The notes under the pieces: generated by a model
The model's database searches: none
Told to the model about the DNA's origin: nothing
The model's input: only the letters and a program-made list of their open reading frames with translations
In this document: one piece after another, positions 1-64,000 of the stretch
Layout of the letters: each line of letters begins with the position of its first letter
How positions within the stretch are numbered: the first letter of the stretch is position 1
NCBI RefSeq assembly: GCF_010645065.1
Contig: NZ_JAADZW010000002.1
Location: 1 to 64,000, forward strand
DNA length: 64,000 nucleotides
Direction of reading: 5' to 3'
Origin: Flavobacterium fluviatile
GTDB taxonomy: Bacteria > Bacteroidota > Bacteroidia > Flavobacteriales > Flavobacteriaceae
Program-made: the position numbers and the translations under genes

Positions 1-1
1 C

Positions 2-154
2 AACTACGATTCTATTTTGAATTATTTTGATAATAGAAGTACGAATGCTTCTGCAGAATCTTTCAATGCTAAAATAAAAGCATTCAGAAATCAATTTAGA
101 GGAGTAAGGAATATAGACTTCTTCTTATTCAGATTATCTAATCTTTTTGCTTAA
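2..154 (+). pseudogene. transposase 3' end, copy 1 (partial, enters from outside the window)
   Basis: The frame beginning at base 2 encodes the last 50 residues of a transposase and stops at 152-154. It contains NASAESFNAKIKAFRNQFRG and then a hydrophobic FFLFRLSNLFA end. This is how DDE transposases of the ISL3 superfamily in Bacteroidota end, where the Glu of ASAESFN is the final DDE residue; I recall this ending from elements named ISAon1. Only the C-terminus is in view, so whether the gene is intact upstream cannot be judged. A second, shorter copy of the same 3' end follows at once. Confidence 0.7.
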
Positions 155-179
155 TCCCCAACTTTTGCACCTGATCCAA

Positions 180-260
180 ATAAAAGCATTTAGATCCCAA
201 TTCAGAGGTGTTAGAAATTTAGAATTCTTCCTTTTTAGGCTAACTAATATTTATGCTTAA
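180..260 (+). pseudogene. transposase 3' end, copy 2 (26-codon fragment)
   Basis: Bases 180-260 encode IKAFRSQFRGVRNLEFF and then LFRLTNIYA before a stop. This is the same C-terminal segment as copy 1, with several substitutions, so it comes from a related element and not a recent duplicate. It starts abruptly at the shared sequence ATAAAAGCATT, which suggests recombination between two IS copies inside that stretch. It has no start and cannot make a functional protein. Confidence 0.7.
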
Positions 261-274
261 TTTTTTAATCCCAC

Positions 275-312
275 AGGTTTTCGTGTTGATCCCAGGTTTT
301 CGTGTTGATCCC
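275..312. repeat. tandem direct repeat, 2 x 19 bp (IS end)
   Basis: Two perfect adjacent 19-bp copies occupy 275-293 and 294-312, each ending GTGTTGATCCC. They follow the stop of the second transposase remnant and are probably the right terminal repeat of the element, duplicated. Confidence 0.8.
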
Positions 313-335
313 TTAAATCTTTTAAAATCTGCGTA

Positions 336-373
336 AAAAAAAAGCTCCTGAATAACTTTCAGAAGCTTTTTTT
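336..373 (-). terminator. terminator of tRNA-Leu
   Basis: An 11-bp hairpin (AAGCTCCTGAA pairing with TTCAGAAGCTT, one mismatch) is flanked by A and T runs on both sides, so it can act in either direction. It lies directly 3' of the minus-strand tRNA-Leu gene. Confidence 0.75.
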
Positions 374-375
374 AG

Positions 376-457
376 TGCGGATAATAGGACTCGAACCTAC
401 ACGCCTTGCGGCACCAGATCCTAAGTCTGGCATGTCTACCAATTTCACCATATCCGC
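376..457 (-). tRNA. tRNA-Leu, anticodon UAG
   Basis: On the minus strand the acceptor stem is GCGGATA/TATCCGC. The anticodon stem CCAGA/TCTGG encloses the loop CTTAGGA, giving anticodon TAG, which reads CUN leucine codons. A long variable arm and the T-loop GGTTCGAGTCC are present, as expected for a class II tRNA-Leu of about 82 nt. CCA is not encoded. A good promoter lies upstream at 519-547. Confidence 0.95.
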
Positions 458-518
458 TCAATTAATTCACTAAACTCTTATTTTAATAAGGTGTTCATTG
501 AACTGGTGTTTGTGGGTG

Positions 519-547
519 CAAAGATAAGCATACTTTCGAATATTCAA
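519..547 (-). promoter_or_regulatory. promoter of tRNA-Leu
   Basis: On the minus strand TTG (547-545) is followed after 18 bp by TATCTTTG (526-519). This matches the Bacteroidota sigma-A consensus TTG-N17-23-TAnnTTTG. The box is followed by CACCCACAAACAC, nearly the same as after the tRNA-Phe promoter. Confidence 0.75.
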
Positions 548-584
548 AGAAAAATTTGAAAAAAAATATTAATTCTCTTTTTTG

Positions 585-592
585 TACATTTG
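585..592 (+). promoter_or_regulatory. -7 box upstream of the M20 peptidase
   Basis: TACATTTG matches TAnnTTTG and lies 22 bp before the ATG at 615. The nearest upstream TTG is at 556-558, a 26-bp gap that is longer than usual, so only the -7 element is well supported. Confidence 0.5.
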
Positions 593-614
593 GTTTTCTA
601 TAAAAATAATTTAA

Positions 615-2003
615 ATGGAAAACATTAAGTCCTACGTTCAACAACATAAAGATCGGTTTATCAGTGAATTGATCGAATTATTAAAAATTCCGTCGGTAAG
701 TGCCGACACCGCATACTCACAAGATGTTATTGACACGGCCGAGGCTGTAAAAGTAAGTTTATCAAAAGCAGGCTGCGATTTAGTCGAAGTTTGCGATACT
801 CCGGGTTATCCAATTATTTATGGAGAAAAGATAATCGACCCAAATCTTCCAACCGTTTTGGTCTATGGACATTATGATGTTCAGCCGCCGGACCCAATGG
901 AATTATGGACCTCTCCCCCTTTCGAACCCGTTATCAAAACCACAGATATTCATCCCGAAGGTGCCATTTTCGCACGCGGTTCCTGCGACGACAAAGGCCA
1001 AATGTACATGCACGTAAAAGCGTTGGAATATATGGTACAAAGCAACACTTTGCCTTGCAACGTAAAATTTATGATCGAAGGTGAAGAAGAAGTAGGTTCT
1101 GCAAGTTTAGCCTGGTTTGTAGAGCGCAATCAGGAAAAACTGAAAAATGATGTGATCCTTATTTCAGATACAGGAATGATTTCGAACCAACAGCCGTCTA
1201 TTACTACAGGTTTAAGAGGTTTGAGCTATGTTGAGGTAGAAGTTACAGGTCCAAACCGCGATTTACATTCTGGCTTATATGGCGGCGCTGTAGCGAATCC
1301 AATTAATATTCTGGCAAAAATGATTGCTTCTCTTCATGACGAAGACAATCATATCACGATTCCGGGATTCTACGACAAAGTTCAGGAATTATCTGCAGAA
1401 GAAAGAGCGGAAATGGCAAAAGCACCTTTCAGCTTAGAAAAATATAAAAATGCTTTGAACATCGCTGATGTGTACGGCGAAAAAGGCTATGTAACCAACG
1501 AACGCAACTCCATCCGTCCGACATTAGACGTAAACGGAATCTGGGGCGGTTACACCGGTGAAGGTGCCAAAACGGTTATTGCCAGCAAAGCTTTTGCGAA
1601 AATCTCTATGCGTCTGGTTCCAAATCAGGACTGGCATGAAATCACAGAACTTTTTACAAAACATTTCACCAGCATTGCTCCGGCAGGTGTTACCGTAAAA
1701 GTGACGCCGCACCACGGAGGTCAGGGTTATGTAACGCCAATTGACAGTATCGGATATCAGGCTGCAAACAAAGCTTATACAGAAACTTTTGGTGTCCCTG
1801 CTATTCCGGTTCGTTCCGGCGGAAGTATCCCAATCGTGTCCTTGTTTGAAAAAGAATTAAAAAGCAAAACTATTTTAATGGGCTTCGGACTCGACAGCGA
1901 TGCAATTCACTCACCAAACGAACATTTCGGAATCTTTAATTACCTGAAAGGAATTGAGACTATTCCGCTGTTTTATAAATATTTTGTAGAACTTTCGAAG
2001 TAG
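615..2003 (+). CDS. M20-family dipeptidase / carboxypeptidase
   Basis: A 462-residue cytoplasmic metallopeptidase of the M20 (ArgE/DapE/CPG2) family, related to carnosinase-like dipeptidases by its full length and motif order. Metal ligands are visible in GHYDVQPP (His86, Asp88), RGSCDDKG (bridging Asp125), EGEEEVGS (general base and ligand near Glu157-159), the ISDTG segment (Asp185), and a C-terminal AIHSPNEHFG that supplies the last His. The lid or dimerisation domain is the stretch after GLRGLSYVEVEVTGPNRDLHSG. No signal peptide is present, so it probably hydrolyses imported dipeptides. It is monocistronic, with a terminator about 95 bp downstream. The substrate cannot be read from the sequence. 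Confidence 0.9.
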   Translation: MENIKSYVQQHKDRFISELIELLKIPSVSADTAYSQDVIDTAEAVKVSLSKAGCDLVEVCDTPGYPIIYGEKIIDPNLPTVLVYGHYDVQPPDPMELWTSPPFEPVIKTTDIHPEGAIFARGSCDDKGQMYMHVKALEYMVQSNTLPCNVKFMIEGEEEVGSASLAWFVERNQEKLKNDVILISDTGMISNQQPSITTGLRGLSYVEVEVTGPNRDLHSGLYGGAVANPINILAKMIASLHDEDNHITIPGFYDKVQELSAEERAEMAKAPFSLEKYKNALNIADVYGEKGYVTNERNSIRPTLDVNGIWGGYTGEGAKTVIASKAFAKISMRLVPNQDWHEITELFTKHFTSIAPAGVTVKVTPHHGGQGYVTPIDSIGYQAANKAYTETFGVPAIPVRSGGSIPIVSLFEKELKSKTILMGFGLDSDAIHSPNEHFGIFNYLKGIETIPLFYKYFVELSK

Positions 2004-2005
2004 TT

Positions 2006-2083
2006 TTTAACCGCAAAGACGCTATGTTTTACGCAAAGTTTGCTATGGTTTTTTGCTCCCAAAGCTGCAAGGTCGCGAAGATT
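2006..2083. repeat. CGCAAAG-type dispersed repeat, no gene inside
   Basis: The segment directly after the peptidase stop carries TTAACCGCAAAGACGC, TTTTACGCAAAG and AAGGTCGCGAAG. This is the same word set (CCGCAAGG, CGCTAAG, ACGCAAAG) that forms the terminal inverted repeats around the GxxExxY gene at 53739-54278. Here it stands alone next to a stop codon, as a decayed or gene-less copy. Confidence 0.55.
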
Positions 2084-2098
2084 AATTTTTAAGATATA

Positions 2099-2127
2099 AA
2101 TCCGTTCAGCAATGAGCGGATTTTTTT
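2099..2127 (+). terminator. terminator of the M20 peptidase gene
   Basis: ATCCGTTCA, the loop GCAA and TGAGCGGAT form a 9-bp stem with one G-T pair, followed by a run of seven T. Confidence 0.8.
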
Positions 2128-2164
2128 GAGTTTTTTAATTGATATTAATATTGAAATTTGCCAT

Positions 2165-2300
2165 TGCTATTGGTTTGGGCGTTACCTAAAGGTCGGGCTG
2201 TCCACTGTATCTTTTGCAATTGAGGTCTTGGGTTTAGGCAGATATTCAGTGTATTGCAAAAGGATGCCGTTCCCATCCCTAACGCGCTATTAGGCTCCAA
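2165..2300. repeat. dispersed hairpin repeat, copy A
   Basis: The segment reads GGGCTGTCCACTGTATCTTT, then a central stem CTTTTGCAAT/ATTGCAAAAG with a loop of about 30 nt, then GGATGCCGTTCCCATCCC. Outer arms GGCGTTA and TAACGC can also pair. Copies B (19044-19115) and C (49248-49327) have the same flanks but different, still self-complementary, central stems. It lies between two convergent genes. Confidence 0.7.
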
Positions 2301-2325
2301 GAAATTTAGCATCCAAAAGATTCTG

Positions 2326-2359
2326 AAAAATCCGCTCCTCTATATAAGAAGCGGATTTT
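2326..2359 (-). terminator. terminator of the saccharopine dehydrogenase-like gene
   Basis: AAAATCCGCT and AGCGGATTTT form a 10-bp stem around a short AT-rich loop, with T-rich sequence in the minus direction. It lies about 35 bp after the stop of the minus-strand gene. Confidence 0.8.
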
Positions 2360-2391
2360 AAAAAAATTCAAAAAACTAAAAATAAATCCGT

Positions 2392-3756
2392 CTAAAATAA
2401 GTCCGGATTGTATCCAAAATAGGGCATGTTTTGTTCATAAAACACAACACCATAACTTTCTAATTCTTCCAAAATAGGCAAATACACTTCTTTATTGATC
2501 GGAAGCTGCACGCCCGGAGTTGTAATTTTTCCATTCAAAATCAATAAAGTTGCAATAGCCACCGGAAGCCCAACCGTTTTTGCCATTGCAGTATAAGTCT
2601 GATCTTCGCCAATACAGACCATTTTTGAGTCTATTTGCCTTTTCTCTCCATTTAGTTCGTAACCAAATTTGTGATACATCACGATCATATCCTTTTCATC
2701 AGGTTCCAGTGTCCAGCTGTCGGTCAGTATTTTTTCCAGAATCTGGGCCGGAGTTGCATTTGGAAGGTTTACTTTTTTGTCCGGATTAAATAAATCCAGT
2801 TCCAAAAGTTTATCCCACATTATATCGTCCTGATCGATTTTTAAAATCAGGCGCATTTTTATTTCGACCGAATCGGTTGGGTGATATGGCAAAAATGAAT
2901 TTGTAAACTGCCGGTAACTCATGTTTTCAGAATCTTCCATGATGTAACTGTCGTCGGTCATCCCGAGTTGGACAAACATATTCCATGCTTTCGAAAAACC
3001 CACTCTTCTGATTGTCCCTCTGTATAAAGTCAGAATATCATCCAAACCATAAATTGATCGGTACTTAAGCGAATCACGGTTGGAATAGGCTTCAAATTTA
3101 CCGTAGCCCTCTACCTCAAGAAACTCTGTTCTGCGAAATAAAGTTCCGTATGGAATGTATTTATAAGTCCCTTCCTGAATAAATTTTGCTGCACCACCCT
3201 GACCCGCCAACACTACATTTCTCGGTGCCCAGGTAAATTTGTAATTCCACAAATTATTATCCGATTCCGGAGCGACCAGCCCGCCACAAAAGGATTCAAA
3301 AAGCAGCATTTTACCTCCTTTTGATCTAATTTCGTCAATGACTTTCATGGCGCTCATGTGATCTATTCCGGGATCGAGGCCAATTTCATTCATAAAAATC
3401 AAATTGTTTTTTCGGGCTTCTTCGTCAAGCTCCATCATAGCATCACTAATATAGGAAGCGGTAACCAGATGTTTTTTGAATTGCAGGCAATCTTTTGCGA
3501 TTTCAATATGTAAATAGGCCGGAAGCATCGAAATGACAATAGAGGCTTTTTCTATAGCAGCTTTTCTTTCTTCCGTATCAAAAATATTGAGAGCAATTGG
3601 GGTGGCGTTGGGATGGTTATTGATTTTTTTTTCGGCCAGAGCCAAAGATAAATCAGCCACAACAATATACAGGTTTTCACTTTCTGATTTTGAAAGCAAA
3701 TACCGTATTAAAGATGATGCAGATCTTCCGGCCCCAATTATTAGAATGCTTTTCAT
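2392..3756 (-). CDS. saccharopine dehydrogenase-like oxidoreductase
   Basis: A 454-residue NAD(P)-dependent oxidoreductase of the saccharopine dehydrogenase (Lys9/LYSN) group. The N-terminus is a Rossmann fold with IIGAGRSASSLI (residues 5-16). DPGIDHMSAMKVID and the ESFCGGLVAPESDNN region are typical of the substrate-binding C-terminal domain, and YTAMAKTVGLPVAIATLLIL closes the fold. In eukaryotes this enzyme makes saccharopine in lysine biosynthesis; many Bacteroidota carry a homologue with no AAA pathway, so lysine or spermidine-type metabolism is possible and unproven. It is transcribed divergently from the DUF423 gene, from a clear promoter at 3774-3801, and ends at its own terminator. 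Confidence 0.85.
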   Translation of the reverse strand: MKSILIIGAGRSASSLIRYLLSKSESENLYIVVADLSLALAEKKINNHPNATPIALNIFDTEERKAAIEKASIVISMLPAYLHIEIAKDCLQFKKHLVTASYISDAMMELDEEARKNNLIFMNEIGLDPGIDHMSAMKVIDEIRSKGGKMLLFESFCGGLVAPESDNNLWNYKFTWAPRNVVLAGQGGAAKFIQEGTYKYIPYGTLFRRTEFLEVEGYGKFEAYSNRDSLKYRSIYGLDDILTLYRGTIRRVGFSKAWNMFVQLGMTDDSYIMEDSENMSYRQFTNSFLPYHPTDSVEIKMRLILKIDQDDIMWDKLLELDLFNPDKKVNLPNATPAQILEKILTDSWTLEPDEKDMIVMYHKFGYELNGEKRQIDSKMVCIGEDQTYTAMAKTVGLPVAIATLLILNGKITTPGVQLPINKEVYLPILEELESYGVVFYEQNMPYFGYNPDLF

Positions 3757-3773
3757 TATTTAAATATATAACA

Positions 3774-3801
3774 CAAACATAGTAAATTGTTACAAAAACA
3801 A
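3774..3801 (-). promoter_or_regulatory. promoter of the saccharopine dehydrogenase-like gene
   Basis: On the minus strand TTG (3801-3799), a 17-bp spacer and TATGTTTG (3781-3774) give a full Bacteroidota promoter about 18 bp before the ATG. Confidence 0.7.
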
Positions 3802-3881
3802 CAATAAATCCCTGTTTTAATTTTAAAATAGACTGAAGCAAAGTAAATCAGATTTTTTTGAAAAGTGTATTTGAAATGTTT

Positions 3882-3910
3882 TTTGTTTGGCTGAATTAAG
3901 CCTATTTTTG
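3882..3910 (+). promoter_or_regulatory. promoter of the DUF423 gene
   Basis: TTTG ending at 3885, a 17-bp spacer and TATTTTTG (3903-3910) match the consensus. The -7 box overlaps the GTG at 3910 that opens the longest reading frame, so translation must start downstream, at the ATG at 3931. Confidence 0.7.
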
Positions 3911-3930
3911 TGATATTAAATTCACATATA

Positions 3931-4317
3931 ATGGAAAGGAAAATAATTATTACAGCTGCTATTTTCGGAATGTTGGCGATTATTTTAGGTGCTTTTGGCG
4001 CACATGCCTTAAAAGCAATATTAACTCCGGAACAATTGACCAGTTTTGAAACCGGTGTTCGTTACCAGATGTATCATGCTTTCTTTTTATTTTTTGTGGC
4101 ATCCCGAACAGAACTCCCTTTAAAAACGCTAAAAGTGATCTATAATTTAGTTCTGGCAGGTGTACTTTCATTCTCAGGTTCTATTTTCTTACTGACTACC
4201 AAAAATGTAACAACGATTGACTTTAAAATTATTGGATTCGTAACTCCAATTGGCGGATTCTTATTAATCTTCGCCTGGTTAGTTCTTTTGCTTACTTTTT
4301 TTAAGAAAAAATCATAA
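3931..4317 (+). CDS. DUF423 family inner-membrane protein
   Basis: A 128-residue membrane protein of the DUF423 (YgdD-like) family. The start MERKIIITAAIFGMLAIILG, the signature GAFGAHALK after the first helix, and four hydrophobic segments fit the usual 120-130 aa length. Its molecular function is unknown. The frame is open back to a GTG at 3910, but that codon is part of the -7 box, so the ATG at 3931 is preferred. It is probably transcribed alone; the following gene, pckA, has its own upstream region of about 190 bp. Confidence 0.85.
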   Translation: MERKIIITAAIFGMLAIILGAFGAHALKAILTPEQLTSFETGVRYQMYHAFFLFFVASRTELPLKTLKVIYNLVLAGVLSFSGSIFLLTTKNVTTIDFKIIGFVTPIGGFLLIFAWLVLLLTFFKKKS

Positions 4318-4443
4318 AATTCATTTAAAAAAATTCTATCTGAATTTTAATACTTAAATTTGTTGTATATATAACATATAACTATTTCTGTGTTAATATT
4401 GATTGGTATTTACATTTAAATGTAGATAATATAACACTTGATT

Positions 4444-4451
4444 TAAGTTTG
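4444..4451 (+). promoter_or_regulatory. candidate -7 box of pckA
   Basis: TAAGTTTG fits TAnnTTTG and lies 53 bp before the ATG at 4505. A second match, TAAATTTG, occurs at 4355-4362. Neither has a convincing TTG at the right distance, so the true start of transcription is uncertain. Confidence 0.35.
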
Positions 4452-4504
4452 AATTATATTTTAAAATGATAATTTTAGAATAAATATAACAACAATTAAA
4501 ATTT

Positions 4505-6109
4505 ATGGAGACTAATACACTTTCCACTAAATCGATTTCGCTGAATGATTTAGGTATTTCAAATGCTACCGTTCGTTATCAATTATCTGCAGATGATTTG
4601 CATGTCATAACAATACAATCAGGACAGGGTATTGAAAGTTCAACCGGAGCATTGGCGATTAATACAGGCGAGTTTACAGGGCGTTCTCCACAAGACCGTT
4701 TTATTGTAAAAGACAGCATAACAGAAGATAAAGTATGGTGGGGGAACGTGAATATCCCGTTTTCATCCGAAGCTTTCGAAAAACTATATAAAAAAGTAAC
4801 CGGCTTTTTATCTAACAAAGAAGTATTTGTACGGGATTCATACGTTTGCTCTGATGCAAATTACAGATTAAATGTTCGTGTAGTAACCGAAACTGCATGG
4901 TCAAATTTGTTTTGCTACAATATGTTTTTAAGACCGGAAGAAAGCGAGCTGGCAAATTTCACTCCTGAATGGACTGTAATCTGTGCGCCAGGTTTTATGG
5001 CAGATCCTGCTGTTGATGGTACACGACAGTCAAATTTTGCTATTTTGGATTTTACTAAAAAAGTAGCATTAATTGGCGGAACAGGTTACACAGGAGAAAT
5101 GAAAAAAGGAATTTTCTCTGCTTTGAATTTCATTTTACCGGTTTTCGAAAATACGCTGCCTATGCACTGCAGTGCCAATGTGGGTGAAGCTGGGGATACT
5201 GCGATTTTCTTCGGATTATCCGGAACAGGAAAAACCACTTTATCAGCAGATCCTGAACGTAAATTAATCGGTGACGATGAACATGGATGGACAAGCGAAA
5301 ACACCGTTTTTAACTTTGAAGGCGGTTGTTATGCCAAAGTGATCAACTTATCTGAAGAAAATGAACCTGATATTTTCAGAGCCATCAAAAAAGGCGCTCT
5401 TTTAGAAAATGTGGTTTTCAAAGCCGGAACTAATGAAGTAGATTATGAAGACATTTCGATTACACAAAACACACGTGTGAGTTACCCGATAACCCATATT
5501 GACAATATTCAGCCGGGTTCTATCGGACACAATCCTAAAAACATATTCTTCTTAACAGCAGACTCTTTCGGCATCCTGCCTCCTATCTCAAAACTAACTC
5601 CGGGTCAGGCTGCTTATCATTTTATTTCCGGATATACGGCAAAAGTGGCCGGAACAGAAGCAGGTGTAACAGAACCTCAGCCTAATTTTTCTGCGTGTTT
5701 TGGCGCCCCGTTTATGCCTTTGCACCCAACTAAATATGCCGAAATGTTAAGCAAAAAAATGAAAGATGCCGATGTAAAAGTCTGGCTGATTAATACCGGA
5801 TGGACGGGGGGAGCCTACGGAACCGGAACACGTATGAAATTAAAATACACGCGCGCTATGATTACTGCTGCTCTAAACGGAGAGCTCGATAATGTTGAGT
5901 ACGTTGACCACAAAGTATTCGGAATTGCAAAACCTCAATCCTGCCCTAATGTACCGAGCGAGATTTTAAATCCTAGAAATACTTGGGAAGACAAAGATTT
6001 ATACGATAAAAAAGCGCTGGAATTAGCTAAGAAATTCAAAGCTAATTTCGCTAAATTTGAAGAATTTGCCAATGCTGAGATTTTAGCAGGCGCACCAAAA
6101 ACAGAATAA
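4505..6109 (+). CDS. pckA: phosphoenolpyruvate carboxykinase (ATP)
   Basis: A 534-residue ATP-dependent PEP carboxykinase, which converts oxaloacetate and ATP to PEP, ADP and CO2 at the entry to gluconeogenesis. Visible motifs are TGRSPQDRF (Arg60 for the carboxylate), the active-site His221 in MHCSANVG, the kinase-1 P-loop GLSGTGKTTLSADP (237-250), the metal-binding GDDEHGW (256-262), and the adenine-site segment NTGWTGGAYGTGTRMKL. Length agrees with bacterial and plant ATP-type enzymes (about 530-540), not the GTP type. A strong terminator follows. The 190-bp AT-rich leader region may carry regulation by carbon source, but no operator was recognised. Confidence 0.97.
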   Translation: METNTLSTKSISLNDLGISNATVRYQLSADDLHVITIQSGQGIESSTGALAINTGEFTGRSPQDRFIVKDSITEDKVWWGNVNIPFSSEAFEKLYKKVTGFLSNKEVFVRDSYVCSDANYRLNVRVVTETAWSNLFCYNMFLRPEESELANFTPEWTVICAPGFMADPAVDGTRQSNFAILDFTKKVALIGGTGYTGEMKKGIFSALNFILPVFENTLPMHCSANVGEAGDTAIFFGLSGTGKTTLSADPERKLIGDDEHGWTSENTVFNFEGGCYAKVINLSEENEPDIFRAIKKGALLENVVFKAGTNEVDYEDISITQNTRVSYPITHIDNIQPGSIGHNPKNIFFLTADSFGILPPISKLTPGQAAYHFISGYTAKVAGTEAGVTEPQPNFSACFGAPFMPLHPTKYAEMLSKKMKDADVKVWLINTGWTGGAYGTGTRMKLKYTRAMITAALNGELDNVEYVDHKVFGIAKPQSCPNVPSEILNPRNTWEDKDLYDKKALELAKKFKANFAKFEEFANAEILAGAPKTE

Positions 6110-6129
6110 AGGAAATTATAATTCAAACT

Positions 6130-6160
6130 AAAAAAGCTGTTCGTTATGAACAGCTTTTTG
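6130..6160. terminator. bidirectional terminator between pckA and the phytase gene
   Basis: AAAAAGCTGTTC, the loop GTTAT and GAACAGCTTTTT form a perfect 12-bp stem with A and T runs on opposite sides. It serves pckA (+) and can also stop transcription from the minus-strand phytase gene. Confidence 0.85.
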
Positions 6161-6226
6161 TTTGGTTTCCAATCGCAGTAAAAATAAACACAACACTAAC
6201 TGCGACTGAAAACAACACTGAAAATT

Positions 6227-7285
6227 TTATTTTTTGGCTTCGTCAATACGTTTCTGGATCAGATCCCAGGCGTAATAATGAAATGTCATTCCGTTACTCA
6301 TGGCCACAAAAAGACCGTTTTTGTATTTTCCGCCTAAATTAATACTGGTTACATCGGCACCATCACATTCGATTGTTGAAGTTGGAACTTCTGCCAGTAA
6401 TTCATAGCTGTCTGGATTTCCGTTAACACCTTCTCTCGGATAGACCATAAACGAATTTGCCTGTTGGTTTGATACTAAAATATATCCCGTAGAATCTGTT
6501 TTTTTGTAAATCGCAATTCCTTCGTGATCCGCTTTGAAATCTTTCTGACCGAAAAAAGCCAATTCCTTATTGTCGTTTAAAGCAGGATCTGCTTTGTACT
6601 TTCTGATCCCTACTTGTTCATCACAATAGTAAATTGCCCCTAACTCATTATCAACCGCAATGGCTTCAATTTCTTTTTTACCGCTGTAAGTTCCAAATTT
6701 GCGAACCACTTTCCCATCAGCAAACTTTCCGTTTCCAAAAAGTTCGTATTGCCATAAATAATTTCCTGTAGGACCTGATTTTCTTCCCACAACAGCAAAT
6801 ATTTTACCGTCTGTCGGGCGCGTGTATAAAGAAATTCCCATTGGATCACGCAACTCTTCCCCTTCAAAAACCGAAATTCCGCCATTATCGATTGGCTCTA
6901 AATCAGGCAGGCTGAAAATTCTGATTTTGTTGCTTTCACGTTCTGTTGTAACAGCGATATCTGTTTTTTTTCCGTCAATAACCAATCCGTAAGCGATATC
7001 AACATTGTTCGGGCGTTTTAAAGGAATTGATTTCTTCAGGATTTTTCCCTTTAAATCAAAAGCATATAAGCCCCCATAAGTATCTTTATCCGTTCCCACA
7101 ATAATACTTTTTGAAGCATCGGCTGGATGAATCCAGATCGAAGGGTCATCAGTATCGTGAGGTAAAGCTTCAGTAACCGCTGTTGGTTTTACCGCATTTG
7201 GTGCCACCGAAGCCAGTTTATCGTCTTTACAGGCTGCGAATGAAAGTGCTAAAAACAACAACCCTATTATAGATTTATTCTTCAT
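6227..7285 (-). CDS. beta-propeller (BPP) phytase, lipoprotein
   Basis: A 352-residue secreted phytase of the six-bladed beta-propeller family, which releases phosphate from phytate with calcium. The N-terminus is a lipoprotein signal with the lipobox FAAC (Cys19), so the enzyme is probably anchored to a membrane and may be surface-exposed. Family signatures are HDTDDPSIWIHP (43-54), GGLYAFDLKGK, RPNNVDIAYG, YYCDEQVGIRKY and DHEGIAIY, which together carry the acidic calcium and phosphate site. It lies 77 bp downstream of a TonB receptor in the same direction, likely an operon for capture of organic phosphate. Related beta-propeller 3-phytases are the only plausible alternative. Confidence 0.9.
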   Translation of the reverse strand: MKNKSIIGLLFLALSFAACKDDKLASVAPNAVKPTAVTEALPHDTDDPSIWIHPADASKSIIVGTDKDTYGGLYAFDLKGKILKKSIPLKRPNNVDIAYGLVIDGKKTDIAVTTERESNKIRIFSLPDLEPIDNGGISVFEGEELRDPMGISLYTRPTDGKIFAVVGRKSGPTGNYLWQYELFGNGKFADGKVVRKFGTYSGKKEIEAIAVDNELGAIYYCDEQVGIRKYKADPALNDNKELAFFGQKDFKADHEGIAIYKKTDSTGYILVSNQQANSFMVYPREGVNGNPDSYELLAEVPTSTIECDGADVTSINLGGKYKNGLFVAMSNGMTFHYYAWDLIQKRIDEAKK

Positions 7286-7362
7286 TTTTATAATGTATTT
7301 GTATGCAATTAGACAGAGTCGTTAAACTCTGTCTAATTTAATGAATTTTAAAAAACAGATTT

Positions 7363-10173
7363 TTACAAGTCTAATTTCAATCCGAAATTGTAACGGGCCT
7401 GATAATATTCAACTTGTTTAGTATGATCTTCAACACCCTGATAGTAACGCAACGGCTGATTTGTTAAGTTGTTGGCTTCTGCAAAAAAGCGAAGTTTAGG
7501 CGTAATTTTATAAGAAGCATTCGCATCTAAGAAAAACTGCTTGTCATAAAAACTGTCATTGTATGATTCTGAACCCAATTCATCTAAATAATCTGAAGTG
7601 AAGTTCGTTGATATTCTTGCAGAGAAACGTTTGTTTTCCCATGATAATGATCCGTTGAACATGTGCGGAGCTGTACCCGGAAGACTGATATTGTTTCTTT
7701 CATTTCCATCTTCGTCAGCGATTCCTTTTGCTTCAGATTTAGTGTAAGTGTAGTTCAGATAAATACCGAATCCTTTTAAGAAAGCACCAGGCAAGAAATC
7801 TAACTGACGCTGAAACGCCACTTCAAAACCGTAAACATCCACGTTATCTCCGTTTCTGGATTGTACAAATTCCCAGTTTTCCCCAGTTGGAATCGGATTA
7901 ATCTGATTTGGAAAATCCGCAGCAAATTTTTCAGTCGTATATTGATTATCGCTGTAGTTGTAAATAAAATCATGTAATCTTTTGTAGAAAACACCACCTG
8001 AGATTAATCCAACAGATTTGAAATAATTCTCTGCCATGAAATCATAATTATAAGAATAAGTAACATCAAGATTTGGATTTCCCGCTGTAATAGCCATATC
8101 TGAAGCTATATTATTTACATAAGGAGCCAGGGCATAATAATTAGGTCTTGCCAAAGCTGTAGTTGCAGCCATTCTCAAAACTAAGTCTTTTGTAGCATTG
8201 TACTGAAATGAAATGCTTGGCAATAAATTCGTGTATGAATTTGTCGTGTTAATTTCACTTTCTAATTCTTCCTCATCCAATACACGATTTCCGGTGTAAT
8301 CAATATGGGTGTTTTCTAAACGGAAACCTACAACCATTGAAAGTTTATCATTAAAATCCTGATCCCATCTGATGTAAGCCGCATAAATATTTTCTTTGGC
8401 ATTATAATTTACCGCTAAAAATTCAGAAGGATCCGATTCTTTGTCAAATAAAGAAGCATTATTAAGGTCCAGATTACCCAAAAAGCTTGCAGAAGCAAAA
8501 GTTCCCGGTACATATTTACTTCCCGGATTGAAGTTTTTACCATCAAAATAACTTGTTGGAACTTCTGATAGCAAATCCATGCCATCGTTTATTGGTTCAT
8601 AAGAAAAGAAAGTATTGTTTCTTTCTTTTTCTTTCATTCTCAAACGAAGTCCGGTCCTGATTCTCCCTTTTTCTGCAGCTATAATTGAGAACGGAAAACG
8701 GATATTGATTTTTGCGCCAAATTCACTTTCGCTTGTTTCATCCGTATTTTCAGAAGCCGAATCAAATTCTAACTGATCCAGCGATTCTCCTACGCTTGTA
8801 ACCAGAGGAAACCTGTTTTCAGAAAAATCCTGATTAATGCCTAATCCCTCCTGACGGTATTCGATATAGCGCTCTCCCGGGCGGTATTCTCTGGCTTTAG
8901 CATAATTTGCAGACCAGTCTAAATCTAATTTTGAGTTGATTAAATGTTCTCCACGCAAAGAATAATTTTGAACTCGTTGATCTTCTAACCTTCTGTTTTT
9001 ATTACGGTTATTATCTACACCACCTTTGGTTTCGCGTTTTACACGCCCTTCAAAACCAGTAATTTCTTCACCATTGTAGATGGCTTCAATATCATCATAA
9101 GTTGTTCTGAAACGGTTTTCTCTGTCATCTCTCCAATTGTAGATTGCATTGGCGAAAATGCTGTTGTTTTCATCGAATTTATAATCTAAAGCAATAGATC
9201 CGCTGCGGCGAATACGCTGAACATCATACTTTCTTATTTCTGAAGCCTGAACAAATTCGTTTCCGAAATCATCTTTTACCCATTCGTTTTCGATATTGTC
9301 AGATCCGTAATCTACATTATTGTATGAAGCACTAAAAACAGCTCCCAGTTTATTATTTAAAAAACGATTTCCGTAAACCAATCCTGCTGTATATGAAGCT
9401 TTTTCACGAATTGGAAGATAACCTCCGGCAAGTGTTGCTGAGATTCTTTCACCGTTTGGAGTTGCTCTTGTAACTAAATTTACAGAACCTCCAATCGCGT
9501 CAGCATCCATATCAGATGTTAAGGTTTTGTTTACTTCGATAGTCGAAATCATATCCGAAGGAATCAGGTCCATCTGAACATTTCTGTTGTCTCCTTCTGC
9601 AGATGGAATTCGGTCACCATTTAAAGTCACAGAGTTCAGGGACGGAGCCAAACCTCTGATGATAATGTTACGCGCCTCACCCTGATCATTCTGCATCGTG
9701 ATACCCGGAACACGTTTTAAAGCGTCACCCACATTGGCATCCGGAAAACGGCCTACCTGATCTGATGAAATTACGTTTCCGATATTTTTGTTGTTTTTTT
9801 GCTGGTTCAGGGCTTTTGCCTGACCTTTTAAGATGTCTCCTACTACAACCTCATTCAATTCTGTTCCTGTAGTTTTAAGAGCAAAGTCGATTACATTGTT
9901 CTTGCCCTGCTCTACTGAAATCTCCTGAGTGACAGACGTATATCCAATATATTTTACAGTTACCTGATACGTTCCAACATTGATATTAAGCAATTCAAAT
10001 CGCCCATTGTAATCTGAGATGGTATATTTGTTTTCTCCAACAATCTGAATCATTGCTCCCGGTAAAGGAAGTTTGTCATCAGCATCTAATACCTTTCCTG
10101 ATATTATGGCTTTTTGAGCATAGCCTGTCAAGGTTAATAAAAATAGCATTGCTGCCACATAAAAATTTTTCAT
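7363..10173 (-). CDS. TonB-dependent receptor linked to phytase
   Basis: A 936-residue outer-membrane receptor. In order it has a signal peptide ending at GYAQ (residues 1-19), a carboxypeptidase-like regulatory domain (about 23-110, ISGKVLDADDKLPLPGAMIQ), a plug domain (about 125-235, with DALKRVPGI and NIIIRGLAPSLNSVTLNG), and a long 22-strand barrel ending in an aromatic-rich NFGLKLDL. No SusD partner follows; the next gene is a BPP phytase. The pair therefore probably imports a phytate breakdown product or other organophosphate. The TonB/SusC-type architecture is certain, the substrate is inferred from context. The upstream region holds TAGTTTCG (10200-10207), a plausible -7 box. Confidence 0.92.
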   Translation of the reverse strand: MKNFYVAAMLFLLTLTGYAQKAIISGKVLDADDKLPLPGAMIQIVGENKYTISDYNGRFELLNINVGTYQVTVKYIGYTSVTQEISVEQGKNNVIDFALKTTGTELNEVVVGDILKGQAKALNQQKNNKNIGNVISSDQVGRFPDANVGDALKRVPGITMQNDQGEARNIIIRGLAPSLNSVTLNGDRIPSAEGDNRNVQMDLIPSDMISTIEVNKTLTSDMDADAIGGSVNLVTRATPNGERISATLAGGYLPIREKASYTAGLVYGNRFLNNKLGAVFSASYNNVDYGSDNIENEWVKDDFGNEFVQASEIRKYDVQRIRRSGSIALDYKFDENNSIFANAIYNWRDDRENRFRTTYDDIEAIYNGEEITGFEGRVKRETKGGVDNNRNKNRRLEDQRVQNYSLRGEHLINSKLDLDWSANYAKAREYRPGERYIEYRQEGLGINQDFSENRFPLVTSVGESLDQLEFDSASENTDETSESEFGAKINIRFPFSIIAAEKGRIRTGLRLRMKEKERNNTFFSYEPINDGMDLLSEVPTSYFDGKNFNPGSKYVPGTFASASFLGNLDLNNASLFDKESDPSEFLAVNYNAKENIYAAYIRWDQDFNDKLSMVVGFRLENTHIDYTGNRVLDEEELESEINTTNSYTNLLPSISFQYNATKDLVLRMAATTALARPNYYALAPYVNNIASDMAITAGNPNLDVTYSYNYDFMAENYFKSVGLISGGVFYKRLHDFIYNYSDNQYTTEKFAADFPNQINPIPTGENWEFVQSRNGDNVDVYGFEVAFQRQLDFLPGAFLKGFGIYLNYTYTKSEAKGIADEDGNERNNISLPGTAPHMFNGSLSWENKRFSARISTNFTSDYLDELGSESYNDSFYDKQFFLDANASYKITPKLRFFAEANNLTNQPLRYYQGVEDHTKQVEYYQARYNFGLKLDL

Positions 10174-10199
10174 TGTGTGTTTTGGTTAAATTTCGGTTG

Positions 10200-10207
10200 C
10201 GAAACTA
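10200..10207 (-). promoter_or_regulatory. candidate -7 box of the phytase-linked receptor
   Basis: On the minus strand TAGTTTCG resembles TAnnTTTG with one change and lies 27 bp before the ATG at 10173. Further upstream are spaced TTTTAACA and TTAATAACA words at about one helical turn (10220-10245), which could be regulator half-sites. Confidence 0.35.
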
Positions 10208-10627
10208 AAACCTGAATGTTATTAAAGCTGTTAAAAAAAATTAACATAATGTTATGATTGGATGTTTCAATGCAGGAAATATTAATATTTATGTAACACT
10301 AAAACAACAAAATTTTATGGACATTAACACCAAAAAGTCGCCAGAAGACCGCTAAGTAACAGTGAAACACCAACATAAGCGATAGCCTCTCAGCAAGTAT
10401 GCATGCTAATCATTCTGCTGTATTCAATTTTGATATATTCCTGAGAAAAGCAGATAGAGTAGAAGCCTTCATAAAACAGTTAAGCTTCTTTTAGAATTAT
10501 CTGTCATAAGTTCTTATTAGATTTTGTTGCGAAATGAGATAGATTATTACAGTAGAGCGGTATGCAATAATATGAGAATTCAAAACGAAATCTTTAAAGG
10601 CAGAAAGGAATTTAATGAATAGTCATA
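10208..10627. other. non-coding stretch between the receptor gene and tRNA-Asp
   Basis: About 420 bp with no open frame of useful length and no RNA that I recognise. The part near the receptor gene (10208-10300) is very AT-rich and probably regulatory. The remainder has more mixed composition and may be decayed coding DNA, but no protein family could be read in it. Confidence 0.4.
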
Positions 10628-10656
10628 AAAAAAGCCTTTCCGTTAAGAAAGGCTCC
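10628..10656 (-). terminator. terminator of tRNA-Asp
   Basis: On the minus strand AGCCTTTC, a 6-nt loop and GAAAGGCT are followed by a run of seven T, about 10 bp 3' of the tRNA gene. Confidence 0.8.
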
Positions 10657-10664
10657 AATATTAG

Positions 10665-10738
10665 CGGTCTGGACGGGACTCGAACCCGCGACCCCATGCG
10701 TGACAGGCATGTATTCTAACCAACTGAACTACCAAACC
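10665..10738 (-). tRNA. tRNA-Asp, anticodon GUC
   Basis: On the minus strand the acceptor stem is GGTTTGG/CCAGACC with a G-T pair and discriminator G. The anticodon stem CATGC/GCATG encloses CTGTCAC, giving GTC. The D-arm AGTTCAGTTGGTTAGAAT and T-arm GCGGGTTCGAGTCCCGT are intact. Length is 74 nt and CCA is not encoded. Confidence 0.97.
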
Positions 10739-10757
10739 TACTGCGTTATTGTGACTG

Positions 10758-10787
10758 CAAAAATACAATAGAACTTTGATTCTACAA
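10758..10787 (-). promoter_or_regulatory. promoter of tRNA-Asp
   Basis: TTG (10787-10785), a 19-bp spacer and TATTTTTG (10765-10758) on the minus strand match the consensus; the box ends 19 bp before the tRNA 5' end. Confidence 0.75.
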
Positions 10788-10892
10788 GGTTTTTTGTGTT
10801 TTTTAAACAAATAAAACACGTTAAATTTTTAACCAATTGATTTCTATTACAGTAGAAAACAAAAAAATCGGATTGATCCATAAATATAAACA

Positions 10893-10921
10893 AAAAACCC
10901 GAATATTGCTATTCGGGTTTT
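10893..10921 (-). terminator. terminator of tRNA-Phe
   Basis: AAAACCCGAA and TTCGGGTTTT form a perfect 10-bp stem around a short loop, followed on the minus strand by a T run. It is immediately 3' of tRNA-Phe. Confidence 0.85.
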
Positions 10922-10922
10922 G

Positions 10923-10995
10923 TGGTACCTCCAGGGATCGAACCAGGGACACATGGATTTTCAGTCCATTGCTCTACCATCTGAGCTAAGGTACC
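10923..10995 (-). tRNA. tRNA-Phe, anticodon GAA
   Basis: On the minus strand the acceptor stem GGTACCT/AGGTACC is perfect with discriminator A. The anticodon stem ATGGA/TCCAT encloses CTGAAAA, giving GAA. The D-arm TTAGCTCAGATGGTAGAG and T-arm CCTGGTTCGATCCCTGG are standard. Length is 73 nt and CCA is not encoded. Confidence 0.97.
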
Positions 10996-11055
10996 TTGCT
11001 TTTTAATTCACTTTGTTTCTGTTTACGTTTGTTTCTGTGAACGTGTTTGCGGGTG

Positions 11056-11085
11056 CAAATATAGAATCATTTTTCGTTTATCCAA
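11056..11085 (-). promoter_or_regulatory. promoter of tRNA-Phe
   Basis: TTG (11085-11083), a 19-bp spacer and TATATTTG (11063-11056) on the minus strand. The box runs into CACCCGCAAACAC, nearly identical to the sequence after the tRNA-Leu promoter. It lies between tRNA-Phe and the divergent coaX gene. Confidence 0.8.
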
Positions 11086-11138
11086 AACATTTTTTTAAAA
11101 AAATCAATTCGTACCTTCGCAAAGGTAAATAAATAAAT

Positions 11139-11873
11139 ATGGTTTTAACAGTCGATGTTGGCAATACCCGAATTAAAGCTGCTGTCTTTGAGGGGAGTAC
11201 TGTTCTTGAAAATTTTGTTTTTGAGAAAGAAGAGCTTGAAAAAGAAATTCAAAAAATTTTAAAAAAATTTCAAAATTGCTCTGATTTGGTGGTGGCATCA
11301 GTCGGAAATATCCAAAAACAGTCTTTTCTGGTTTTCGAAAAACAGCTCAATATCCATTTTGTGACACACGAAGATCCTTTTCCTTTTATAAATAAATATG
11401 CTACTCCAAAAACTTTAGGAATAGACAGAATGGTTTTGGCCGCCGGAGCAACTTTGCAGTTCCCCAAAAAAAACAGATTAGTTGTCGATGCCGGAACTTG
11501 TATTACCTATGATTTTATCGATGAATCGGGGCAGTATTTTGGAGGAGCTATCTCTCCGGGTTTACGGCTGCGTTACGAAGCATTACATAATTATACGGCC
11601 AGACTGCCTTTGCTGTCTTTAGAAGTTCCTGACTCCTATATTGGCAATGCTACTGCACAGGCTATACACTCAGGTGTTGTCAATGGTTTGGTCTATGAGA
11701 TAGACGGTTTTATCGATGAATATCGCGCAAATTTTCCAAATTTTATAATAATTTTAACGGGAGGTGATGCAGATTTTTTGGCTAAACGATTAAAAAATAC
11801 CATATTTGCCAATTCAAATTTCTTGCTTGAGAGTTTGAACCAAACATTTCAATATAAAATCGACAATGATTAA
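11139..11873 (+). CDS. coaX: type III pantothenate kinase
   Basis: A 244-residue cytoplasmic kinase for the first step of coenzyme A synthesis, of the ASKHA fold (CoaX). Motifs are DVGNTRIKAA (phosphate-1, Asp6), GIDRMVLAAGA (Asp96), VVDAGTCITYDF (Asp117, Thr120, the catalytic and phosphate-2 region), GGAISPGL and LTGGDADFL near the C-terminus. Length is usual for CoaX. The stop overlaps the ATG of the next gene by 8 bp, so it heads the envelope gene run to 15172. A weak -7 box TACCTTCG (11112-11119) precedes it. CoaX at the head of an lptC/OMP run is an arrangement I recall from flavobacteria. Confidence 0.95.
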   Translation: MVLTVDVGNTRIKAAVFEGSTVLENFVFEKEELEKEIQKILKKFQNCSDLVVASVGNIQKQSFLVFEKQLNIHFVTHEDPFPFINKYATPKTLGIDRMVLAAGATLQFPKKNRLVVDAGTCITYDFIDESGQYFGGAISPGLRLRYEALHNYTARLPLLSLEVPDSYIGNATAQAIHSGVVNGLVYEIDGFIDEYRANFPNFIIILTGGDADFLAKRLKNTIFANSNFLLESLNQTFQYKIDND

Positions 11874-13095
11874 AAAAATTTTACTAAGCGCTTGTTTGCT
11901 TATTTCGTTCGTTTCATTCGCTCAGCAAGGTACTGCCTCTCCATATTCTTTCTACGGAATTGGTGATGTAAGATTTAAGGGAACCCTGGAAAACAGGTCG
12001 ATGGCAGGTGTTTCAGTGGAACAGGACAGTATTCATATCAATGTAGATAACCCGGCAAGTTATGCCAGTCTGATACAAACAACTTTTACTGTGGGTGGAA
12101 CTTACGGAACTTCAAAAATAAAAACTGAAACAGAAAAAGCAAGTGCTACTAGATCAACTTTTGATTATTTGCTTTTGGGGATACCAATGGGTAAATTTGG
12201 GGCAGGTTTTGGATTAATTCCGGTTTCTTCTGTTGGTTATAAAATCAGGAATGATAACACAGCTACGCCCGGCGCTACGAGCAGCCAGTATGAAGGAGAA
12301 GGAGGTTTGAATAAAGTTTTTTTGGCATTAGCTTATAAAATAAAACCGAACTGGAATATAGGTGCTGATATGCAATACAATTTCGGAAAAATAGAAACCA
12401 CCAGTATCGAAGCTATTACAGGAGTTGAAAGTGCCACAAGAGAAATTAATACTTCAATATTGTCCGGTTTTAATTTCAATATCGGAACCATGTATCAGAC
12501 TAAGATTTATAAAAAAACAGAATTGTTTACCAGTTTGTCTTATACCTTTGGCAGTAACTTGACTTCAGACAGTGAAAGAACTACTCAGGTAGATGGGGAT
12601 ACTACTCCAATAGTAGAAAATCCTCCAAACAGCATTTTAGAATTGCCTAATAAATTAACCATAGGTGCTGGTGTGGGAGAAGCAAGGAAATGGTTAGTAG
12701 GTACTACAGTAGCTTTTCAGGGTAATGGCGAGTTTGAGAATTACCACAATACAAGTGAGGATGTGCATTATGAAAAATATGCAAAATATGCAATAGGAGG
12801 ATACTATCTTCCAAACTATACTTCATTTACAAGCTATTTTAGCAGGATAACGTACAGGGCAGGGTTTAAATACGAAAAAATTGGCCTTGTGGTTAATAAC
12901 GAATCAATAAAAGATGTTGGATTTTCAGTAGGAGCAGGTTTCCCTATTACCGGTAGTTTTTCCAGTGTAAATTTTGGAATTGAATACGGTAAAAAAGGAA
13001 CAGTATCGGCAAATTTAGTTCAGGAAAATTATATAAATTTCAGCCTTAGCTTCTCTTTCAATGACAAATGGTTCGTGAAAAGTAAATTCAACTAA
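11866..13095 (+). CDS. outer-membrane beta-barrel protein
   Basis: A 409-residue protein with a signal peptide (LLISFVSFAQ, cleaved near residue 20) and alternating amphipathic strands rich in Gly and aromatic residues to the end (INFSLSFSFNDKWFVKSKFN). The early segment GIGDVRFKGTLENRSMAGVS followed by INVDNPASYASL resembles the N-terminal hatch of FadL/PorV-like barrels, where an NPA motif is common. The exact family and cargo are not recognised. It overlaps coaX by 8 bp and precedes lptC by 51 bp, so it belongs to the envelope run, but a -7 box just before lptC suggests a second promoter there. Confidence 0.75.
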   Translation: MIKKILLSACLLISFVSFAQQGTASPYSFYGIGDVRFKGTLENRSMAGVSVEQDSIHINVDNPASYASLIQTTFTVGGTYGTSKIKTETEKASATRSTFDYLLLGIPMGKFGAGFGLIPVSSVGYKIRNDNTATPGATSSQYEGEGGLNKVFLALAYKIKPNWNIGADMQYNFGKIETTSIEAITGVESATREINTSILSGFNFNIGTMYQTKIYKKTELFTSLSYTFGSNLTSDSERTTQVDGDTTPIVENPPNSILELPNKLTIGAGVGEARKWLVGTTVAFQGNGEFENYHNTSEDVHYEKYAKYAIGGYYLPNYTSFTSYFSRITYRAGFKYEKIGLVVNNESIKDVGFSVGAGFPITGSFSSVNFGIEYGKKGTVSANLVQENYINFSLSFSFNDKWFVKSKFN

Positions 13096-13134
13096 TGCTT
13101 AAATTTAAGTTTTTATAAGCTCGATACAATTTAC

Positions 13135-13142
13135 TACATTTG
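13135..13142 (+). promoter_or_regulatory. -7 box four bases before the lptC start codon
   Basis: TACATTTG matches TAnnTTTG. Transcription from it would begin within a base or two of the ATG at 13147, giving a leaderless or nearly leaderless mRNA. No TTG sits at the proper distance upstream. Confidence 0.4.
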
Positions 13143-13146
13143 GCGA

Positions 13147-13704
13147 ATGAATTTACCAAAAAAATATAACATTATAACCGTTGTCACAGTTTTTGCTGTG
13201 ACACTGTTTTTTGGGTGCGAAAGCAATTTTAAAGAAGTTCAGAAAATTAATTATTCGGAATTTTTCCCGGCTACGGATGCGGATACAATCAATATAAAAT
13301 ATACGGATTCCGGGCGGATTACAGGCGTTTTAAAAAGCCGAAAAATGCTGGATTATGCAAGTGTTGATTTTCCTTTTACCGAATTTCCTAAAGGAATCGA
13401 TGTTACATTGTATGATAAAAAACAAAAGCGCACTTTTATAGTGGCAAATTATGCTGTTTCCTATAAACAAACTGGTATAATTGATTTGATAGGGAAAGTA
13501 AAAATTACGTCTGAAGCCGGACAGGTACTGGAAACAGAACAGTTATACTTTGATCAGAAAAACGAATGGTTTTACACTGAAAGAAAATTTAAGCTAACAG
13601 ATGCAAAAGGAATTTCTCATGGTCAGGGAATAGATTTTAGCAAGGATTTTAAAGTGATAAATTCACAAAGAGTAAGCGGGGAAATTGAAGCCGACGAAGA
13701 ATAA
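13147..13704 (+). CDS. lptC: LPS export protein LptC (lipoprotein form)
   Basis: A 185-residue periplasmic protein. The N-terminus is one hydrophobic segment ending in LFFGC (Cys24), so it is probably a lipoprotein rather than an anchored E. coli-type LptC. The following beta-rich region fits the LptC/OstA jelly roll: RITGVLKSRKMLDYAS, FPKGIDVTLYD, ANYAVSYKQTGIIDLIGKVK, and LETEQLYFDQKNEWFYTE. LptC hands lipopolysaccharide from the LptBFG transporter to LptA. lptA and lptBFG are not in the window. The only possible start is the ATG at 13147, since the next Met would delete the lipobox. Confidence 0.85.
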   Translation: MNLPKKYNIITVVTVFAVTLFFGCESNFKEVQKINYSEFFPATDADTINIKYTDSGRITGVLKSRKMLDYASVDFPFTEFPKGIDVTLYDKKQKRTFIVANYAVSYKQTGIIDLIGKVKITSEAGQVLETEQLYFDQKNEWFYTERKFKLTDAKGISHGQGIDFSKDFKVINSQRVSGEIEADEE

Positions 13705-13714
13705 AATAAAAATT

Positions 13715-13909
13715 ATGAATTACTTAAAATATACACAATACGTTTACCTCCTAATTGCAGTTGCCTTTATTTATGATGGTATTACTAAGCTTAGTGAACC
13801 TAATGGAACTTATTGGCTGAGTTTTTTAATTGCAGGTGTAAGTGTGTTTATGTTTTTCTTCAGGAGAAAGTTTTCTAAGAAATTTGACGATCATTATAAA
13901 AAAAAGTAA
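13715..13909 (+). CDS. small two-helix membrane protein
   Basis: A 64-residue protein, MNYLKYTQYVYLLIAVAFIY onward, with two predicted membrane helices (about 7-25 and 36-53) and a basic tail RRKFSKKFDDHYKKK. The frame is open upstream into lptC, but the ATG at 13715 lies 10 bp after the lptC stop and gives a sensible membrane start. No family is recognised. It sits between lptC and the CorC-like gene, 3 bp before the latter, so it is co-transcribed with envelope functions. Confidence 0.75.
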   Translation: MNYLKYTQYVYLLIAVAFIYDGITKLSEPNGTYWLSFLIAGVSVFMFFFRRKFSKKFDDHYKKK

Positions 13910-13912
13910 AAA

Positions 13913-15172
13913 ATGGAAATTAGTATTATAATACTATGTTTAATACTATCAGCCTTTTTTTCAGGAATGGAAATAGCTTTTGTTTCCTCTAATAAGATTT
14001 ATCTTGAAATAGAAAAAAAACAAGATAATTTTATTTCAGGAATACTGACAAAACTTACCGAAAAACCATCCAAATTCATAGCGGCAATGCTTATTGGGAA
14101 CAATGTAGCACTGGTTGTTTATGGCTTTTTTACCGCAGACTTGATTCTGAAATGCATTACAAGTTCAGGTTATCAGTTTTCTGATTATACAAATCTGTTT
14201 CTTCTTACCTTAATATCTACGTTTGTTATTTTAATAACGGCAGAGTTTTTTCCAAAGATTTTTTTTCAGATCTATGCCAATTCCTTAATTCGGATTTTTG
14301 CTGTTCCGGCCTATATTTTTTACCGGTTATTCTATTATATCTCTACTTTTTTTATCTGGATTTCTGATTTTATTTTAAGAAAATTTTTTAAGACTGAAGG
14401 AGATCAGGTGCAGTTGTATTTTAGTAAAATAGAATTGGGGAATTACATAACCGAGCAGATGAATTCTGTAGAGGATAATCAGGAAATGGATTCTGAAATT
14501 CAGATTTTTCAAAACGCCTTAGAATTTTCAGGCTTAAAGGCGCGCGATATCATGACTCCCCGGACAGAAATTGCAGATGTAGATTTATTTGACAGCGTTT
14601 CGCATCTTAAAGAATTATTTATAGAAACCGGGTACTCTAAAATAATAGTGAGCCAAAATTCTTTGGATGATATTGTGGGTTATGTGCACTCATTTGATTT
14701 GTTTAAAAAACCAAAAACGATAAAGTCGGTTTTGATGTCAGTCGAGTTTGTACCGGAAACAATTTTGATAAAAGACGCTTTGAGCCTGCTTATCAAAAAA
14801 AGGCGGAATGTAGCTGTTGTTCTGGATGAATATGGAGGAACATCAGGTATCATAACAATAGAAGATATCGTAGAAGAGCTTTTTGGTGAAATTGAGGACG
14901 AACATGATTCAGACGAGGAATTAATTGAAGAGAAACTGAAAGAGGGTAAATATCTTTTTTCAGCAAGGTTAGAGGTAGAATATTTAAATGAAACCTATAA
15001 ATTAGAAATTCCTGAAAGCGATTCTTATGGAACATTGGGGGGGTATATTGTAGATTTTACGAAAGATATTCCTGAAAAAGGGGAGAGAATCAGCATTGGA
15101 AATTATTATTTTGTCATAGAAGAGTGTTCCGGCAAGAAAATCGAATTAGTAAAAATGACTATTAAAGAATAA
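13913..15172 (+). CDS. CNNM/CorC-type transporter with CBS pair
   Basis: A 419-residue inner-membrane protein of the hemolysin-C/CorC (CNNM) family. In order: DUF21/CNNM membrane domain with about four helices (1-150, including FFSGMEIAFVSSN and MLIGNNVALVVYGF), a tandem CBS pair (about 190-310, MTPRTEIADVD ... VVLDEYGGTSGIITIEDIVEELFGEI), and a C-terminal CorC/HlyC domain (about 325-410, DSYGTLGGYIVD). Relatives export magnesium or confer tolerance to divalent ions, so the name hemolysin is misleading. It closes the coaX-lptC run; the following ppiD-like gene has its own promoter. Confidence 0.9.
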   Translation: MEISIIILCLILSAFFSGMEIAFVSSNKIYLEIEKKQDNFISGILTKLTEKPSKFIAAMLIGNNVALVVYGFFTADLILKCITSSGYQFSDYTNLFLLTLISTFVILITAEFFPKIFFQIYANSLIRIFAVPAYIFYRLFYYISTFFIWISDFILRKFFKTEGDQVQLYFSKIELGNYITEQMNSVEDNQEMDSEIQIFQNALEFSGLKARDIMTPRTEIADVDLFDSVSHLKELFIETGYSKIIVSQNSLDDIVGYVHSFDLFKKPKTIKSVLMSVEFVPETILIKDALSLLIKKRRNVAVVLDEYGGTSGIITIEDIVEELFGEIEDEHDSDEELIEEKLKEGKYLFSARLEVEYLNETYKLEIPESDSYGTLGGYIVDFTKDIPEKGERISIGNYYFVIEECSGKKIELVKMTIKE

Positions 15173-15220
15173 TTTTTTTAATAATTTTAAAAAAAAGTCG
15201 AAAATAAAACACTAGTTGTA

Positions 15221-15249
15221 TTGTTATTAATTAGATAATTGTATTTTCG
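15221..15249 (+). promoter_or_regulatory. promoter of the PpiD-like gene
   Basis: TTG (15221-15223), an 18-bp spacer and TATTTTCG (15242-15249). The predicted transcript begins near 15255. It excludes the TTG at 15239 as a start codon and supports the ATG at 15281. Confidence 0.65.
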
Positions 15250-15280
15250 CAAACTGAATATAAAATTAACGATAATAAAA

Positions 15281-17380
15281 ATGGCAGTTTTAGCAAAAAT
15301 TAGACAGCGTTCCGCACTATTGATAGGAGTTATTGCACTTGCATTATTTGCATTTATAATACAGGATCTTTTCAATAGCGGTACTTTTGGTCAAAGTTCA
15401 AAAGATGTAGGAAGCATCGATGGAAAGGATATTTCATTTGAAGACTTTAGAGTTAAAGTTAGTAATGTTGAAAAAAGCGGACAAGGGATAACTTCTACTG
15501 AAGCTGCAAACCGAGTATGGGATCAGGAAGTTTCAATCGCTTTATTGTCGGCTCAATTTGATAAATTAGGATTGAGAGTAGGTGAGAAACATCTTTTGGA
15601 GGTTTTAAAATCAGATCCTAATATTGGTAAAAACCCTATGTTCCTGAATGCTGCAGGGATGTTTGATATTACTAAATTCAAAGAGTACTTTAAAGCAAAT
15701 CCGGACGCGGCTCAGTTTATCACTGAAAAAGAAAAAGATGCTGCATTAAATGCAAAATTCCAAATCTACAACACGCTTGTAAAAGCAGGTCTTTATACTA
15801 CTGCCAGCGAAGGAAAGCTGAAATATGAAATGGAAGCTAATAAAGTAGATTTTTCATATGCAGCCGCATTATATTCTTCTATTAAAGACAGTGAAGTAAA
15901 AATTTCTGATTCAGATATTATAGATTACATGAAGAAAAACGAGAAAAAATTTAAAGCAGATGCAACTCGTGAAATTCAGTACGTATTAGTTGAAGACAAG
16001 CCTTCAAAAGAAGATGAAGCTGAGATTAAAGCTAAGATTACAGCTTTATTAAACGGAAGAGTAGAGTACAATGCCAAAACCGGCAAAAATGATACGTTGC
16101 CTGGATTCAGAAATGCTACAAACGTTGCTGAATTTGTAAATGCTAATTCAGATGTGCCTTACGATTCAACATATATTGCTAAAAACTCTTTGCCAGCAGT
16201 TGACGCAGATAAATTATTCAGTTTAGCTCCAGGTCAGATTTACGGGCCATACGTTTTTGGAAAATACTATGCTATTTCTAAATCTTTAGGTTTCAAACCA
16301 GGCGTTAATGCTAAAGCAAGTCACATTTTAATTGGTTACGAAGGATCTCAGACTCCAAACCAGAAAGAAAAAAGAACAAAAGAAGAGGCTAAAGCGAAAG
16401 CTGAAGATATCTTAAAACAGGTTCAGGCTAATCCGGATAGTTTCATGATGTTGGCTTTTACAAGTTCTGATGATTCATCTGCACAGCAGGGTGGTGATTT
16501 AGGATATTTTGGTCCAAATCAAATGGTAAAGCCATTCAATGATTTTGTATTCAGCAACGGTATTGGTAAAGTTGGTTTAGTTGAAACTCCTTTCGGATTT
16601 CACATTATCAAAATTACAGATAAACAAGACGGAATCCGTTTAGCTACAATTGCTCAGAAAATTCAGCCTTCAGAAGCAACTTCAGATAAAGTATTTACAC
16701 TGGCAACTAAATTTGAAATGGATGCTGCCGATAAAGATTTTAATGCCACTGCTAAGCAATTAGGATTAAAAGTAGAAGCTCCTGTAACGGCTAAAGCTAT
16801 GGATGAGTCTTTTGGGGCATTAGGAAACCAGCGTGCAATTGTAAGATGGGCATTTGATAAAGATACAAAAGAAGGAGATGTAAAGCGTTTTGAAATCGCA
16901 AATATTGGTCACGTAATTGCACAATACAAAAGCGAAAATCAATCAGGTTTAGTATCTGTTACATTGGCAAGACCTTACGTAGAGCCAATTCTTAAAAATA
17001 AGAAAAAAGCAGAAATATTAAAAGCTAAAATGACAGGTTCAAGCATTGAGGCCATCGCTAAGAGCGCGGGAGTTAAAGTACAGCAGGCAACAAATGTAAC
17101 TTTAGATAATCCAGTATTACCAGGAGGTGTTGGACAGGAGCCTAAAGTTGTAGGTAATGCATTTGCATTAGCTACAAATAAAGTATCTGCTCCAATTGAA
17201 GGAAATACAGGTGTTTATGTTGTGAAAAACATTAAAACAATTAAAGCACCGGCATTACAAAACCATGCTGAGTATGTATCGAAAGTAAAAGCTCAAAGCG
17301 CATCTGATGCAAGCAGAATTTTACCTGCTTTGAAAAGCAATGCTAAAATTGAAGACAACAGATTGCAATTTAATTATTAA
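15281..17380 (+). CDS. PpiD/SurA-like peptidyl-prolyl isomerase chaperone
   Basis: A 699-residue periplasmic chaperone anchored by one N-terminal helix (ALLIGVIALALFAFIIQDLF). A SurA/PpiD N-terminal helical domain (about 40-220) is followed by a parvulin (PpiC) rotamase domain at about 344-448, with AKASHILIGYEG at its start, QQGGDLGYFGPNQMVKPFND in the middle and VETPFGFHIIKI at its end. The C-terminal part resembles a second, degenerate rotamase-like domain. The role is folding of proteins bound for the outer membrane. The frame is open 14 codons further upstream, but that region contains the promoter. It ends at a strong terminator. Confidence 0.9.
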   Translation: MAVLAKIRQRSALLIGVIALALFAFIIQDLFNSGTFGQSSKDVGSIDGKDISFEDFRVKVSNVEKSGQGITSTEAANRVWDQEVSIALLSAQFDKLGLRVGEKHLLEVLKSDPNIGKNPMFLNAAGMFDITKFKEYFKANPDAAQFITEKEKDAALNAKFQIYNTLVKAGLYTTASEGKLKYEMEANKVDFSYAAALYSSIKDSEVKISDSDIIDYMKKNEKKFKADATREIQYVLVEDKPSKEDEAEIKAKITALLNGRVEYNAKTGKNDTLPGFRNATNVAEFVNANSDVPYDSTYIAKNSLPAVDADKLFSLAPGQIYGPYVFGKYYAISKSLGFKPGVNAKASHILIGYEGSQTPNQKEKRTKEEAKAKAEDILKQVQANPDSFMMLAFTSSDDSSAQQGGDLGYFGPNQMVKPFNDFVFSNGIGKVGLVETPFGFHIIKITDKQDGIRLATIAQKIQPSEATSDKVFTLATKFEMDAADKDFNATAKQLGLKVEAPVTAKAMDESFGALGNQRAIVRWAFDKDTKEGDVKRFEIANIGHVIAQYKSENQSGLVSVTLARPYVEPILKNKKKAEILKAKMTGSSIEAIAKSAGVKVQQATNVTLDNPVLPGGVGQEPKVVGNAFALATNKVSAPIEGNTGVYVVKNIKTIKAPALQNHAEYVSKVKAQSASDASRILPALKSNAKIEDNRLQFNY

Positions 17381-17403
17381 TTAAAAAGTAATAAATAAAT
17401 AAA

Positions 17404-17442
17404 GAAGACCCGAAACGTTTTTAAAATGTTTCGGGTTTTTTT
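17404..17442 (+). terminator. terminator of the PpiD-like gene
   Basis: GACCCGAAAC and GTTTCGGGTT form a long stem around an AT loop, followed by a T7 run. Confidence 0.85.
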
Positions 17443-17667
17443 ATCAAACTAATTGATTTGCAGATTTTTTTTTGTAGTATAAAACGAGTTGATTTCTTAT
17501 CTTATATAGAGATAATAGAAATATAATTTAAAAAATTTGGGATATTCAATTTATTGCACTTAATTTGTCAGAATTTTTGTTTTAACAAAGTAAATTAGAA
17601 GTTGTAAATTCCCAATAAATTACAAAGAAGATGCGGAGTAAATGCTTTAATAATCACCTGTTTTAAT

Positions 17668-18099
17668 ATGTTTAAGTTTTTTAGAAAAAAAGCTAAAGTA
17701 TATTCCAAAATTGAAAATCATATTTTTGGAATCATAACAGAACTTTTAAAAGTTAGCAGTACAGATATAAATGTTGATGAACTAGGAGGTAAATACTACT
17801 TAAGTAACGAAGAGCAGCATTTTAAAGTTACGATACTAAGTAATGATTATGTTATCAGACTGACCAATACCCGCGATTCAGTTGCTGAAAAATACGATAA
17901 GGTCTTTGTCGAAGATGTTTTAAAAGCAGTCAAAGAAGAAAAACACCGCAGAATGGAATTGGTTTACGATTCTATTACAAACAGTATAGAGAAAATGGCA
18001 GAGCGTTTGCACAATACGCTTATTGAATCTAATGAGCAGGAAAATCAAAAAGTTCGCAAACTTCAAACGAAAGAAACGAAAGATAAAAAAGCAAATTAA
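17668..18099 (+). CDS. hypothetical protein, 143 aa
   Basis: I do not recognise a family. The protein starts with a basic MFKFFRKKAKVYSKIENH, has a mixed alpha/beta middle (GKYYLSNEEQHFKVTILSND) and a long, strongly charged helix from about residue 85 (VEDVLKAVKEEKHRRMELVYDS) running into a Lys/Glu/Gln-rich tail. There is no signal peptide or membrane segment, so it is probably cytoplasmic. The upstream 225 bp to the previous terminator is AT-rich without a clear promoter. It converges with the GHMP kinase gene, 11 bp apart, without a visible terminator. Confidence 0.65.
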   Translation: MFKFFRKKAKVYSKIENHIFGIITELLKVSSTDINVDELGGKYYLSNEEQHFKVTILSNDYVIRLTNTRDSVAEKYDKVFVEDVLKAVKEEKHRRMELVYDSITNSIEKMAERLHNTLIESNEQENQKVRKLQTKETKDKKAN

Positions 18100-18110
18100 G
18101 GACAAAATCT

Positions 18111-19031
18111 TTACTTTAAAAAAATCATTTCATCGTAAGAAAGAATAGTTTCATATCCTCTGGAATTAAAATAAGCTTTTGGATTTTCTTTAGAAACGAC
18201 CATCACAAAATCACCTCCCCAGGCCCCAAGACTTTTAATTACTCCATTAAAATCCGGAAAAAGTTTTTCTTTAATAGTCTGCAATTCCAGTATATCGCTC
18301 AAATGTATTTCGTGATTTTCTAATGCATGAGCAAATTCTTTTAATGTTTTTGCCTTAATAACTGCATCGGTAATTTTGTTGTTGTCAATTATATTTTTGG
18401 ATAAATGACTGTTTTTATTATTGTAATACGCGTTTATAGCTCTTTTACTGCTTTGTTTTTTATTTAGATAAACAAAATAGATGTTTTGAATAAAATCAGG
18501 ATGGAAGTTTATCGGTTCTGCGATTGGTAAATTATTTTCCAGGTGATAAATAATAGGACTGTTATTCTGTGCACAGGCAATATCGTAGCCGCTGCCGCCA
18601 AAGCTGTTTTTAAGCAAGGTAAATGCATCAATTTGGATCCACTGCGCTATATTGTTTAATAAGGTAGAAGATGTGCCAAGACCCCAGTTTTTAGGAAAGG
18701 TAAGTTCTGTAGTGACTTTGTAGCCGTCGGCATTATCAACGAAGTCGGGATTTAAAAGATAGGCTTCATGTAGAATGTTAATCAACGTTGTTTTTACAGT
18801 TTCTGTTTCAGTTTTTACATTATGAATTATTTCATGAAACGAAATAACATCTTCAAACCATATGCTACCATCAACATTGAAACTTTTCCATTGAATTTGC
18901 TGATTTGAACCGGATTCTACAATTAAGTTCTGCCCGAATTTTGTTGGTAATGCAAATGCTTTTGCCCCGTCAAGAACCAAATATTCTCCTGTAATTAATA
19001 GTTTTCCGTTACTGTAAAAGGTAGTTTTCAT
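18111..19031 (-). CDS. GYDIA-type GHMP kinase, likely mevalonate pathway
   Basis: A 306-residue GHMP-superfamily kinase. Motif 1 is GKLLITGEYLVLDGAKAFALP, as in mevalonate and phosphomevalonate kinases. The ATP loop is PKNWGLGTSS, and the signature SGYDIACA gives the family its working name. Motif 3 near the C-terminus is AWGGDFVMVV. It lies 114 bp downstream of HMG-CoA reductase in the same direction, so it probably phosphorylates mevalonate or phosphomevalonate. The frame is open back to a TTG at 19088, but those codons run through a dispersed hairpin repeat (19044-19115); the ATG at 19031 begins MKTTFYSNGK and is preferred. Confidence 0.85.
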   Translation of the reverse strand: MKTTFYSNGKLLITGEYLVLDGAKAFALPTKFGQNLIVESGSNQQIQWKSFNVDGSIWFEDVISFHEIIHNVKTETETVKTTLINILHEAYLLNPDFVDNADGYKVTTELTFPKNWGLGTSSTLLNNIAQWIQIDAFTLLKNSFGGSGYDIACAQNNSPIIYHLENNLPIAEPINFHPDFIQNIYFVYLNKKQSSKRAINAYYNNKNSHLSKNIIDNNKITDAVIKAKTLKEFAHALENHEIHLSDILELQTIKEKLFPDFNGVIKSLGAWGGDFVMVVSKENPKAYFNSRGYETILSYDEMIFLK

Positions 19032-19043
19032 TCGTTGGTTTTT

Positions 19044-19115
19044 AGCCCCGATGGCAGCGGTATCCTTTTGTGGCGGGGTTCGCCACAAAAGATTTAGCGG
19101 ACAGCGGGAATAGCT
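19044..19115 (-). repeat. dispersed hairpin repeat, copy B
   Basis: Read on the minus strand: GCTGTCCGCTAAATCTTTT, stem GTGGCG with GCCAC around a short loop, AAAAGGATACCGCTGCCATC, GGGGCT. Flanks match copies A and C while the stem bases differ and still pair. This copy is between two co-directional genes, mvaA and the GHMP kinase, so it would be transcribed as part of their mRNA. Confidence 0.75.
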
Positions 19116-19145
19116 TTCATAAACTTATTTAGCTGGATGACAATA

Positions 19146-20444
19146 TTATTTTCTTAAGCTTTCAATAAACTCGACTACAGCACTATGAGAAACGGCAGTT
19201 TTTTTGAAATGTGTCTTAATTAAATGACGCTCTTCTTCACTGGCTTCAAATTGGTTGATTATGTTATTAAGGTGCATTTTCATATGTCCTTCCTGGATTC
19301 CGGTTGTAGTCAGGGATCGTAAAGCGGCAAAATTTTGAGCCAGACCTGCTACGGCAACAATTTCCATTAATTCTTTGGCGGAAGGCTGTTGAAGAATTTC
19401 TAAACACAATTTTACCAAAGGATGTAAGGATGTTAACCCGCCAACGGTTCCTAAAGCAAGTGGAATTTCTAGCCAGAAAGTAAAGATGCCGTTCTCTACT
19501 TTAGCGTGAGACAAACTGGAATACTGTCCGTTTTTTGAAGCATAAGCATGAACAGCAGCTTCGACTGCCCTGAAATCATTTCCAGTTGCCAAAACTACTG
19601 CATCCACACCATTCATAATGCCTTTATTATGCGTAACGGCTCTGAAAGGCTCAGCTTCGGCAATCTGCACAGCCTGTAGAAAACGGTCGGCAAAATCCTG
19701 AGGATTAGTAATATGTTTATCTGTTAAATCTTCGATTGGGCAGGAAACCTCTGCTCTAACGACGCAATTTGGAACATAGTTGGACAGAATGCTCATAATA
19801 ACCTGAACTTCCAGCCCTGCATTTTGAGCTTCTTCTTTTAAAGTTTCAGCAAATTGTTCTAAACAAGAGTTGATGAAGTTTGCCCCCATGCTGTCTCTGG
19901 TTTCAAAAGTGGCATGAAGCTGAAAATAATTTTCAAGTAAATTTCTTTTGTCTTTTAATTGGATATCGAGAATTCCCCCGCCACGTTGCTGCATATTTTT
20001 TGTAATGCTTTGGGTGTCAGAAAAGAATTTTGGTTTTATTTGATGAAATAAATCTTCTAATTTTTGAGCATCTCCGTTGAAAGTAAAATGTACCTGTCCT
20101 ATCTTTTCAGTATCGATAACTGTTGCTTTAAAACCGCCCCGTGTTGCCCAGTATTTTGCAGATTTTGATGCAGCGGCAACAACTGAACTTTCTTCAATTG
20201 CCATTGGAATGGTTTTGTATTTGCCGTTGATCAGGAAATTTGGGGCAACTCCGAGCGGAATGTATAAGTTGGTTATAGTATTTTCAATGAATTCATCATG
20301 CAATTGCTGAAGCTTTTCGTCTGAATTCCAGTAATTTCTTATTATATTTTGTGCCTCTTCAGGGTTTGAAAAAAATTCTTTGGCAATCCAGTTAATTTTT
20401 TCTTTTTTGGATAATTTAGAAAATCCGGCAACAGCGTTGTTCAT
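19146..20444 (-). CDS. mvaA: hydroxymethylglutaryl-CoA reductase, class II type
   Basis: A 432-residue HMG-CoA reductase of the bacterial class II length. Catalytic groups are visible: Glu in MAIEESSVVAAAS (near 84), Lys in THNKGIMNG, Asp in a substituted dinucleotide or CoA region around ETRDSMGANF, and a C-terminal His in GIQEGHMKMHL. It converts HMG-CoA to mevalonate; some class II enzymes run catabolically, but the adjacent GHMP kinase points to biosynthesis of isoprenoids. It is divergent from the dipeptidyl peptidase gene. A -7 box TATCTTTG lies at 20474-20481. Confidence 0.95.
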   Translation of the reverse strand: MNNAVAGFSKLSKKEKINWIAKEFFSNPEEAQNIIRNYWNSDEKLQQLHDEFIENTITNLYIPLGVAPNFLINGKYKTIPMAIEESSVVAAASKSAKYWATRGGFKATVIDTEKIGQVHFTFNGDAQKLEDLFHQIKPKFFSDTQSITKNMQQRGGGILDIQLKDKRNLLENYFQLHATFETRDSMGANFINSCLEQFAETLKEEAQNAGLEVQVIMSILSNYVPNCVVRAEVSCPIEDLTDKHITNPQDFADRFLQAVQIAEAEPFRAVTHNKGIMNGVDAVVLATGNDFRAVEAAVHAYASKNGQYSSLSHAKVENGIFTFWLEIPLALGTVGGLTSLHPLVKLCLEILQQPSAKELMEIVAVAGLAQNFAALRSLTTTGIQEGHMKMHLNNIINQFEASEEERHLIKTHFKKTAVSHSAVVEFIESLRK

Positions 20445-20473
20445 TCTCAGTATATTAAATAATAATGTTGCGG

Positions 20474-20481
20474 CAAAGATA
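20474..20481 (-). promoter_or_regulatory. -7 box of mvaA
   Basis: TATCTTTG on the minus strand, 30 bp before the ATG at 20444. No TTG at the ideal distance upstream, so the box is scored on its own. Confidence 0.5.
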
Positions 20482-20617
20482 CCAATTTAAGAGTTTTGTT
20501 TAAAATCTATTTATAATTTGGAAAAGACGCGAATCTTCTTTTTTTAACATTTAACAGTTAAAATGTGTATTATGTTTATTTTTTTCATTAAAATTGAACT
20601 CTTTTTTAAATAAATTA

Positions 20618-22795
20618 ATGCTAATGAATACAGGTAAAATTACTCTGATATTTTTGCTCCTGGTTACAATTGTTTTAGGACAGCAAAAAATTACCGTCGA
20701 AAATATTTACAGTGGTGCTTTTCGTACAAAAGGAATGGACGAATTGCAATCCTTAAAAAATACAAATCAATATACGGTTTTAAATGTTGATCAGGCAAGC
20801 AAAAGTATGCAGATTGATTTATATGATTTTGCCACTTTAAAAAAAGTATCCAATTTAATCGATACAAAAAATCATGCGGAACTTGCAGACGGAATTGACA
20901 GCTACACTTTTGATGCTTCTGAAAAAAAGATTTTAATTGCCTGTAATTCCAATCAGATTTTCCGCCATTCGTTTACGGCAGATTATTTTTTATACGATAT
21001 CACTTCTAAATCCTTAACGAAGCTTTTTGATTTTCAGGTTCAGGAACCGACTTTTTCTCCAGACGCAACTAAAATCGCTTATGCTAAAGAGAATAACCTT
21101 TATGTGTATGATATAGCTTCAAAAAAATCGACAGCAGTTACTACTGATGGAAAGAAAAACGCAGTTATAAATGGTATTACGGATTGGGTTTATGAAGAAG
21201 AGTTTGCTTTTGTCCGGGCATTTGACTGGAGCAAAGACAGCAAAAAAGTAGCTTATATTCGTTTTGATGAAAGCCAGGTTCCGGAATTTTCGATGTCTAT
21301 TTTCCAAAAAAGTTTATACCCAACGATTGAAACTTTTAAATATCCAAAGGCTGGAGAAAAAAACTCAGAGGTTTCACTGCATATTTTTGATGTAGCAGGA
21401 AATACTACTAAAAAAGTTGATTTAGCAAAGTACAATGACTTTTACATTGCAAGACTACAATGGACAAATGATAACAATACTTTATCAGCTCAGGTTTTAA
21501 ACCGGCACCAGGATAATCTGGATTTATTATTTGTGGATGGAACTACAGCTGCCGCAAAAGTGGTTCTGAATGAAAAGGATAAGGCTTATGTTGATGTCAC
21601 GGATAATTTGACATTCTTAAAGGATAACAGCTTTATCTGGACCAGCGAAAAAGACGGATTTAATCATATTTATGTATATGACAAAACCGGAAAACTTAAA
21701 AATCAGGTTACAAAAGGAAACTGGGAAGTAACTTCATATTACGGTTTCGACGAAAAAACAAAAACGATTTTCTACCAGTCAACAGAAAATGGTTCTATCA
21801 ATAGAGACATCTACAGAATAGCTTTAGACGGAAAAAATAAAACCCGCTTAAGTACTAAAACTGGAACTAACTCAGCAACTTTCAGCCCGAACTTCCAATA
21901 TTTTATTACTACTTTCTCCAGTAATTTAGTTCCTGTGACATATACTTTAAATGAGGCAAAAACAGGAAAAGAAATTCAGGTAATCGAAGACAATAAGGCA
22001 CTTGCTGAAAAGTTAAAAGCTTATAATCTTCCAACAAAAGAATTCTTTGTTTTAAAAACAGCCAAAGGAAATGAACTAAATGCCTGGATTTTAAAGCCTA
22101 AAGATTTTGACCCTTCCAAGAAATATCCTGTTTTTATGTACCAATATTCTGGTCCGGGATCCCAGCAGGTAAATAATGACTGGAACAATACAGATGATTA
22201 CTGGTTTCTTTCCCTTACCCAACAAGGTTACATAGTAGCTTGTGTTGATGGAAGAGGAACAGGCTTTAAAGGTGCTGATTTTAAAAAAGTAACGCAAAAA
22301 GAATTAGGAAAATTTGAAGTAGAGGATCAAATCGATGCTGCAAAAGTAATAGGTGCTTATCCGTATGTTGATGCTTCAAGAATTGGAATTTTTGGATGGA
22401 GTTATGGCGGTTTTATGGCTTCAAACTGTATTTTTCAGGGAGCCGATGTTTTCAAAATGGCAATTGCGGTTGCTCCGGTAACCAACTGGCGTTTTTATGA
22501 CAGCGTTTACACTGAAAGATATATGCAGACTCCACAGGAAAATGCAGGCGGATATGACAATAATTCACCAATCAACCATGTAAATAAATTAAAAGGGAAG
22601 TTTTTACTGATTCACGGTTCTGGTGATGACAACGTTCATGTACAAAATTCGATGCAGATGATGGAGGCTTTAATTCAGGCTAATAAGCAATTTGATTCTC
22701 AGATATATCCGGATAAAAATCATGGGATTTATGGCGGAAAAACAAGGATTCAGCTTTACAATAAGATGACTAACTTTATTAAGGAAAATTTATAA
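20618..22795 (+). CDS. dipeptidyl peptidase IV-like S9 serine peptidase
   Basis: A roughly 725-residue exported peptidase of family S9. A signal peptide (ITLIFLLLVTIVLGQ) is followed by an eight-bladed propeller with the DPP-IV Glu motif DWVYEEEFAF, which holds the substrate N-terminus. The C-terminal alpha/beta hydrolase domain has GWSYGGF (nucleophile Ser near 594), the Asp in GSGDDNVH and the His in KNHGIYGG. DPP-IV cleaves X-Pro dipeptides. The ATG at 20618 or at 20624 could be used; the longest frame opens at a TTG at 20594. It is followed after 12 bp by two POT importers, an evident peptide-use operon. Confidence 0.93.
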   Translation: MLMNTGKITLIFLLLVTIVLGQQKITVENIYSGAFRTKGMDELQSLKNTNQYTVLNVDQASKSMQIDLYDFATLKKVSNLIDTKNHAELADGIDSYTFDASEKKILIACNSNQIFRHSFTADYFLYDITSKSLTKLFDFQVQEPTFSPDATKIAYAKENNLYVYDIASKKSTAVTTDGKKNAVINGITDWVYEEEFAFVRAFDWSKDSKKVAYIRFDESQVPEFSMSIFQKSLYPTIETFKYPKAGEKNSEVSLHIFDVAGNTTKKVDLAKYNDFYIARLQWTNDNNTLSAQVLNRHQDNLDLLFVDGTTAAAKVVLNEKDKAYVDVTDNLTFLKDNSFIWTSEKDGFNHIYVYDKTGKLKNQVTKGNWEVTSYYGFDEKTKTIFYQSTENGSINRDIYRIALDGKNKTRLSTKTGTNSATFSPNFQYFITTFSSNLVPVTYTLNEAKTGKEIQVIEDNKALAEKLKAYNLPTKEFFVLKTAKGNELNAWILKPKDFDPSKKYPVFMYQYSGPGSQQVNNDWNNTDDYWFLSLTQQGYIVACVDGRGTGFKGADFKKVTQKELGKFEVEDQIDAAKVIGAYPYVDASRIGIFGWSYGGFMASNCIFQGADVFKMAIAVAPVTNWRFYDSVYTERYMQTPQENAGGYDNNSPINHVNKLKGKFLLIHGSGDDNVHVQNSMQMMEALIQANKQFDSQIYPDKNHGIYGGKTRIQLYNKMTNFIKENL

Positions 22796-22807
22796 ATAAA
22801 TCGCTTT

Positions 22808-24352
22808 ATGACAAATAACTCAGTAAATAAGGAAGAATTTTTTGGACATCCAAAGGCGCTTTTTATATTATTTTTCACAGAAATGTGGGAACGTTTCTCG
22901 TTTTATGGAATGAAGGCTTTGTTGATTTTTTATCTGACGCGTTACCATCTTTTTACTGATGTAAATGGTAATCTGTTAATTGGAAGTTATGCTGCACTTG
23001 TATATGCTGTTCCTGTAATTGGAGGTTTTGTTGCAGACCGGTATTTAGGTTTTCGTAAAGCTATTGTTTTTGGAGGAATAATGTTGGTATTAGGACATCT
23101 TGGAATGGCTTATGAGGGTAATGCTGCGACACAATCGGTCACGGGTGAAATTACAAGAGATGATATGGCATTGCAGATATTTTATTTTTCACTATCTCTG
23201 ATAATTGTTGGTGTTGGTTTTCTTAAAGCGAATATATCTTCATTGGTTGGAGAACTGTACGAAGTTGGAGATAAAAGAAGAGATTCCGGGTTTACTTTGT
23301 TTTATATGGGAATAAATCTGGGATCGTTTTTAGCTACTTTAATTTGTGTATGGCTGGGAGAAAAATATGGATGGAGTTATGGATTTGGTGCTGCTGGCGT
23401 GGGAATGTTTTTTGGTTTGTTGACTTTTATTTCGGGGAGAAAATTGTTGAAAGGAAAAGGAGAATCAAAAGTACCTGAATTATTAGAGAAAAAATCTTTT
23501 GGAATCAAAAACGAATGGTTGATTTACGCTTTGAGTGTTTTGTCGGCATTGGTTTTTTGGCAAATGGTACAAAGGCATGAAGCAGTGTCGTTAACTTTAA
23601 TGATAGCCGGTGCGGCTTCGTTTGTTTATATTATTTATTATAGTATCACACAATTAGATAAAAAAGCCAGAGAACAGTTGATTGCATTGACAATTTTGAT
23701 TGTTTTTACGGTTATATTCTGGGCTTTGTTTGAGCAGGCTTATACCTCATTAAATTTATTTGCAGACAGAATTTTGGATAGGGACTTTTTTGGTCATACT
23801 ATTTCTGCAGGACAGTTTTTAAGTTTTAATGCCTTGTTTATTATATTATTAGCCCCTGTTTTTGCATGGCTATGGGTGAAACTTGGAAAATATAATCCAA
23901 ACACAGCAGTAAAGTTTTCTATGGCTTTATTGCTTGTAGGATTGGGTTTTGGTTCTTTGGTTTTGGGTATCAGTTTATCAGGACTTGGAAAAGTGGCTAT
24001 GATTTGGTTAATACTAACTTACTTTTTACATACATGTGGAGAATTATGCTTGTCTCCTGTTGGGCTTTCTGCTGTAACAAAATTATCACCATCGAAGATT
24101 GTGGGTTTTATGATGGGAGTTTGGTTTTTAGCTACAGCAAGTTCTGAATTTATTGCATCAATTTTAGCCAATATAGCGTCAGTTGATACGTCTAATGGTA
24201 CGGCTCCTGACTTAAATTTAGCTAAACAAAGTTACTTAGTGCTTTTTGAATATCTTTTTTATACAGGTATTGGTTTTGGAGTTGTACTTTTTGCACTTTC
24301 GCCAGTTATTAAAAAATTAATGCACGGAGTTGATAAAGAATTAAATAATTAA
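22808..24352 (+). CDS. POT-family proton-coupled peptide transporter 1
   Basis: A 514-residue inner-membrane symporter for di- and tripeptides. The POT signature FFTEMWERFSFYGMKALLIF (residues 19-38) contains the ExxER proton-coupling motif, and the second POT signature lies near FTLFYMGINLGSFLA. About 14 hydrophobic segments are present, as in bacterial POTs. It starts 12 bp after the dipeptidyl peptidase and ends 5 bp before a paralogue, so released dipeptides are probably taken up by it. Confidence 0.93.
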   Translation: MTNNSVNKEEFFGHPKALFILFFTEMWERFSFYGMKALLIFYLTRYHLFTDVNGNLLIGSYAALVYAVPVIGGFVADRYLGFRKAIVFGGIMLVLGHLGMAYEGNAATQSVTGEITRDDMALQIFYFSLSLIIVGVGFLKANISSLVGELYEVGDKRRDSGFTLFYMGINLGSFLATLICVWLGEKYGWSYGFGAAGVGMFFGLLTFISGRKLLKGKGESKVPELLEKKSFGIKNEWLIYALSVLSALVFWQMVQRHEAVSLTLMIAGAASFVYIIYYSITQLDKKAREQLIALTILIVFTVIFWALFEQAYTSLNLFADRILDRDFFGHTISAGQFLSFNALFIILLAPVFAWLWVKLGKYNPNTAVKFSMALLLVGLGFGSLVLGISLSGLGKVAMIWLILTYFLHTCGELCLSPVGLSAVTKLSPSKIVGFMMGVWFLATASSEFIASILANIASVDTSNGTAPDLNLAKQSYLVLFEYLFYTGIGFGVVLFALSPVIKKLMHGVDKELNN

Positions 24353-24357
24353 AATAG

Positions 24358-26163
24358 ATGAGTCAGAACAACACAGATCAATTTTTTAAGAGTACCGTTT
24401 TAGGACATCCTGCCGGTTTATTCGTTTTATTTTTTACAGAGATGTGGGAGCGTTTTTCATTTTACGGAATGCGTTCTTTGTTGATATTATTTTTAACCAC
24501 TTCTTTTACAGATGGCGGCTGGGGATGGACTCGTGAAAATGCTTCTGCGCTTTTTGGTTCTTATGTCGGACTGGTTTACTTGTCTACCATGCTTGGAGGT
24601 TATTTTGCCGACAAAGTAATTGGTTTTCGATGGGCAGTTGTAGTCGGGGCAGTTTTAATGACGTTAGGTCATGCTTCTATGGCGGTTGAAACAGAATTTT
24701 CTATTTACCTCGGTTTGGTATTATTGGTTTTTGGAAACGGTTTTTTCAAGCCAAATATGACTTCTATTGTTTCAGAAATGTATAAAGACCGTCCTGAAAA
24801 GAAAGATGGTGCCTACACTTTATTTTATATGGGTGTGAATGCAGGTGCTTTTTTTGGAATTTTGCTTTGCGGATATTTAGGAGAAAAAGTGGGTTGGAGT
24901 TATGGTTTTGGATTGGCAGGAATTTTTATGTTTTTCGGAATGCTGCAGTTTTGGCTGTCTCAAAATATTTTTGGAGATATCGGTTTAAAACCAAATAAGG
25001 AAAGCAAAGCAAAAGCTGAAGCTTTGGATACAGATAAAAGGAATCCTTTTTCGCCATTACAGTTGGCAGCAATTGCATTCTCTTCAATTGTAGCGTTATT
25101 ATGGCTTGTAAATGATCCTGCGGCCAAAATATCCGGAGGAAAAGTAAATGTTTTTTCTTTTCTGGGGGATAACGGAAATTCAATTGCTATTCTTTCTGCC
25201 CTAATTGTTTTTATCCTCTTGTTGGTTTACAGATTTACCCAATACTCCAAAATCACTAAAGAAAAATTGATAGCGGTTACTTTCTTCGCTTTTCTGACAA
25301 TCTTTTTTTGGGCTATTTTTGAGCAGTCTCCAAACAGTCTGACCATTTTTGCCAGCGATTATACAGACCGTGTTCTGGTTGGAAACTGGAGTGTTATCTT
25401 TTTAATAGTGAATTCATTAATTACGGTTTTGCCTTTGGTAATTATAACCTGGGTTTTGATTTTATTATTTAAACAAACTTTTAAATTATATGCTGTCGCT
25501 AATATTATTCTGAGTATTAGTTTTGTCATCATTTGGGCGATAGCAATCTGGATGCTGGTTAAAGATTATTATACTGCAGGATATTTGACTTTATCAGACT
25601 CAACATTGCAGACTTTAAAAATAGATAAGGTCACAACGCCTCTTACTGAAGTACCTGCAACCTGGTTTTCAACTCTAAATTCGCTATTCATTATTTCGTT
25701 AGCGCCATTATTTTCTAAATGGTGGGAAAGTAAATACAATCCTTCAGCAAATTTAAAATACGGAATCGGAATGGGATTGCTGGCATTAGGGATGGCCTGT
25801 GTTGCTTTTGGAGCCAATGGTATCGAGCCGGGTGCCAAAACAGCTTCGGTAAGTATGATCTGGCTGATTTTGGTTTACCTTTTTCACACAATGGGAGAGC
25901 TTTGCATTTCTCCGGTTGGACTTTCGTACGTTAGTAAATTAGTTCCTGCCCGTATGATAGCCTTTATGTTTGGGGTTTGGTATCTGGCTGTGGCTATCGG
26001 AATGAAAGGAGCAGGTATGTTTGGAGAGAATATTGATAAAATTGCCAATGAGCATGGTTTAAGTTATTTCTTTTGGATGTTGACTATTATATCAATTCTG
26101 GTTGCTTTATTTTCAATTTTAATGACACCTGTTATTAAGAAATTAATGCATGGTGTGAGATAA
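24358..26163 (+). CDS. POT-family proton-coupled peptide transporter 2
   Basis: A 601-residue paralogue of the preceding gene with the same FFTEMWERFSFYGMRSLLIL signature and YTLFYMGVNAGAFFG. It is longer because of an extra membrane pair and a loop around residues 335-435 (IITWVLILLFKQTFKLYAVA onward). Tandem POT genes 5 bp apart suggest different substrate ranges rather than redundancy. Both share the C-terminal ending PVIKKLMHGV, evidence for an old tandem duplication. Confidence 0.93.
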   Translation: MSQNNTDQFFKSTVLGHPAGLFVLFFTEMWERFSFYGMRSLLILFLTTSFTDGGWGWTRENASALFGSYVGLVYLSTMLGGYFADKVIGFRWAVVVGAVLMTLGHASMAVETEFSIYLGLVLLVFGNGFFKPNMTSIVSEMYKDRPEKKDGAYTLFYMGVNAGAFFGILLCGYLGEKVGWSYGFGLAGIFMFFGMLQFWLSQNIFGDIGLKPNKESKAKAEALDTDKRNPFSPLQLAAIAFSSIVALLWLVNDPAAKISGGKVNVFSFLGDNGNSIAILSALIVFILLLVYRFTQYSKITKEKLIAVTFFAFLTIFFWAIFEQSPNSLTIFASDYTDRVLVGNWSVIFLIVNSLITVLPLVIITWVLILLFKQTFKLYAVANIILSISFVIIWAIAIWMLVKDYYTAGYLTLSDSTLQTLKIDKVTTPLTEVPATWFSTLNSLFIISLAPLFSKWWESKYNPSANLKYGIGMGLLALGMACVAFGANGIEPGAKTASVSMIWLILVYLFHTMGELCISPVGLSYVSKLVPARMIAFMFGVWYLAVAIGMKGAGMFGENIDKIANEHGLSYFFWMLTIISILVALFSILMTPVIKKLMHGVR

Positions 26164-26208
26164 CCAACTTTATTATTTTTGTTTAAATTTGAAGAAAATT
26201 AAAACCAA

Positions 26209-26676
26209 ATGAGAAAAATATTTATACTCACATTTTTTATAATAGGGTCTTTTGCTTTACAGGCTCAGGACTTAAACTGGCATACAGATGTTAGGGAGGC
26301 AATAGCAATCAGCAATAAAGAGAAAAAACCTTTGATGATGTTCTTTACGGGAAGTGACTGGTGCGGTTGGTGTATTCGCCTGCAAAATGAAGTGCTGAAA
26401 ACACCTGAATTCCAAAAATGGGCGAAGGAAAATGTAATTTTGGTAGAGTTGGACTATCCTAGAAGAACAGCCCAGACTCCGGAGATTAAGAATCAAAATG
26501 CCGAATTACAACAAGCGTTTGGAATACAAGGTTTTCCAACTGTTTATTTCACAAATGCAGAAAGCAAAGATGGCAAAGTAAATTTTAAGGGACTTGGTAA
26601 CACAGGTTATGTTGCCGGTGGTCCCACAGCATGGCTGGCTGTTGCTGACGGAATAATTAAATCTCAAAAAATGTAA
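26209..26676 (+). CDS. exported thioredoxin-fold protein with CxxC
   Basis: A 155-residue protein with a signal peptide (FFIIGSFALQAQ) and a thioredoxin fold of the thioredoxin_7/DUF255-like type. The active site is DWCGWC (Cys52, Cys55) and the cis-Pro region is GIQGFPTVYF. It is likely a periplasmic thiol reductase or isomerase. It lies 46 bp after the POT pair, possibly in the same transcript, and ends at a strong terminator. A diverged paralogue lacking the CxxC follows at 26908. Confidence 0.88.
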   Translation: MRKIFILTFFIIGSFALQAQDLNWHTDVREAIAISNKEKKPLMMFFTGSDWCGWCIRLQNEVLKTPEFQKWAKENVILVELDYPRRTAQTPEIKNQNAELQQAFGIQGFPTVYFTNAESKDGKVNFKGLGNTGYVAGGPTAWLAVADGIIKSQKM

Positions 26677-26697
26677 ACAACATTTTTAATAATATTT

Positions 26698-26738
26698 AAA
26701 AAATCCTCTCACATTTTAATGTGAGAGGATTTTTTTTG
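26698..26738 (+). terminator. terminator of the peptidase-transporter-thioredoxin run
   Basis: ATCCTCTCACAT, the loop TTTA and ATGTGAGAGGAT form a perfect stem followed by T8. Confidence 0.9.
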
Positions 26739-26848
26739 TTTAGTAAGAAAATTTATTGTTTTTGAGTGATTATATTAAATTTAAATCTTATTTTGATAAA
26801 ATTTTTGGTTCAAAAAAACATATAATATAATTTTAATGATAAAAAACC

Positions 26849-26878
26849 TTGTAGAATTAAAATATAATGTTAATTTCG
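26849..26878 (+). promoter_or_regulatory. promoter of the cysteine-less thioredoxin-like gene
   Basis: TTG (26849-26851), a 19-bp spacer and TAATTTCG (26871-26878). Transcription would begin near 26884, which rules out the ATG at 26836 and supports the ATG at 26908. Confidence 0.6.
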
Positions 26879-26907
26879 TTTTGCTAACTAACCAAATCTT
26901 TTATACT

Positions 26908-27360
26908 ATGATAAAAAAAATACTTCTACTAACTTTATTTTTAGGTTCTATTACTTTTCAGGCTCAAAATTTAGTTTGGAAAACCAGTATGGATGCGGCT
27001 ATTACCGCAAGTAATGATGAGAATAAACCAATGCTGATTTTTTTCACTTCTTCGAGCGCTCCAAGTAATCTTCAGAACGAGGTTTTTAAAACACCGGATT
27101 TTGCAGTATGGTCAAGGGATAATGTTATTTTAGTTAAATTAGACTTATCTGACATGAATGCATCAGATGTTGATAAAGAACAAAATGTCAAACTTAAAAA
27201 CGCATTTGGCGTTCAGGATTTACCTGAAGTTTGTTTTGCAAGCGCTTCAATCAGAAAAAATAAAACAACATTTCAGGCATTAGGCAAAATCGGATATAAG
27301 CCTGGAGGCGCAAAAGCCTGGATTTCGGAGTCTGACGCCATTTTACATCCTGCGGAATAA
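26908..27360 (+). CDS. thioredoxin-fold paralogue without the CxxC motif
   Basis: A 150-residue exported protein clearly related to the gene at 26209: both share a signal peptide, KPMLIFFT near residue 40, NLQNEVFKTPDF, and a KIGYKPGGAKAWIS end. Where the first protein has GSDWCGWCIR, this one has SSSAPS and is three residues shorter, so both redox cysteines are gone. FPTVYF has become LPEVCF. It cannot act as a dithiol reductase; a binding or scaffold role is possible. It has its own promoter. The longer open frame from 26836 lies upstream of that promoter. Confidence 0.8.
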   Translation: MIKKILLLTLFLGSITFQAQNLVWKTSMDAAITASNDENKPMLIFFTSSSAPSNLQNEVFKTPDFAVWSRDNVILVKLDLSDMNASDVDKEQNVKLKNAFGVQDLPEVCFASASIRKNKTTFQALGKIGYKPGGAKAWISESDAILHPAE

Positions 27361-27361
27361 A

Positions 27362-29401
27362 TTAGTTCAGCAATTTATAGAATCCCTTTTCGTTAGTAGC
27401 GTGGAAAGGGATTTTTTGTTTTAAACAAGTCTCTTTCCAATATTTCTGAATGGTATATGAATTTGATGCATCAGCTATAATGATCTTAGGTTGTAATGTT
27501 TTTAAAACACGATCAAGATTAATTTTTGGAGACTGAATTAAAAGTAAAATATCAGGCTGGAACTTTTTTTGATAAATGCCTGTACTATCAATGATAAAAA
27601 TTTTTTTATTATTAAAAAACAATGTGTTTTTAATTTTTGTCTGCTTTTTTAAATTGCTAAAATTGCCAACCAGATAAGAATTTAAAATGCTGTTTTTTGA
27701 TGTTTTCTTGAAAAAATCGTCATTACAAAAAAGGCTAACATTTTCTCCATTTCTTTCAGAAATAAGTGTTTCTTTTTTTATGTTGTAAACAATAACTTCC
27801 TGTTGACTTTGTATATTCTTCTTAGTGAACAGAAAAGAAAGTTGTAAAATAATTATTGATACGAATACTCCAATTAATTTATAATAGGTAGGTTTTTTTA
27901 TCCAAATAATGGTAAGCATTATGAATAAGTAAAAGGCAAATAAATAGTAATTATTAAAATGGATGTCTCTTACAACAAATGAATCAAATGAAGCAACAAA
28001 ATGTATAACCTTATTTAATACGTAAATGCTTTTTTCTAAAATTTGAACTAAAAAAAGTGGGGCAGCATTAAAAACAGCTAAAATCATCACCAATATTCCT
28101 ACAAGCATAACTACAGATAAAATGGGGACAATAACAATGTTAGTCACGAAAAACAGTCCTGGAAACTGATGAAAATAATACAAACAAAGTGGTAAAGTGC
28201 CAATTTGTGCTGCAAACGAAACGGTTAACACATTCCAGATGTTCATTACAATTTTATTTTTTGGATTCCATAGGTTCTTTAATACTGGCTGCAGCCAAAC
28301 AATAAAAAATAACGCCAGATAACTTAGCTGGAAGCCTACATCAAATAAAAAGTAAGGTTCAAAAAGTAATATTAAAAACAGGGAAACTAATAATGTGTGA
28401 TATGTATTATCTCCTCTTCGAAGGTGATTTCCAATAGCCAGAAATGAAAACATGACGACAGAACGCAATACAGAAGGGGATAAGCCTGAGATTATGGCAA
28501 AAATAAAAAGTGCAGCCAGAATAGAAATTAGTTTTACAAAAGACCCTTTTCGAGTATTCCCAATTGGCTTTAGAATAAAACCAATAAGAAGCATTATAAA
28601 ACCTACATGCAACCCTGAAACAGATAGTATGTGTGTTGCACCGGAAAATTGATAATCCTGAATTATATCCGGGGATATTTCCTGTCTTTGTCCTAAAATA
28701 AGTGCCAGGGCTACATTCATCTCAACAGGATCGAAATTTTGTTTGTTAAGGTTGTTCACAATCCTCGAATGTAATTTTGCCGTATAATACCAAATATTTT
28801 TTTTTATTGTTTTGCTAATGCTCATTTCTGATTTAGATGCATAAACCTGCGCATAGATTTTTTTGTCTTTTAAATATTTGCCATAGTCGAACTGGTTAGG
28901 ATTTTTGGGCGTACTACTGCGTTGTAAGATAGTCTTTAAGCGAATAATATTTCCTATAATAAGTAGGCTCGGGGAACTGTCTTTTTGAATGTTTACAATA
29001 ATTCTTCCCTTGAAATTTTGATTTCCAATTTGACTGATTTGAGCTATATATCTGTCGTTATAATCGTTGCTCTTTAATTTTTCGCGTAAACATAAAGTAA
29101 TTTGTTGCGGTTTTTCAAAAGCTTTTTTGCAATGTGTATAATTTGTCTTGTGTAGTGATTCGGTATGGAATAACAAGGTCAGACAACCAATAAAAAAAGA
29201 AATTAAATAGGTATGCAGGCTAAAAAGCATGATAAATTTCTTCTGATTTCGCGATAAAAAATAGAAAACTGTAAATAGTAATAATACAGTAACTATAGCA
29301 GAATTTATAAAAAACAAATCAGGCTGTGTATAATAAGCTGCCAAAATGCCGATTATAAAGCAAATTGTAATTTTAGTCAAAGGGTAATTTAATACTTTCA
29401 T
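27362..29401 (-). CDS. ComEC/Rec2-family membrane protein
   Basis: A 679-residue polytopic protein of the ComEC/Rec2 DNA-uptake family. An N-terminal DUF4131-like part with two helices and an OB-like segment (about 1-190) precedes the competence domain, whose core is ALILGQRQEISPDIIQDYQF and THILSVSGLHVGFIMLL. About ten helices follow. The C-terminal region after the last helix (about 530-679) is where other ComECs carry a metallo-beta-lactamase-like nuclease; here no HxHxDH motif is seen. It is the last gene of the surE-lpxB-NlpC run. In competent bacteria ComEC forms the inner-membrane DNA channel. Confidence 0.85.
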   Translation of the reverse strand: MKVLNYPLTKITICFIIGILAAYYTQPDLFFINSAIVTVLLLFTVFYFLSRNQKKFIMLFSLHTYLISFFIGCLTLLFHTESLHKTNYTHCKKAFEKPQQITLCLREKLKSNDYNDRYIAQISQIGNQNFKGRIIVNIQKDSSPSLLIIGNIIRLKTILQRSSTPKNPNQFDYGKYLKDKKIYAQVYASKSEMSISKTIKKNIWYYTAKLHSRIVNNLNKQNFDPVEMNVALALILGQRQEISPDIIQDYQFSGATHILSVSGLHVGFIMLLIGFILKPIGNTRKGSFVKLISILAALFIFAIISGLSPSVLRSVVMFSFLAIGNHLRRGDNTYHTLLVSLFLILLFEPYFLFDVGFQLSYLALFFIVWLQPVLKNLWNPKNKIVMNIWNVLTVSFAAQIGTLPLCLYYFHQFPGLFFVTNIVIVPILSVVMLVGILVMILAVFNAAPLFLVQILEKSIYVLNKVIHFVASFDSFVVRDIHFNNYYLFAFYLFIMLTIIWIKKPTYYKLIGVFVSIIILQLSFLFTKKNIQSQQEVIVYNIKKETLISERNGENVSLFCNDDFFKKTSKNSILNSYLVGNFSNLKKQTKIKNTLFFNNKKIFIIDSTGIYQKKFQPDILLLIQSPKINLDRVLKTLQPKIIIADASNSYTIQKYWKETCLKQKIPFHATNEKGFYKLLN

Positions 29402-29452
29402 GAATGTAAAAGTATTAAAAAATGTAAGAAAATTATTCTTTTACGCTAAAAA

Positions 29453-29935
29453 CTATTCAACTATTCTGTTGATCTGAACAAAAGAGGTTTTATAATAATT
29501 CTCTTTGGTTGAAGAAATGATTACTCCTTTAGATGTGGAGGAATGTACAAATTTTATTTCATCTCGGCTGACTTCTGTTATAAGTCCTACATGATTAATC
29601 TGCTTGCTTTTGTTGGTTTTAAAAAAAATCAAATCTCCTTTTCTCGCATCATCAAATTTGATTACTCTTCCAATTTTTGATTGTTCATAAGAACTTCTCG
29701 GCAGTTCAATGTTTTCTGTTTTAAAAGTAGAAAAAACTAAACCAGAGCAATCGAACCCTGCTTTGGTCGTGCCTGCAGCTTTGTACCGGATACCAATATT
29801 AGCAGTTGCAGTTTCAATTAAATTATTTACTACGTATTTTGTTTCATGTTTAGATTCTTTATTTACAGAACCAGAACCTGTTTTACATGATATTGACAAA
29901 ATAGATAACAGGATCAGTAAGAATACTTTTTTCAA
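29453..29935 (-). CDS. NlpC/P60 (C40) cell-wall peptidase, lipoprotein
   Basis: A 160-residue peptidoglycan endopeptidase. The signal peptide ends in a lipobox (ILSISC, Cys17). The catalytic Cys is in AGFDCSGLVF, the His in NHVGLI, and the third polar residue probably in FVHSS. GDLIFFKT is the usual segment between them. It cleaves D-gamma-glutamyl-diaminopimelate bonds in peptidoglycan stems. It lies 9 bp after lpxB and is co-transcribed with it. Confidence 0.9.
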   Translation of the reverse strand: MKKVFLLILLSILSISCKTGSGSVNKESKHETKYVVNNLIETATANIGIRYKAAGTTKAGFDCSGLVFSTFKTENIELPRSSYEQSKIGRVIKFDDARKGDLIFFKTNKSKQINHVGLITEVSRDEIKFVHSSTSKGVIISSTKENYYKTSFVQINRIVE

Positions 29936-29944
29936 AACGAATTT

Positions 29945-31063
29945 TTATTGTTTTTTTATATCTTCGACAATAAGACCGGCTGTTTTTTTACTGGCTCCAA
30001 TTCCTCCAAGTTTTTGTTCCAAAAGATCATATTTTTTTAAGACCTCCTGGCGATATTCCGGAGTTAATAATTTTTGCAATTCCTCCTTGATTCTTTTCGT
30101 ATTGCAATCATTTTGAATTAATTCGGTTACAACTTCTTCGTCCATGATTAAATTAACCAGTGAAATATATTTTAAAGTTATGATTCTTTTTGCGATTTGA
30201 TAGGATGCCCAGCTTCCTTTATAGCAAACTACTTCCGGGACTTTAAAAAGTGCAGTTTCTAAAGTTGCTGTTCCTGAAGTTACTAAAGCTGCTGTTGATG
30301 ACCGTAACAAATCATACGTTTTATTCGAAATGAATTTGATATTTTTATCTGAAATAAATTGCTGGTAAAATTCAAAATCCTGACTTGGCGCACCTGCAAT
30401 AACAAATTGATAATCCTTAAAATCATCAACAACGCTTAACATTACACTTAGCATTTTTGTGATTTCCTGTTTGCGGCTGCCAGGTAAGACCGCGATAATT
30501 GGCTTGTCACCCAATTGGTTTTCTTTTCTAAAAACAGCTTCATCAAAAACGGCCTGATTGTGAATAGCGTCAATTAAAGGATGCCCAACAAATTCTACCG
30601 GAAAATGATGTTTATCCTCATAAAAGCTTTTCTCGAAAGGCAAAATCACGAACATTTTATCCACATCATTTTTTATTGCTGTAATACGGCTTTCTTTCCA
30701 CGCCCAGATTTGGGGCGAAATATAATAATGGGTTTTATAGTGAAGTGTTTTCGCCCACTTTGCAATTCGCATATTAAATCCCGGATAATCAATAAAAATA
30801 ATAACGTCAGGGTGAAATTCTGAAATGTCTTTTTTGCAGAATTTAATATTATTTAATATCGTTTTCAGATTAAATACCACTTCGACAAAGCCCATGAAAG
30901 CCAGCTCGCGATAGTGTTTTACTAAAGTTCCGCCTTCCTTTTGCATTAAATCTCCTCCCCAAAATCGAATTTCAGCTTCAGGATCCTCCTGATATAAGGC
31001 TTTCATTAAATTAGAACCGTGTAAATCGCCGGAAGCTTCGCCTGCAATAATGTAGTATTTCAT
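29945..31063 (-). CDS. lpxB: lipid-A-disaccharide synthase
   Basis: A 372-residue GT19 glycosyltransferase that joins UDP-2,3-diacylglucosamine and lipid X in lipid A synthesis, at the inner face of the inner membrane. Signatures are YYIIAGEASGDLHGSNLMKAL at the N-terminus, the FIDYPGFNMRIAKWAK segment, HYYISPQIWAWKESR, the PGSRKQEI donor-site motif and SGTATLETALFKVPEVV. Length agrees with the family. A -7 box TATCTTTG sits at 31095-31102. NlpC and comEC follow in the same direction. Confidence 0.97.
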   Translation of the reverse strand: MKYYIIAGEASGDLHGSNLMKALYQEDPEAEIRFWGGDLMQKEGGTLVKHYRELAFMGFVEVVFNLKTILNNIKFCKKDISEFHPDVIIFIDYPGFNMRIAKWAKTLHYKTHYYISPQIWAWKESRITAIKNDVDKMFVILPFEKSFYEDKHHFPVEFVGHPLIDAIHNQAVFDEAVFRKENQLGDKPIIAVLPGSRKQEITKMLSVMLSVVDDFKDYQFVIAGAPSQDFEFYQQFISDKNIKFISNKTYDLLRSSTAALVTSGTATLETALFKVPEVVCYKGSWASYQIAKRIITLKYISLVNLIMDEEVVTELIQNDCNTKRIKEELQKLLTPEYRQEVLKKYDLLEQKLGGIGASKKTAGLIVEDIKKQ

Positions 31064-31094
31064 ACTTTTTCAGATTTTTTAAGTAATTGTAATA

Positions 31095-31102
31095 CAAAGA
31101 TA
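31095..31102 (-). promoter_or_regulatory. -7 box of lpxB
   Basis: TATCTTTG on the minus strand, 31 bp before the ATG of lpxB. It lies just after the end of the decayed frame, so lpxB can be transcribed independently of surE. Confidence 0.5.
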
Positions 31103-31107
31103 ATAAC

Positions 31108-31282
31108 TTAAGTCAGTAAAGTCGAAAATGCCAAAACAATCACTGCTAAAATGACGCCACCTGAGCCTTTTCTTTAATGGTTTGGATTCCGTTTTTAAAG
31201 GTCAAACCGGGTAAAGAGATAATGAACAAATAATTTCCAGGTAAAGAAGCGAAAAATCCTAATGCTAAAATCTGAAAGTTGT
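31108..31282 (-). pseudogene. decayed membrane-protein ORF fragment
   Basis: Between surE and lpxB the minus strand encodes DNFQILALGFFASLPGNYLF then IISLPGLTFKNGIQTIKEKA, after which the frame must shift by one base to continue as GGVILAVIVLAFSTLLT and a stop at 31108-31110. There is no start codon, and the segment immediately follows the surE stop. It looks like the two-helix end of a lost membrane protein with a frameshift. The family is not recognised. Confidence 0.5.
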
Positions 31283-31287
31283 CTTAG

Positions 31288-32067
31288 TTATTCATTTAAA
31301 TTCCATGTATTTAGTTGCTGGATGGCATGATGTGCGGTTAGGTCAAACTGCACTGGTACTACAGAAATATATCCGTTTTCTAAAGCCCATTCATCTGTGT
31401 CATCTCCTTTATCCTGATTTACGAATTCACCAGTAAGCCAGTAATAATCCTTTCCGAAAGGTGTTTGTCGCTTGTCAAATTTTTCTGCCCACAGCGCTTT
31501 TGCCTGTCTGCAGATTTTAATGCCTTTAATTTCCTTTTCTTTCAACTTTGGAAAATTGACATTTAGAATAACACCTTGCGGTAATTTTTTTTCAAGGGTT
31601 TCTAAAGCTATTTTTTTTGCAAATTTTTTGACAGGCTCAAAATCTGCGTCCCAGTTATAATCCAGTAATGAAAAACCTATGGCCGGAATTCCTTCTATTC
31701 CCGCTTCAACAGCAGCACTCATAGTTCCCGAATAAATTACATTTATAGAAGAATTTGAGCCGTGATTAATTCCGGATACACATAAATCAGGTTTTCTCTT
31801 CAAAATTTCATTTGTGGCTAGTTTCACGCAATCTACAGGGGTTCCTGAACAGCTATATTCTGTTATTGAATCATTCTCTTTCGAGATTTTGTTAAGATAT
31901 AAGGTGTTGTTTATGGTAATAGCATGTCCTGTAGCACTTTGGGGTTTGTCGGGAGCAACAACAATCACATCTCCTATGGTTTTCATAACCTCAATTAAGC
32001 TTCTTATGCCAGGAGCAGTAATGCCGTCATCGTTGGTCACTAATATTAAAGGCTTTTTCTTTTTCAT
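31288..32067 (-). CDS. surE: 5'/3'-nucleotidase SurE
   Basis: A 259-residue metal-dependent nucleoside monophosphatase. The N-terminal ILVTNDDGITAPGI holds the metal-binding Asp pair, followed by VAPDKPQSATGHAIT, CSGTPVDCVKLA and SGINHGSNSSINVIYSGTMS, which complete the SurE active site. The frame is open back to 32151, but that extension is low-complexity and precedes or overlaps a -7 box (32097-32104); the ATG at 32067 begins MKKKKPLILVTNDDG. SurE helps stationary-phase survival and nucleotide pool balance. It is divergent from the Prc-type protease. Confidence 0.95.
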   Translation of the reverse strand: MKKKKPLILVTNDDGITAPGIRSLIEVMKTIGDVIVVAPDKPQSATGHAITINNTLYLNKISKENDSITEYSCSGTPVDCVKLATNEILKRKPDLCVSGINHGSNSSINVIYSGTMSAAVEAGIEGIPAIGFSLLDYNWDADFEPVKKFAKKIALETLEKKLPQGVILNVNFPKLKEKEIKGIKICRQAKALWAEKFDKRQTPFGKDYYWLTGEFVNQDKGDDTDEWALENGYISVVPVQFDLTAHHAIQQLNTWNLNE

Positions 32068-32096
32068 GGTAGAATTGTAAAATATAAGGTTTAAGA

Positions 32097-32104
32097 CAAA
32101 TGTA
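32097..32104 (-). promoter_or_regulatory. -7 box of surE
   Basis: TACATTTG on the minus strand, 29 bp before the ATG at 32067. A TTG lies 25 bp further upstream (32132-32130), slightly beyond the usual spacing. Confidence 0.5.
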
Positions 32105-32263
32105 AGTACAGATTTTTTTAGAATGCTAACAAATAAATTAAAATTTGTCAACTAAATTATTGTAGTTTTTTGCGATTCAAAGATTTTTATATCTTTAACA
32201 AAAAATTATAGAAGGGTTGGCTTTATTGGCTTGATTTTTACTATAACTTAGATAAAAAAATTG

Positions 32264-34450
32264 ATGAATGCTATTATTAAATTTATGAAACGAAATTATA
32301 AAATTCTCATAGCCGTATTATGCTTGTCTGTTACCTTGTTTGCTTTCAGGGTAAATGCAGATAAAATTAGTGATCCGGATCCAAATAAAGACAAAATGCT
32401 TTTAGAGTTATTGGCTTTTGTAATAGAAAAAGGACATTATAATCCGCCTGTTGTCGATGATGCATTTTCAAAAGGAATTTTCAAGGATTATATTGATGCC
32501 CTGGATCCTTCAAAAAGATTTTTTCTGCAATCTGATATTGATGAATTCAGACAATACGAGCTCATGCTTGATGATCAGTTCATTAATAAGGATTTGACTT
32601 TTTTTAATCTTACTTATACTAGATTAATGAAACGTATGGAAGAAAGTAAAAAGCGATACAAAGTTCTTTTGGCGCAACCATTCAATTATAATATTGATGA
32701 AACTTTTAATGCAGATTATGAGAAGATTCCGTATGCAAAAAATACAGCGGAAATAAATGAAAGATGGAGAAAACAAATCAAATTATCTACTCTTTCGTCC
32801 CTTGTAACCAAACAAAAATTAGAGGAAGATAAAAAGAAAACGGATCCCGCGTATAAAGTTAAATCTTTTGAAGTTTTAGAAAAGGAAACCCGGGAAAGTT
32901 CTCTTAAATCATTAGACGATAATTTTAGTTTAATTAAAGATTTGGACAAACAAGATTGGTTTTCTGTGTACGTAAACTCAATTATGACTCGGTTTGACCC
33001 TCACACCAGCTATTTTGCACCAGAAGAAAAAGATCGTTTTGATGTAAATATTAGTGGAAAATTAGAAGGGATTGGTGCACGTCTGACAAAGAAAAATGAT
33101 TTTACTCAAATTGATGAATTGATTTCAGGAGGCCCGGCATGGAAAGGTAAAGAACTGGAAGCAGGTGATTTAATCCTTAAAGTGGCACAAGGTAAGGAAG
33201 AGCCTGTAGATGTTGTAGGTATGCGTCTTGATGATGTCGTAAAAAAAATTAAGGGTCATAAAGGGACTGAGGTAAGACTTACTGTTAAAAAAGTTGACGG
33301 TACAATTAAGGTTATTTCCATTATTAGAGACGTAGTGGAAATAGAAGAAACATATGCCAAGTCAAGTATTGTTGAAAGAAATGGATTGAAATACGGTGTA
33401 ATTTATTTGCCTAAGTTTTATATCGATTTTGAAAACAAAGATGGACGTGATGCAGGTAAAGATATTGCACTGGAAGTTGAAAGACTTAAAAAAGAAAATA
33501 TTAGCGGGATAGTACTGGATGTACGTGATGACGGGGGAGGATCGCTTTCTACTGTAGTTGATATTGCAGGATTATTTATAGAAGAAGGCCCAATTGTTCA
33601 GGTAAAATCAGCAGGAAAAAAGAAAGAAGTTTTATACGATAAGGATAAAAAAATTGAATGGGATGGGCCTTTGGTAATAATGGTAAACAGTTTTTCTGCT
33701 TCGGCATCTGAAATATTGGCAGCGGCAATTCAGGATTATAAACGAGGGGTTATCATTGGTAGTAAGCAGACATATGGTAAAGGAACAGTCCAGACAGTTA
33801 TTGATTTGAATCAGTTTGTCCGAAATAGTGAATTTGGAGATTTTGGAGCTTTGAAAGCAACAGCTCAAAAATTCTACAGAATCAATGGTGGTTCGACTCA
33901 GTTGGAAGGAGTAAAAAGTGATGTTGTTATGCCGGATCGTTATGCTTATTTAAAAATGGGTGAGCGCGATATGGATAATGCAATGCCCTGGGACAAAATA
34001 GATCCTGCAAATTATAATGTATGGAACTCAAATGAAAATTTTAATCAGGCGATATCAAACAGTAAACTTAGAATTGCTCAAAATCCTCAGTTCAAATTAA
34101 TAGAAGATAATGCTAAATGGATTGATGTGAAAAATAAAGAAAACACATACAGTCTAAATATTAAAAGTTTCAAAGCCACACAGGAGCAAGTAGAAAATGA
34201 AGGCAAAAAATACAAACCAATTGCCGATTATAAAAACAATCTAGTTTTTAAATCATTGCCTTATGAAAATCTTGAAATAGCTAAAGACGCTAGTTTAAAA
34301 GAAAAAAGAGAAGCCTGGCACCAGGCCTTAGCAAAAGATGTGTATGTTGAGGAAGCATTAAATGTATTAGATGATCTACAGCCAAAAGGTAATGCCAGTA
34401 AACAAACTAATTCTGCAAAACTAAAAAGAGAGAAATTAGTTAAATCTTAA
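32264..34450 (+). CDS. carboxy-terminal processing protease (Prc/Tsp, S41)
   Basis: A roughly 728-residue tail-specific protease. An N-terminal signal or anchor (YKILIAVLCLSVTLFAF) is followed by a helical N-terminal domain, a PDZ domain (KLEGIGARLTKKNDFTQIDE, GGPAWKGKELEAGDLILKVA), and the S41 catalytic domain with FSASASEILAAAIQDYKRG (Ser near residue 479) and SKQTYGKGTVQ (Lys). Length and the extra C-terminal DUF3340-type domain fit the Prc group, not the shorter CtpA group. It degrades or trims periplasmic proteins. Starts at the ATG at 32264 or 32285 are both possible. A terminator follows. Confidence 0.93.
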   Translation: MNAIIKFMKRNYKILIAVLCLSVTLFAFRVNADKISDPDPNKDKMLLELLAFVIEKGHYNPPVVDDAFSKGIFKDYIDALDPSKRFFLQSDIDEFRQYELMLDDQFINKDLTFFNLTYTRLMKRMEESKKRYKVLLAQPFNYNIDETFNADYEKIPYAKNTAEINERWRKQIKLSTLSSLVTKQKLEEDKKKTDPAYKVKSFEVLEKETRESSLKSLDDNFSLIKDLDKQDWFSVYVNSIMTRFDPHTSYFAPEEKDRFDVNISGKLEGIGARLTKKNDFTQIDELISGGPAWKGKELEAGDLILKVAQGKEEPVDVVGMRLDDVVKKIKGHKGTEVRLTVKKVDGTIKVISIIRDVVEIEETYAKSSIVERNGLKYGVIYLPKFYIDFENKDGRDAGKDIALEVERLKKENISGIVLDVRDDGGGSLSTVVDIAGLFIEEGPIVQVKSAGKKKEVLYDKDKKIEWDGPLVIMVNSFSASASEILAAAIQDYKRGVIIGSKQTYGKGTVQTVIDLNQFVRNSEFGDFGALKATAQKFYRINGGSTQLEGVKSDVVMPDRYAYLKMGERDMDNAMPWDKIDPANYNVWNSNENFNQAISNSKLRIAQNPQFKLIEDNAKWIDVKNKENTYSLNIKSFKATQEQVENEGKKYKPIADYKNNLVFKSLPYENLEIAKDASLKEKREAWHQALAKDVYVEEALNVLDDLQPKGNASKQTNSAKLKREKLVKS

Positions 34451-34472
34451 TTTTTAAAAATAGTTTAAATTT

Positions 34473-34510
34473 TAAAGGCTCCATATTTTTATTTTATGGA
34501 GCCTTTTTTT
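34473..34510 (+). terminator. terminator of the Prc-type protease gene
   Basis: AAGGCTCCAT and ATGGAGCCTT form a 10-bp stem around an AT-rich loop, followed by a T7 run. Confidence 0.85.
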
Positions 34511-34525
34511 GATTAATATTTTGGT

Positions 34526-35305
34526 ATGAAAAAAATATTATTTTTATTTCTAAATTCATTATTTCTGATTTCCTGCAAAGATCAGACTAAGGAAAAACAA
34601 GCGTTTTTCTCGCAAAACACTTTTGTTGCCCCATTGCAGAGTGTTGCTCAGACATACTATTCAGTAGCTTATTTGCCCACTTCGACAACACGACAAGTTG
34701 TAAAACACGATTATTATACATTATCTTACAATGAAAAATTTGAACAGGCAGAGTGGGTGGCGTATGAATTAAAAAAAGAATATCTAAAAGATAATGATTT
34801 TAAAAGACCTTATTTTATTGAAGATCCTAAAGTGATAACCCGGTCTGCAGACTGGCGAAATTATAAAAAATCAGGTTATGATAAAGGGCATTTATGTCCT
34901 GCAGCCGATATGGAGTTTGATAAAAAAGCGTATGATGATACTTTTTATACTTCAAATATTTCACCGCAAAATCGTGATTTTAATGGCGGAATCTGGAATC
35001 GCTTAGAAAATAAGGTTCGTTACTGGGCCGGTAAATATAATACTGTATATGTTGTAACTGGAGGAATTTTAAAAGATTCTGATAAAAAAATAGGAACAGA
35101 AAGGGTTTCTGTTCCTAAATATTTTTATAAAATTGTTTTGGCTAAATCAGGAAAAGAGCACAAGGCAATTGCCTTTTTGATTCCAAATGAAAAGAGCCAA
35201 AAAGGAATTTATGAATTTGTAGTCCCTGTTGAAACCTTAGAAAAGATGACCGGAATCGATTTCTTTCCTAATTTAAAAAACTTAAAAAGCAGTAAGGACT
35301 TTTAA
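34526..35305 (+). CDS. DNA/RNA non-specific endonuclease, lipoprotein
   Basis: A 259-residue secreted nuclease of the NUC1/Serratia type. A lipoprotein signal (NSLFLISC, Cys17) anchors it. The beta-beta-alpha metal motif is YDKGHLCPAADM (general base His near 121; DRGH in Serratia) with the metal-binding Asn in TSNISPQNRDFNGGIWNRLE. It degrades DNA and RNA outside the cytoplasm, probably for phosphate or nucleotide supply. Its 3' end overlaps the convergent rpe gene by 24 bp, with no terminator between them. Confidence 0.92.
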   Translation: MKKILFLFLNSLFLISCKDQTKEKQAFFSQNTFVAPLQSVAQTYYSVAYLPTSTTRQVVKHDYYTLSYNEKFEQAEWVAYELKKEYLKDNDFKRPYFIEDPKVITRSADWRNYKKSGYDKGHLCPAADMEFDKKAYDDTFYTSNISPQNRDFNGGIWNRLENKVRYWAGKYNTVYVVTGGILKDSDKKIGTERVSVPKYFYKIVLAKSGKEHKAIAFLIPNEKSQKGIYEFVVPVETLEKMTGIDFFPNLKNLKSSKDF

Positions 35306-35944
35306 GTCTGCTATAGTTGTTATTGGATTTTCTGCTTTAAAAACAAAGCTTCCTGCAACTAAGACATCTGCACCCGCATCTACTAATTGTTTTGCATTTT
35401 TGTTGGTTACACCTCCATCAATTTCAATAAGTGTTGAAGCGCTTTTGCTTGTGATTAAGTTTTTCAGTTTTTTAACCTTATCATAAGTGTTTTCAATGAA
35501 TGATTGTCCGCCAAATCCAGGATTTACACTCATAATACAAACTAAGTCAATGTCGTTTATTACATCTTCTAATAAATCTATATTTGTGTGAGGATTAATG
35601 GCAACGCCTGCTTTCATTCCTTCAGTTTTAATGGCTTGTAAAGTTCTGTGCAGGTGTGTGCAGGCTTCGTAATGTACGGTTAAATTATTAGCTCCCAGAT
35701 CTGCAAATGTTTTGATGTAACGATCAGGATCAACAATCATTAAATGTACGTCGATTGTTTTGCTTGCATGTCTTGTGATTGCTTCTAATACAGGCATTCC
35801 AAAAGAGATATTCGGAACAAAAACTCCATCCATAATATCAATATGAAACCAGTCAGCCTGACTGTTATTAATCATTTCGATATCTCGTTGTAAATTGGCA
35901 AAATCAGCTGCAAGAACAGAAGGAGCAATAAGTGTATTCTTCAT
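35282..35944 (-). CDS. rpe: ribulose-phosphate 3-epimerase
   Basis: A 220-residue TIM-barrel enzyme that interconverts ribulose 5-phosphate and xylulose 5-phosphate. Motifs: APSVLAADFANL, WFHIDIMDGVFVPNISFG (metal His and catalytic Asp), VHLMIVDPD, MSVNPGFGGQSF (phosphate loop region) and EIDGGVTNKNA. Length is standard. It overlaps the nuclease gene convergently by 24 bp. The leader (35945-36014) has a -7 box TACCTTTG at 36007-36014 and a small hairpin GGCACACA/TGTGTCTC. Confidence 0.95.
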   Translation of the reverse strand: MKNTLIAPSVLAADFANLQRDIEMINNSQADWFHIDIMDGVFVPNISFGMPVLEAITRHASKTIDVHLMIVDPDRYIKTFADLGANNLTVHYEACTHLHRTLQAIKTEGMKAGVAINPHTNIDLLEDVINDIDLVCIMSVNPGFGGQSFIENTYDKVKKLKNLITSKSASTLIEIDGGVTNKNAKQLVDAGADVLVAGSFVFKAENPITTIADLKVLTAF

Positions 35945-36006
35945 TGTGTGTGTTGTTGTTTAATGAAGAGGCACACAATAGTGTGTCTCCATGCGTTTTA
36001 TTTTTG

Positions 36007-36014
36007 CAAAGGTA
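36007..36014 (-). promoter_or_regulatory. -7 box of rpe
   Basis: TACCTTTG on the minus strand, 62 bp before the ATG. The leader between them can fold into a hairpin at about 35968-35988 (GAGACACAC, loop TATT, GTGTGCCTC with minor mismatch). Confidence 0.45.
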
Positions 36015-36028
36015 ATTATAAAAAATAA

Positions 36029-36055
36029 AAAACTCCGGTAATCAGCCGGAGTTTC
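36029..36055 (-). terminator. terminator of rpoD
   Basis: On the minus strand AAACTCCGG, a 7-nt loop and CCGGAGTTT are followed by a T-rich run; about 120 bp after the rpoD stop. Confidence 0.8.
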
Positions 36056-36173
36056 AATCATCAATCAAAAAACGAACAGTCAATCAAACTGTTGTTTGGG
36101 TTACAAGGTTTCATGTTCATAATTTCAAGTTACAAAAAGCAACCTGAAACTTTAAATCTGAAACAAATATTGT

Positions 36174-37037
36174 TTATCCTAAATAAGTTTTAAGGATTTT
36201 ACTTCTGGAAGTGTGTTTCAATCTGCGGATTGCTTTTTCTTTGATCTGACGAACACGCTCGCGGGTTAAATCAAATGTTTCTCCAATTTCTTCAAGAGTC
36301 ATTGGATGCTGATCGCCAAGACCAAAATACAAACGAACTACATCAGCTTCTCTTGGAGTTAATGTTTCTAATGAGCGCTCGATTTCAGTACGAAGAGATT
36401 CGTGGATTAATTCTCTGTCAGGATTAGGGGATTCCCCGGAACGTAAAACGTCATAAAGGTTAGAATCTTCACCTTCAACAAGTGGCGCATCCATTGATAA
36501 ATGACGCCCGGAGTTTTTCATAGACTCTTTTACGTCATTAACAGTCATGTCTAATTCTTTGGCAATTTCTTCAGCAGAAGGCGGGCGCTCGTTAGATTGC
36601 TCTAATAACGCATACATTTTATTGATTTTATTGATAGAACCAATTTTGTTTAATGGTAAACGAACAATACGTGATTGTTCTGCTAAAGCCTGAAGAATCG
36701 ATTGACGAATCCACCAAACAGCATATGAGATAAATTTAAAACCACGGGTTTCATCAAAGCGTTGAGCCGCTTTGATAAGACCTAAATTTCCTTCATTAAT
36801 TAAGTCAGGAAGAGTTAATCCTTGATTTTGATATTGTTTAGCTACCGATACAACGAAACGCAGGTTGGCTTTTGTTAATTTTTCTAATGCTCTTTGATCA
36901 CCGGCCTTTATTCTTTGTGCTAATTCTACCTCTTCATCAGCCGTAATCAGGTCAACTTTTCCGATTTCTTGTAGATATTTATCTAACGATGCAGTTTCAC
37001 GATTGGTTACCTGCTTGGTGATTTTAAGTTGTCTCAT
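36174..37037 (-). CDS. rpoD: primary sigma factor RpoD/SigA (Bacteroidota type)
   Basis: A 287-residue primary sigma factor. It lacks region 1.1 and begins with region 1.2 ([20 protein letters not shown]). Region 2 is [18 protein letters not shown] then [17 protein letters not shown] and [15 protein letters not shown]; region 3 follows RIVRLPLNK; region 4 has [20 protein letters not shown] and EKAIRRLKH. Length and sequence match the housekeeping factor of Bacteroidota, which recognises TTG/TAnnTTTG promoters like those found here. Its own upstream region instead has an ECF-like pair (37075-37104). It is monocistronic with a terminator. Confidence 0.96.
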
Positions 37038-37074
37038 GTTGTTGTCTCCCTATTTTTTTAAAGTGTACGAATGG

Positions 37075-37104
37075 TTATACGTAGAAAGGTTTCAAAAAGT
37101 TACA
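37075..37104 (-). promoter_or_regulatory. possible ECF-sigma-type promoter of rpoD
   Basis: On the minus strand TGTAAC (37104-37099) followed by T-rich DNA and, 17 bp on, CGTATAA (37081-37075) resembles the GTAAC/CGT-type promoters I recall upstream of ECF sigma genes in Bacteroidota. It is 38 bp before the rpoD ATG. No TTG/TAnnTTTG pair was found closer to the gene. Confidence 0.35.
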
Positions 37105-37337
37105 ATCGATTAAATATTTTTTTAAAATAATAAATCTACCTGAGTATTTATTTTGTCCATGTAATAATCAATCTTTTAGGCTGAAAGATTAAAGAAGTAA
37201 ATTTTACTCTTTTAATTCTTGATTGTCAAAGTTTTGAATTTAATAATTGATACATGAAGAACTCATCACATTTTATTATTTATCATTTATAATTGTAGTG
37301 AAGTAAGTAGCTGGAGTTGATTATTCATGCTTAACCT

Positions 37338-37375
37338 AAAAACCCCAAAATCAAATAAATGAATTTGGGGTTTTC
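37338..37375 (-). terminator. terminator of pnp
   Basis: AAAACCCCAAA and TTTGGGGTTTT form a long stem flanked by T-rich DNA on the minus strand, about 33 bp after the pnp stop. Confidence 0.85.
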
Positions 37376-37407
37376 TATGAATAAACCTTTAGTAAACTAA
37401 GATCTGA

Positions 37408-39543
37408 TTACTCTTTTTTCTCCTCGCGTGGAGGTCTTGGAACAAGTGCTTTTTTAGATACTTTTTCCTTTTTTGTTTTAGGATCAACTCCCAAGTATTT
37501 TACTTGGAATACATCGCCCATTTTAACTACATCAGCAACATTTTCTGTGCGTTCCCAAGCTAATTCAGATACGTGAAGTAATACTTCATTTCCTGGTGCA
37601 GCAGTATATTCTACAACAGCTCCAAAATCAAGCATTTTAATTACTTTCACTTCGTAAGCTTCTCCTAATTGTGGTTTGAAAGTAATTGAAGCAATTTTTG
37701 CTAATACTGTTTCAATTCCTTTAGGATCAGTTCCTAAAATTTCGATAACTCCTTGCTCGTCCACTTCGTTAATAACGATTGTAGTACCAGTAGCTTTTTG
37801 TAATTCTTGAATTACTTTTCCTCCAGGCCCAATTAATGCTCCAATGAAGTTTCCAGGAATAGTTCTAGTGATGATCTTTGGAGAATGTGCTTTAACATCA
37901 GGTCTTGGTGCAGCAATAGTTTCAGTTAGTTTACCTAAAATATGCAAACGTCCTTCACGAGCTTGACCTAAAGCTTGCTCCATAATGTCATAACGCAATC
38001 CATCAATTTTGATGTCCATTTGACAAGCTGTAATACCGTCTTTGGTTCCAGTTACTTTAAAGTCCATATCTCCTAAGTGATCTTCATCACCTAAAATATC
38101 AGACAATACAGCAAATTTCTCACCGTCAGTAATCAATCCCATAGCAATTCCAGAAACTGGTTTTACCATTTGAACTCCAGCATCCATCAAAGCCATTGTT
38201 CCAGCACAAACTGTTGCCATAGAAGAAGAACCATTAGATTCTAAAACTTCAGAAACAACACGAATTGTATAAGGACAATCAGCAGGAATCATATTTTTTA
38301 AAGCTCTTTGAGCTAAGTTTCCGTGACCAACTTCTCTTCTTGAAGTTCCTCTTAATGGTTTTGCTTCACCAGTAGAGAAAGGAGGGAAGTTATAATGTAA
38401 GTAGAATTTTTCTTCACCTTGCTCAGATGGAGAATCGATTTGGTTTGCTTCTCTAGAAGTCCCTAAAGTTACAGTAGCCAAAGCTTGAGTTTCTCCACGT
38501 GTAAATAAAGAAGATCCGTGAACTCTTGGTAAATAATCCGTTTCACACCAGATTGGTCTGATGTCAGTTGTTTTTCTACCGTCTAAACGAATTCCTAATT
38601 CCAACACTACGTTACGAACCGCTTCTTTGTTTGTTTTGTAGAAATATTTAGAAACTAAATCTCCGTCAGCAGCTAATTCTTCTTCAGTAAATAAAGCTTT
38701 AACTTCTTCTTTTATTTCAGCAAATGCAGCTCCTCTTTCGTGTTTAGCAGAACCAACTTTTGCAACAGCATAAATTTTATCGTAAGCAGCAGCTTTTACT
38801 TTTTTGTAGATTTCTTCGTTTTCTTTCTCACCTTCGTAAGTACGAATTTCTTTTTTACCAAAAGCTTCCTGTAAACGGTATTGAGCCTGAATTTGAACTT
38901 TGATAGCTTCGTGAGCAAATTTGATAGCTTCTACCATTTCTGCTTCCGAGATTTCTTTCATCTCACCTTCAACCATTGCAACAGAGTCCATAGAAGCTCC
39001 AATCATCATATCGATGTCTGATTTTTCTAAATCTTCTCTGCTTGGATTGATTACAAATTTTCCGTCGATACGTGCTACACGAACTTCAGAAATTAAGTTG
39101 TAAAATGGAATATCTGAAACGGCTAATGCTGCAGAAGCCGCTAGACCAGCTAATGCATCTGGCATCACTTCTTCGTCGTGAGACATTAACTGAATCATAA
39201 CTTGTGTTTCAGCATGGTAATCGTCTGGGAAAAGCGGACGCAGTACACGGTCAACTAATCTCATTGTCAATACTTCGCTGTCGCTTGGACGGGCTTCTCT
39301 TTTGAAGAAACCTCCAGGAAAACGACCTGCTGCTGCGAATTTTTCGCGGTAATCTACCGTTAATGGTAAAAAGTCAACGCCTGGGTTTGATGTGCGAGCT
39401 GAAACTGCTGTTGCAAGAATCATTGTGTCGCCCATTCTAACTACTACAGAACCGTCGGCTTGTTTGGCTAAACGACCTGTCTCGATTGTGATGCTTCTTC
39501 CATCACCCAAATCGATTTTTTCTACAAATAATTGTGGAATCAT
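37408..39543 (-). CDS. pnp: polynucleotide phosphorylase
   Basis: A 711-residue 3'-to-5' exoribonuclease and RNA polymeriser of the degradosome. Two RNase PH domains are seen: the first (about 10-150) with [20 protein letters not shown] and the second (about 330-470) with [13 protein letters not shown] and [35 protein letters not shown] domain (about 560-620, [20 protein letters not shown]) and S1 domain (about 625-690, [12 protein letters not shown]) end the protein. The frame is open 8 codons upstream, but [15 protein letters not shown] at 39543 is the usual start. It is downstream of rpsO, with a hairpin in its leader. Confidence 0.96.
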
Positions 39544-39567
39544 AATTTTTTCCTTTTGATTATACAA

Positions 39568-39624
39568 TGGGTTTTAGTTGTGTTGTAGTTGTTGTTGTGT
39601 GTAGTTGTTGTTATCTAAAACCCA
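39568..39624 (-). promoter_or_regulatory. stem-loop in the pnp 5' leader
   Basis: TGGGTTTTAG (39568-39577) and CTAAAACCCA (39615-39624) form a perfect 10-bp stem, extendable by two pairs beyond one mismatch, around a 37-nt loop. In the RNA sense the loop is almost free of G and U and consists of ACAAC repeats, so it would be unstructured. It lies 24 bp before the pnp ATG and could present a site for RNase or for PNPase itself. Confidence 0.5.
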
Positions 39625-39680
39625 ATGAAAAACCAAACTTTTTTCTTGTAACAAGTCCTGTCAGACTTGTGTATTGTAAA

Positions 39681-39711
39681 AACAAAAAGAGGCACTTTCG
39701 CACCTCTTTTC
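39681..39711 (-). terminator. terminator or attenuator between rpsO and pnp
   Basis: On the minus strand AAAAGAGGTGC, a GAAA tetraloop and GTGCCTCTTTT (two wobble pairs) are followed by T-rich DNA, 9 bp after the rpsO stop. Confidence 0.8.
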
Positions 39712-39719
39712 TATATTGA

Positions 39720-39986
39720 TTATTTTCTGATATTCAATACTTTAATGATCTCACGATATCTGTTGATATCTTTCTTTTTCAAGTAATCCAACAAAGCTCT
39801 TCTTTTACCAACTAATAGTACAAGAGAACGCTCAGTGTTGTAATCGTGACGATTTTTTTTCAGGTGTTCAGTTAAGTGTGAAATTCTGTAAGTGAACAAT
39901 GCAATCTGACCTTCTGCGCTTCCAGTGTTTGTTGCACCACCGTGTTGAGCGAAAATTTCTTCTTTCTTTTCTTTAGTTAAATACAT
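39720..39986 (-). CDS. rpsO: 30S ribosomal protein S15
   Basis: An 88-residue primary-binding protein of the 30S subunit. The signatures GSAEGQIALFTYRISHLTEHL, KKNRHDYNTERSLVLLVGKR and RALLDYLKKKDINRYREII are complete. It precedes pnp, the arrangement seen in many bacteria. Its promoter has a -7 box TAATTTTG at 40042-40049 followed by CACCCG, as at the tRNA promoters. Confidence 0.98.
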   Translation of the reverse strand: MYLTKEKKEEIFAQHGGATNTGSAEGQIALFTYRISHLTEHLKKNRHDYNTERSLVLLVGKRRALLDYLKKKDINRYREIIKVLNIRK

Positions 39987-40041
39987 TCCAATATTATTTA
40001 ATGATTTTTATGTATGTCGTACATCTTTTGTAAGACGGGTG

Positions 40042-40049
40042 CAAAATTA
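40042..40049 (-). promoter_or_regulatory. -7 box of rpsO
   Basis: TAATTTTG on the minus strand with CACCCG directly after it; a TTG lies 16 bp upstream (40068-40066). The leader to the ATG is about 50 nt. Confidence 0.55.
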
Positions 40050-40147
40050 GATTAAAAAAACAAAACAATCAAACAAAAAGAAAAGAATCTCTCTTTAAAA
40101 GTTTTTGAGCAATTGGTTCTGATAATTGTTTTATGTATTATTTGGTT

Positions 40148-41113
40148 TTATCTATAAGGTTGAGCTGAATTTGTTTTTGATGTTTGTATGGTTATTGGTA
40201 TAGAATATAATACGTCTTTTGTAATTCCTTTTATTTTTCCCGGAATCCATTTGCCATAAGCTATTATGGTTTTGACAGCTTCTTCTCCTGTGTTGTAACC
40301 AATGTCTTTTAAAATTTTTAATTTGGTAGGATCTCCATTTTTATCAATTACAAAAGATATATAAATTTTCCCGCTTAAACCTTCTATTTTAGGATTTTGA
40401 TAATGTCTTGCTACATATTTATAAAAATCTGATATTCCTTTTACAGGAACAGGTTTCTCATAAAGCTTTTTATAATTATACTTATTATTGTTTTCGTCAG
40501 TACTGGTACCGGAAATAAGTTTTCCATCTTCATAGGTTTCAATAAAACTGAATTTTTCTTTAAGATTTTTACCTTCCCATATACCTTGTTTTTTGCCGTT
40601 TTTTACTTCTCCTTTTTCATAGAAATTATCTTCAATTTCTTCAAGCTGACCATTGCCGTTTATAACAGTCTGTTCTTTTTGAAGATTCCAGAAATTGTTG
40701 ATCTTTAAATTATTTTCATCTTTTATATCAAAATATTCTAATTCGGATTTTATATTTCCGTTTTCATACCAATTATATTCTATTCCCGTTTTTTTGCCAT
40801 TAGAATAGATTTGTAGTGATTTCTTGTTGCCATTCTCGTAGTACGAAACAAATTGTCCGTCTTTTTTTATGATATCTCTGTCTAAAGTTGTTCCTATGGA
40901 CTTTATAGCAGAGGATTTATAATATTCTTTAAAGACATATTTTTCTTTTTTAGAGAAATACCCTTCTATGCGCCTTGTGTATTTGTAATTGTCTGCATTG
41001 GTTTCTGCCCAGGTCGAATCGAGATAAATTAATTTACTAACAGGGACAGAATTTTGAGCAAGTAATTTGGTTGAAATTAAAAGAAAAAACAATAAGTGCA
41101 GTGTTATTTTCAT
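40148..41113 (-). CDS. YwqK/MORN-repeat protein with TonB C-terminal domain
   Basis: A 321-residue exported protein. A signal peptide (LHLLFFLLISTKLLAQ) is followed by MORN-like toxin-antitoxin YwqK repeats (GQFVSYYENGNKKSLQIYSN, EYNWYENGNIKSELEY, KKQGIWEG), then a TonB C-terminal domain from about residue 235 (PVPVKGISDFYKYVARHYQN, GKIYISFVIDKNGDPTKLKI). The TonB end contacts outer-membrane receptors, but the membrane anchor of a true TonB is absent, so it is probably periplasmic. The open frame extends 24 codons upstream; the ATG at 41113 directly precedes the signal peptide. A truncated paralogue lies upstream. Confidence 0.8.
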   Translation of the reverse strand: MKITLHLLFFLLISTKLLAQNSVPVSKLIYLDSTWAETNADNYKYTRRIEGYFSKKEKYVFKEYYKSSAIKSIGTTLDRDIIKKDGQFVSYYENGNKKSLQIYSNGKKTGIEYNWYENGNIKSELEYFDIKDENNLKINNFWNLQKEQTVINGNGQLEEIEDNFYEKGEVKNGKKQGIWEGKNLKEKFSFIETYEDGKLISGTSTDENNNKYNYKKLYEKPVPVKGISDFYKYVARHYQNPKIEGLSGKIYISFVIDKNGDPTKLKILKDIGYNTGEEAVKTIIAYGKWIPGKIKGITKDVLYSIPITIQTSKTNSAQPYR

Positions 41114-41213
41114 GAGAGTATAAAAAGAGGTTAGCTTCGCTAAAGTAGTATTTTTAGTATGATTTACAACTTTTATTTTGCACAAATGTTTTCAAACAAT
41201 AGCCATTTTACTC

Positions 41214-41897
41214 CTAATTGTTTTTAACCGCCTGTTTTTTGTTTAAGTATGTGTAAGGAGTTTTTATATTATTTTCATCTACACTTACTCCTGAAATTAA
41301 AATTCCTTTATCATAATTTTCAGTAAATGTAATTTTACGTGCAGTATCATTTCCCTCCCAGAGTCCTTGCTTTAAACCATTTTTAATAGTTCCTTTCTCT
41401 GTTATAAAGCTATCTGTATTTTCATATTCGCCATTTCCATCCACTACAGTTTGTTCTTTATTTACATTCCAGAAATTAAGGATTAAGGTTTGAACGGTTT
41501 TTGTTTTAGGATTCCAGATATTTTGCCTCTCAAATTTCTTACTTTGGTTTTCATACCAATTGATTTCTTTACCTTCTTTATGATCTTCTTTATAGTTAAT
41601 AACAGCTTCTTTTGCGCCGTTTTTGTAATAATAGATAAATTCTCCGTCTTTTTTAAGGACATCCCTGTCTAAAGTTGCTCCTGTCATTTTCTTTCGCCCG
41701 TTTTTGTAAAAATCAGTAACAACGTAGCGGACACTTTTTTGAGAATAGTTTGTAATCACGCGTGTGTAGCTATAGTTTTCAGGGGTAGCTTCACAATATA
41801 ACGAGTCAAGAAAAAATTTTTTCGAGACCATATTAATTTGTGCAAATAGATTAGCTGAAATTAAAAGAAAGAATAATATGAAATGGCTTTTTTTCAT
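41214..41897 (-). CDS. YwqK/MORN-repeat paralogue lacking the TonB domain
   Basis: A 227-residue exported protein with signal peptide FILFFLLISANLFAQ. It aligns over its whole length with the N-terminal 230 residues of the next gene (both have TLDRDxxKKDG, FWNxxKEQTVxxGNG, KNGxKQGxWEG and an ISGxSxDENN segment) and then ends at KKQAVKNN, exactly where the TonB domain would begin. It is therefore a tandem duplicate without the TonB part. No remnant of the domain was seen in the 100 bp that follow. Confidence 0.78.
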   Translation of the reverse strand: MKKSHFILFFLLISANLFAQINMVSKKFFLDSLYCEATPENYSYTRVITNYSQKSVRYVVTDFYKNGRKKMTGATLDRDVLKKDGEFIYYYKNGAKEAVINYKEDHKEGKEINWYENQSKKFERQNIWNPKTKTVQTLILNFWNVNKEQTVVDGNGEYENTDSFITEKGTIKNGLKQGLWEGNDTARKITFTENYDKGILISGVSVDENNIKTPYTYLNKKQAVKNN

Positions 41898-41930
41898 TCA
41901 GGTCTATTTTTTTATAATCAAATAGGACTT

Positions 41931-42386
41931 CTAGAATAATTTGGCAACTTCCTGATTTACAAATTCTAAAAATCGTTCGTCTGCGTCTGTAAAAGGATTT
42001 ATGACGTGACTGTCAATATCAATTTGCCCAATATTTATTCCGTTTACAAATAAAGGTACAACAATTTCAGATTTTACAGTAAAACTGCAGGCAATATAAT
42101 TATCCTGGGCAGAAACATCCGGTACAACAAAATTGGCATTGCTTTCTGCTACCTGTCCACAAATCCCTTTTCCGAAAGGAATTACAGTATGATCGGTTTC
42201 AGCACCTACATAAGGCCCTAAGTGCAAAGTTTTGTTGTCATGATTGGCAAAATAAAAACCAACCCAGTTATAGTATTCAATATTTTCGTTTAATAACTGA
42301 CAGACAGCCAGTAATTTTTCGTCTCTGGTAGTATTTGCTTCAGCTACAATAGCTGAAATTTTTGGCTGTAATTCCTGAAAAGTCAT
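41931..42386 (-). CDS. GAF-domain free methionine-(R)-sulfoxide reductase
   Basis: A 151-residue single GAF domain of the fRMsr (YebR/MsrC) family, which reduces free methionine-R-sulfoxide. Signatures are YYNWVGFYFAN, FGKGICGQVA (Cys76), DNYIACSFTVKSEIVVPL (Cys100) and IGQIDIDSH. Of the three conserved cysteines in the E. coli protein, the two in GxCG and IAC are present; the first (KIAC in E. coli) is replaced by GAETD. A -7 box TACTTTTG at 42404-42411 and a 15-bp palindrome at 42389-42403 lie before it. Confidence 0.88.
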   Translation of the reverse strand: MTFQELQPKISAIVAEANTTRDEKLLAVCQLLNENIEYYNWVGFYFANHDNKTLHLGPYVGAETDHTVIPFGKGICGQVAESNANFVVPDVSAQDNYIACSFTVKSEIVVPLFVNGINIGQIDIDSHVINPFTDADERFLEFVNQEVAKLF

Positions 42387-42388
42387 GG

Positions 42389-42403
42389 TATAAAAATTTT
42401 ATA
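42389..42403. promoter_or_regulatory. palindrome at the transcription start of the GAF gene
   Basis: TATAAAA-A-TTTTATA is a perfect 7+1+7 palindrome between the minus-strand -7 box (TACTTTTG, 42411-42404) and the ATG at 42386. It would overlap the start of transcription, a position suited to a repressor operator, though AT-rich DNA gives such palindromes by chance. Confidence 0.3.
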
Positions 42404-42436
42404 CAAAAGTATTCAAAGCTGAACTCAAAAAATACA

Positions 42437-42444
42437 TAAATTTG
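42437..42444 (+). promoter_or_regulatory. -7 box of xrtF
   Basis: TAAATTTG fits TAnnTTTG, 13 bp before the TTG start codon at 42458. No TTG at -33 spacing. Confidence 0.4.
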
Positions 42445-42457
42445 AAAAAAAAATCCC

Positions 42458-42994
42458 TTGAAAAAATATTTAGTCCAATTTAAACCGTTCCTTATTTTCA
42501 TAGGGACTTTTTTTGCCACTTATATTTTACTTACTATAATTTATAAAAGTTATCTGAATAGTTTTGGGTCAGATGACATCGACGGAATTACTACTGTTGT
42601 TGGCTCTAATGTATATGGGTTAATGGATGCTTTTAATTGTGATGTCCTGATTCAAAAAAGTTCATCAGGGCCTTATTTAGAAGTCTGGTACAATAAGGAT
42701 TATGTTATTCGAATTGTAGAAGGATGTAATGCAGTAAGTGTAATGATTTTATTTATTTCATTCGTGCTCGCTTTTTCCGGAAAGCTTAAAACGACTGTAT
42801 GGTTTATTTTATCAGGAACTCTTTTTATTTATATTTTAAATGTGGTCAGAATTGCGTTATTAGCGGTTTTGTTATTTCGTTATCCTGAAAAACTGCATCT
42901 TTTGCATGGCGTCTTTTTTCCGTTGATTATTTATGGATTGGTTTTCGTTTTATGGGTTTTCTGGGTGAATAAATTTTCGAAATATGCTAACTAA
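42458..42994 (+). CDS. xrtF: exosortase family protein XrtF
   Basis: A 178-residue inner-membrane cysteine protease-like transpeptidase of the exosortase family. The catalytic Cys is in RIVEGCNAVSVMILF, the Arg in LNVVRIALLAVLLF and the His in LLHGVFFPLIIYG, in the usual order within membrane helices. Length and the short form fit XrtF of flavobacteria. It starts at TTG (42458); no ATG upstream is in frame. The next gene overlaps it by 11 bp and encodes the XrtF-associated protein. No sorting-signal protein was found in the window. Confidence 0.88.
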   Translation: MKKYLVQFKPFLIFIGTFFATYILLTIIYKSYLNSFGSDDIDGITTVVGSNVYGLMDAFNCDVLIQKSSSGPYLEVWYNKDYVIRIVEGCNAVSVMILFISFVLAFSGKLKTTVWFILSGTLFIYILNVVRIALLAVLLFRYPEKLHLLHGVFFPLIIYGLVFVLWVFWVNKFSKYAN

Positions 42995-43430
42995 AGCATT
43001 AGAACATAAAGGTAAAGTACTAATCACAGTAATTGTTGTTTTGTGTTTTGGATTGATTAGGAATTTCGAAAATCAATTGTTCTACGATCCTTTTCTGGTT
43101 TATTTTGAAGCTGATTTCGATGTATTACCATTTCCTCAGGTTGATAATTTTAAGCTTTTTGCAGGACTTTTGTTTCGTTATGCTTTAAATACTGCTTTGT
43201 CATTAGTACTTATTTATGCTTTATTCCGGGACATTGAGGTTTTGAAGTTTACGACATTTTTATACGTGTTTTTTTTAGTGCTTCTTTTGGCAGCTTTTTT
43301 TATCATTCTTGAATTCTATCCCAATGCGAGCTGGCTGCTTTTTTATGTAAGAAGATTTATCATTCAGCCCATATTTGTATTGTTGTTTATACCTGCTTTT
43401 TATTATCAGCAACAGAATCTAAAAAAATAA
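42984..43430 (+). CDS. exosortase F system-associated membrane protein
   Basis: A 148-residue polytopic protein with about four helices, overlapping xrtF by 11 bp. The region FYDPFLVYFEADFDVLPFPQ followed by LFAGLLFRYALNTALSLVLI and ILEFYPNASWLLFYVRRFII is characteristic, to my knowledge, of the partner gene always next to xrtF. Its biochemical role is unknown. The tight overlap implies translational coupling and a joint complex. Confidence 0.82.
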   Translation: MLTKALEHKGKVLITVIVVLCFGLIRNFENQLFYDPFLVYFEADFDVLPFPQVDNFKLFAGLLFRYALNTALSLVLIYALFRDIEVLKFTTFLYVFFLVLLLAAFFIILEFYPNASWLLFYVRRFIIQPIFVLLFIPAFYYQQQNLKK

Positions 43431-43463
43431 CATTTTATTAAATTTTTTTAAATTCATTTTGGA

Positions 43464-43471
43464 TAATTTTG
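43464..43471 (+). promoter_or_regulatory. -7 box four bases before the HYC_CC_PP start codon
   Basis: TAATTTTG is followed by CACT and the ATG at 43476. Transcription would begin at or within two bases of the start codon. Confidence 0.45.
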
Positions 43472-43475
43472 CACT

Positions 43476-43868
43476 ATGAATTTAAAGAAGTGCACAGGAG
43501 TATTTTTAGCGTTCCTATTGCTGATTTCCAGCATTGGATTTGCTTTTGATGTGCATTATTGCGGAGGAAAAATTGCTTCGGTTTCATTAAGTTCTTCAGT
43601 TTCCCCTGAAAAAAAATGTTGTGGAATTAAAGAAAAAAAATCTTCCTGTTGTAAAGACAAGGTAGTTAAATTTGAAAAAAAATCAGATGATGCTACTTTT
43701 AAGGTTTTCTTTTTTCAGATTGCTTTTCCGGCACTAGTTCAGGAGTTTAAACCGCTTGCCTTTTTATCAGTTCCAAATTTTAAAAGCAAAGAAGTCATCT
43801 CGTATTATTCTGATGCGAATGCTCCTCCCTTATATCAACTCTATCATCAATATATTTTTTACGCCTGA
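43476..43868 (+). CDS. HYC_CC_PP family protein
   Basis: A 130-residue exported or membrane-anchored small protein with the three motifs that name the family: HYCGGK (27-32), KKCCGIKEKKSSCCKDK (Cys pairs at 48-49 and 58-59), and NAPPLYQ near the C-terminus. An N-terminal hydrophobic segment (VFLAFLLLISSIGFAF) is a signal. The paired cysteines suggest binding of soft metals. It precedes a TonB receptor with a CC motif and an HMA protein in the same direction, so a copper or similar metal module is inferred; no biochemical function is known to me. Confidence 0.85.
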   Translation: MNLKKCTGVFLAFLLLISSIGFAFDVHYCGGKIASVSLSSSVSPEKKCCGIKEKKSSCCKDKVVKFEKKSDDATFKVFFFQIAFPALVQEFKPLAFLSVPNFKSKEVISYYSDANAPPLYQLYHQYIFYA

Positions 43869-43983
43869 TTTTAATGTTTAACATCAAGCCATTTGTGGTT
43901 TGTACTTATACTGTTGTGATCTTTCTCCTTAACATGGAAGAAATTTAAAAGACAGTTTCACATTAACATTAAAATCATTTTTT

Positions 43984-45990
43984 ATGCAAAAAAATATCCT
44001 GCTTTTTATGGTGTTTTTGCTTTCTGTTTCTGTGTTTTCGCAAGAAGATTTGGAGGAAGTAAAAGTCACTAAAAAGCAAAAATCACTTAAAAAATCCTAT
44101 ACGGTTACTGCTAATACAACTGTTATTACCAGTAAGGAATTACTCAAAGCGGCCTGCTGTAATCTGGCAGAAAGTTTTGAAACAAATCCGTCAATCGATG
44201 TCAATTTCTCTGATGCCTTGACGGGAACCAAACAAATAAAAATGCTGGGTTTAACGAGTCCATATCTTATGATTACTGAGGAAAATATACCTTCGGTTCG
44301 TGGAGCTTCTCAGGCGTACGGATTGTCTTTTACACCCGGAACCTGGATCGAAAGTGTGCAGATTACTAAAGGTGCAGGAAGCGTAATTAACGGATACGAA
44401 AGCATTTCAGGACAAATAAACACAGAACTTTTAAAGCCGTTAAATGACATTCCGTTTTTTCTGAATGCTTATGGCTCTACCGATGCGCGTTTTGAATTGA
44501 ACACCCATTTCAATAAAAAATTATCTGACAAATGGGCAACAAGTTTGTTTCTGCACGGAAATACGCGCGTGGCTAAAAACGACATGAATGATGACGGATT
44601 CTTAGATAATCCGTTAGGAAAACAGATTAATATCCTGAATAGATATCAATATTATAACCCGGAAAGCGGCTTAGTAAGTTTTATCAATTTCAGGTATATG
44701 AATGACAAAAAACAAACCGGTGAAGTAGATTTTGATAAAGATACCGATCGCGGAACAACGAATCAATGGGGATCAGAAATTAATACGGAACGTTTTGATG
44801 TATCGACAAAAATTGGTTACGTTTTTAAAGATATGCCTTATCAAAGCATTGGTTTTCAAAATGCTTTTAACAGTCATAAACAAGAGTCGTATTTTGGTTT
44901 AAACCAATACGATATTAAACAGAATAGTTTTTATTCGAATTTGATTTTCAATTCGATTATCAATAATACGATGCATAAATTTACAGCTGGTCTGAATTTT
45001 ACTTACGATCAATATCAGGAATTTGTAAATGCAACTGATTATAGCCGGATTGATAATTCGGTTGGTGCATTTTTTGAATACACCTACGATAATACCGATA
45101 ATTTTAGTTTGATCTTGGGCGGGAGAGTCGATAATCATAACCGTTTAGGGTTTTTCATAACACCCCGACTGCATATGAGATACAATCCATGGAAAGACGG
45201 AGTAATTCGGTTTTCTGCAGGAAGAGGGAAAAGATCTGCCAATATTTTTGCAGAGAATCAACAGCTTTTTGCCAGTTCGAGAACTTTTTCAATATTAGAT
45301 AACAGTGGAAAAATTTACGGATTAAATCCTGAAATTGCATGGAATTATGGGATGAGTTTTTCTCAGAAATTTAAACTCTTCAGTAAAAATGCCGAAGCAG
45401 GTTTTGATATTTACAGAACCGATTTTCAAAATCAGGCCGTTGTCGATTTGATGGAAAGTCCGCAGGAAGTTTTGTTTTATAATTTAAAAGGAAACTCATT
45501 CGCAAATAGTTTACAGTTAGAGTTTAATTATGAGTTGATCCATAATCTGAATTTAAGAACGGCCTACAAATACTATGATATTCAAACAGATTATTTAAGA
45601 GGAACTTTCCAGAGGCCATTGCAGGCAAAACATCGTTTCCTGGGAAATCTTGAATTTGAAACCCAATTAAATGATGATAAACAGTGGAAATTTGATTATA
45701 CCTTTAACTGGTCCGGAAAACAGCAATTGCCTTATACAGCATCAAATCCTGAAGCCGACCGGTTTCCTGAGTTTTCACCTTCCTATGCTGTTATGAATAT
45801 TCAGGTAACCAGAGTTTTTTCTTCAGTATTTGAAGTATATGCAGGAGGGGAAAATATTGGAAATTACAAACAGGAAAAAGCAATTTTAGGAGCAGATGAT
45901 CCGTTTGGTGCGAACTTTGATGCTTCTATAGCCTATGCACCAATCTTTGGACAAATGTACTACGCAGGACTGCGATTTAAAATAAAATAA
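43984..45990 (+). CDS. TonB-dependent receptor of a probable metal module
   Basis: A 668-residue outer-membrane receptor. A signal peptide (LLSVSVFSQ) is followed directly by a TonB box and plug (about 40-150); there is no carboxypeptidase-like domain, unlike the receptor at 7363. The plug holds LLKAACCNLAESFETNPSID with Cys58-Cys59, a feature I associate with receptors next to HYC_CC_PP genes. The barrel ends in AGLRFKIK. It lies 115 bp after HYC_CC_PP and 48 bp before the HMA gene. Copper or another soft metal is the likely substrate by context; a siderophore cannot be excluded. Confidence 0.88.
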   Translation: MQKNILLFMVFLLSVSVFSQEDLEEVKVTKKQKSLKKSYTVTANTTVITSKELLKAACCNLAESFETNPSIDVNFSDALTGTKQIKMLGLTSPYLMITEENIPSVRGASQAYGLSFTPGTWIESVQITKGAGSVINGYESISGQINTELLKPLNDIPFFLNAYGSTDARFELNTHFNKKLSDKWATSLFLHGNTRVAKNDMNDDGFLDNPLGKQINILNRYQYYNPESGLVSFINFRYMNDKKQTGEVDFDKDTDRGTTNQWGSEINTERFDVSTKIGYVFKDMPYQSIGFQNAFNSHKQESYFGLNQYDIKQNSFYSNLIFNSIINNTMHKFTAGLNFTYDQYQEFVNATDYSRIDNSVGAFFEYTYDNTDNFSLILGGRVDNHNRLGFFITPRLHMRYNPWKDGVIRFSAGRGKRSANIFAENQQLFASSRTFSILDNSGKIYGLNPEIAWNYGMSFSQKFKLFSKNAEAGFDIYRTDFQNQAVVDLMESPQEVLFYNLKGNSFANSLQLEFNYELIHNLNLRTAYKYYDIQTDYLRGTFQRPLQAKHRFLGNLEFETQLNDDKQWKFDYTFNWSGKQQLPYTASNPEADRFPEFSPSYAVMNIQVTRVFSSVFEVYAGGENIGNYKQEKAILGADDPFGANFDASIAYAPIFGQMYYAGLRFKIK

Positions 45991-46038
45991 ATTACCAATT
46001 TCAAAAATCAATTTCAATAACAATAAATAATTTATAAA

Positions 46039-46380
46039 ATGAAAAATTTAATTTTAATTGCAATAGTAACTTTTTTAGGATTTTCGGCTCAGGCGCAGAC
46101 TAAAAAAAATAAGAATTTAAAATACACTACTGAAGTAAATGGCAATTGCGAGCAATGTAAAAAACGCATCGAAAAAGCCGCTTTTGGTGTTCCGGGTGTA
46201 AAGACTGCCAATTGGGACATTAGTTCACACCAGCTCACAGTAATTTTAAATGAAGAAAAATCATCAACTGCTGATTTAAATAAAGCGGTTGCTAAGGCAG
46301 GCCATGACACTAAAGAAGTAAGAGCAACTCAGCAGGATTATGATAATTTGCATAGTTGCTGCAAGTACGAAAGAGAATAA
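46039..46380 (+). CDS. exported HMA-domain metal-binding protein
   Basis: A 113-residue protein with a signal peptide (FLGFSAQAQ) and a ferredoxin-like HMA domain. The metal site is GNCEQCKKRIEKA (Cys37, Cys40), followed by GVPGVKTANWDISSHQLTV as in Atx1/CopZ. A further Cys pair is in LHSCCKYERE at the C-terminus. Unlike CopZ it is exported, so it probably shuttles metal in the periplasm to or from the receptor encoded just upstream. It ends at a strong terminator, closing the module. Confidence 0.9.
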   Translation: MKNLILIAIVTFLGFSAQAQTKKNKNLKYTTEVNGNCEQCKKRIEKAAFGVPGVKTANWDISSHQLTVILNEEKSSTADLNKAVAKAGHDTKEVRATQQDYDNLHSCCKYERE

Positions 46381-46383
46381 TCA

Positions 46384-46418
46384 GAAGCCCGGGTTTTTAA
46401 AAAAGCCCGGGCTTTTTT
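46384..46418 (+). terminator. terminator of the metal module
   Basis: AAGCCCGGG and CCCGGGCTT form a GC-rich stem around an AT loop, followed by T6. Confidence 0.85.
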
Positions 46419-46511
46419 AATAGTTAATTTATCTTTAAAATACTGCATTTTATTGTGGTTAAATTAATTTATTGTTACTTTCACCAACTAATAAATGTAA
46501 CCAAACCTGAT

Positions 46512-47192
46512 ATGAATAATTTTGACTGGACTCAATTAATAAACCCTGAATTTTACATCACATTAAGCATTGGAGGTTTTCAGATTGGTTTATTTATTGT
46601 TTTGTTTATCGTTTTTGCTGAGACAGGACTTTTTGCCGGCTTCTTTCTGCCAGGAGACAGCTTGTTGTTTTTAGCGGGAATCTACAGTCGGGAATTGATT
46701 GAGAATATGGCTTATATTCCAAATGATTTTTTAAACGTCTTTTTACTGGCATTTATGGTAGCTGTAATGGGAGTTTTAGGAAATATGACCGGATATTGGT
46801 TTGGTGCCAAAAGCGGATATTATTTATTCAAAAAAGAAGATAGCTTTTGGTTTAAAAAGAAATACCTCTTACAATCGAAGGATTTCTTCGAAAAGTATGG
46901 AGGTAAGGCTATTATTTATGCAAGATTTTTACCAATTTTCAGAACTTTCGCTCCAATTATTGCAGGTATAGTTTCTATGGATAAAAAGAAATTTATGTTT
47001 TATAATATTCTGAGCTCTTTTCTATGGTCTTTCATATTGATTTTCGCAGGGCACTACTTATATGGAGTGTTTTTAAAACAAGGAATCGACCTCAAACATC
47101 ATATCGAATATATCATTATAATCATTGTGATTATTTCTACATTCCCTGTTTTGCTGAAACTTTTAAAGAAAAGACCAATCGAAAAAATCTAA
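46512..47192 (+). CDS. DedA-family membrane protein
   Basis: A 226-residue membrane protein of the DedA/SNARE-associated family, which flips or moves lipids such as undecaprenyl phosphate. Signatures are FAETGLFAGFFLPGDSLLF, GNMTGYWFGAKSG, FFEKYGGKAIIYARFLPIFR with the conserved Arg residues, and TFAPIIAGIVSMDKKKF. The frame is open 19 codons further upstream, but MNNFDWTQLINPEFYITL at 46512 is the natural start. It converges with the DUF937-like gene 18 bp away. Confidence 0.9.
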   Translation: MNNFDWTQLINPEFYITLSIGGFQIGLFIVLFIVFAETGLFAGFFLPGDSLLFLAGIYSRELIENMAYIPNDFLNVFLLAFMVAVMGVLGNMTGYWFGAKSGYYLFKKEDSFWFKKKYLLQSKDFFEKYGGKAIIYARFLPIFRTFAPIIAGIVSMDKKKFMFYNILSSFLWSFILIFAGHYLYGVFLKQGIDLKHHIEYIIIIIVIISTFPVLLKLLKKRPIEKI

Positions 47193-47210
47193 TTTTTAAA
47201 TTAATAAAAA

Positions 47211-47798
47211 TTAGATGTTTCCAAAAAGATTAAAAATAGATCTTGCAAAACGCGAATTATTTTTCTCTTCCACAGTTTCATAACAGGAGAAGCCTAAAAT
47301 AATTTTAATTCCCGGAGGTATGCTGTTCAGGATGTCCCTTTTCTGTTCATCCAGAAGCAATTTTAAACTTGAGGTTACTTCAGCATTGTACTTTAAGTAA
47401 GAAAGAATAAGCAATGTGGAAAAATTTAAAACCTCACGTGCTGTCTCACTTTTAATGCCAACTTCATTGGAAATCATTTCGGTAATTCTGGCTTTTTTAC
47501 TGGAGAAAATCTGTTCTAAAAACCGATTTCCTTCTAATTTGTAATTGTCGTCCACAGATAAAATCCGTGAAGAAGCGAAATCAATTTCTTTGTAAAATGC
47601 AGAGTCTGGAAGCAGCTCAGTCATTTCTTCTAAATTTTTCTCATCAAAATTGTTATAACATCCCATTAAAACAGTTCCTAACGAAACATCAATTGCCTTA
47701 ATTAGTAAGGCATCATTTTCGAAATAGAATTTGTTTAATTTTGAGATAACATTAGACGAGATAAAACGGCGTAGTTCAATTTGTAGATTTGGGGTCAT
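47211..47798 (-). CDS. DUF937-like protein
   Basis: A 195-residue, mostly helical protein without signal peptide. The AIDVSLGTVLMGCYNNFDEK and SNEVGIKSETAREVLNFSTL segments resemble the repeated helical units of DUF937 (YidB-like) proteins, where the first part is usually followed by an OmpA domain; none is present here. Assignment is moderate. Upstream lie 277 bp of very AT-rich DNA without a clear promoter. Confidence 0.6.
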   Translation of the reverse strand: MTPNLQIELRRFISSNVISKLNKFYFENDALLIKAIDVSLGTVLMGCYNNFDEKNLEEMTELLPDSAFYKEIDFASSRILSVDDNYKLEGNRFLEQIFSSKKARITEMISNEVGIKSETAREVLNFSTLLILSYLKYNAEVTSSLKLLLDEQKRDILNSIPPGIKIILGFSCYETVEEKNNSRFARSIFNLFGNI

Positions 47799-48075
47799 AA
47801 TTGGTACTAGATTAATTAATAATTGCTGTCAATAAACCGATTAAATGTGGTATTTTGTCGTTTATTGTGATAAAAATATAAAAAAAATTAACATATCCAA
47901 AAAATAAGTTAAATATATTGTTTTAACTTTTTTGCAATTTAATTAACAAATATCCGTTGTATCACTAAATATCATACTTAGTTATCAAAATAAAGTGATA
48001 ATTATTTAAAAATATTTTTAATTTTTACTTAACAAGTTTTAAAATATAAGAAAAAACCTAAGAACAATTTTGCAT

Positions 48076-48588
48076 TTAAAAAAGTAAACTGCTGTTTTGA
48101 AAGATTATGGTAAGAAATATTCCCAGGTAAATCATGCACATTAAAAAATTGATAAAACCGGAAGCTAAAAAACCAATTAGTGAGCCGGTAGCTGCCTTGA
48201 AAGCTCTTTTATGATCTTTTGAGTCATATAACATTTCTCCTATAAAAGCTCCTGCAAACGGCCCTATAATTATTCCAAATGGGATTGGAGCGAGGATGCC
48301 AACTACTAAACCGATATTAGTACCCCAGATTCCGTATGAACTTCCGCCAAATCGTTTTGTTCCTTTTGCCGGAATCGTATAGTCTAAAATCGTGATAATA
48401 ATCATGATTATAAAAGTAATCCCCAAAACCCAGTAATTATTTTCGACAGCCTTAGTTAAATAAAGTAATAGCAGACCAACCCAACAACTTGACAAGCCAG
48501 GTAAAACCGGCAAAAAACTCCCCATGATTCCTATAATCATGCATATAAAACCAAGTAAAACTAATAATAGATCCATACTAAAAGCCAT
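48076..48588 (-). CDS. DUF456 family membrane protein
   Basis: A 170-residue membrane protein with about four helices. The conserved start LLVLLGFICMIIGIMGSFLP (VLPG next) and the glycine-rich GIIIGPFAGAFIGEMLYD and AAFKAATGSLIGFLASGF-like segment fit DUF456. Function is unknown. Starts at the ATG at 48588 or the Met four codons later are both possible. It lies in an AT-rich stretch and is probably monocistronic. Confidence 0.85.
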   Translation of the reverse strand: MAFSMDLLLVLLGFICMIIGIMGSFLPVLPGLSSCWVGLLLLYLTKAVENNYWVLGITFIIMIIITILDYTIPAKGTKRFGGSSYGIWGTNIGLVVGILAPIPFGIIIGPFAGAFIGEMLYDSKDHKRAFKAATGSLIGFLASGFINFLMCMIYLGIFLTIIFQNSSLLF

Positions 48589-48745
48589 TGCAATTTTGAT
48601 TGTAAATTTATACTAATCATTTAAACATCATTTATAAAGTAATAGAAAAATGCTTCATAATTTCTTTGTAAAAGAATTTACAATACAAGCTTACCAAAAA
48701 AAATAATCGTATTTTTACATTAGTAGTCAAATCAACATCAAAATC

Positions 48746-49240
48746 TTGAAGCCTTTTTTCCTTTTTTTAGTTTTTATATTTTTTAATTCTTGTCAATATT
48801 TTGAGAAGCAGGTACCTTCTGAAAAAGAATTGCTTCAAAAAGAATTAAAATCAATCAACTGGAAAGAAGTTGATGAATATCCCTCTGTGGCCGAATGCGA
48901 GAAAATCAACGACAAAAGTCAGCGTCAGCAATGTTTTTTCGAAATCATGTCGCGGCTTGTTCAGGAAAAACTGGATATAGATACACTTTCCATTTTATAT
49001 CCTGAATTAGATACCATAGAAGTTAAAGTAACTGTTTTTCCAAATGCTGCTTTAGAATTCGAACCACGATTTCCTAAAGATTCGGTGACTTATGATACTA
49101 TAAAAATCGACAGTATCCTCCGGGCCCGATTAATTGATTTTCCAAAAGTAAACCCAGCCATAAAACGAGGGATCCCGGTAAAATCACAATTTATTTTGCC
49201 TGTAATTCTTAAGGAAAAAGTAGTAGAACACAATCATTAG
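48746..49240 (+). CDS. lipoprotein with TonB-domain-like C-terminus
   Basis: A 164-residue lipoprotein. It starts at TTG (48746), since no in-frame ATG precedes the signal peptide; the lipobox is FFNSC (Cys16). The C-terminal segment FPKVNPAIKRGIPVKSQFIL followed by PVILKE resembles the last strands of a TonB C-terminal domain, but the similarity is short. A pair of cysteines (AECEK, RQQCFF) suggests a disulfide. No family is firmly recognised. It is followed by dispersed repeat copy C. Confidence 0.65.
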   Translation: MKPFFLFLVFIFFNSCQYFEKQVPSEKELLQKELKSINWKEVDEYPSVAECEKINDKSQRQQCFFEIMSRLVQEKLDIDTLSILYPELDTIEVKVTVFPNAALEFEPRFPKDSVTYDTIKIDSILRARLIDFPKVNPAIKRGIPVKSQFILPVILKEKVVEHNH

Positions 49241-49247
49241 TAATTAG

Positions 49248-49327
49248 GAGCTGTGTCCTGCTCTTCGCTGTATCTTTTTATTTTTAAAGAAAAAATAAAA
49301 AGGATGCCGCTTCGATCAGGGCTAGGC
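49248..49327. repeat. dispersed hairpin repeat, copy C
   Basis: GCTGTGTCCTGC, CGCTGTATCTTTT, central stem TATTTTT/AAAAATA with loop AAAGA, AAAAGGATGCCGCTTCGATC, GGGCT. Flanks match copies A and B; the stem is A/T only yet still pairs. It lies between two convergent genes. Confidence 0.7.
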
Positions 49328-49345
49328 ATTTAGACTCAGCATAAA

Positions 49346-50449
49346 CTATTTTTGAAACTTTCGCCCTTTCCATTCATAAGATCCAAATAAGCTGTACAAA
49401 GCGACAGTTGTACTAAAAAAGGGATAAAGTAAACTGCTCAAAAGAACACTTTTTATTTTGCCTTTAGTCAAAAAAATACTCGTGACATAAAGCAGGACAA
49501 AATCTATTGCAAATTTAAAAAAAGCAAACAAAACAAAAACCGGATACGGCCAGATTCCGAAAAGGAGAAATAAAAACCCAATTACAAAACTCAAATTTCC
49601 AAAGAAAACAATTAATCCCAATAACTTTCCGAACTCACTTTTATAAGAGCTTGCTTTTGCAGCCCAGCGTACCCTTTGATAAAATAAGATTTTCCAGGTT
49701 TCAGTTGGTTGGGTTGTTACAATAGCTTCCTCAGCTTTTAAATAATGAACTTCTTTTGGGAACACCTGAATCGCTTTTTGCAATAAAAAAACATCATCTC
49801 CGCTTGCAATTTTATCATTTCCTTCAAAGCCATTAAGTTTTTCAAATAATGATTTTCGGTAAGCAAAATTGGCTCCGTTACACATAAACCCATTGTTCAG
49901 ACCAAAGCTTCCAATCGTAGCGCCTTGCAGGCTTGTTAAATCCAATTGCTGAAAATGATCGAGGAAAGAGTTTTTGCATTCATACGTTACAGCTGCTGCC
50001 AGCATCGAGATTTCATTTTCCTGAATATAGTTGTCGAATGTCAAAAGCCAGTTTTCAGGAACAATACAATCGGCATCTGTTGTAATAACCCAATCGGTTT
50101 TTACATGTTGCATTGCAGTTGTAATAGCATCTTTTTTAGGCGAATTAGAAGTTCTTATATTGTCAATTACAGCAATTTGAAATTTTTGATTTAAAATTTG
50201 GGTTTTTTCGTGAGAGTTATCATCAACCAAAATTACTTCAAATAAATCAGTTGGGTAATTTAAATTAGAAAAGCTTTCTAAAAGGTTTGGCAAATTTTGT
50301 GCTTCATTGCGAAAAGGAACTATAATCGTAAAACGTGTTTTAGGTTCCAAATCTGATTTCTGGTATTTTTTGACTTTGAAAAAGCCATAAATGAGCAAGC
50401 CGATTGTTATGATATAAATTTTTAATATGATGAACAATATCAGACTCAT
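49346..50449 (-). CDS. family 2 glycosyltransferase, membrane-anchored
   Basis: A 367-residue GT2 enzyme. An N-terminal helix precedes the GT-A core: IVPFRNEAQNLPNLLES, EVILVDDNSHE, the DxD-like TTDADCIVP, and a QRVRWAAKASSY (Q/RxxRW) motif characteristic of processive or lipid-linked GT2 enzymes. Two or three helices end the protein. Its ATG overlaps the stop of the upstream flippase-like gene by 4 bp, so they are translationally coupled. The acceptor is unknown. Confidence 0.88.
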   Translation of the reverse strand: MSLILFIILKIYIITIGLLIYGFFKVKKYQKSDLEPKTRFTIIVPFRNEAQNLPNLLESFSNLNYPTDLFEVILVDDNSHEKTQILNQKFQIAVIDNIRTSNSPKKDAITTAMQHVKTDWVITTDADCIVPENWLLTFDNYIQENEISMLAAAVTYECKNSFLDHFQQLDLTSLQGATIGSFGLNNGFMCNGANFAYRKSLFEKLNGFEGNDKIASGDDVFLLQKAIQVFPKEVHYLKAEEAIVTTQPTETWKILFYQRVRWAAKASSYKSEFGKLLGLIVFFGNLSFVIGFLFLLFGIWPYPVFVLFAFFKFAIDFVLLYVTSIFLTKGKIKSVLLSSLLYPFFSTTVALYSLFGSYEWKGRKFQK

Positions 50450-51390
50450 GCAGCAGTTTTTGTTTTAAAATTCAATACAAAATAACTTCCTAAAACAACA
50501 GGTAAAACCACATTTAAAAACCACATCAGTGTACTGATAAAAACCACAATCCATTCGTTTACGCCTAAAATTCCGAAGAAATAAATCGCTACACTTCCTT
50601 TCACTGCAAAATCCAGAAACTGAAACGTTGGTAATGAAGAAGCCAAAAAATACACAGAGGTAATGGCTGCCATTAAAGTCAAGTATGGCAAATCGACATC
50701 AAAAGCCAGAAACAAAAAGTAATATTGGTGCGAGAAAACCAGATAACGGCAAAAGCCTAAAAAGATGTTTTTCTGATGAACTGGTTTTTGAATTTCATTG
50801 ATTTTATGAATCAGTTTCTCAATTGAATTCCCTTTTATTTTTATCTTTTTTATTGAAAACAAAACAAGCAGAATAAGTACAAATCCGCCAAAAAGGATCA
50901 GAACAGTTTGAGTTGTAATAACATTAAATTGAGCATTGAAATAGAGCAAGCCGAAAATTCCGAAAATTATAGTTAAAATCATCTGGATTCCGTTGCAGAT
51001 CAAGTTTAGAAAAACTACTTTTTTAGCTTCTGTTTTAGGATAGTATAAAGCTTTTCCGGCGTATTCCCCGACTCCGTTTGGTGTAAAAATTCCGGCTGTT
51101 AAAGCGGCGAGAACCTGTTTTGTAGATTCGTAAACCGAAATTTTATGAATAACCTGCGCCAGATTCTGCCATTTCAAAATCTCAAAATAGCGATTTAAAA
51201 CACTCAAAAGCAAAATAAACCCAATTCCTAAAACCGACTGGTTTTTTCGGAACAATGCAATGAACTTCTGCCAGTCGAGTTTATCATTGTTCGCCAGCTG
51301 ATTGTAAATAAAATAAAATGCGCCGCCAACAATCAAAAGTTTGACCAGAAGAACAAGGAATTGCTTAGCTTTGTGAGGAATTGAAATCAT
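50446..51390 (-). CDS. flippase-like (LPG synthase TM / UPF0104) membrane protein
   Basis: A 314-residue protein with about eight helices of the lysylphosphatidylglycerol synthase-TM family (AglD/YbhN). The segments GIFTPNGVGEYAGKALYYPK and SSLPTFQFLDFAVKGSVAIY carry the family motifs. It is coupled by a 4-bp ATGA overlap to a GT2 gene, a pairing common for glycolipid or hopanoid-lipid synthesis. The frame is open 6 codons further upstream; MISIPHKAKQF at 51390 is preferred because the -7 box TACTTTTG (51395-51402) overlaps the extension. Confidence 0.85.
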   Translation of the reverse strand: MISIPHKAKQFLVLLVKLLIVGGAFYFIYNQLANNDKLDWQKFIALFRKNQSVLGIGFILLLSVLNRYFEILKWQNLAQVIHKISVYESTKQVLAALTAGIFTPNGVGEYAGKALYYPKTEAKKVVFLNLICNGIQMILTIIFGIFGLLYFNAQFNVITTQTVLILFGGFVLILLVLFSIKKIKIKGNSIEKLIHKINEIQKPVHQKNIFLGFCRYLVFSHQYYFLFLAFDVDLPYLTLMAAITSVYFLASSLPTFQFLDFAVKGSVAIYFFGILGVNEWIVVFISTLMWFLNVVLPVVLGSYFVLNFKTKTAA

Positions 51391-51394
51391 GCCG

Positions 51395-51402
51395 CAAAAG
51401 TA
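51395..51402 (-). promoter_or_regulatory. -7 box four bases before the flippase-like gene
   Basis: TACTTTTG on the minus strand, then CGGC and the ATG at 51390. As at lptC and HYC_CC_PP, exactly four bases separate the box from the start codon. Confidence 0.45.
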
Positions 51403-51427
51403 ACACAAAGTATTGTAATTATGCTAT

Positions 51428-51526
51428 TTCACAAAGATTCGCAAAGAAGTAACGAAACAGCACAAAGAATTTAAAATTATCTTTGAGAATCTCTGGCTAA
51501 TCTTAGTGTAACTTGGCGTAATAACT
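51428..51526. repeat. degenerate CGCAAAG-type repeat, gene-less
   Basis: TTCACAAAGATTCGCAAAG on the left and, on the other strand from the right, ACGCCAAG, CACTAAGATTAGC and CTCAAAGATAA carry the same word set as the GxxExxY terminal repeats. The two arms point towards each other around about 30 bp of AT-rich DNA, like an emptied cassette. It lies between the divergent flippase-like gene and ruvC. Confidence 0.45.
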
Positions 51527-51532
51527 TGAAAA

Positions 51533-52087
51533 TTGACAAAAGAACGCATCATATTAGGTATTGATCCCGGAACCACAATTATGGGTTTTGGACTGATTAG
51601 AGTAACCAATAAAAAAATGGAATTTCTGCAATTGAATGAATTGCAGCTTTCCAAATACGATAATCATTACCAAAAACTAAAAATCATTTTCGAAAGAACT
51701 ATCGAATTAATCGAGACGCATTGTCCAGACGAAATCGCAATCGAAGCACCTTTCTTTGGAAAAAACGTGCAATCGATGTTAAAACTTGGCCGCGCACAGG
51801 GTGTTGCCATGGCAGCCGGACTTTCAAGAGGAATCCCAATTACGGAATACGAGCCTAAAAAAATAAAAATGGCGATTACCGGAAACGGAAACGCCAGCAA
51901 AGAGCAGGTGGCGAAAATGCTCCAGCAACTTTTAGGCTTAAATGAATTGCCAAAAAATCTCGATTCAACAGACGGCTTGGCGGCAGCTGTTTGCCATCAC
52001 TTTAATTCTGGAAAAGTGATCGCCGGAAAAAGTTATTCGGGCTGGGATGCTTTTGTGAAACAGAATGAAGATCGAGTTAAAAAGTAG
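51533..52087 (+). CDS. ruvC: crossover junction endodeoxyribonuclease RuvC
   Basis: A 184-residue Holliday-junction resolvase. Catalytic acids are visible in ILGIDPGTTIMGFG (Asp11), AIEAPFFGKN (Glu), and DSTDGLAAAVCHH (two Asp). The start is TTG at 51533; no in-frame ATG lies upstream. RuvC resolves recombination junctions with RuvAB, which are not in the window. It precedes the first repeat-bounded cassette. Confidence 0.95.
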   Translation: MTKERIILGIDPGTTIMGFGLIRVTNKKMEFLQLNELQLSKYDNHYQKLKIIFERTIELIETHCPDEIAIEAPFFGKNVQSMLKLGRAQGVAMAAGLSRGIPITEYEPKKIKMAITGNGNASKEQVAKMLQQLLGLNELPKNLDSTDGLAAAVCHHFNSGKVIAGKSYSGWDAFVKQNEDRVKK

Positions 52088-52089
52088 TT

Positions 52090-52119
52090 GTTCAGTGTTC
52101 AGGTTTTTAGTGCTCAGTT
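52090..52119 (+). repeat. left terminal inverted repeat of the four-helix cassette
   Basis: It starts 2 bp after the ruvC stop and pairs with 52557-52587. The core word is TGAACACT and its complement, itself repeated in the right copy. Confidence 0.75.
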
Positions 52120-52155
52120 ATTTTCTTTCGTAGTTTCGTTATAAATAAAAATTTA

Positions 52156-52532
52156 ATGAGATTTCAAGATTTATTAGCTTACAAAAAGTCGTTTTCTTTA
52201 GCAATGAAGATATTTGATATTACCAAACAGTTTCCAAAAGAAGAAACTTATTCATTAGCCGATCAGATTAGACGTTCATCCAGAAGTGTTCCAGTAACAA
52301 TTGCGGAAGCTTATAGAAAACGTATTTATCCGAAACATTTCTACAGTAAATTAACTGACTCTGACGGCGAAAATTCTGAAACACAAGTTTGGCTGGAATT
52401 TGCTTTAGCTTGTAAATATATCTCAAACGAATCTTATAATGAGCTTTTGTCCGAAAGTGTTGAAATCGGAAAATATTAAATTATATGCTTTTGAACCCTG
52501 TAAAGTTTGGAGTTAAAATTAGTGACCAGTAA
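52156..52532 (+). pseudogene. four-helix-bundle (S23-like) protein, 3' frameshift
   Basis: The frame from 52156 runs 107 codons (MRFQDLLAYKKSFSLAMKIF, RRSSRSVPVTIAEAYRKR) and stops at 52477. The family's usual C-terminus is present one frame over: after ESVEIG, the bases continue as KILNYMLLNPVKFGVKISDQ to a stop at 52530-52532. A single missing A in the GGAAAA run explains both. These proteins derive from 23S rRNA intervening sequences (S23) and relate to the Avd accessory protein of diversity-generating retroelements. A -7 box TAGTTTCG is at 52131-52138. The 107-aa form may still be made. Confidence 0.75.
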
Positions 52533-52556
52533 AAGCTTTTAGGAGGCATTTTTGTC

Positions 52557-52587
52557 AACTGAACACTAAAAAAACTGAACACTGAAC
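52557..52587 (-). repeat. right terminal inverted repeat of the four-helix cassette
   Basis: It is 9 bp before the hemW ATG (52597) and is the near-exact reverse complement of the left end. Confidence 0.75.
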
Positions 52588-52596
52588 ACTAAAAAT

Positions 52597-53742
52597 ATGA
52601 GCGGCATCTACATACACATACCATTTTGCAAGCAGGCTTGCCATTATTGTGACTTTCATTTTTCTACCTCAATGAAAAAGAAGGAAGATATGGTTTTGGC
52701 TTTGGCGAAAGAAATTGCCATGCGAAAACCCTACGACTCCGCTCAGGATGACAATATCATTGAAACTATTTATTTTGGTGGTGGAACGCCTTCGGTTTTG
52801 GCCAATGACGAAATCAACTTTTTAATTTCAGAAGTTTATAAAAATTATAAAGTTGTGGAAAACCCTGAAATTACGTTAGAAGCCAATCCGGATGATTTGT
52901 CTTCAGAACGAATTTCAGAATTATCGAAAAGTCCGATAAACCGTTTAAGCATCGGAATTCAGTCTTTTTTTGAAGAAGATTTGCAGCTGATGAACCGCGC
53001 TCATAATTCGGCGGAAGCCAAAAAATGCCTGGAAGAAGCAACGAAGTATTTTGATAATATTTCACTCGATTTAATTTACGGAATTCCGGGAATGAGCAAC
53101 GAAATGTGGAGACAAAATATTCAGACTGCTCTGGATTTTGGTATTCCACATATATCAAGTTATGCTTTGACAGTTGAACCGAAAACAGCTTTGAGCAAAT
53201 TAATCCAAACAGGAAAAGTTGCCGAGCCACAAGATGAAACCGCTTCCAATCATTTTACGATTCTGGTTGAAGTGCTTCAGAAAAACGGTTTCATTCATTA
53301 CGAATTATCGAATTTTGGAAAAGAAAACTATTTCTCCAAAAACAACTCAGCTTACTGGCTCGGGAAAAAATATATCGGGATAGGGCCTTCTGCTCATAGT
53401 TATGATGGCGAAAAAAGAGGCTGGAATATTGCTAATAATTTGCTTTACATCAAAGCAATTAAGAATAACGAGCTTCCTATAGAAACTGAAATCCTGACCA
53501 TTTCTGATCGTTATAATGAATATATTATGACCGGTTTGCGAACGATTTGGGGTGTTTCGTTAGATAGAATTGAAAATGAATTTGGACAGGAATATTTAAA
53601 TTATTTAAAAGAGCAGGCTCAGAAATTCTTAAATGACGATTTGCTTTTTATCGAAAATAACATTTTAAAACCGACTCCGAAAGGAAAATTTTTGACAGAC
53701 GGAATTGCGAGTGATTTGTTTTATATAGATTCTGAGACTTAA
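52597..53742 (+). CDS. hemW: radical SAM heme chaperone HemW
   Basis: A 381-residue radical SAM protein. The cluster motif is FCKQACHYCDF (Cys11, Cys15, Cys18), followed by YFGGGTPSVL, LSIGIQSFFEEDL and the HemN_C domain near the C-terminus (GLRTIWGVSL). The absence of the extra HemN cysteine and the length favour HemW, which delivers heme, over coproporphyrinogen dehydrogenase. The gene lies between two repeat-bounded cassettes; its ATG is 9 bp after one and its stop codon is inside the terminal repeat of the next. Confidence 0.9.
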   Translation: MSGIYIHIPFCKQACHYCDFHFSTSMKKKEDMVLALAKEIAMRKPYDSAQDDNIIETIYFGGGTPSVLANDEINFLISEVYKNYKVVENPEITLEANPDDLSSERISELSKSPINRLSIGIQSFFEEDLQLMNRAHNSAEAKKCLEEATKYFDNISLDLIYGIPGMSNEMWRQNIQTALDFGIPHISSYALTVEPKTALSKLIQTGKVAEPQDETASNHFTILVEVLQKNGFIHYELSNFGKENYFSKNNSAYWLGKKYIGIGPSAHSYDGEKRGWNIANNLLYIKAIKNNELPIETEILTISDRYNEYIMTGLRTIWGVSLDRIENEFGQEYLNYLKEQAQKFLNDDLLFIENNILKPTPKGKFLTDGIASDLFYIDSET

Positions 53743-53772
53743 CCGCAAGGTTCGCTAAGATTTACGCAAAGG
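53739..53772 (+). repeat. left terminal inverted repeat of the GxxExxY cassette
   Basis: It overlaps the hemW stop codon (53740-53742). Words CCGCAAGG, CGCTAAG and ACGCAAAGG recur at 2006-2083 and, degraded, at 51428-51526. Confidence 0.75.
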
Positions 53773-53825
53773 AAAAATATTGTTATTTTTGTAAGAATTA
53801 AATTATATTTTTTTAAAATTTAATT

Positions 53826-53833
53826 TACATTTG
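53826..53833 (+). promoter_or_regulatory. -7 box of the GxxExxY gene
   Basis: TACATTTG lies inside the cassette, 21 bp before the ATG at 53855, so the unit carries its own promoter element. No TTG is at the usual distance. Confidence 0.45.
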
Positions 53834-53854
53834 AGTTTTAATTTAGAATTATTT

Positions 53855-54231
53855 ATGTCAGAAAATGATTTATACCGAATTGTCTTTAATTCCGCTTTGA
53901 AGGTTCATAAACTTTAGGTCCTGGTCTTTTAGAAAGTGCTTATGAAGAATGTTTATTTTTTGAATTGAAAAAATTAAACCTCAAGATAGAAAAACAAAAA
54001 GCATTGCCATTAATTTATGAAGAAGTAAAATTAGATATTGGTTATCGTTTAGATATTTTGATAGAAAATAAACTAATTTTGGAAATAAAGGCAGTTGATT
54101 GTCTAAATGAAGTTCACTTTGCTCAGCTATTGACTTACTTAAAACTAACAAATTGTAAACTAGGCTTATTAATTAACTTCAATGTTTCTTTATTAAAAAA
54201 TGGAATAAAAAGAGTAGCGAACAATCTTTAA
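53855..54231 (+). pseudogene. GxxExxY protein (PDDEXK-like), frameshifted near the N-terminus
   Basis: From the ATG at 53855 the frame reads MSENDLYRIVFNSALKVHK and stops after L. The family then requires TLGPGLLESAYEECLFFELK (the GxxExxY motif), which is present one frame over and continues to the stop at 54229-54231. One missing A in the CATAAA run restores the full 125-aa protein. The remainder has a PDDEXK-like core: KLDIGYRLDILIENKLILEI with the Asp, Glu and Lys (EIKAV) of the fold. Family function is unknown; a nuclease-like fold is predicted. Confidence 0.75.
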
Positions 54232-54244
54232 TAAATCCTTGCGA

Positions 54245-54278
54245 ACTTTGCGTAATCCCTAGCGTACCTTGCGGTTAA
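54245..54278 (-). repeat. right terminal inverted repeat of the GxxExxY cassette
   Basis: The reverse complement of the left end. It begins 13 bp after the GxxExxY stop and ends 9 bp before the cyclase-family ATG at 54288. Confidence 0.75.
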
Positions 54279-54287
54279 ACCTAATTT

Positions 54288-55064
54288 ATGAAAGCAAAAA
54301 TCAATAACTTCGAAATAGACTTATCAAAACCCATCGATATCTCGATTCCATTAACCAATACAGAGGAAAACCCTATTGCCTGGTATATTGAAAAACCCGT
54401 TATTGAACCGGTAGTTTTTGGTGACTGGATCGGTAAAGTTTCGGAAGGAAAATCATCGACTAATTTTAATAATATTTTCTTCAATCCGCATGGTCATGGT
54501 ACGCATACAGAATGTTTAGGTCATATTACAAATGATTTTTACAGTATAAATAAGTCTTTAAAAAAGTTTTTCTTTTTTGCCAGACTGATTACCATCGAAC
54601 CTGAAATAACTGAGGAAGATTTTGTGATTACAAAAGAGCAGATTTCAAAAGCTCTTAGGAGTTCGGATTTTTCAAAAACAGAAGCAATTATTATTAGAAC
54701 GCTTCCGAATCAAAAAGACAAAAAGTCAAGAAAATATTCGAATACAAATCCGCCTTACTTATCTGAAGAAGCGGCAGTTTTTATCCGCGAAAGCGAAATT
54801 CTGCATCTTTTAATTGATCTGCCAAGCGTTGATCGCGAACATGATCAGGGAAAATTATTGGCTCACAAAGCTTTTTGGAATGTTAAGGACACTCATAATT
54901 TAAACATAGATGCCCGTTTTGAGGCAACAATCACCGAAATGATTTTTGTACCAGACGAAATTGAAGATGGAAACTACCTGCTAAACATACAAATCGCTTC
55001 ATTTGAAAACGATGCCAGTCCAAGTAAACCTGTTTTATATGCATTGGAAACTTTTGATAAATAA
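54288..55064 (+). CDS. cyclase-family (kynurenine formamidase-like) hydrolase
   Basis: A 258-residue metal-dependent hydrolase of the cyclase family (PF04199 type). The metal motif is PHGHGTHTECLGH, a variant of HxGTHxDxxxH with Glu in place of the usual Asp. LLIDLPSVDREHDQGKLLAH and AKAFWNVKDTHN-like sequence further on complete the site. Close relatives hydrolyse N-formylkynurenine or cyclic amides; the substrate here is unknown. It begins 9 bp after the GxxExxY cassette. Confidence 0.8.
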   Translation: MKAKINNFEIDLSKPIDISIPLTNTEENPIAWYIEKPVIEPVVFGDWIGKVSEGKSSTNFNNIFFNPHGHGTHTECLGHITNDFYSINKSLKKFFFFARLITIEPEITEEDFVITKEQISKALRSSDFSKTEAIIIRTLPNQKDKKSRKYSNTNPPYLSEEAAVFIRESEILHLLIDLPSVDREHDQGKLLAHKAFWNVKDTHNLNIDARFEATITEMIFVPDEIEDGNYLLNIQIASFENDASPSKPVLYALETFDK

Positions 55065-55123
55065 TTTTCAACTCAGTTTTAAATTAGGTTATATTTACTA
55101 CAGCCAAATTATTAGCATTGAAA

Positions 55124-56172
55124 ATGTCAAAGAAACACAATTTAAATTCAGCCAGTAATTATTTAGCTGGAATATTTTTGATGTTATTTGTTTTGAGTTC
55201 TGCCAAAATATTCTGCCAGAATGAAACAAAAAAAGACACCGTAAATTTTATTTATTACTTAGACAAAATAATGGTTAGGGCAAATTTAAGTTCTCAGACG
55301 GATTCCTATTTTTTAAACAATAAAAAAGGGACAAATCTGGATCTGGAAACCAATAACAGTTACAAACTTTTCCTGAGCATTGACTATAAATTTATCGGGT
55401 TTAGTTATGGTTTTTACCCTAACTTCTTTGGTGGAAACAACGATGAAGACTTAAAGGGAAAATCTTCCTTTTCAGATTATAATTTTCGTTTCTTTTTGGG
55501 CAGATGGATTCAAACGGCCCAGTTTAGCAAAGCAAAAGGTTATTACGTAGCCAATATGACTGATTTTTTGCCGGATTGGGAGGAAGGAAAAGATCCGTAT
55601 ATTCAGTTTCCTGATTTCAAAACCCTGCAATACGAAATGTCAACTTCATATCTTTTTAATCCTAAATTTTCGCTAAAAAGTATCACCTCATTTACAGAAT
55701 GGCAAAAAAAGAGTTCCGGCAGTTTTATTCCGTCCCTGATTTATTCATACAACCGGATTACTTCGAAAGCAGAAAATCTAAATGGTAAACAAAAAGAGTT
55801 TGACATTCGTTTGGCTACAGCATATTATTATAATTTCATCATTCACAAAAACTTTTATGTTGCGCCGCATTTAGCGCCATCTATCGGAGTGAAATTTCTG
55901 AATGATAAAAGTAGTAGTTCGGGAGTTGAAACCGTGGAGAAAGAAACCTATTTTACCAAAAATCTGAGGGTGGACTAAAAATAGGATATAACATTGATCG
56001 TGTACTTTTTGGAGCAAGTTTAAACTTCAACAGCAGTTCTTATAATGAGGATAAAACAACGGCTGTTACAAATGACAAGGTTTATGGATTATTGTATTTT
56101 GGCTACCGTTTTAATGCCCCTGAATTTATCAGTAAGCCGGTTGAAAAAATCGACGAAAAGATGAAAATGTAA
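55124..56172 (+). pseudogene. DUF4421-like outer-membrane protein with frameshift
   Basis: The frame from the ATG at 55124 encodes a signal peptide (GIFLMLFVLSSAKIFCQ) and a beta-rich barrel (ISFHLKP-like strands, WQKKSSGSFIPSLIYSYNRI) and stops at 55978. The barrel continues one frame over as GGLKIGYNIDRVLFGASLNF and then FGYRFNAPEFISK, to a stop at 56170-56172. A one-base loss near CTGAGGGTGG splits it; the full protein would be about 350 aa. DUF4421 is my best match from the SGSF region. The first frame alone would lack the last strands. Confidence 0.65.
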
Positions 56173-56221
56173 TAATACGAATAGCCTTAAAAATTGTTTA
56201 AAAGAATATAATTCCAAGATT

Positions 56222-56629
56222 ATGAATCAGATTGCCGTTTCTACAGATAAAAGCAAGCTTGATATTTTGTTTATTCAAAATTTTCTAAAAGATATTTACT
56301 GGGCTGCCGGCCGGACGATTGAAGAAGTACAGACCACAATTGACGCTTCTGTTTGTTTTGGAATTTATCTTGATGATCAACAAATTGGTTTTGCAAGGGT
56401 AATTACTGATTATGTTGTTTTTGGATATGTAATGGATGTTTTTATTGCAGAAGAACACCGCGGAAAAGGTTACTCGTCTATTTTAATTCAGAATATGATG
56501 CATGAGCCGTTGCTGAAAAATATTAAAATCTGGCGTCTGGCAACGACTGATGCTCATTTTTTATATGAGAAATTCGGTTTCACAGCCTTAGAGCACCCGG
56601 AAAAAATGATGGAAAAGAAAATAGTGTAA
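56222..56629 (+). CDS. GNAT-family N-acetyltransferase
   Basis: A 135-residue acetyltransferase. The acetyl-CoA site is VMDVFIAEEHRGKGYSSILI with the RxxGxG-like HRGKGY, and FLYEKFGFTALEHP is the usual C-terminal motif. The N-terminal IYWAAGRTIEEVQTTIDAS is typical of a small subgroup I know from many genomes without assigned substrate. It is followed by a YjbR gene after 17 bp. Confidence 0.88.
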   Translation: MNQIAVSTDKSKLDILFIQNFLKDIYWAAGRTIEEVQTTIDASVCFGIYLDDQQIGFARVITDYVVFGYVMDVFIAEEHRGKGYSSILIQNMMHEPLLKNIKIWRLATTDAHFLYEKFGFTALEHPEKMMEKKIV

Positions 56630-56646
56630 TTTTAGATTTTAATAAA

Positions 56647-57015
56647 ATGAATTTAGAAACATTTTACGAATATTGTCTTTCTAAAAAAGGGGCGAGTGAA
56701 CATTTTCCTTTTGATGAAGACACTTTGGTATTAAAAGTTGGCGGAAAAATGTTTGCTTTATCCTCTTTATCACAATGGGAAAAGAATGAAGCTTCTGTAA
56801 ATTTGAAATGCGATCCGGAACGGGCACAGGAGCTGCGGGCAGAATATGATGATATAAAGCCCGGTTATCACATGAGCAAAGTACATTGGAATACGGTTGC
56901 GCTAAACGGGAGTTTACCGGAATCTTTTGTGAAAGAACTTATTGATCATTCGTACGAATTGGTTTTCAAAAGTTTGACAAAGAAAATTCAGAATGAAATT
57001 ATTGACCAGGGATAA
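56647..57015 (+). CDS. MmcQ/YjbR family protein
   Basis: A 122-residue protein of the MmcQ/YjbR fold (CyaY-like). Signatures are EHFPFDEDTLVLKVGGKMFAL, VNLKCDPERAQELRAEY and GYHMSKVHWNTVALNG. A role in DNA binding has been proposed for the family, unproven. It is 17 bp after the GNAT gene, so they are co-transcribed. Confidence 0.9.
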   Translation: MNLETFYEYCLSKKGASEHFPFDEDTLVLKVGGKMFALSSLSQWEKNEASVNLKCDPERAQELRAEYDDIKPGYHMSKVHWNTVALNGSLPESFVKELIDHSYELVFKSLTKKIQNEIIDQG

Positions 57016-57120
57016 AATTTTTACCGAACAGACAGAGCAATTAGAAAATTAGGCATTACATTTGTAAGGATGTGAAAAACATAACACTCAATTAATTTGC
57101 AACTTAGTAGTTTATAGAAT

Positions 57121-57822
57121 ATGAAAGAACAATTTAAAAAATTTCTGAACGAAGAGCAAGATCCTAAAGCGATTGAAAAAATTACTTCAAAACTCAATGA
57201 TTTATTGATGAAAGGAGAAGAAGTAGGATATATTGCAGTTCAAAAAAAGCCTGCAATTACTGTTTTTCCGGATAGTATTGTATTAACGAATAAAAGAATT
57301 ATTATTTGTAAACCTAAAAATTTGGGTCTTTCGATGGATTTTACGGATTATACCTGGGATGATATTGCCGGAGCATTTGTAAAAGAAAATATTCTGGGTT
57401 CAGAATTCTCATTTAATACCAATACCGATTTATCGATTTCTATTGATTATATTCCAAAAATCCAGGCCAGAAAAATATATACCTACGCAAAAGAGCAATT
57501 GGATTTATTTAAAAATCCAGTAACTATACCCGCTCCTGTTTCAGAAATTATCCAGACAGAGGAGCCAGAAGATACAGTTGAAGAAGTAGAAACAGAAGAA
57601 GTGACTAATTTTGCAGAAATTATACCTGCCACAACTCCATCTTATACAGAAACTTTTGAGCCAATTTCACAAACGCAGTCCACCGGAGAGCGTAAGTTGA
57701 GTGAATTGTCTAAAGAAGAACTTTTTGATAAATTACAGAATTATAAAAAATTACTGGATAATGGTTTAATTCTCCAGGGAGAATATGACACTTATAAAAA
57801 AGAAATTTTAAGTTATATGTAA
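57121..57822 (+). CDS. PH-domain protein with SHOCT-like C-terminus
   Basis: A 233-residue protein. A bacterial PH domain (about 30-135) covers PAITVFPDSIVLTNKRIIIC and WDDIAGAFVKENILGSEFSF. A low-complexity acidic linker (about 140-185, EEPEDTVEEVETEE) leads to a C-terminal helical SHOCT-like tail, LSELSKEELFDKLQNYKKLL then LILQGEYDTYKKEIL. There is no signal or membrane segment. Such two-part proteins are common and without assigned function; the tail is thought to mediate oligomerisation. A terminator follows. Confidence 0.85.
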   Translation: MKEQFKKFLNEEQDPKAIEKITSKLNDLLMKGEEVGYIAVQKKPAITVFPDSIVLTNKRIIICKPKNLGLSMDFTDYTWDDIAGAFVKENILGSEFSFNTNTDLSISIDYIPKIQARKIYTYAKEQLDLFKNPVTIPAPVSEIIQTEEPEDTVEEVETEEVTNFAEIIPATTPSYTETFEPISQTQSTGERKLSELSKEELFDKLQNYKKLLDNGLILQGEYDTYKKEILSYM

Positions 57823-57823
57823 T

Positions 57824-57857
57824 AAAAAAATCCGAAGCTTAAACTTCGGATTTTTTT
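57824..57857. terminator. bidirectional terminator between the PH-domain gene and rodA
   Basis: AAAAAATCCGAAG and CTTCGGATTTTTT form a long stem around a short loop with A and T runs on either side; it serves both convergent genes. Confidence 0.88.
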
Positions 57858-57875
57858 AGTTTATATCTTTTTTGC

Positions 57876-59111
57876 TTACCATTCATTGACTTTATTGGCA
57901 TCCATTTTTAAGAATATAAAAAGCAAAATGGTAAATCCCCACAAACCTGAGCCTCCATAAGAGAAGAAAGGCAGAGGTACGCCGATTGTTGGAAAAATAC
58001 CGACTACCATGGCAATATTTACAAAGAAATGAATGAATAAAATACCGGCAACACAATATCCGTATACCCTGCTGAATTTTGTTTTTTGCCTTTCGGCTAA
58101 ATAAATTATTCTTAGAAGCAATCCGGCAAATAAGGCGATAACAATAAAGGAACCAACAAACCCCCATTCTTCACCCACAGTTGTAAATATATAATCAGTA
58201 TGCTGTTCCGGTACAAAACCACCTTTTGTCTGAGTTCCTTCTAAAAAACCTTTTCCAAGCCAGCCCCCGGATCCGATAGCAATTTCCGATTGATTAGTGT
58301 TGTATCCGATACCTTTCATATCGACAGTTTTTCCCAGCAATATGTTGAAACGGTCTCTGTGATGCTGCTTAAATACATTTTCAAAAACATAATTTACAGA
58401 GAAAACAAAAGCCGAAATAATGGCCAGAAGTATTGTGCTTAATAGAAAATTGCGGTCAACAGCTCTTCCTTTAAAATGTATGATAATCAGTACTGCTAAT
58501 GCAAGTAAAATTACAACATACGGTTCTAAAATGAGTGTTAATACAAATAAAAGAATCGTTATAAAACCTGTCCAGATATACCACACAGGAAGTCCTTCCC
58601 GATGTAAAACAATAATGAAAATACTATAAATCAAAGCACTCCCGGGATCAGGCTGAGGTAAAATCAAAATTACAGGCAATAATATGATGGAAAGAGCCTG
58701 AATTTGACGATTCGTTTCTTTAAGATTAATTTGTGTATCGCTCAGATATTTGGCTAATGCCAATGAAGTAGCCGCTTTTGCAAATTCTGAAGGCTGTAGT
58801 GTAAAACTTCCTATTGCATACCAGCACCTTTGTCCTGCAATTGTTTTTCCAAAGAGAAATAATCCGGCCAGTGATAATAAGGAAACGCCAAAAATGATAC
58901 TGGCATATTTTTCATAAAATTTACCATCAACAAACAGCACAACAAAAATTAATGGTATAGTACAGGCGATAAATATTAACTGCTTTTCATAGGTTCCTTC
59001 TGTTGAGGATAATGATGAGGAATATATATTTAGCCAGCCCAAAATAACCAGGACAATATAGATAATAACACTTATCCAGTCAATATTATTTTTTACGCTT
59101 TGATTTTTCAT
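57876..59111 (-). CDS. rodA: rod-shape SEDS glycosyltransferase RodA
   Basis: A 411-residue SEDS-family peptidoglycan polymerase with about ten helices. Signatures: LQPSEFAKAATSLALAKYL, LILPQPDPGSALIY (with the catalytic-loop Asp), GWLGKGFLEGTQTKGGFVPE, HTDYIFTTVGEEWGFVGSF and GVPLPFFSYGGSGLWGF. The position after mrdA and the absence of an FtsW-like extension identify RodA. It works with PBP2 in the elongasome. It is the last gene of the mre run and ends at a bidirectional terminator. Confidence 0.93.
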   Translation of the reverse strand: MKNQSVKNNIDWISVIIYIVLVILGWLNIYSSSLSSTEGTYEKQLIFIACTIPLIFVVLFVDGKFYEKYASIIFGVSLLSLAGLFLFGKTIAGQRCWYAIGSFTLQPSEFAKAATSLALAKYLSDTQINLKETNRQIQALSIILLPVILILPQPDPGSALIYSIFIIVLHREGLPVWYIWTGFITILLFVLTLILEPYVVILLALAVLIIIHFKGRAVDRNFLLSTILLAIISAFVFSVNYVFENVFKQHHRDRFNILLGKTVDMKGIGYNTNQSEIAIGSGGWLGKGFLEGTQTKGGFVPEQHTDYIFTTVGEEWGFVGSFIVIALFAGLLLRIIYLAERQKTKFSRVYGYCVAGILFIHFFVNIAMVVGIFPTIGVPLPFFSYGGSGLWGFTILLFIFLKMDANKVNEW

Positions 59112-59128
59112 TTTAAATGAATCCCTGA

Positions 59129-61108
59129 TTAATTTCGTTTGATGGAATCTGTTTTAGTTTTTGGAATTACTCTTTTGCTTTTTGCAATAGAGTCTTTTCG
59201 TTTAATTTCTAACCTGGCAACATTTGCAATGGAATCTTTTATTCTTATTTCTTTTTTAACACTTTCAGAAAGGCCGCCTAATTTTGCGTATTCACTTTGA
59301 AGACTTTTGTTTAAAACCCTGACTTCCAAATCAGTTCTGGAAATTTTCTTTTTTAAATATTTTTCTATCATTAAACTGGCAATAGGTCCGGCAATCGAGG
59401 CTCCAAATCCACCATTTTCAATCATAATCGCAATCGCAATTTTTGGATTGTCTTTTGGAGCAAATGCAACAAATATGGAGTGATCTTCAAGCTGGACTCT
59501 TTTACCGCCAATTTTTGCAAAATTTTCAGCTGTACCGGTTTTTCCACAAATGTCAATACCTTCAACTTTTAACCTGCTTGCGGTTCCCATATTATAAACA
59601 TCAAATAAGCCGCTTATGATTGGAGGGAAATATTTCTTGTCTATGGATGTTGTGTGCTTTGTTGTAAATTTTGCATCAATTTTTTTTCCTTCAATCTTTT
59701 TTATGATGTGAGGAGTGTAATAATATCCCTGATTCGCAATTGTTGCCATCATATTTGCCAGCTGAATTGGCGTCATTACAACTTCTCCCTGCCCAATAGC
59801 ATTGGAAACAATAGCTGTACTTCTCCAGCCGCCATTAGGATACATTCGTTTATAGGTTTTAGAAGTTGGAATTTTTCCTCTTTTTCCGGTTGGTAGATCA
59901 TAACCCATAAATTCACCTAACCCAAAAGTTTTAAGGTGATTACTCCATACATCTACAGCAGCAGCTGGTTTTGTATATTTATTAATTGTTCGCATGTAAG
60001 CTGTTGCAAAATAACTGTTACAGGACTGGTAGATGGCTCTGTGCAATTGCAATTGTCCTCCACTGCAGTGACATCTCATAAATCGTCCTCTTGCATAACT
60101 GAAACCATGATGACAGGAAACAGAAAAGTTTTCATCAACCACTCCTTCCTGCAATGCCACGAGTCCTGTTAAAATTTTAAAAGGAGAACCGGGTGGATAT
60201 TCTGCCAAAAGTCCTCTGTCGTATAGGGGTTTTGCTATAGAATCGTGGTATAAAAGTGTATAATTTTTAGAACGCTGTCTCCCGACTAAGATGCCCGGAT
60301 CGTATGATGGAGCGGTTACTAGTGCTAATATTTCCCCTGATTTAGGTTCAAGAGCCACAATACCGCCTCTTTTATTGATCATCAATTCTTCACCGTATTT
60401 TTGAAGTTCAGCATCGATAGTTAAATTAATGTCTTCTCCCTGGACAGCGATAGTGTCATATTTTCCGTCTTTATAAGAACCAATTTCTCTGTTGTATTTG
60501 TCTTTTTGGATATATTTTACACCTTTTATACCTCTGAGTATTTCTTCATAACTTTCTTCAACACCTTGCCTGCCAATTAAATCACCGCTATTGTAATAAG
60601 GGTTTTTTGCAATCTGTCTTTCATTTACCTGTGTGATAAAACCAAAAATATTAGCGCCACAATCAACTTCATAATCGCGCAGGGAACGTTTCTGAAAATA
60701 GAAGCCTTCGTATTTTCTGATTTTTTCCTGAAAAGCGGCAAATTCTGCCTTGTTAAGCTGAGATAAAAAAACAGAAGGCAATCTTGGGCTGTAAACCTTT
60801 GCCTTTGCTACTCTTTTTTCGTACTCTTCTTTTGTAATATTCAATAGTTCGCAGAATTCAGCAACATTCAGATCTTCTTTAATATCCCTTGGGATTACCA
60901 TAATATCATAAGACGACTGATTTGCAACAAGCAGTTTTCCGTATCTGTCGTAAATATATCCGCGTTCAGGATAATCATATTTTATTTTAATAGCATTATT
61001 TTCTGATTTTAATTTGAAAGAATCATCAATAACCTGCAAATAAAATATCCTGATCACTAGCAAAGATGCTGCAATAATAATTAAAGTGGGCAGCAGGACT
61101 TTTCTCAT
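59129..61108 (-). CDS. mrdA: penicillin-binding protein 2
   Basis: A 659-residue class B transpeptidase. One N-terminal helix (LPTLIIIAASLLVIRIFYLQ) is followed by the pedestal (ERGYIYDRYGKLLVANQSSY) and the transpeptidase domain with PPGSPFKILTGL (active Ser in SxxK), SCNSYF (SxN) and GKTGTAENF (KTG). A Ser/Lys/Arg-rich tail after residue 620 is longer than in E. coli. It cross-links side-wall peptidoglycan with RodA. Spacing to rodA is 17 bp; it overlaps mreD by 4 bp. Confidence 0.95.
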   Translation of the reverse strand: MRKVLLPTLIIIAASLLVIRIFYLQVIDDSFKLKSENNAIKIKYDYPERGYIYDRYGKLLVANQSSYDIMVIPRDIKEDLNVAEFCELLNITKEEYEKRVAKAKVYSPRLPSVFLSQLNKAEFAAFQEKIRKYEGFYFQKRSLRDYEVDCGANIFGFITQVNERQIAKNPYYNSGDLIGRQGVEESYEEILRGIKGVKYIQKDKYNREIGSYKDGKYDTIAVQGEDINLTIDAELQKYGEELMINKRGGIVALEPKSGEILALVTAPSYDPGILVGRQRSKNYTLLYHDSIAKPLYDRGLLAEYPPGSPFKILTGLVALQEGVVDENFSVSCHHGFSYARGRFMRCHCSGGQLQLHRAIYQSCNSYFATAYMRTINKYTKPAAAVDVWSNHLKTFGLGEFMGYDLPTGKRGKIPTSKTYKRMYPNGGWRSTAIVSNAIGQGEVVMTPIQLANMMATIANQGYYYTPHIIKKIEGKKIDAKFTTKHTTSIDKKYFPPIISGLFDVYNMGTASRLKVEGIDICGKTGTAENFAKIGGKRVQLEDHSIFVAFAPKDNPKIAIAIMIENGGFGASIAGPIASLMIEKYLKKKISRTDLEVRVLNKSLQSEYAKLGGLSESVKKEIRIKDSIANVARLEIKRKDSIAKSKRVIPKTKTDSIKRN

Positions 61109-61611
61109 CGTTTATTTGGCTTAATAAGATATATGATTGTAATAGAAATGAGTATAGTGAAAATAGAACTAAACAAGGTTCGAAGTAAAATATCCCAAAT
61201 GAACTTAAATTGAAAGGCTTCCAGGATAAATAGGACTATGTGATGCAAGAAAACGGAAACCAAAATAAATGAGAAGCGCTCAGGTGTTAGGGATTCGTTT
61301 AATTTTATAGTCTGGTATTCGTAGCTTAATCCGAATGAGAACTTAAAAATGTATGGCCTGTAATAGGCTAAAATGACACAGGCTGCCGCATGGATACCCC
61401 CTGAGTTACAAAACATATCCATTGTAATACCCAGTAAAAAACTGGAAATGATTAAGCCGGACCTATTGCTGTTTACGGGATATAAAATTAGATATAAAAT
61501 ATATGGGAAAGGACTTATGTACCCTAAGAAATTCATATTATTAAAAATAACAATCTGAATTGCCAGTAACATGATAAATCGAAAAATATTGACTAACAGT
61601 GCGCTATTCAT
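61105..61611 (-). CDS. mreD: rod-shape-determining protein MreD
   Basis: A 168-residue inner-membrane protein with about five helices (IFRFIMLLAIQIVIFNNMNF, GITMDMFCNSGGIHAAACVI). It overlaps mrdA by 4 bp and mreC by 8 bp, so the three are translationally coupled. Sequence is only weakly conserved, as is usual for MreD; assignment rests on length, topology, the GxxxDxF-type segment and position. Confidence 0.88.
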   Translation of the reverse strand: MNSALLVNIFRFIMLLAIQIVIFNNMNFLGYISPFPYILYLILYPVNSNRSGLIISSFLLGITMDMFCNSGGIHAAACVILAYYRPYIFKFSFGLSYEYQTIKLNESLTPERFSFILVSVFLHHIVLFILEAFQFKFIWDILLRTLFSSIFTILISITIIYLIKPNKR

Positions 61612-62434
61612 CTTTTTCTTTGTTTTTGTTTTCTAAATTAATCAGTTCTTCTCTTCCCTTACTTTTAATAATATAAACATGTCCCAGGTTAGTCATGTCG
61701 TTAAATAACTTAACATTGATGGTGTAGAAAGTAGTTTTTTTGTCGGTATAAATATTTTGAATTGTTCCGATATTGATTCCTTCCGGGAAAATAACAGATT
61801 GTCCACCAGTGACGATAGTGTCTCCTTTTCTGACTGAAGCCAATCTGGGAACATCGGTTAACTGAACAAATCCTGTACTTTTTCCATTCCATGTAAGTGA
61901 ACCAAAGTGATTTGATTTCTTTATCTTGGCATTGATTTGTGATTTCATATTCAAAATACTAACAACGGTAGAGTAATTTGGGGAAGTATTATCTACAATA
62001 CCAACAATACCTAAACTATTTATTACTCCCATATCTTGTTTTACCCCTTCTTTCGATCCGGAATTCAGAGTAAGATAATTTTCGTGTGTACTATATGAGT
62101 TATGGATAACTTTTGAAACAATAATGTCAGCCGGTTTTACACCTTTGATGCTGTCTATCATTGGTGCTTTTGTGGTATCCTCCTTGTTGAATAATAGACT
62201 TTTTAATCTTGCGTTTTCAAGTACCAGTTCGTCATTTTCAGTTCTCAAATTCAAATACTCATTTACGTTGTTTATTTTTTCATAAACGCCGCCGCTAATA
62301 AAGTTAGCAGAGCTGATGATTCTGCTTCTGTGAAAGGAGTGAGATTGGATTGTGAGTGCCAACGAAATACCTAAAAGCAGCAAAAACAGCAATCGGTTAC
62401 TGTTTCTTATAATAAAATTAAAAATTTGCTGCAT
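61604..62434 (-). CDS. mreC: rod-shape-determining protein MreC
   Basis: A 276-residue bitopic protein. One N-terminal helix (LLFLLLLGISLALTI) is followed by a coiled coil (about 55-95, YLNLRTENDELVLENARLKS) and two beta-barrel domains containing NSGSKEGVKQDMGVINSLGI and KGDTIVTGGQSVIFPEGINI. It links cytoplasmic MreB to PBP2 in the periplasm. It is 103 bp after mreB; the gap holds a hairpin. Confidence 0.93.
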   Translation of the reverse strand: MQQIFNFIIRNSNRLLFLLLLGISLALTIQSHSFHRSRIISSANFISGGVYEKINNVNEYLNLRTENDELVLENARLKSLLFNKEDTTKAPMIDSIKGVKPADIIVSKVIHNSYSTHENYLTLNSGSKEGVKQDMGVINSLGIVGIVDNTSPNYSTVVSILNMKSQINAKIKKSNHFGSLTWNGKSTGFVQLTDVPRLASVRKGDTIVTGGQSVIFPEGINIGTIQNIYTDKKTTFYTINVKLFNDMTNLGHVYIIKSKGREELINLENKNKEKDE

Positions 62435-62481
62435 TTCTTGTTCGGTTATTTTGTTTCAGGATATGCTTTGGATTCAAATTT

Positions 62482-62511
62482 ATCAGAGCCGAATGCTAAA
62501 TTCGACTCTGA
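62482..62511 (-). promoter_or_regulatory. hairpin between mreB and mreC
   Basis: TCAGAG-C-CGAAT and ATTCG-A-CTCTGA pair with one internal mismatch around a short loop. The T-rich run lies on the plus-strand 3' side; on the minus strand only a short T-containing stretch follows, so it is more likely an attenuator or processing site than a full terminator of mreB. Confidence 0.45.
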
Positions 62512-62537
62512 AATTTTTTTGATTTGTTATTTTGATC

Positions 62538-63566
62538 TTATTTAATTAAAATGCTTTTGAATTTTGCAATGTTTTTAAGTGCCATTCCTGTTCCGCGGAC
62601 AACAGCTCTTAACGGATCTTCGGCAATATAAACAGGTAAATCAGTTTTTTGCGAAATACGCTTGTCTAAACCTCTTAACATCGAACCACCACCGGCAAGA
62701 TATATACCTGTATTGTAAATGTCAGCGGCTAATTCAGGAGGTGTCTGAGATAAAGTTTCCATTACGGCATCTTCAATACGCTGAATTGATTTGTCTAATG
62801 CTTTAGCAATTTCTCTGTAAGAAACATCAACTTGTTTTGGTTTTCCGGTAAGTAAATCTCTTCCCTGAACAGACATATCTTCCGGAGGACTTTCTAAATC
62901 TTCGATAGCAGCCCCAATCTGAATTTTTATTTTCTCTGCAGTACTTTCCCCAACAAAAAGGTTGTGTTGTGTACGCATGTAATAAACAATGTCATTTGTA
63001 AAAACGTCACCTGCAATTTTAACAGATTTGTCGCATACAATTCCGCCTAATGCAATAACGGCAATTTCAGTGGTACCACCTCCAATATCCACAATCATAT
63101 TTCCTTTTGGCTGCATGATATCGATACCAATACCAATTGCTGCTGCCATTGGCTCATGAATCAGATAAACTTCCTTTCCGTTTACTCTTTCGCAGGATTC
63201 TTTTACCGCACGCATCTCAACTTCAGTAATTCCGGATGGAATACAAACTACCATTCTTAAGGCGGGAGTAAACATTCTTTTCTTTAACGCCGGAATACTT
63301 TTAATGAACATATTGATCATTTTTTCTGAAGCATCAAAATCGGCAATTACACCATCCTTCAAAGGCCTTATGGTCTTGATGTTTTCATGTGTTTTACCTT
63401 GCATCATGTTGGCTTCTTTACCAACAGCAATGATTTTGCCGGAAATTCTATCGCGTGCAACGATAGAAGGGCTATCAATAACAACTTTATCATTATGTAT
63501 GATTAAAGTGTTTGCGGTACCAAGGTCTATCGCAATATCCTCAGTCATGAAATCAAAAAATCCCAT
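62538..63566 (-). CDS. mreB: rod-shape-determining actin homologue MreB
   Basis: A 342-residue bacterial actin. Motifs are IAIDLGTANTLIIH (phosphate-1), MVVCIPSGITEVEMRAVKES, EPMAAAIGIGIDI, MIVDIGGGTTEIAVIALGG (phosphate-2) and LAGGGSMLRGLDKRI (adenosine). It forms membrane-bound filaments that guide side-wall synthesis. It heads the mreBCD-mrdA-rodA run; a -7 box TAACTTTG lies at 63610-63617 between it and purH. Confidence 0.97.
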   Translation of the reverse strand: MGFFDFMTEDIAIDLGTANTLIIHNDKVVIDSPSIVARDRISGKIIAVGKEANMMQGKTHENIKTIRPLKDGVIADFDASEKMINMFIKSIPALKKRMFTPALRMVVCIPSGITEVEMRAVKESCERVNGKEVYLIHEPMAAAIGIGIDIMQPKGNMIVDIGGGTTEIAVIALGGIVCDKSVKIAGDVFTNDIVYYMRTQHNLFVGESTAEKIKIQIGAAIEDLESPPEDMSVQGRDLLTGKPKQVDVSYREIAKALDKSIQRIEDAVMETLSQTPPELAADIYNTGIYLAGGGSMLRGLDKRISQKTDLPVYIAEDPLRAVVRGTGMALKNIAKFKSILIK

Positions 63567-63609
63567 AAGTTTTTTAGGGGTTTAAAATGTTATAAATAAT
63601 TTTATTGAA

Positions 63610-63617
63610 CAAAGTTA
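63610..63617 (-). promoter_or_regulatory. -7 box of mreB
   Basis: TAACTTTG on the minus strand, 44 bp before the ATG, in the 57 bp between the purH stop and mreB. It would allow transcription apart from purH. Confidence 0.5.
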
Positions 63618-63623
63618 AACAAA

Positions 63624-64000
63624 TTAATGTTTAAAATGACGTGTTCCTGTAAATACCATTGCAAGATTATTTTCGTTGCAATAATTTATGCTTAATTCAT
63701 CTTTTATCGAACCGCCTGGCTGAATTACTGCTGTTATTCCTGCTTTTTTGGCTAATTCAACACAATCCGGAAAAGGGAAAAAAGCATCGCTTGCCATAGA
63801 AGCACCGTTTAAATCAAATCCGAAAGCTTTTGCTTTATCAACTGCCTGAATCAAAGCATCAACTCTGGATGTCTGACCAGTTCCGGATGAAATCAATGTT
63901 CCGTTCTTTGCAAAAACAATCGTATTTGATTTTGTATTCTTGCAAATTTTAGAAGCAAAGATCAAATCCTCTATTTCCTGAGCAGTAGGCTCTGTAGTTG
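63624..64000 (-). CDS. purH: bifunctional AICAR transformylase / IMP cyclohydrolase, C-terminal part
   Basis: The frame enters from beyond the right edge and ends at 63624. At least 125 residues are visible, starting TTEPTAQEIEDLIFASKICK. The formyltransferase part has KNGTLISSGTGQTSRVDALI, ASDAFFPFPDCVELAKKAGI, GGSIKDELSINYCNENNLAM and the end FTGTRHFKH, the classic PurH C-terminus. It catalyses the last two steps of IMP synthesis. It lies upstream of mreB in the same direction. Confidence 0.95.
   Translation of the reverse strand, partial: TTEPTAQEIEDLIFASKICKNTKSNTIVFAKNGTLISSGTGQTSRVDALIQAVDKAKAFGFDLNGASMASDAFFPFPDCVELAKKAGITAVIQPGGSIKDELSINYCNENNLAMVFTGTRHFKH

Follow-up and report, generated by a model that had tools for sequence, protein, structure and literature searches.

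The interval between ruvC and hemW in the window, by which we mean the whole 64,000-nucleotide stretch of Flavobacterium fluviatile DNA that was analysed, is probably a mobile hairpin unit resembling the intervening sequences (IVSs) of 23S rRNA genes, which sits between two cistrons and spreads faithfully to the same site. We put the probability of this reading at roughly 0.6, and this figure overlaps with those for the first two rival explanations, recombination after DNA uptake and independent REP-like repeats. Comparison of sequences supports real and pairable arms, several operon sites, an allele series, transfer, a preferred orientation, purifying selection and dispersed arms. S23-bearing IVSs in rRNA are known; new here are IVS-like hairpin units with S23 between protein genes. 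Searches of the open-licence literature yielded no account of armed S23 units lying between protein genes, GxxExxY genes in such units, or dialect hairpins.

The features of the junction, and of a second unit directly downstream, are listed in Table 1. When the left arm was aligned with the reverse complement of the right arm, 32 columns were obtained with 29 matches, 2 mismatches and 1 gap, giving a score of 47 compared to a mean of 18.0 and a maximum of 36 in shuffles (0/5000 as high), which confirmed the description of the ends in the earlier note as near-exact reverse complements. Both arms consist of degenerate short-unit copies and not of a single clean 30-bp terminal repeat, and therefore pairing is possible in several registers. 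The notion of transposon-like 30-bp terminal repeats is not supported, since the arms are variable, built of short units and common to repeats without S23. The arms abut stop and start codons, and the S23 gene is the only open reading frame (ORF) of at least 60 aa between them, as had been claimed (PF05635, E 6.6e-31, 107.1 bits, cut-off 33.8; TIGR02436, 97.2 bits, above the curated cut-off of 24). Its frame has one base fewer near position 52470 than that of four close relatives, and because of this it stops at 107 aa whereas the relatives reach at least 121 aa; either the copy is decaying or the base was missed in sequencing. Two further broken-looking S23 copies, each divided between two overlapping frames, were seen elsewhere (G026:C11:56604-56920 and G112:C17:186352-186671). 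When the RNA of the complete unit was folded, the two arms paired into a long stem that closes it (-120.3 kcal/mol, z -3.58 versus 100 shuffles). The unit has the complementary termini closing a stem around an ORF that characterize an IVS, but it is located between ruvC and hemW and not in a 23S rRNA gene. Rfam gave no match in the unit, and a sub-threshold hit in hemW to ZFAT-AS1_3 (17.8 of 70 bits) was taken as chance.

Table 1. Features of the ruvC-hemW junction and of the unit that follows hemW, in window positions.
Feature	Position	Strand	Length	Description	HMM
ruvC	51533..52087	+		upstream co-directional neighbour	PF02075, TIGR00228
left arm	52089..52119	+		degenerate AGTNNTCAG copies; partner 52557-52588, 29/32 columns identical	
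S23 / 23S_rRNA_IVP four-helix-bundle gene	52156..52479	+	107 aa		PF05635, TIGR02436
right arm	52557..52588	+		CTGANNACT copies; in the RNA fold closes long stem round gene	
hemW	52597..53742	+		downstream co-directional neighbour	TIGR00539
left arm of second unit	53743..53771	+		CCGCAAGG..CGCAAAG type, directly after hemW	
partial GxxExxY frame	53965..54231	+		covers only model positions 34-115 of 116	TIGR04256
right arm of second unit	54246..54274	+		partner of 53743-53771	

PF05635 S23 genes are present in 119 of the 121 Flavobacterium genomes and in 232 of 296 genomes sampled from the phylum. Eighty named S23 loci were fetched, and after two short ones had been dropped, 78 were tested for arms. 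Inverted similarity of the 250-nt flanks exceeded all 100 shuffles in 60 of these 78 loci; direct similarity did so in 24, thus some S23 flanks are simply repetitive. As a control, 393 genes of the window's own genome (464 kb), which include the window S23 gene and one GxxExxY gene, were treated in the same way. Inverted arms above shuffles were found for 6 of them, which is about the chance expectation at that threshold, and direct similarity for 15, and the best two of the 393 for inverted arms were the window S23 gene and the GxxExxY gene. The latter, ranking second, lies at L235:14666-15043. The number of base pairs enclosing the ORF had a median of 43.5 in the 78 loci versus 22.8 with shuffled flanks, and it lay above all 10 flank shuffles in just 25 of them. 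Across the phylum, only 11 of 30 S23 loci passed the strict arm test, and more show short-unit arms by eye (uncounted). The six S23 genes of the window's own genome carry, by reading, six different arm unit types, and in each case the opposite flank bears that type in reverse complement. An Rfam search at gathering thresholds around 20 S23 loci found no rRNA, the one match being an S16 leader. The part of the earlier note that placed IVS-like, armed S23 genes outside rRNA therefore stands; descent of such units from rRNA IVSs is conjectural.

Whether the unit is a constant part of its operon can be judged from the junctions of the genus, in which RuvC was detected in 119 of 121 genomes. The 121 junction rows minus three duplicate loci gave 118 counted junctions (G115 left out), of which 21 were tight (-1 to 5 bp), 13 held S23, 59 held repeats without S23, and 13 held a lipoprotein-like gene; the remaining 12 comprised 5 unclassified, 3 short, and 4 without a readable hemW. 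The lipoprotein-like gene fills the gap in L156, L043, L044, L151 and L214, among others. In many relatives an arm starts at the ruvC stop codon. The junction states are scattered on the host tree of RuvC and HemW, and L041, the neighbour of the window on this tree (support values not read), carries an S23-less repeat of dialect C. On this comparison, the S23 unit is polymorphic at ruvC-hemW and is not a fixed operon part. The earlier note had named two outcomes that would speak against it, the lack of any other genome with an S23-like gene between the same ends and a fixed interval, and neither occurred. Related Flavobacterium species provide natural pairs of ruvC-hemW alleles with and without the unit.

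The clearest sign of transfer came from F. glaciei and F. caseinilyticum (L092/L093), in which the gap including the arms is ~98% identical. Synonymous codon differences amounted to 1/103 in S23, versus 54/174 in ruvC and 86/335 in hemW (Bonferroni p 4.6e-9), and the identity in 60-nt windows fell from 0.95-1.00 within the unit to 0.73-0.93 in the adjacent coding sequence. Outside the unit, the two species first differ 15 nt ahead of the ruvC stop on one side and at base 12 of hemW on the other. This pair provides evidence that an S23 unit bounded by ruvC and hemW passed horizontally to the same site. Constraint on the S23 gene alone does not account for the likeness, since it extends to the non-coding arms, which in other pairs have diverged strongly: in L073/L074 and L079/L080, S23 is ~93-100% identical per window and the downstream arm region only 0.60-0.63 and 0.27-0.60, respectively. 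Among all 1128 pairs at ruvC-hemW, the synonymous divergence of S23 was below that of both flanks in 797, and at Bonferroni 0.01 in 8 that have species in common and are not independent, versus 0/1128 when ruvC was compared with hemW. In several species pairs, one of them very clear, S23 has thus diverged much less than the genes on either side.

The S23 gene is, judging from a median dN/dS of 0.096 (409 of 1176 pairs with usable dS), under purifying selection, and its divergence is correlated with that of HemW (pN rho 0.78). In the S23 tree, the genes at the ruvC site form one 45-row branch (91/89), nearly all from Flavobacterium, and four ruvC-site copies are found elsewhere (two Zobellia, one Arenibacter, one uncultured). 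Site labels changed 11 times on this tree, compared to 31.9 times in shuffles, and because they cluster in this way, residence at each site is mostly long and site changes few. The frequent jumping to new sites that the earlier note had implied is not borne out. Selection, the single large branch and the correlation with HemW would all be expected if S23 were simply a vertically inherited resident gene with regulatory or terminator-like arms. We consider this improbable, since S23 occupies just 13 of the 118 junctions, scattered on the host tree, and its synonymous divergence falls far below that of the flanks in several pairs.

The orientation of the units is strongly biased. The upstream neighbour, called by open frame, was co-directional in all 78 named S23 loci and the downstream neighbour too in 73, although 48 of the 78 are the same junction and not independent. 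Among further S23 loci, the upstream gene was co-directional in 32 of 33 readable cases (35 tried, two dropped for an unreadable neighbour; p 0.0006 versus controls), one of the 33 lying antisense to both neighbours, and for GxxExxY loci this was 24 of 25 (30 tried, five dropped; p 0.005), compared to 255 of 356 control genes of the window's own genome. Sense placement would be in line with a requirement that the unit be read as RNA together with the operon, or with harm done by antisense copies. S23 units are also present at other operon sites in Flavobacteriaceae, for which the names KdsC-, 3HCDH- and NqrD-like reflect a reading of the neighbour proteins with no HMM behind them.

Simple patterns divided the 59 S23-less junction repeats into several unrelated dialects: 15 belong to A, 13 to B, 22 to C, 7 to D and 2 to E. 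A fold z below -2 was found for 47 of the 57 folded repeats (A 15/15, B 13/13, C 17/22, D 2/7), which makes D a weak dialect; E was outside the folded set. We then exchanged the halves of these 57 repeats in silico. The pairing energy was -19.5 kcal/mol for own halves, -19.9 for halves swapped within a dialect, -9.3 for halves from another dialect and -11.3 for shuffled ones. Within a dialect, a repeat's own arms had no pairing advantage over swapped ones (p 0.09; own pair ranked first in 3/48), and in B repeats the swapped halves were even better than their own, so that arm swapping gives no support for compensatory change within individual arm pairs.

These data bear on the possibility that ordinary homologous recombination after DNA uptake swaps the gap, the arms offering short homology and S23 being a passenger. 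All observed transfers are same-site, the site labels are clustered on the S23 tree, and the arms are interchangeable within a dialect and dispersed, so that they could act as homology. On the other hand, there is very little co-conversion of the flanks in L092/L093, recombination between inverted arms should invert the gene, which conflicts with the constant upstream orientation in the named and further loci (78/78 and 32/33), and S23 and GxxExxY stand out among the 393 genes for their arms. We regard recombination of this kind as a possible but doubtful explanation of the whole pattern, and hold to a mobile, site-faithful hairpin unit.

The same kind of arms surrounds a second gene family. 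The arms of the second unit in the window are identical in 25 of 29 columns, when the left is compared with the reverse complement of the right (0/5000 shuffles), and of the 30 GxxExxY loci fetched from the genus, four were dropped and 20 of the remaining 26 had inverted arms (direct similarity: 3). In 12 of these 30 loci, the gene adjoins hemW. A same-site transfer signal for the GxxExxY unit was found in 1 of 66 pairs (L249/L253, p 7e-5 uncorrected) and is weak.

Arms without a gene are dispersed in the six genomes examined for them: a BLAST search with one unit returned matches to the arms alone, elsewhere in the genome, in every one of the six. The A motif CAGTNNTCAGTNNTCAG is present in 84 of 121 genomes, with 0 to 194 copies each, and the same pattern backwards, used as control, was rare in most genomes. 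It reached 44 copies in G016 and 23 in G096, possibly because repeats of a different dialect look similar there. No arm motif was found in the window's own genome under the strict pattern. Genomes with a window-type S23 (E below 1e-18; 43 genomes) had a median of 7 A-motif copies versus 1 in the 78 without, with a p-value of 6.6e-8 that ignores kinship, and five or more copies were present in 28/43 versus 16/78. The most motif-rich genomes without window-type S23 were G034, G040, G021, G071 and G116. The total number of S23 genes was correlated with the A-motif number at rho 0.25. The density of S23-less hairpins gave no convincing trend with S23 number in 20 genomes, for which few intergenic regions each were available and terminators were among the hits. 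Two S23-free genomes had hairpins in 0/19 and 2/27, the latter two terminator-like by eye.

The hairpins might instead be independent REP-like repeats that are spread by another enzyme, with S23 and GxxExxY genes settling in their loops. Such an origin would account for the excess of S23-less repeats over S23 units at the junction (59 versus 13 of 118), for arm motifs in genomes without window-type S23, and for the unrelated GxxExxY family with the same kind of arms. It sits less well with the number of arm motifs tracking window-type S23, as in the 28/43 versus 16/78 above, and with the two genomes that lack a PF05635 match (G041, G072), which have no recognised-dialect repeat at the junction, one being tight and the other having an unclassified 77-bp gap; two genomes are too few to weigh much. 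We consider this explanation rather unlikely, and prefer that arms and gene belong to one mobile unit.

The window S23 protein matches the solved structures 2rld (E 1.2e-8) and 2gsc (E 2.4e-7) by sequence. An AlphaFold model (pLDDT 72, four helices) resembled both at Z 8.2, below the level trusted for helical bundles, and scored Z 8.9 with Avd (4dwl) and 7.6-8.6 with the Avd chains of the reverse-transcriptase complex of diversity-generating retroelements (DGRs), the top match being an unrelated metalloprotein (Z 9.4). Z values below 13 for a helical bundle may reflect merely a common arrangement, and the likeness of the modelled structure to Avd is suggestive only. To our knowledge, no function has been assigned to the S23 'four helix bundle protein'. 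Its invariant basic residues among 27 S23 sequences (R39, R40, K55, R56, and others) would fit nucleic-acid binding. S23 and DGR Avd have in common that they belong to related families, and PF05635 is reported to resemble Avd (PMC10053308). They differ in that S23 falls below the curated Avd cut-offs (PF22296, 38.3 of 40 bits, E 2.1e-9; NF033474, 31.6 of 80 bits) and that the unit is without a reverse transcriptase (RT).

This kinship raises the possibility that S23 acts like Avd with an RT in trans, which copies the hairpin RNA into DNA. The variability of the arm units would then stem from copying errors, and sense placement fits an RNA step, in addition to the PF22296 match and structural matches of Z 7.6-8.9. 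However, the unit contains no RT, the four RVT_1 matches of the own genome are on contigs C115 and C19 and not on the window's C40, and the Z values may stand for a common helical arrangement. RVT_1 was found in only 58 of 121 genomes, to which both S23 number (medians 6 and 6 with and without, p 0.56) and arm-motif number (p 0.93) are indifferent. An RT in trans as a general requirement is ruled out by this distribution, and we judge the whole scheme highly improbable.

For the IVS-like unit that we favour, the following course of events can be pictured. The gene of an Avd-related four-helix-bundle protein would lie in the loop of a long hairpin, in sense between co-directional genes, be transcribed together with the operon, and the RNA would then fold. 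By analogy with rRNA IVSs, RNase III may cut the hairpin unit out of the mRNA, and because of such excision an insertion between cistrons would be tolerable and the sense bias explained. An S23 oligomer might bind the hairpin RNA of its own unit. The unit could reach the corresponding gap in another species through homing-like events or recombination, guided by the arms and the neighbouring genes; no enzyme for this was found among the ORFs of at least 60 aa in the unit, S23 being the only one. S23-less hairpins would be related units from which the gene has disappeared or in which it was never present. More tentatively, and with clearly less confidence than for the junction itself, these units may form a new class of RNA-structured elements of Bacteroidota, dialect-armed sense hairpins swapping in and out of the same gaps, with S23 or GxxExxY (PDDEXK_3) as mobility factor, S23-less hairpins as non-autonomous progeny, and rRNA IVSs as the best-known outlier. 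The link of the S23 and GxxExxY families to one armed, sense, intercistronic and same-site-transferred unit gives both a testable role, and raises the prospect that rRNA IVSs represent one particular form of a wider kind of hairpin element.

Several known systems have parts of this organization. REP, BIME and REPIN sequences with RAYT are short extragenic palindromes in many copies, and their larger units carry a gene flanked by inverted copies, which resembles the arrangement described here. Unlike REPIN-RAYT, the resident genes are S23 or GxxExxY and not a Y1 transposase, and the palindrome sequence varies by dialect. In Coxiella, the IVS of 23S rRNA bears S23 and has a 28-bp stem that is cut by RNase III (PMC4990558), so that both systems place an S23-family ORF inside complementary termini forming a long stem. 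The window unit differs by its position between protein genes, its arms of variable short-unit repeats in many dialects, and S23-less repeats of the same kind dispersed through the genomes. For rRNA insertions of CPR bacteria, retention at the same sites has been reported, with both descent and site-specific homing proposed as the cause, together with a 23S_rRNA_IVP ORF in both 16S and 23S insertions (PMC11270868). Same-site retention and this ORF are shared with our units, whereas the CPR ORFs are mostly LAGLIDADG or GIY-YIG nucleases in rRNA genes, and the S23 unit lies in protein operons without a known nuclease.

Some further repeats were noted. The window's own genome has S23-less intergenic hairpins at L240:7241, L243:19536, L231:19424, L247:15937, L236:6375, L234:9570, L244:3141 and L228:4154, and these eight match the unit types of its S23 arms (AAACCTGAAAC, AATTCC, TAATTAGT, CTGANNACT). 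In L174, L176, L189 and L227, repeats of the CCCCCAACCCCCAAAGGGGG or CCCCCAAAGGGGG type lie between ruvC and hemW or at the end of ruvC. Finally, long hairpins TCATTGCGAGGAACGAAGCAATC and CCTGAGCGGAGTCGAAGG were found at L230:19080, L240:14629 and L233:8824, and also in one of L359-L361; these dispersed intergenic repeats seem to vary less in sequence than the dialect hairpins.
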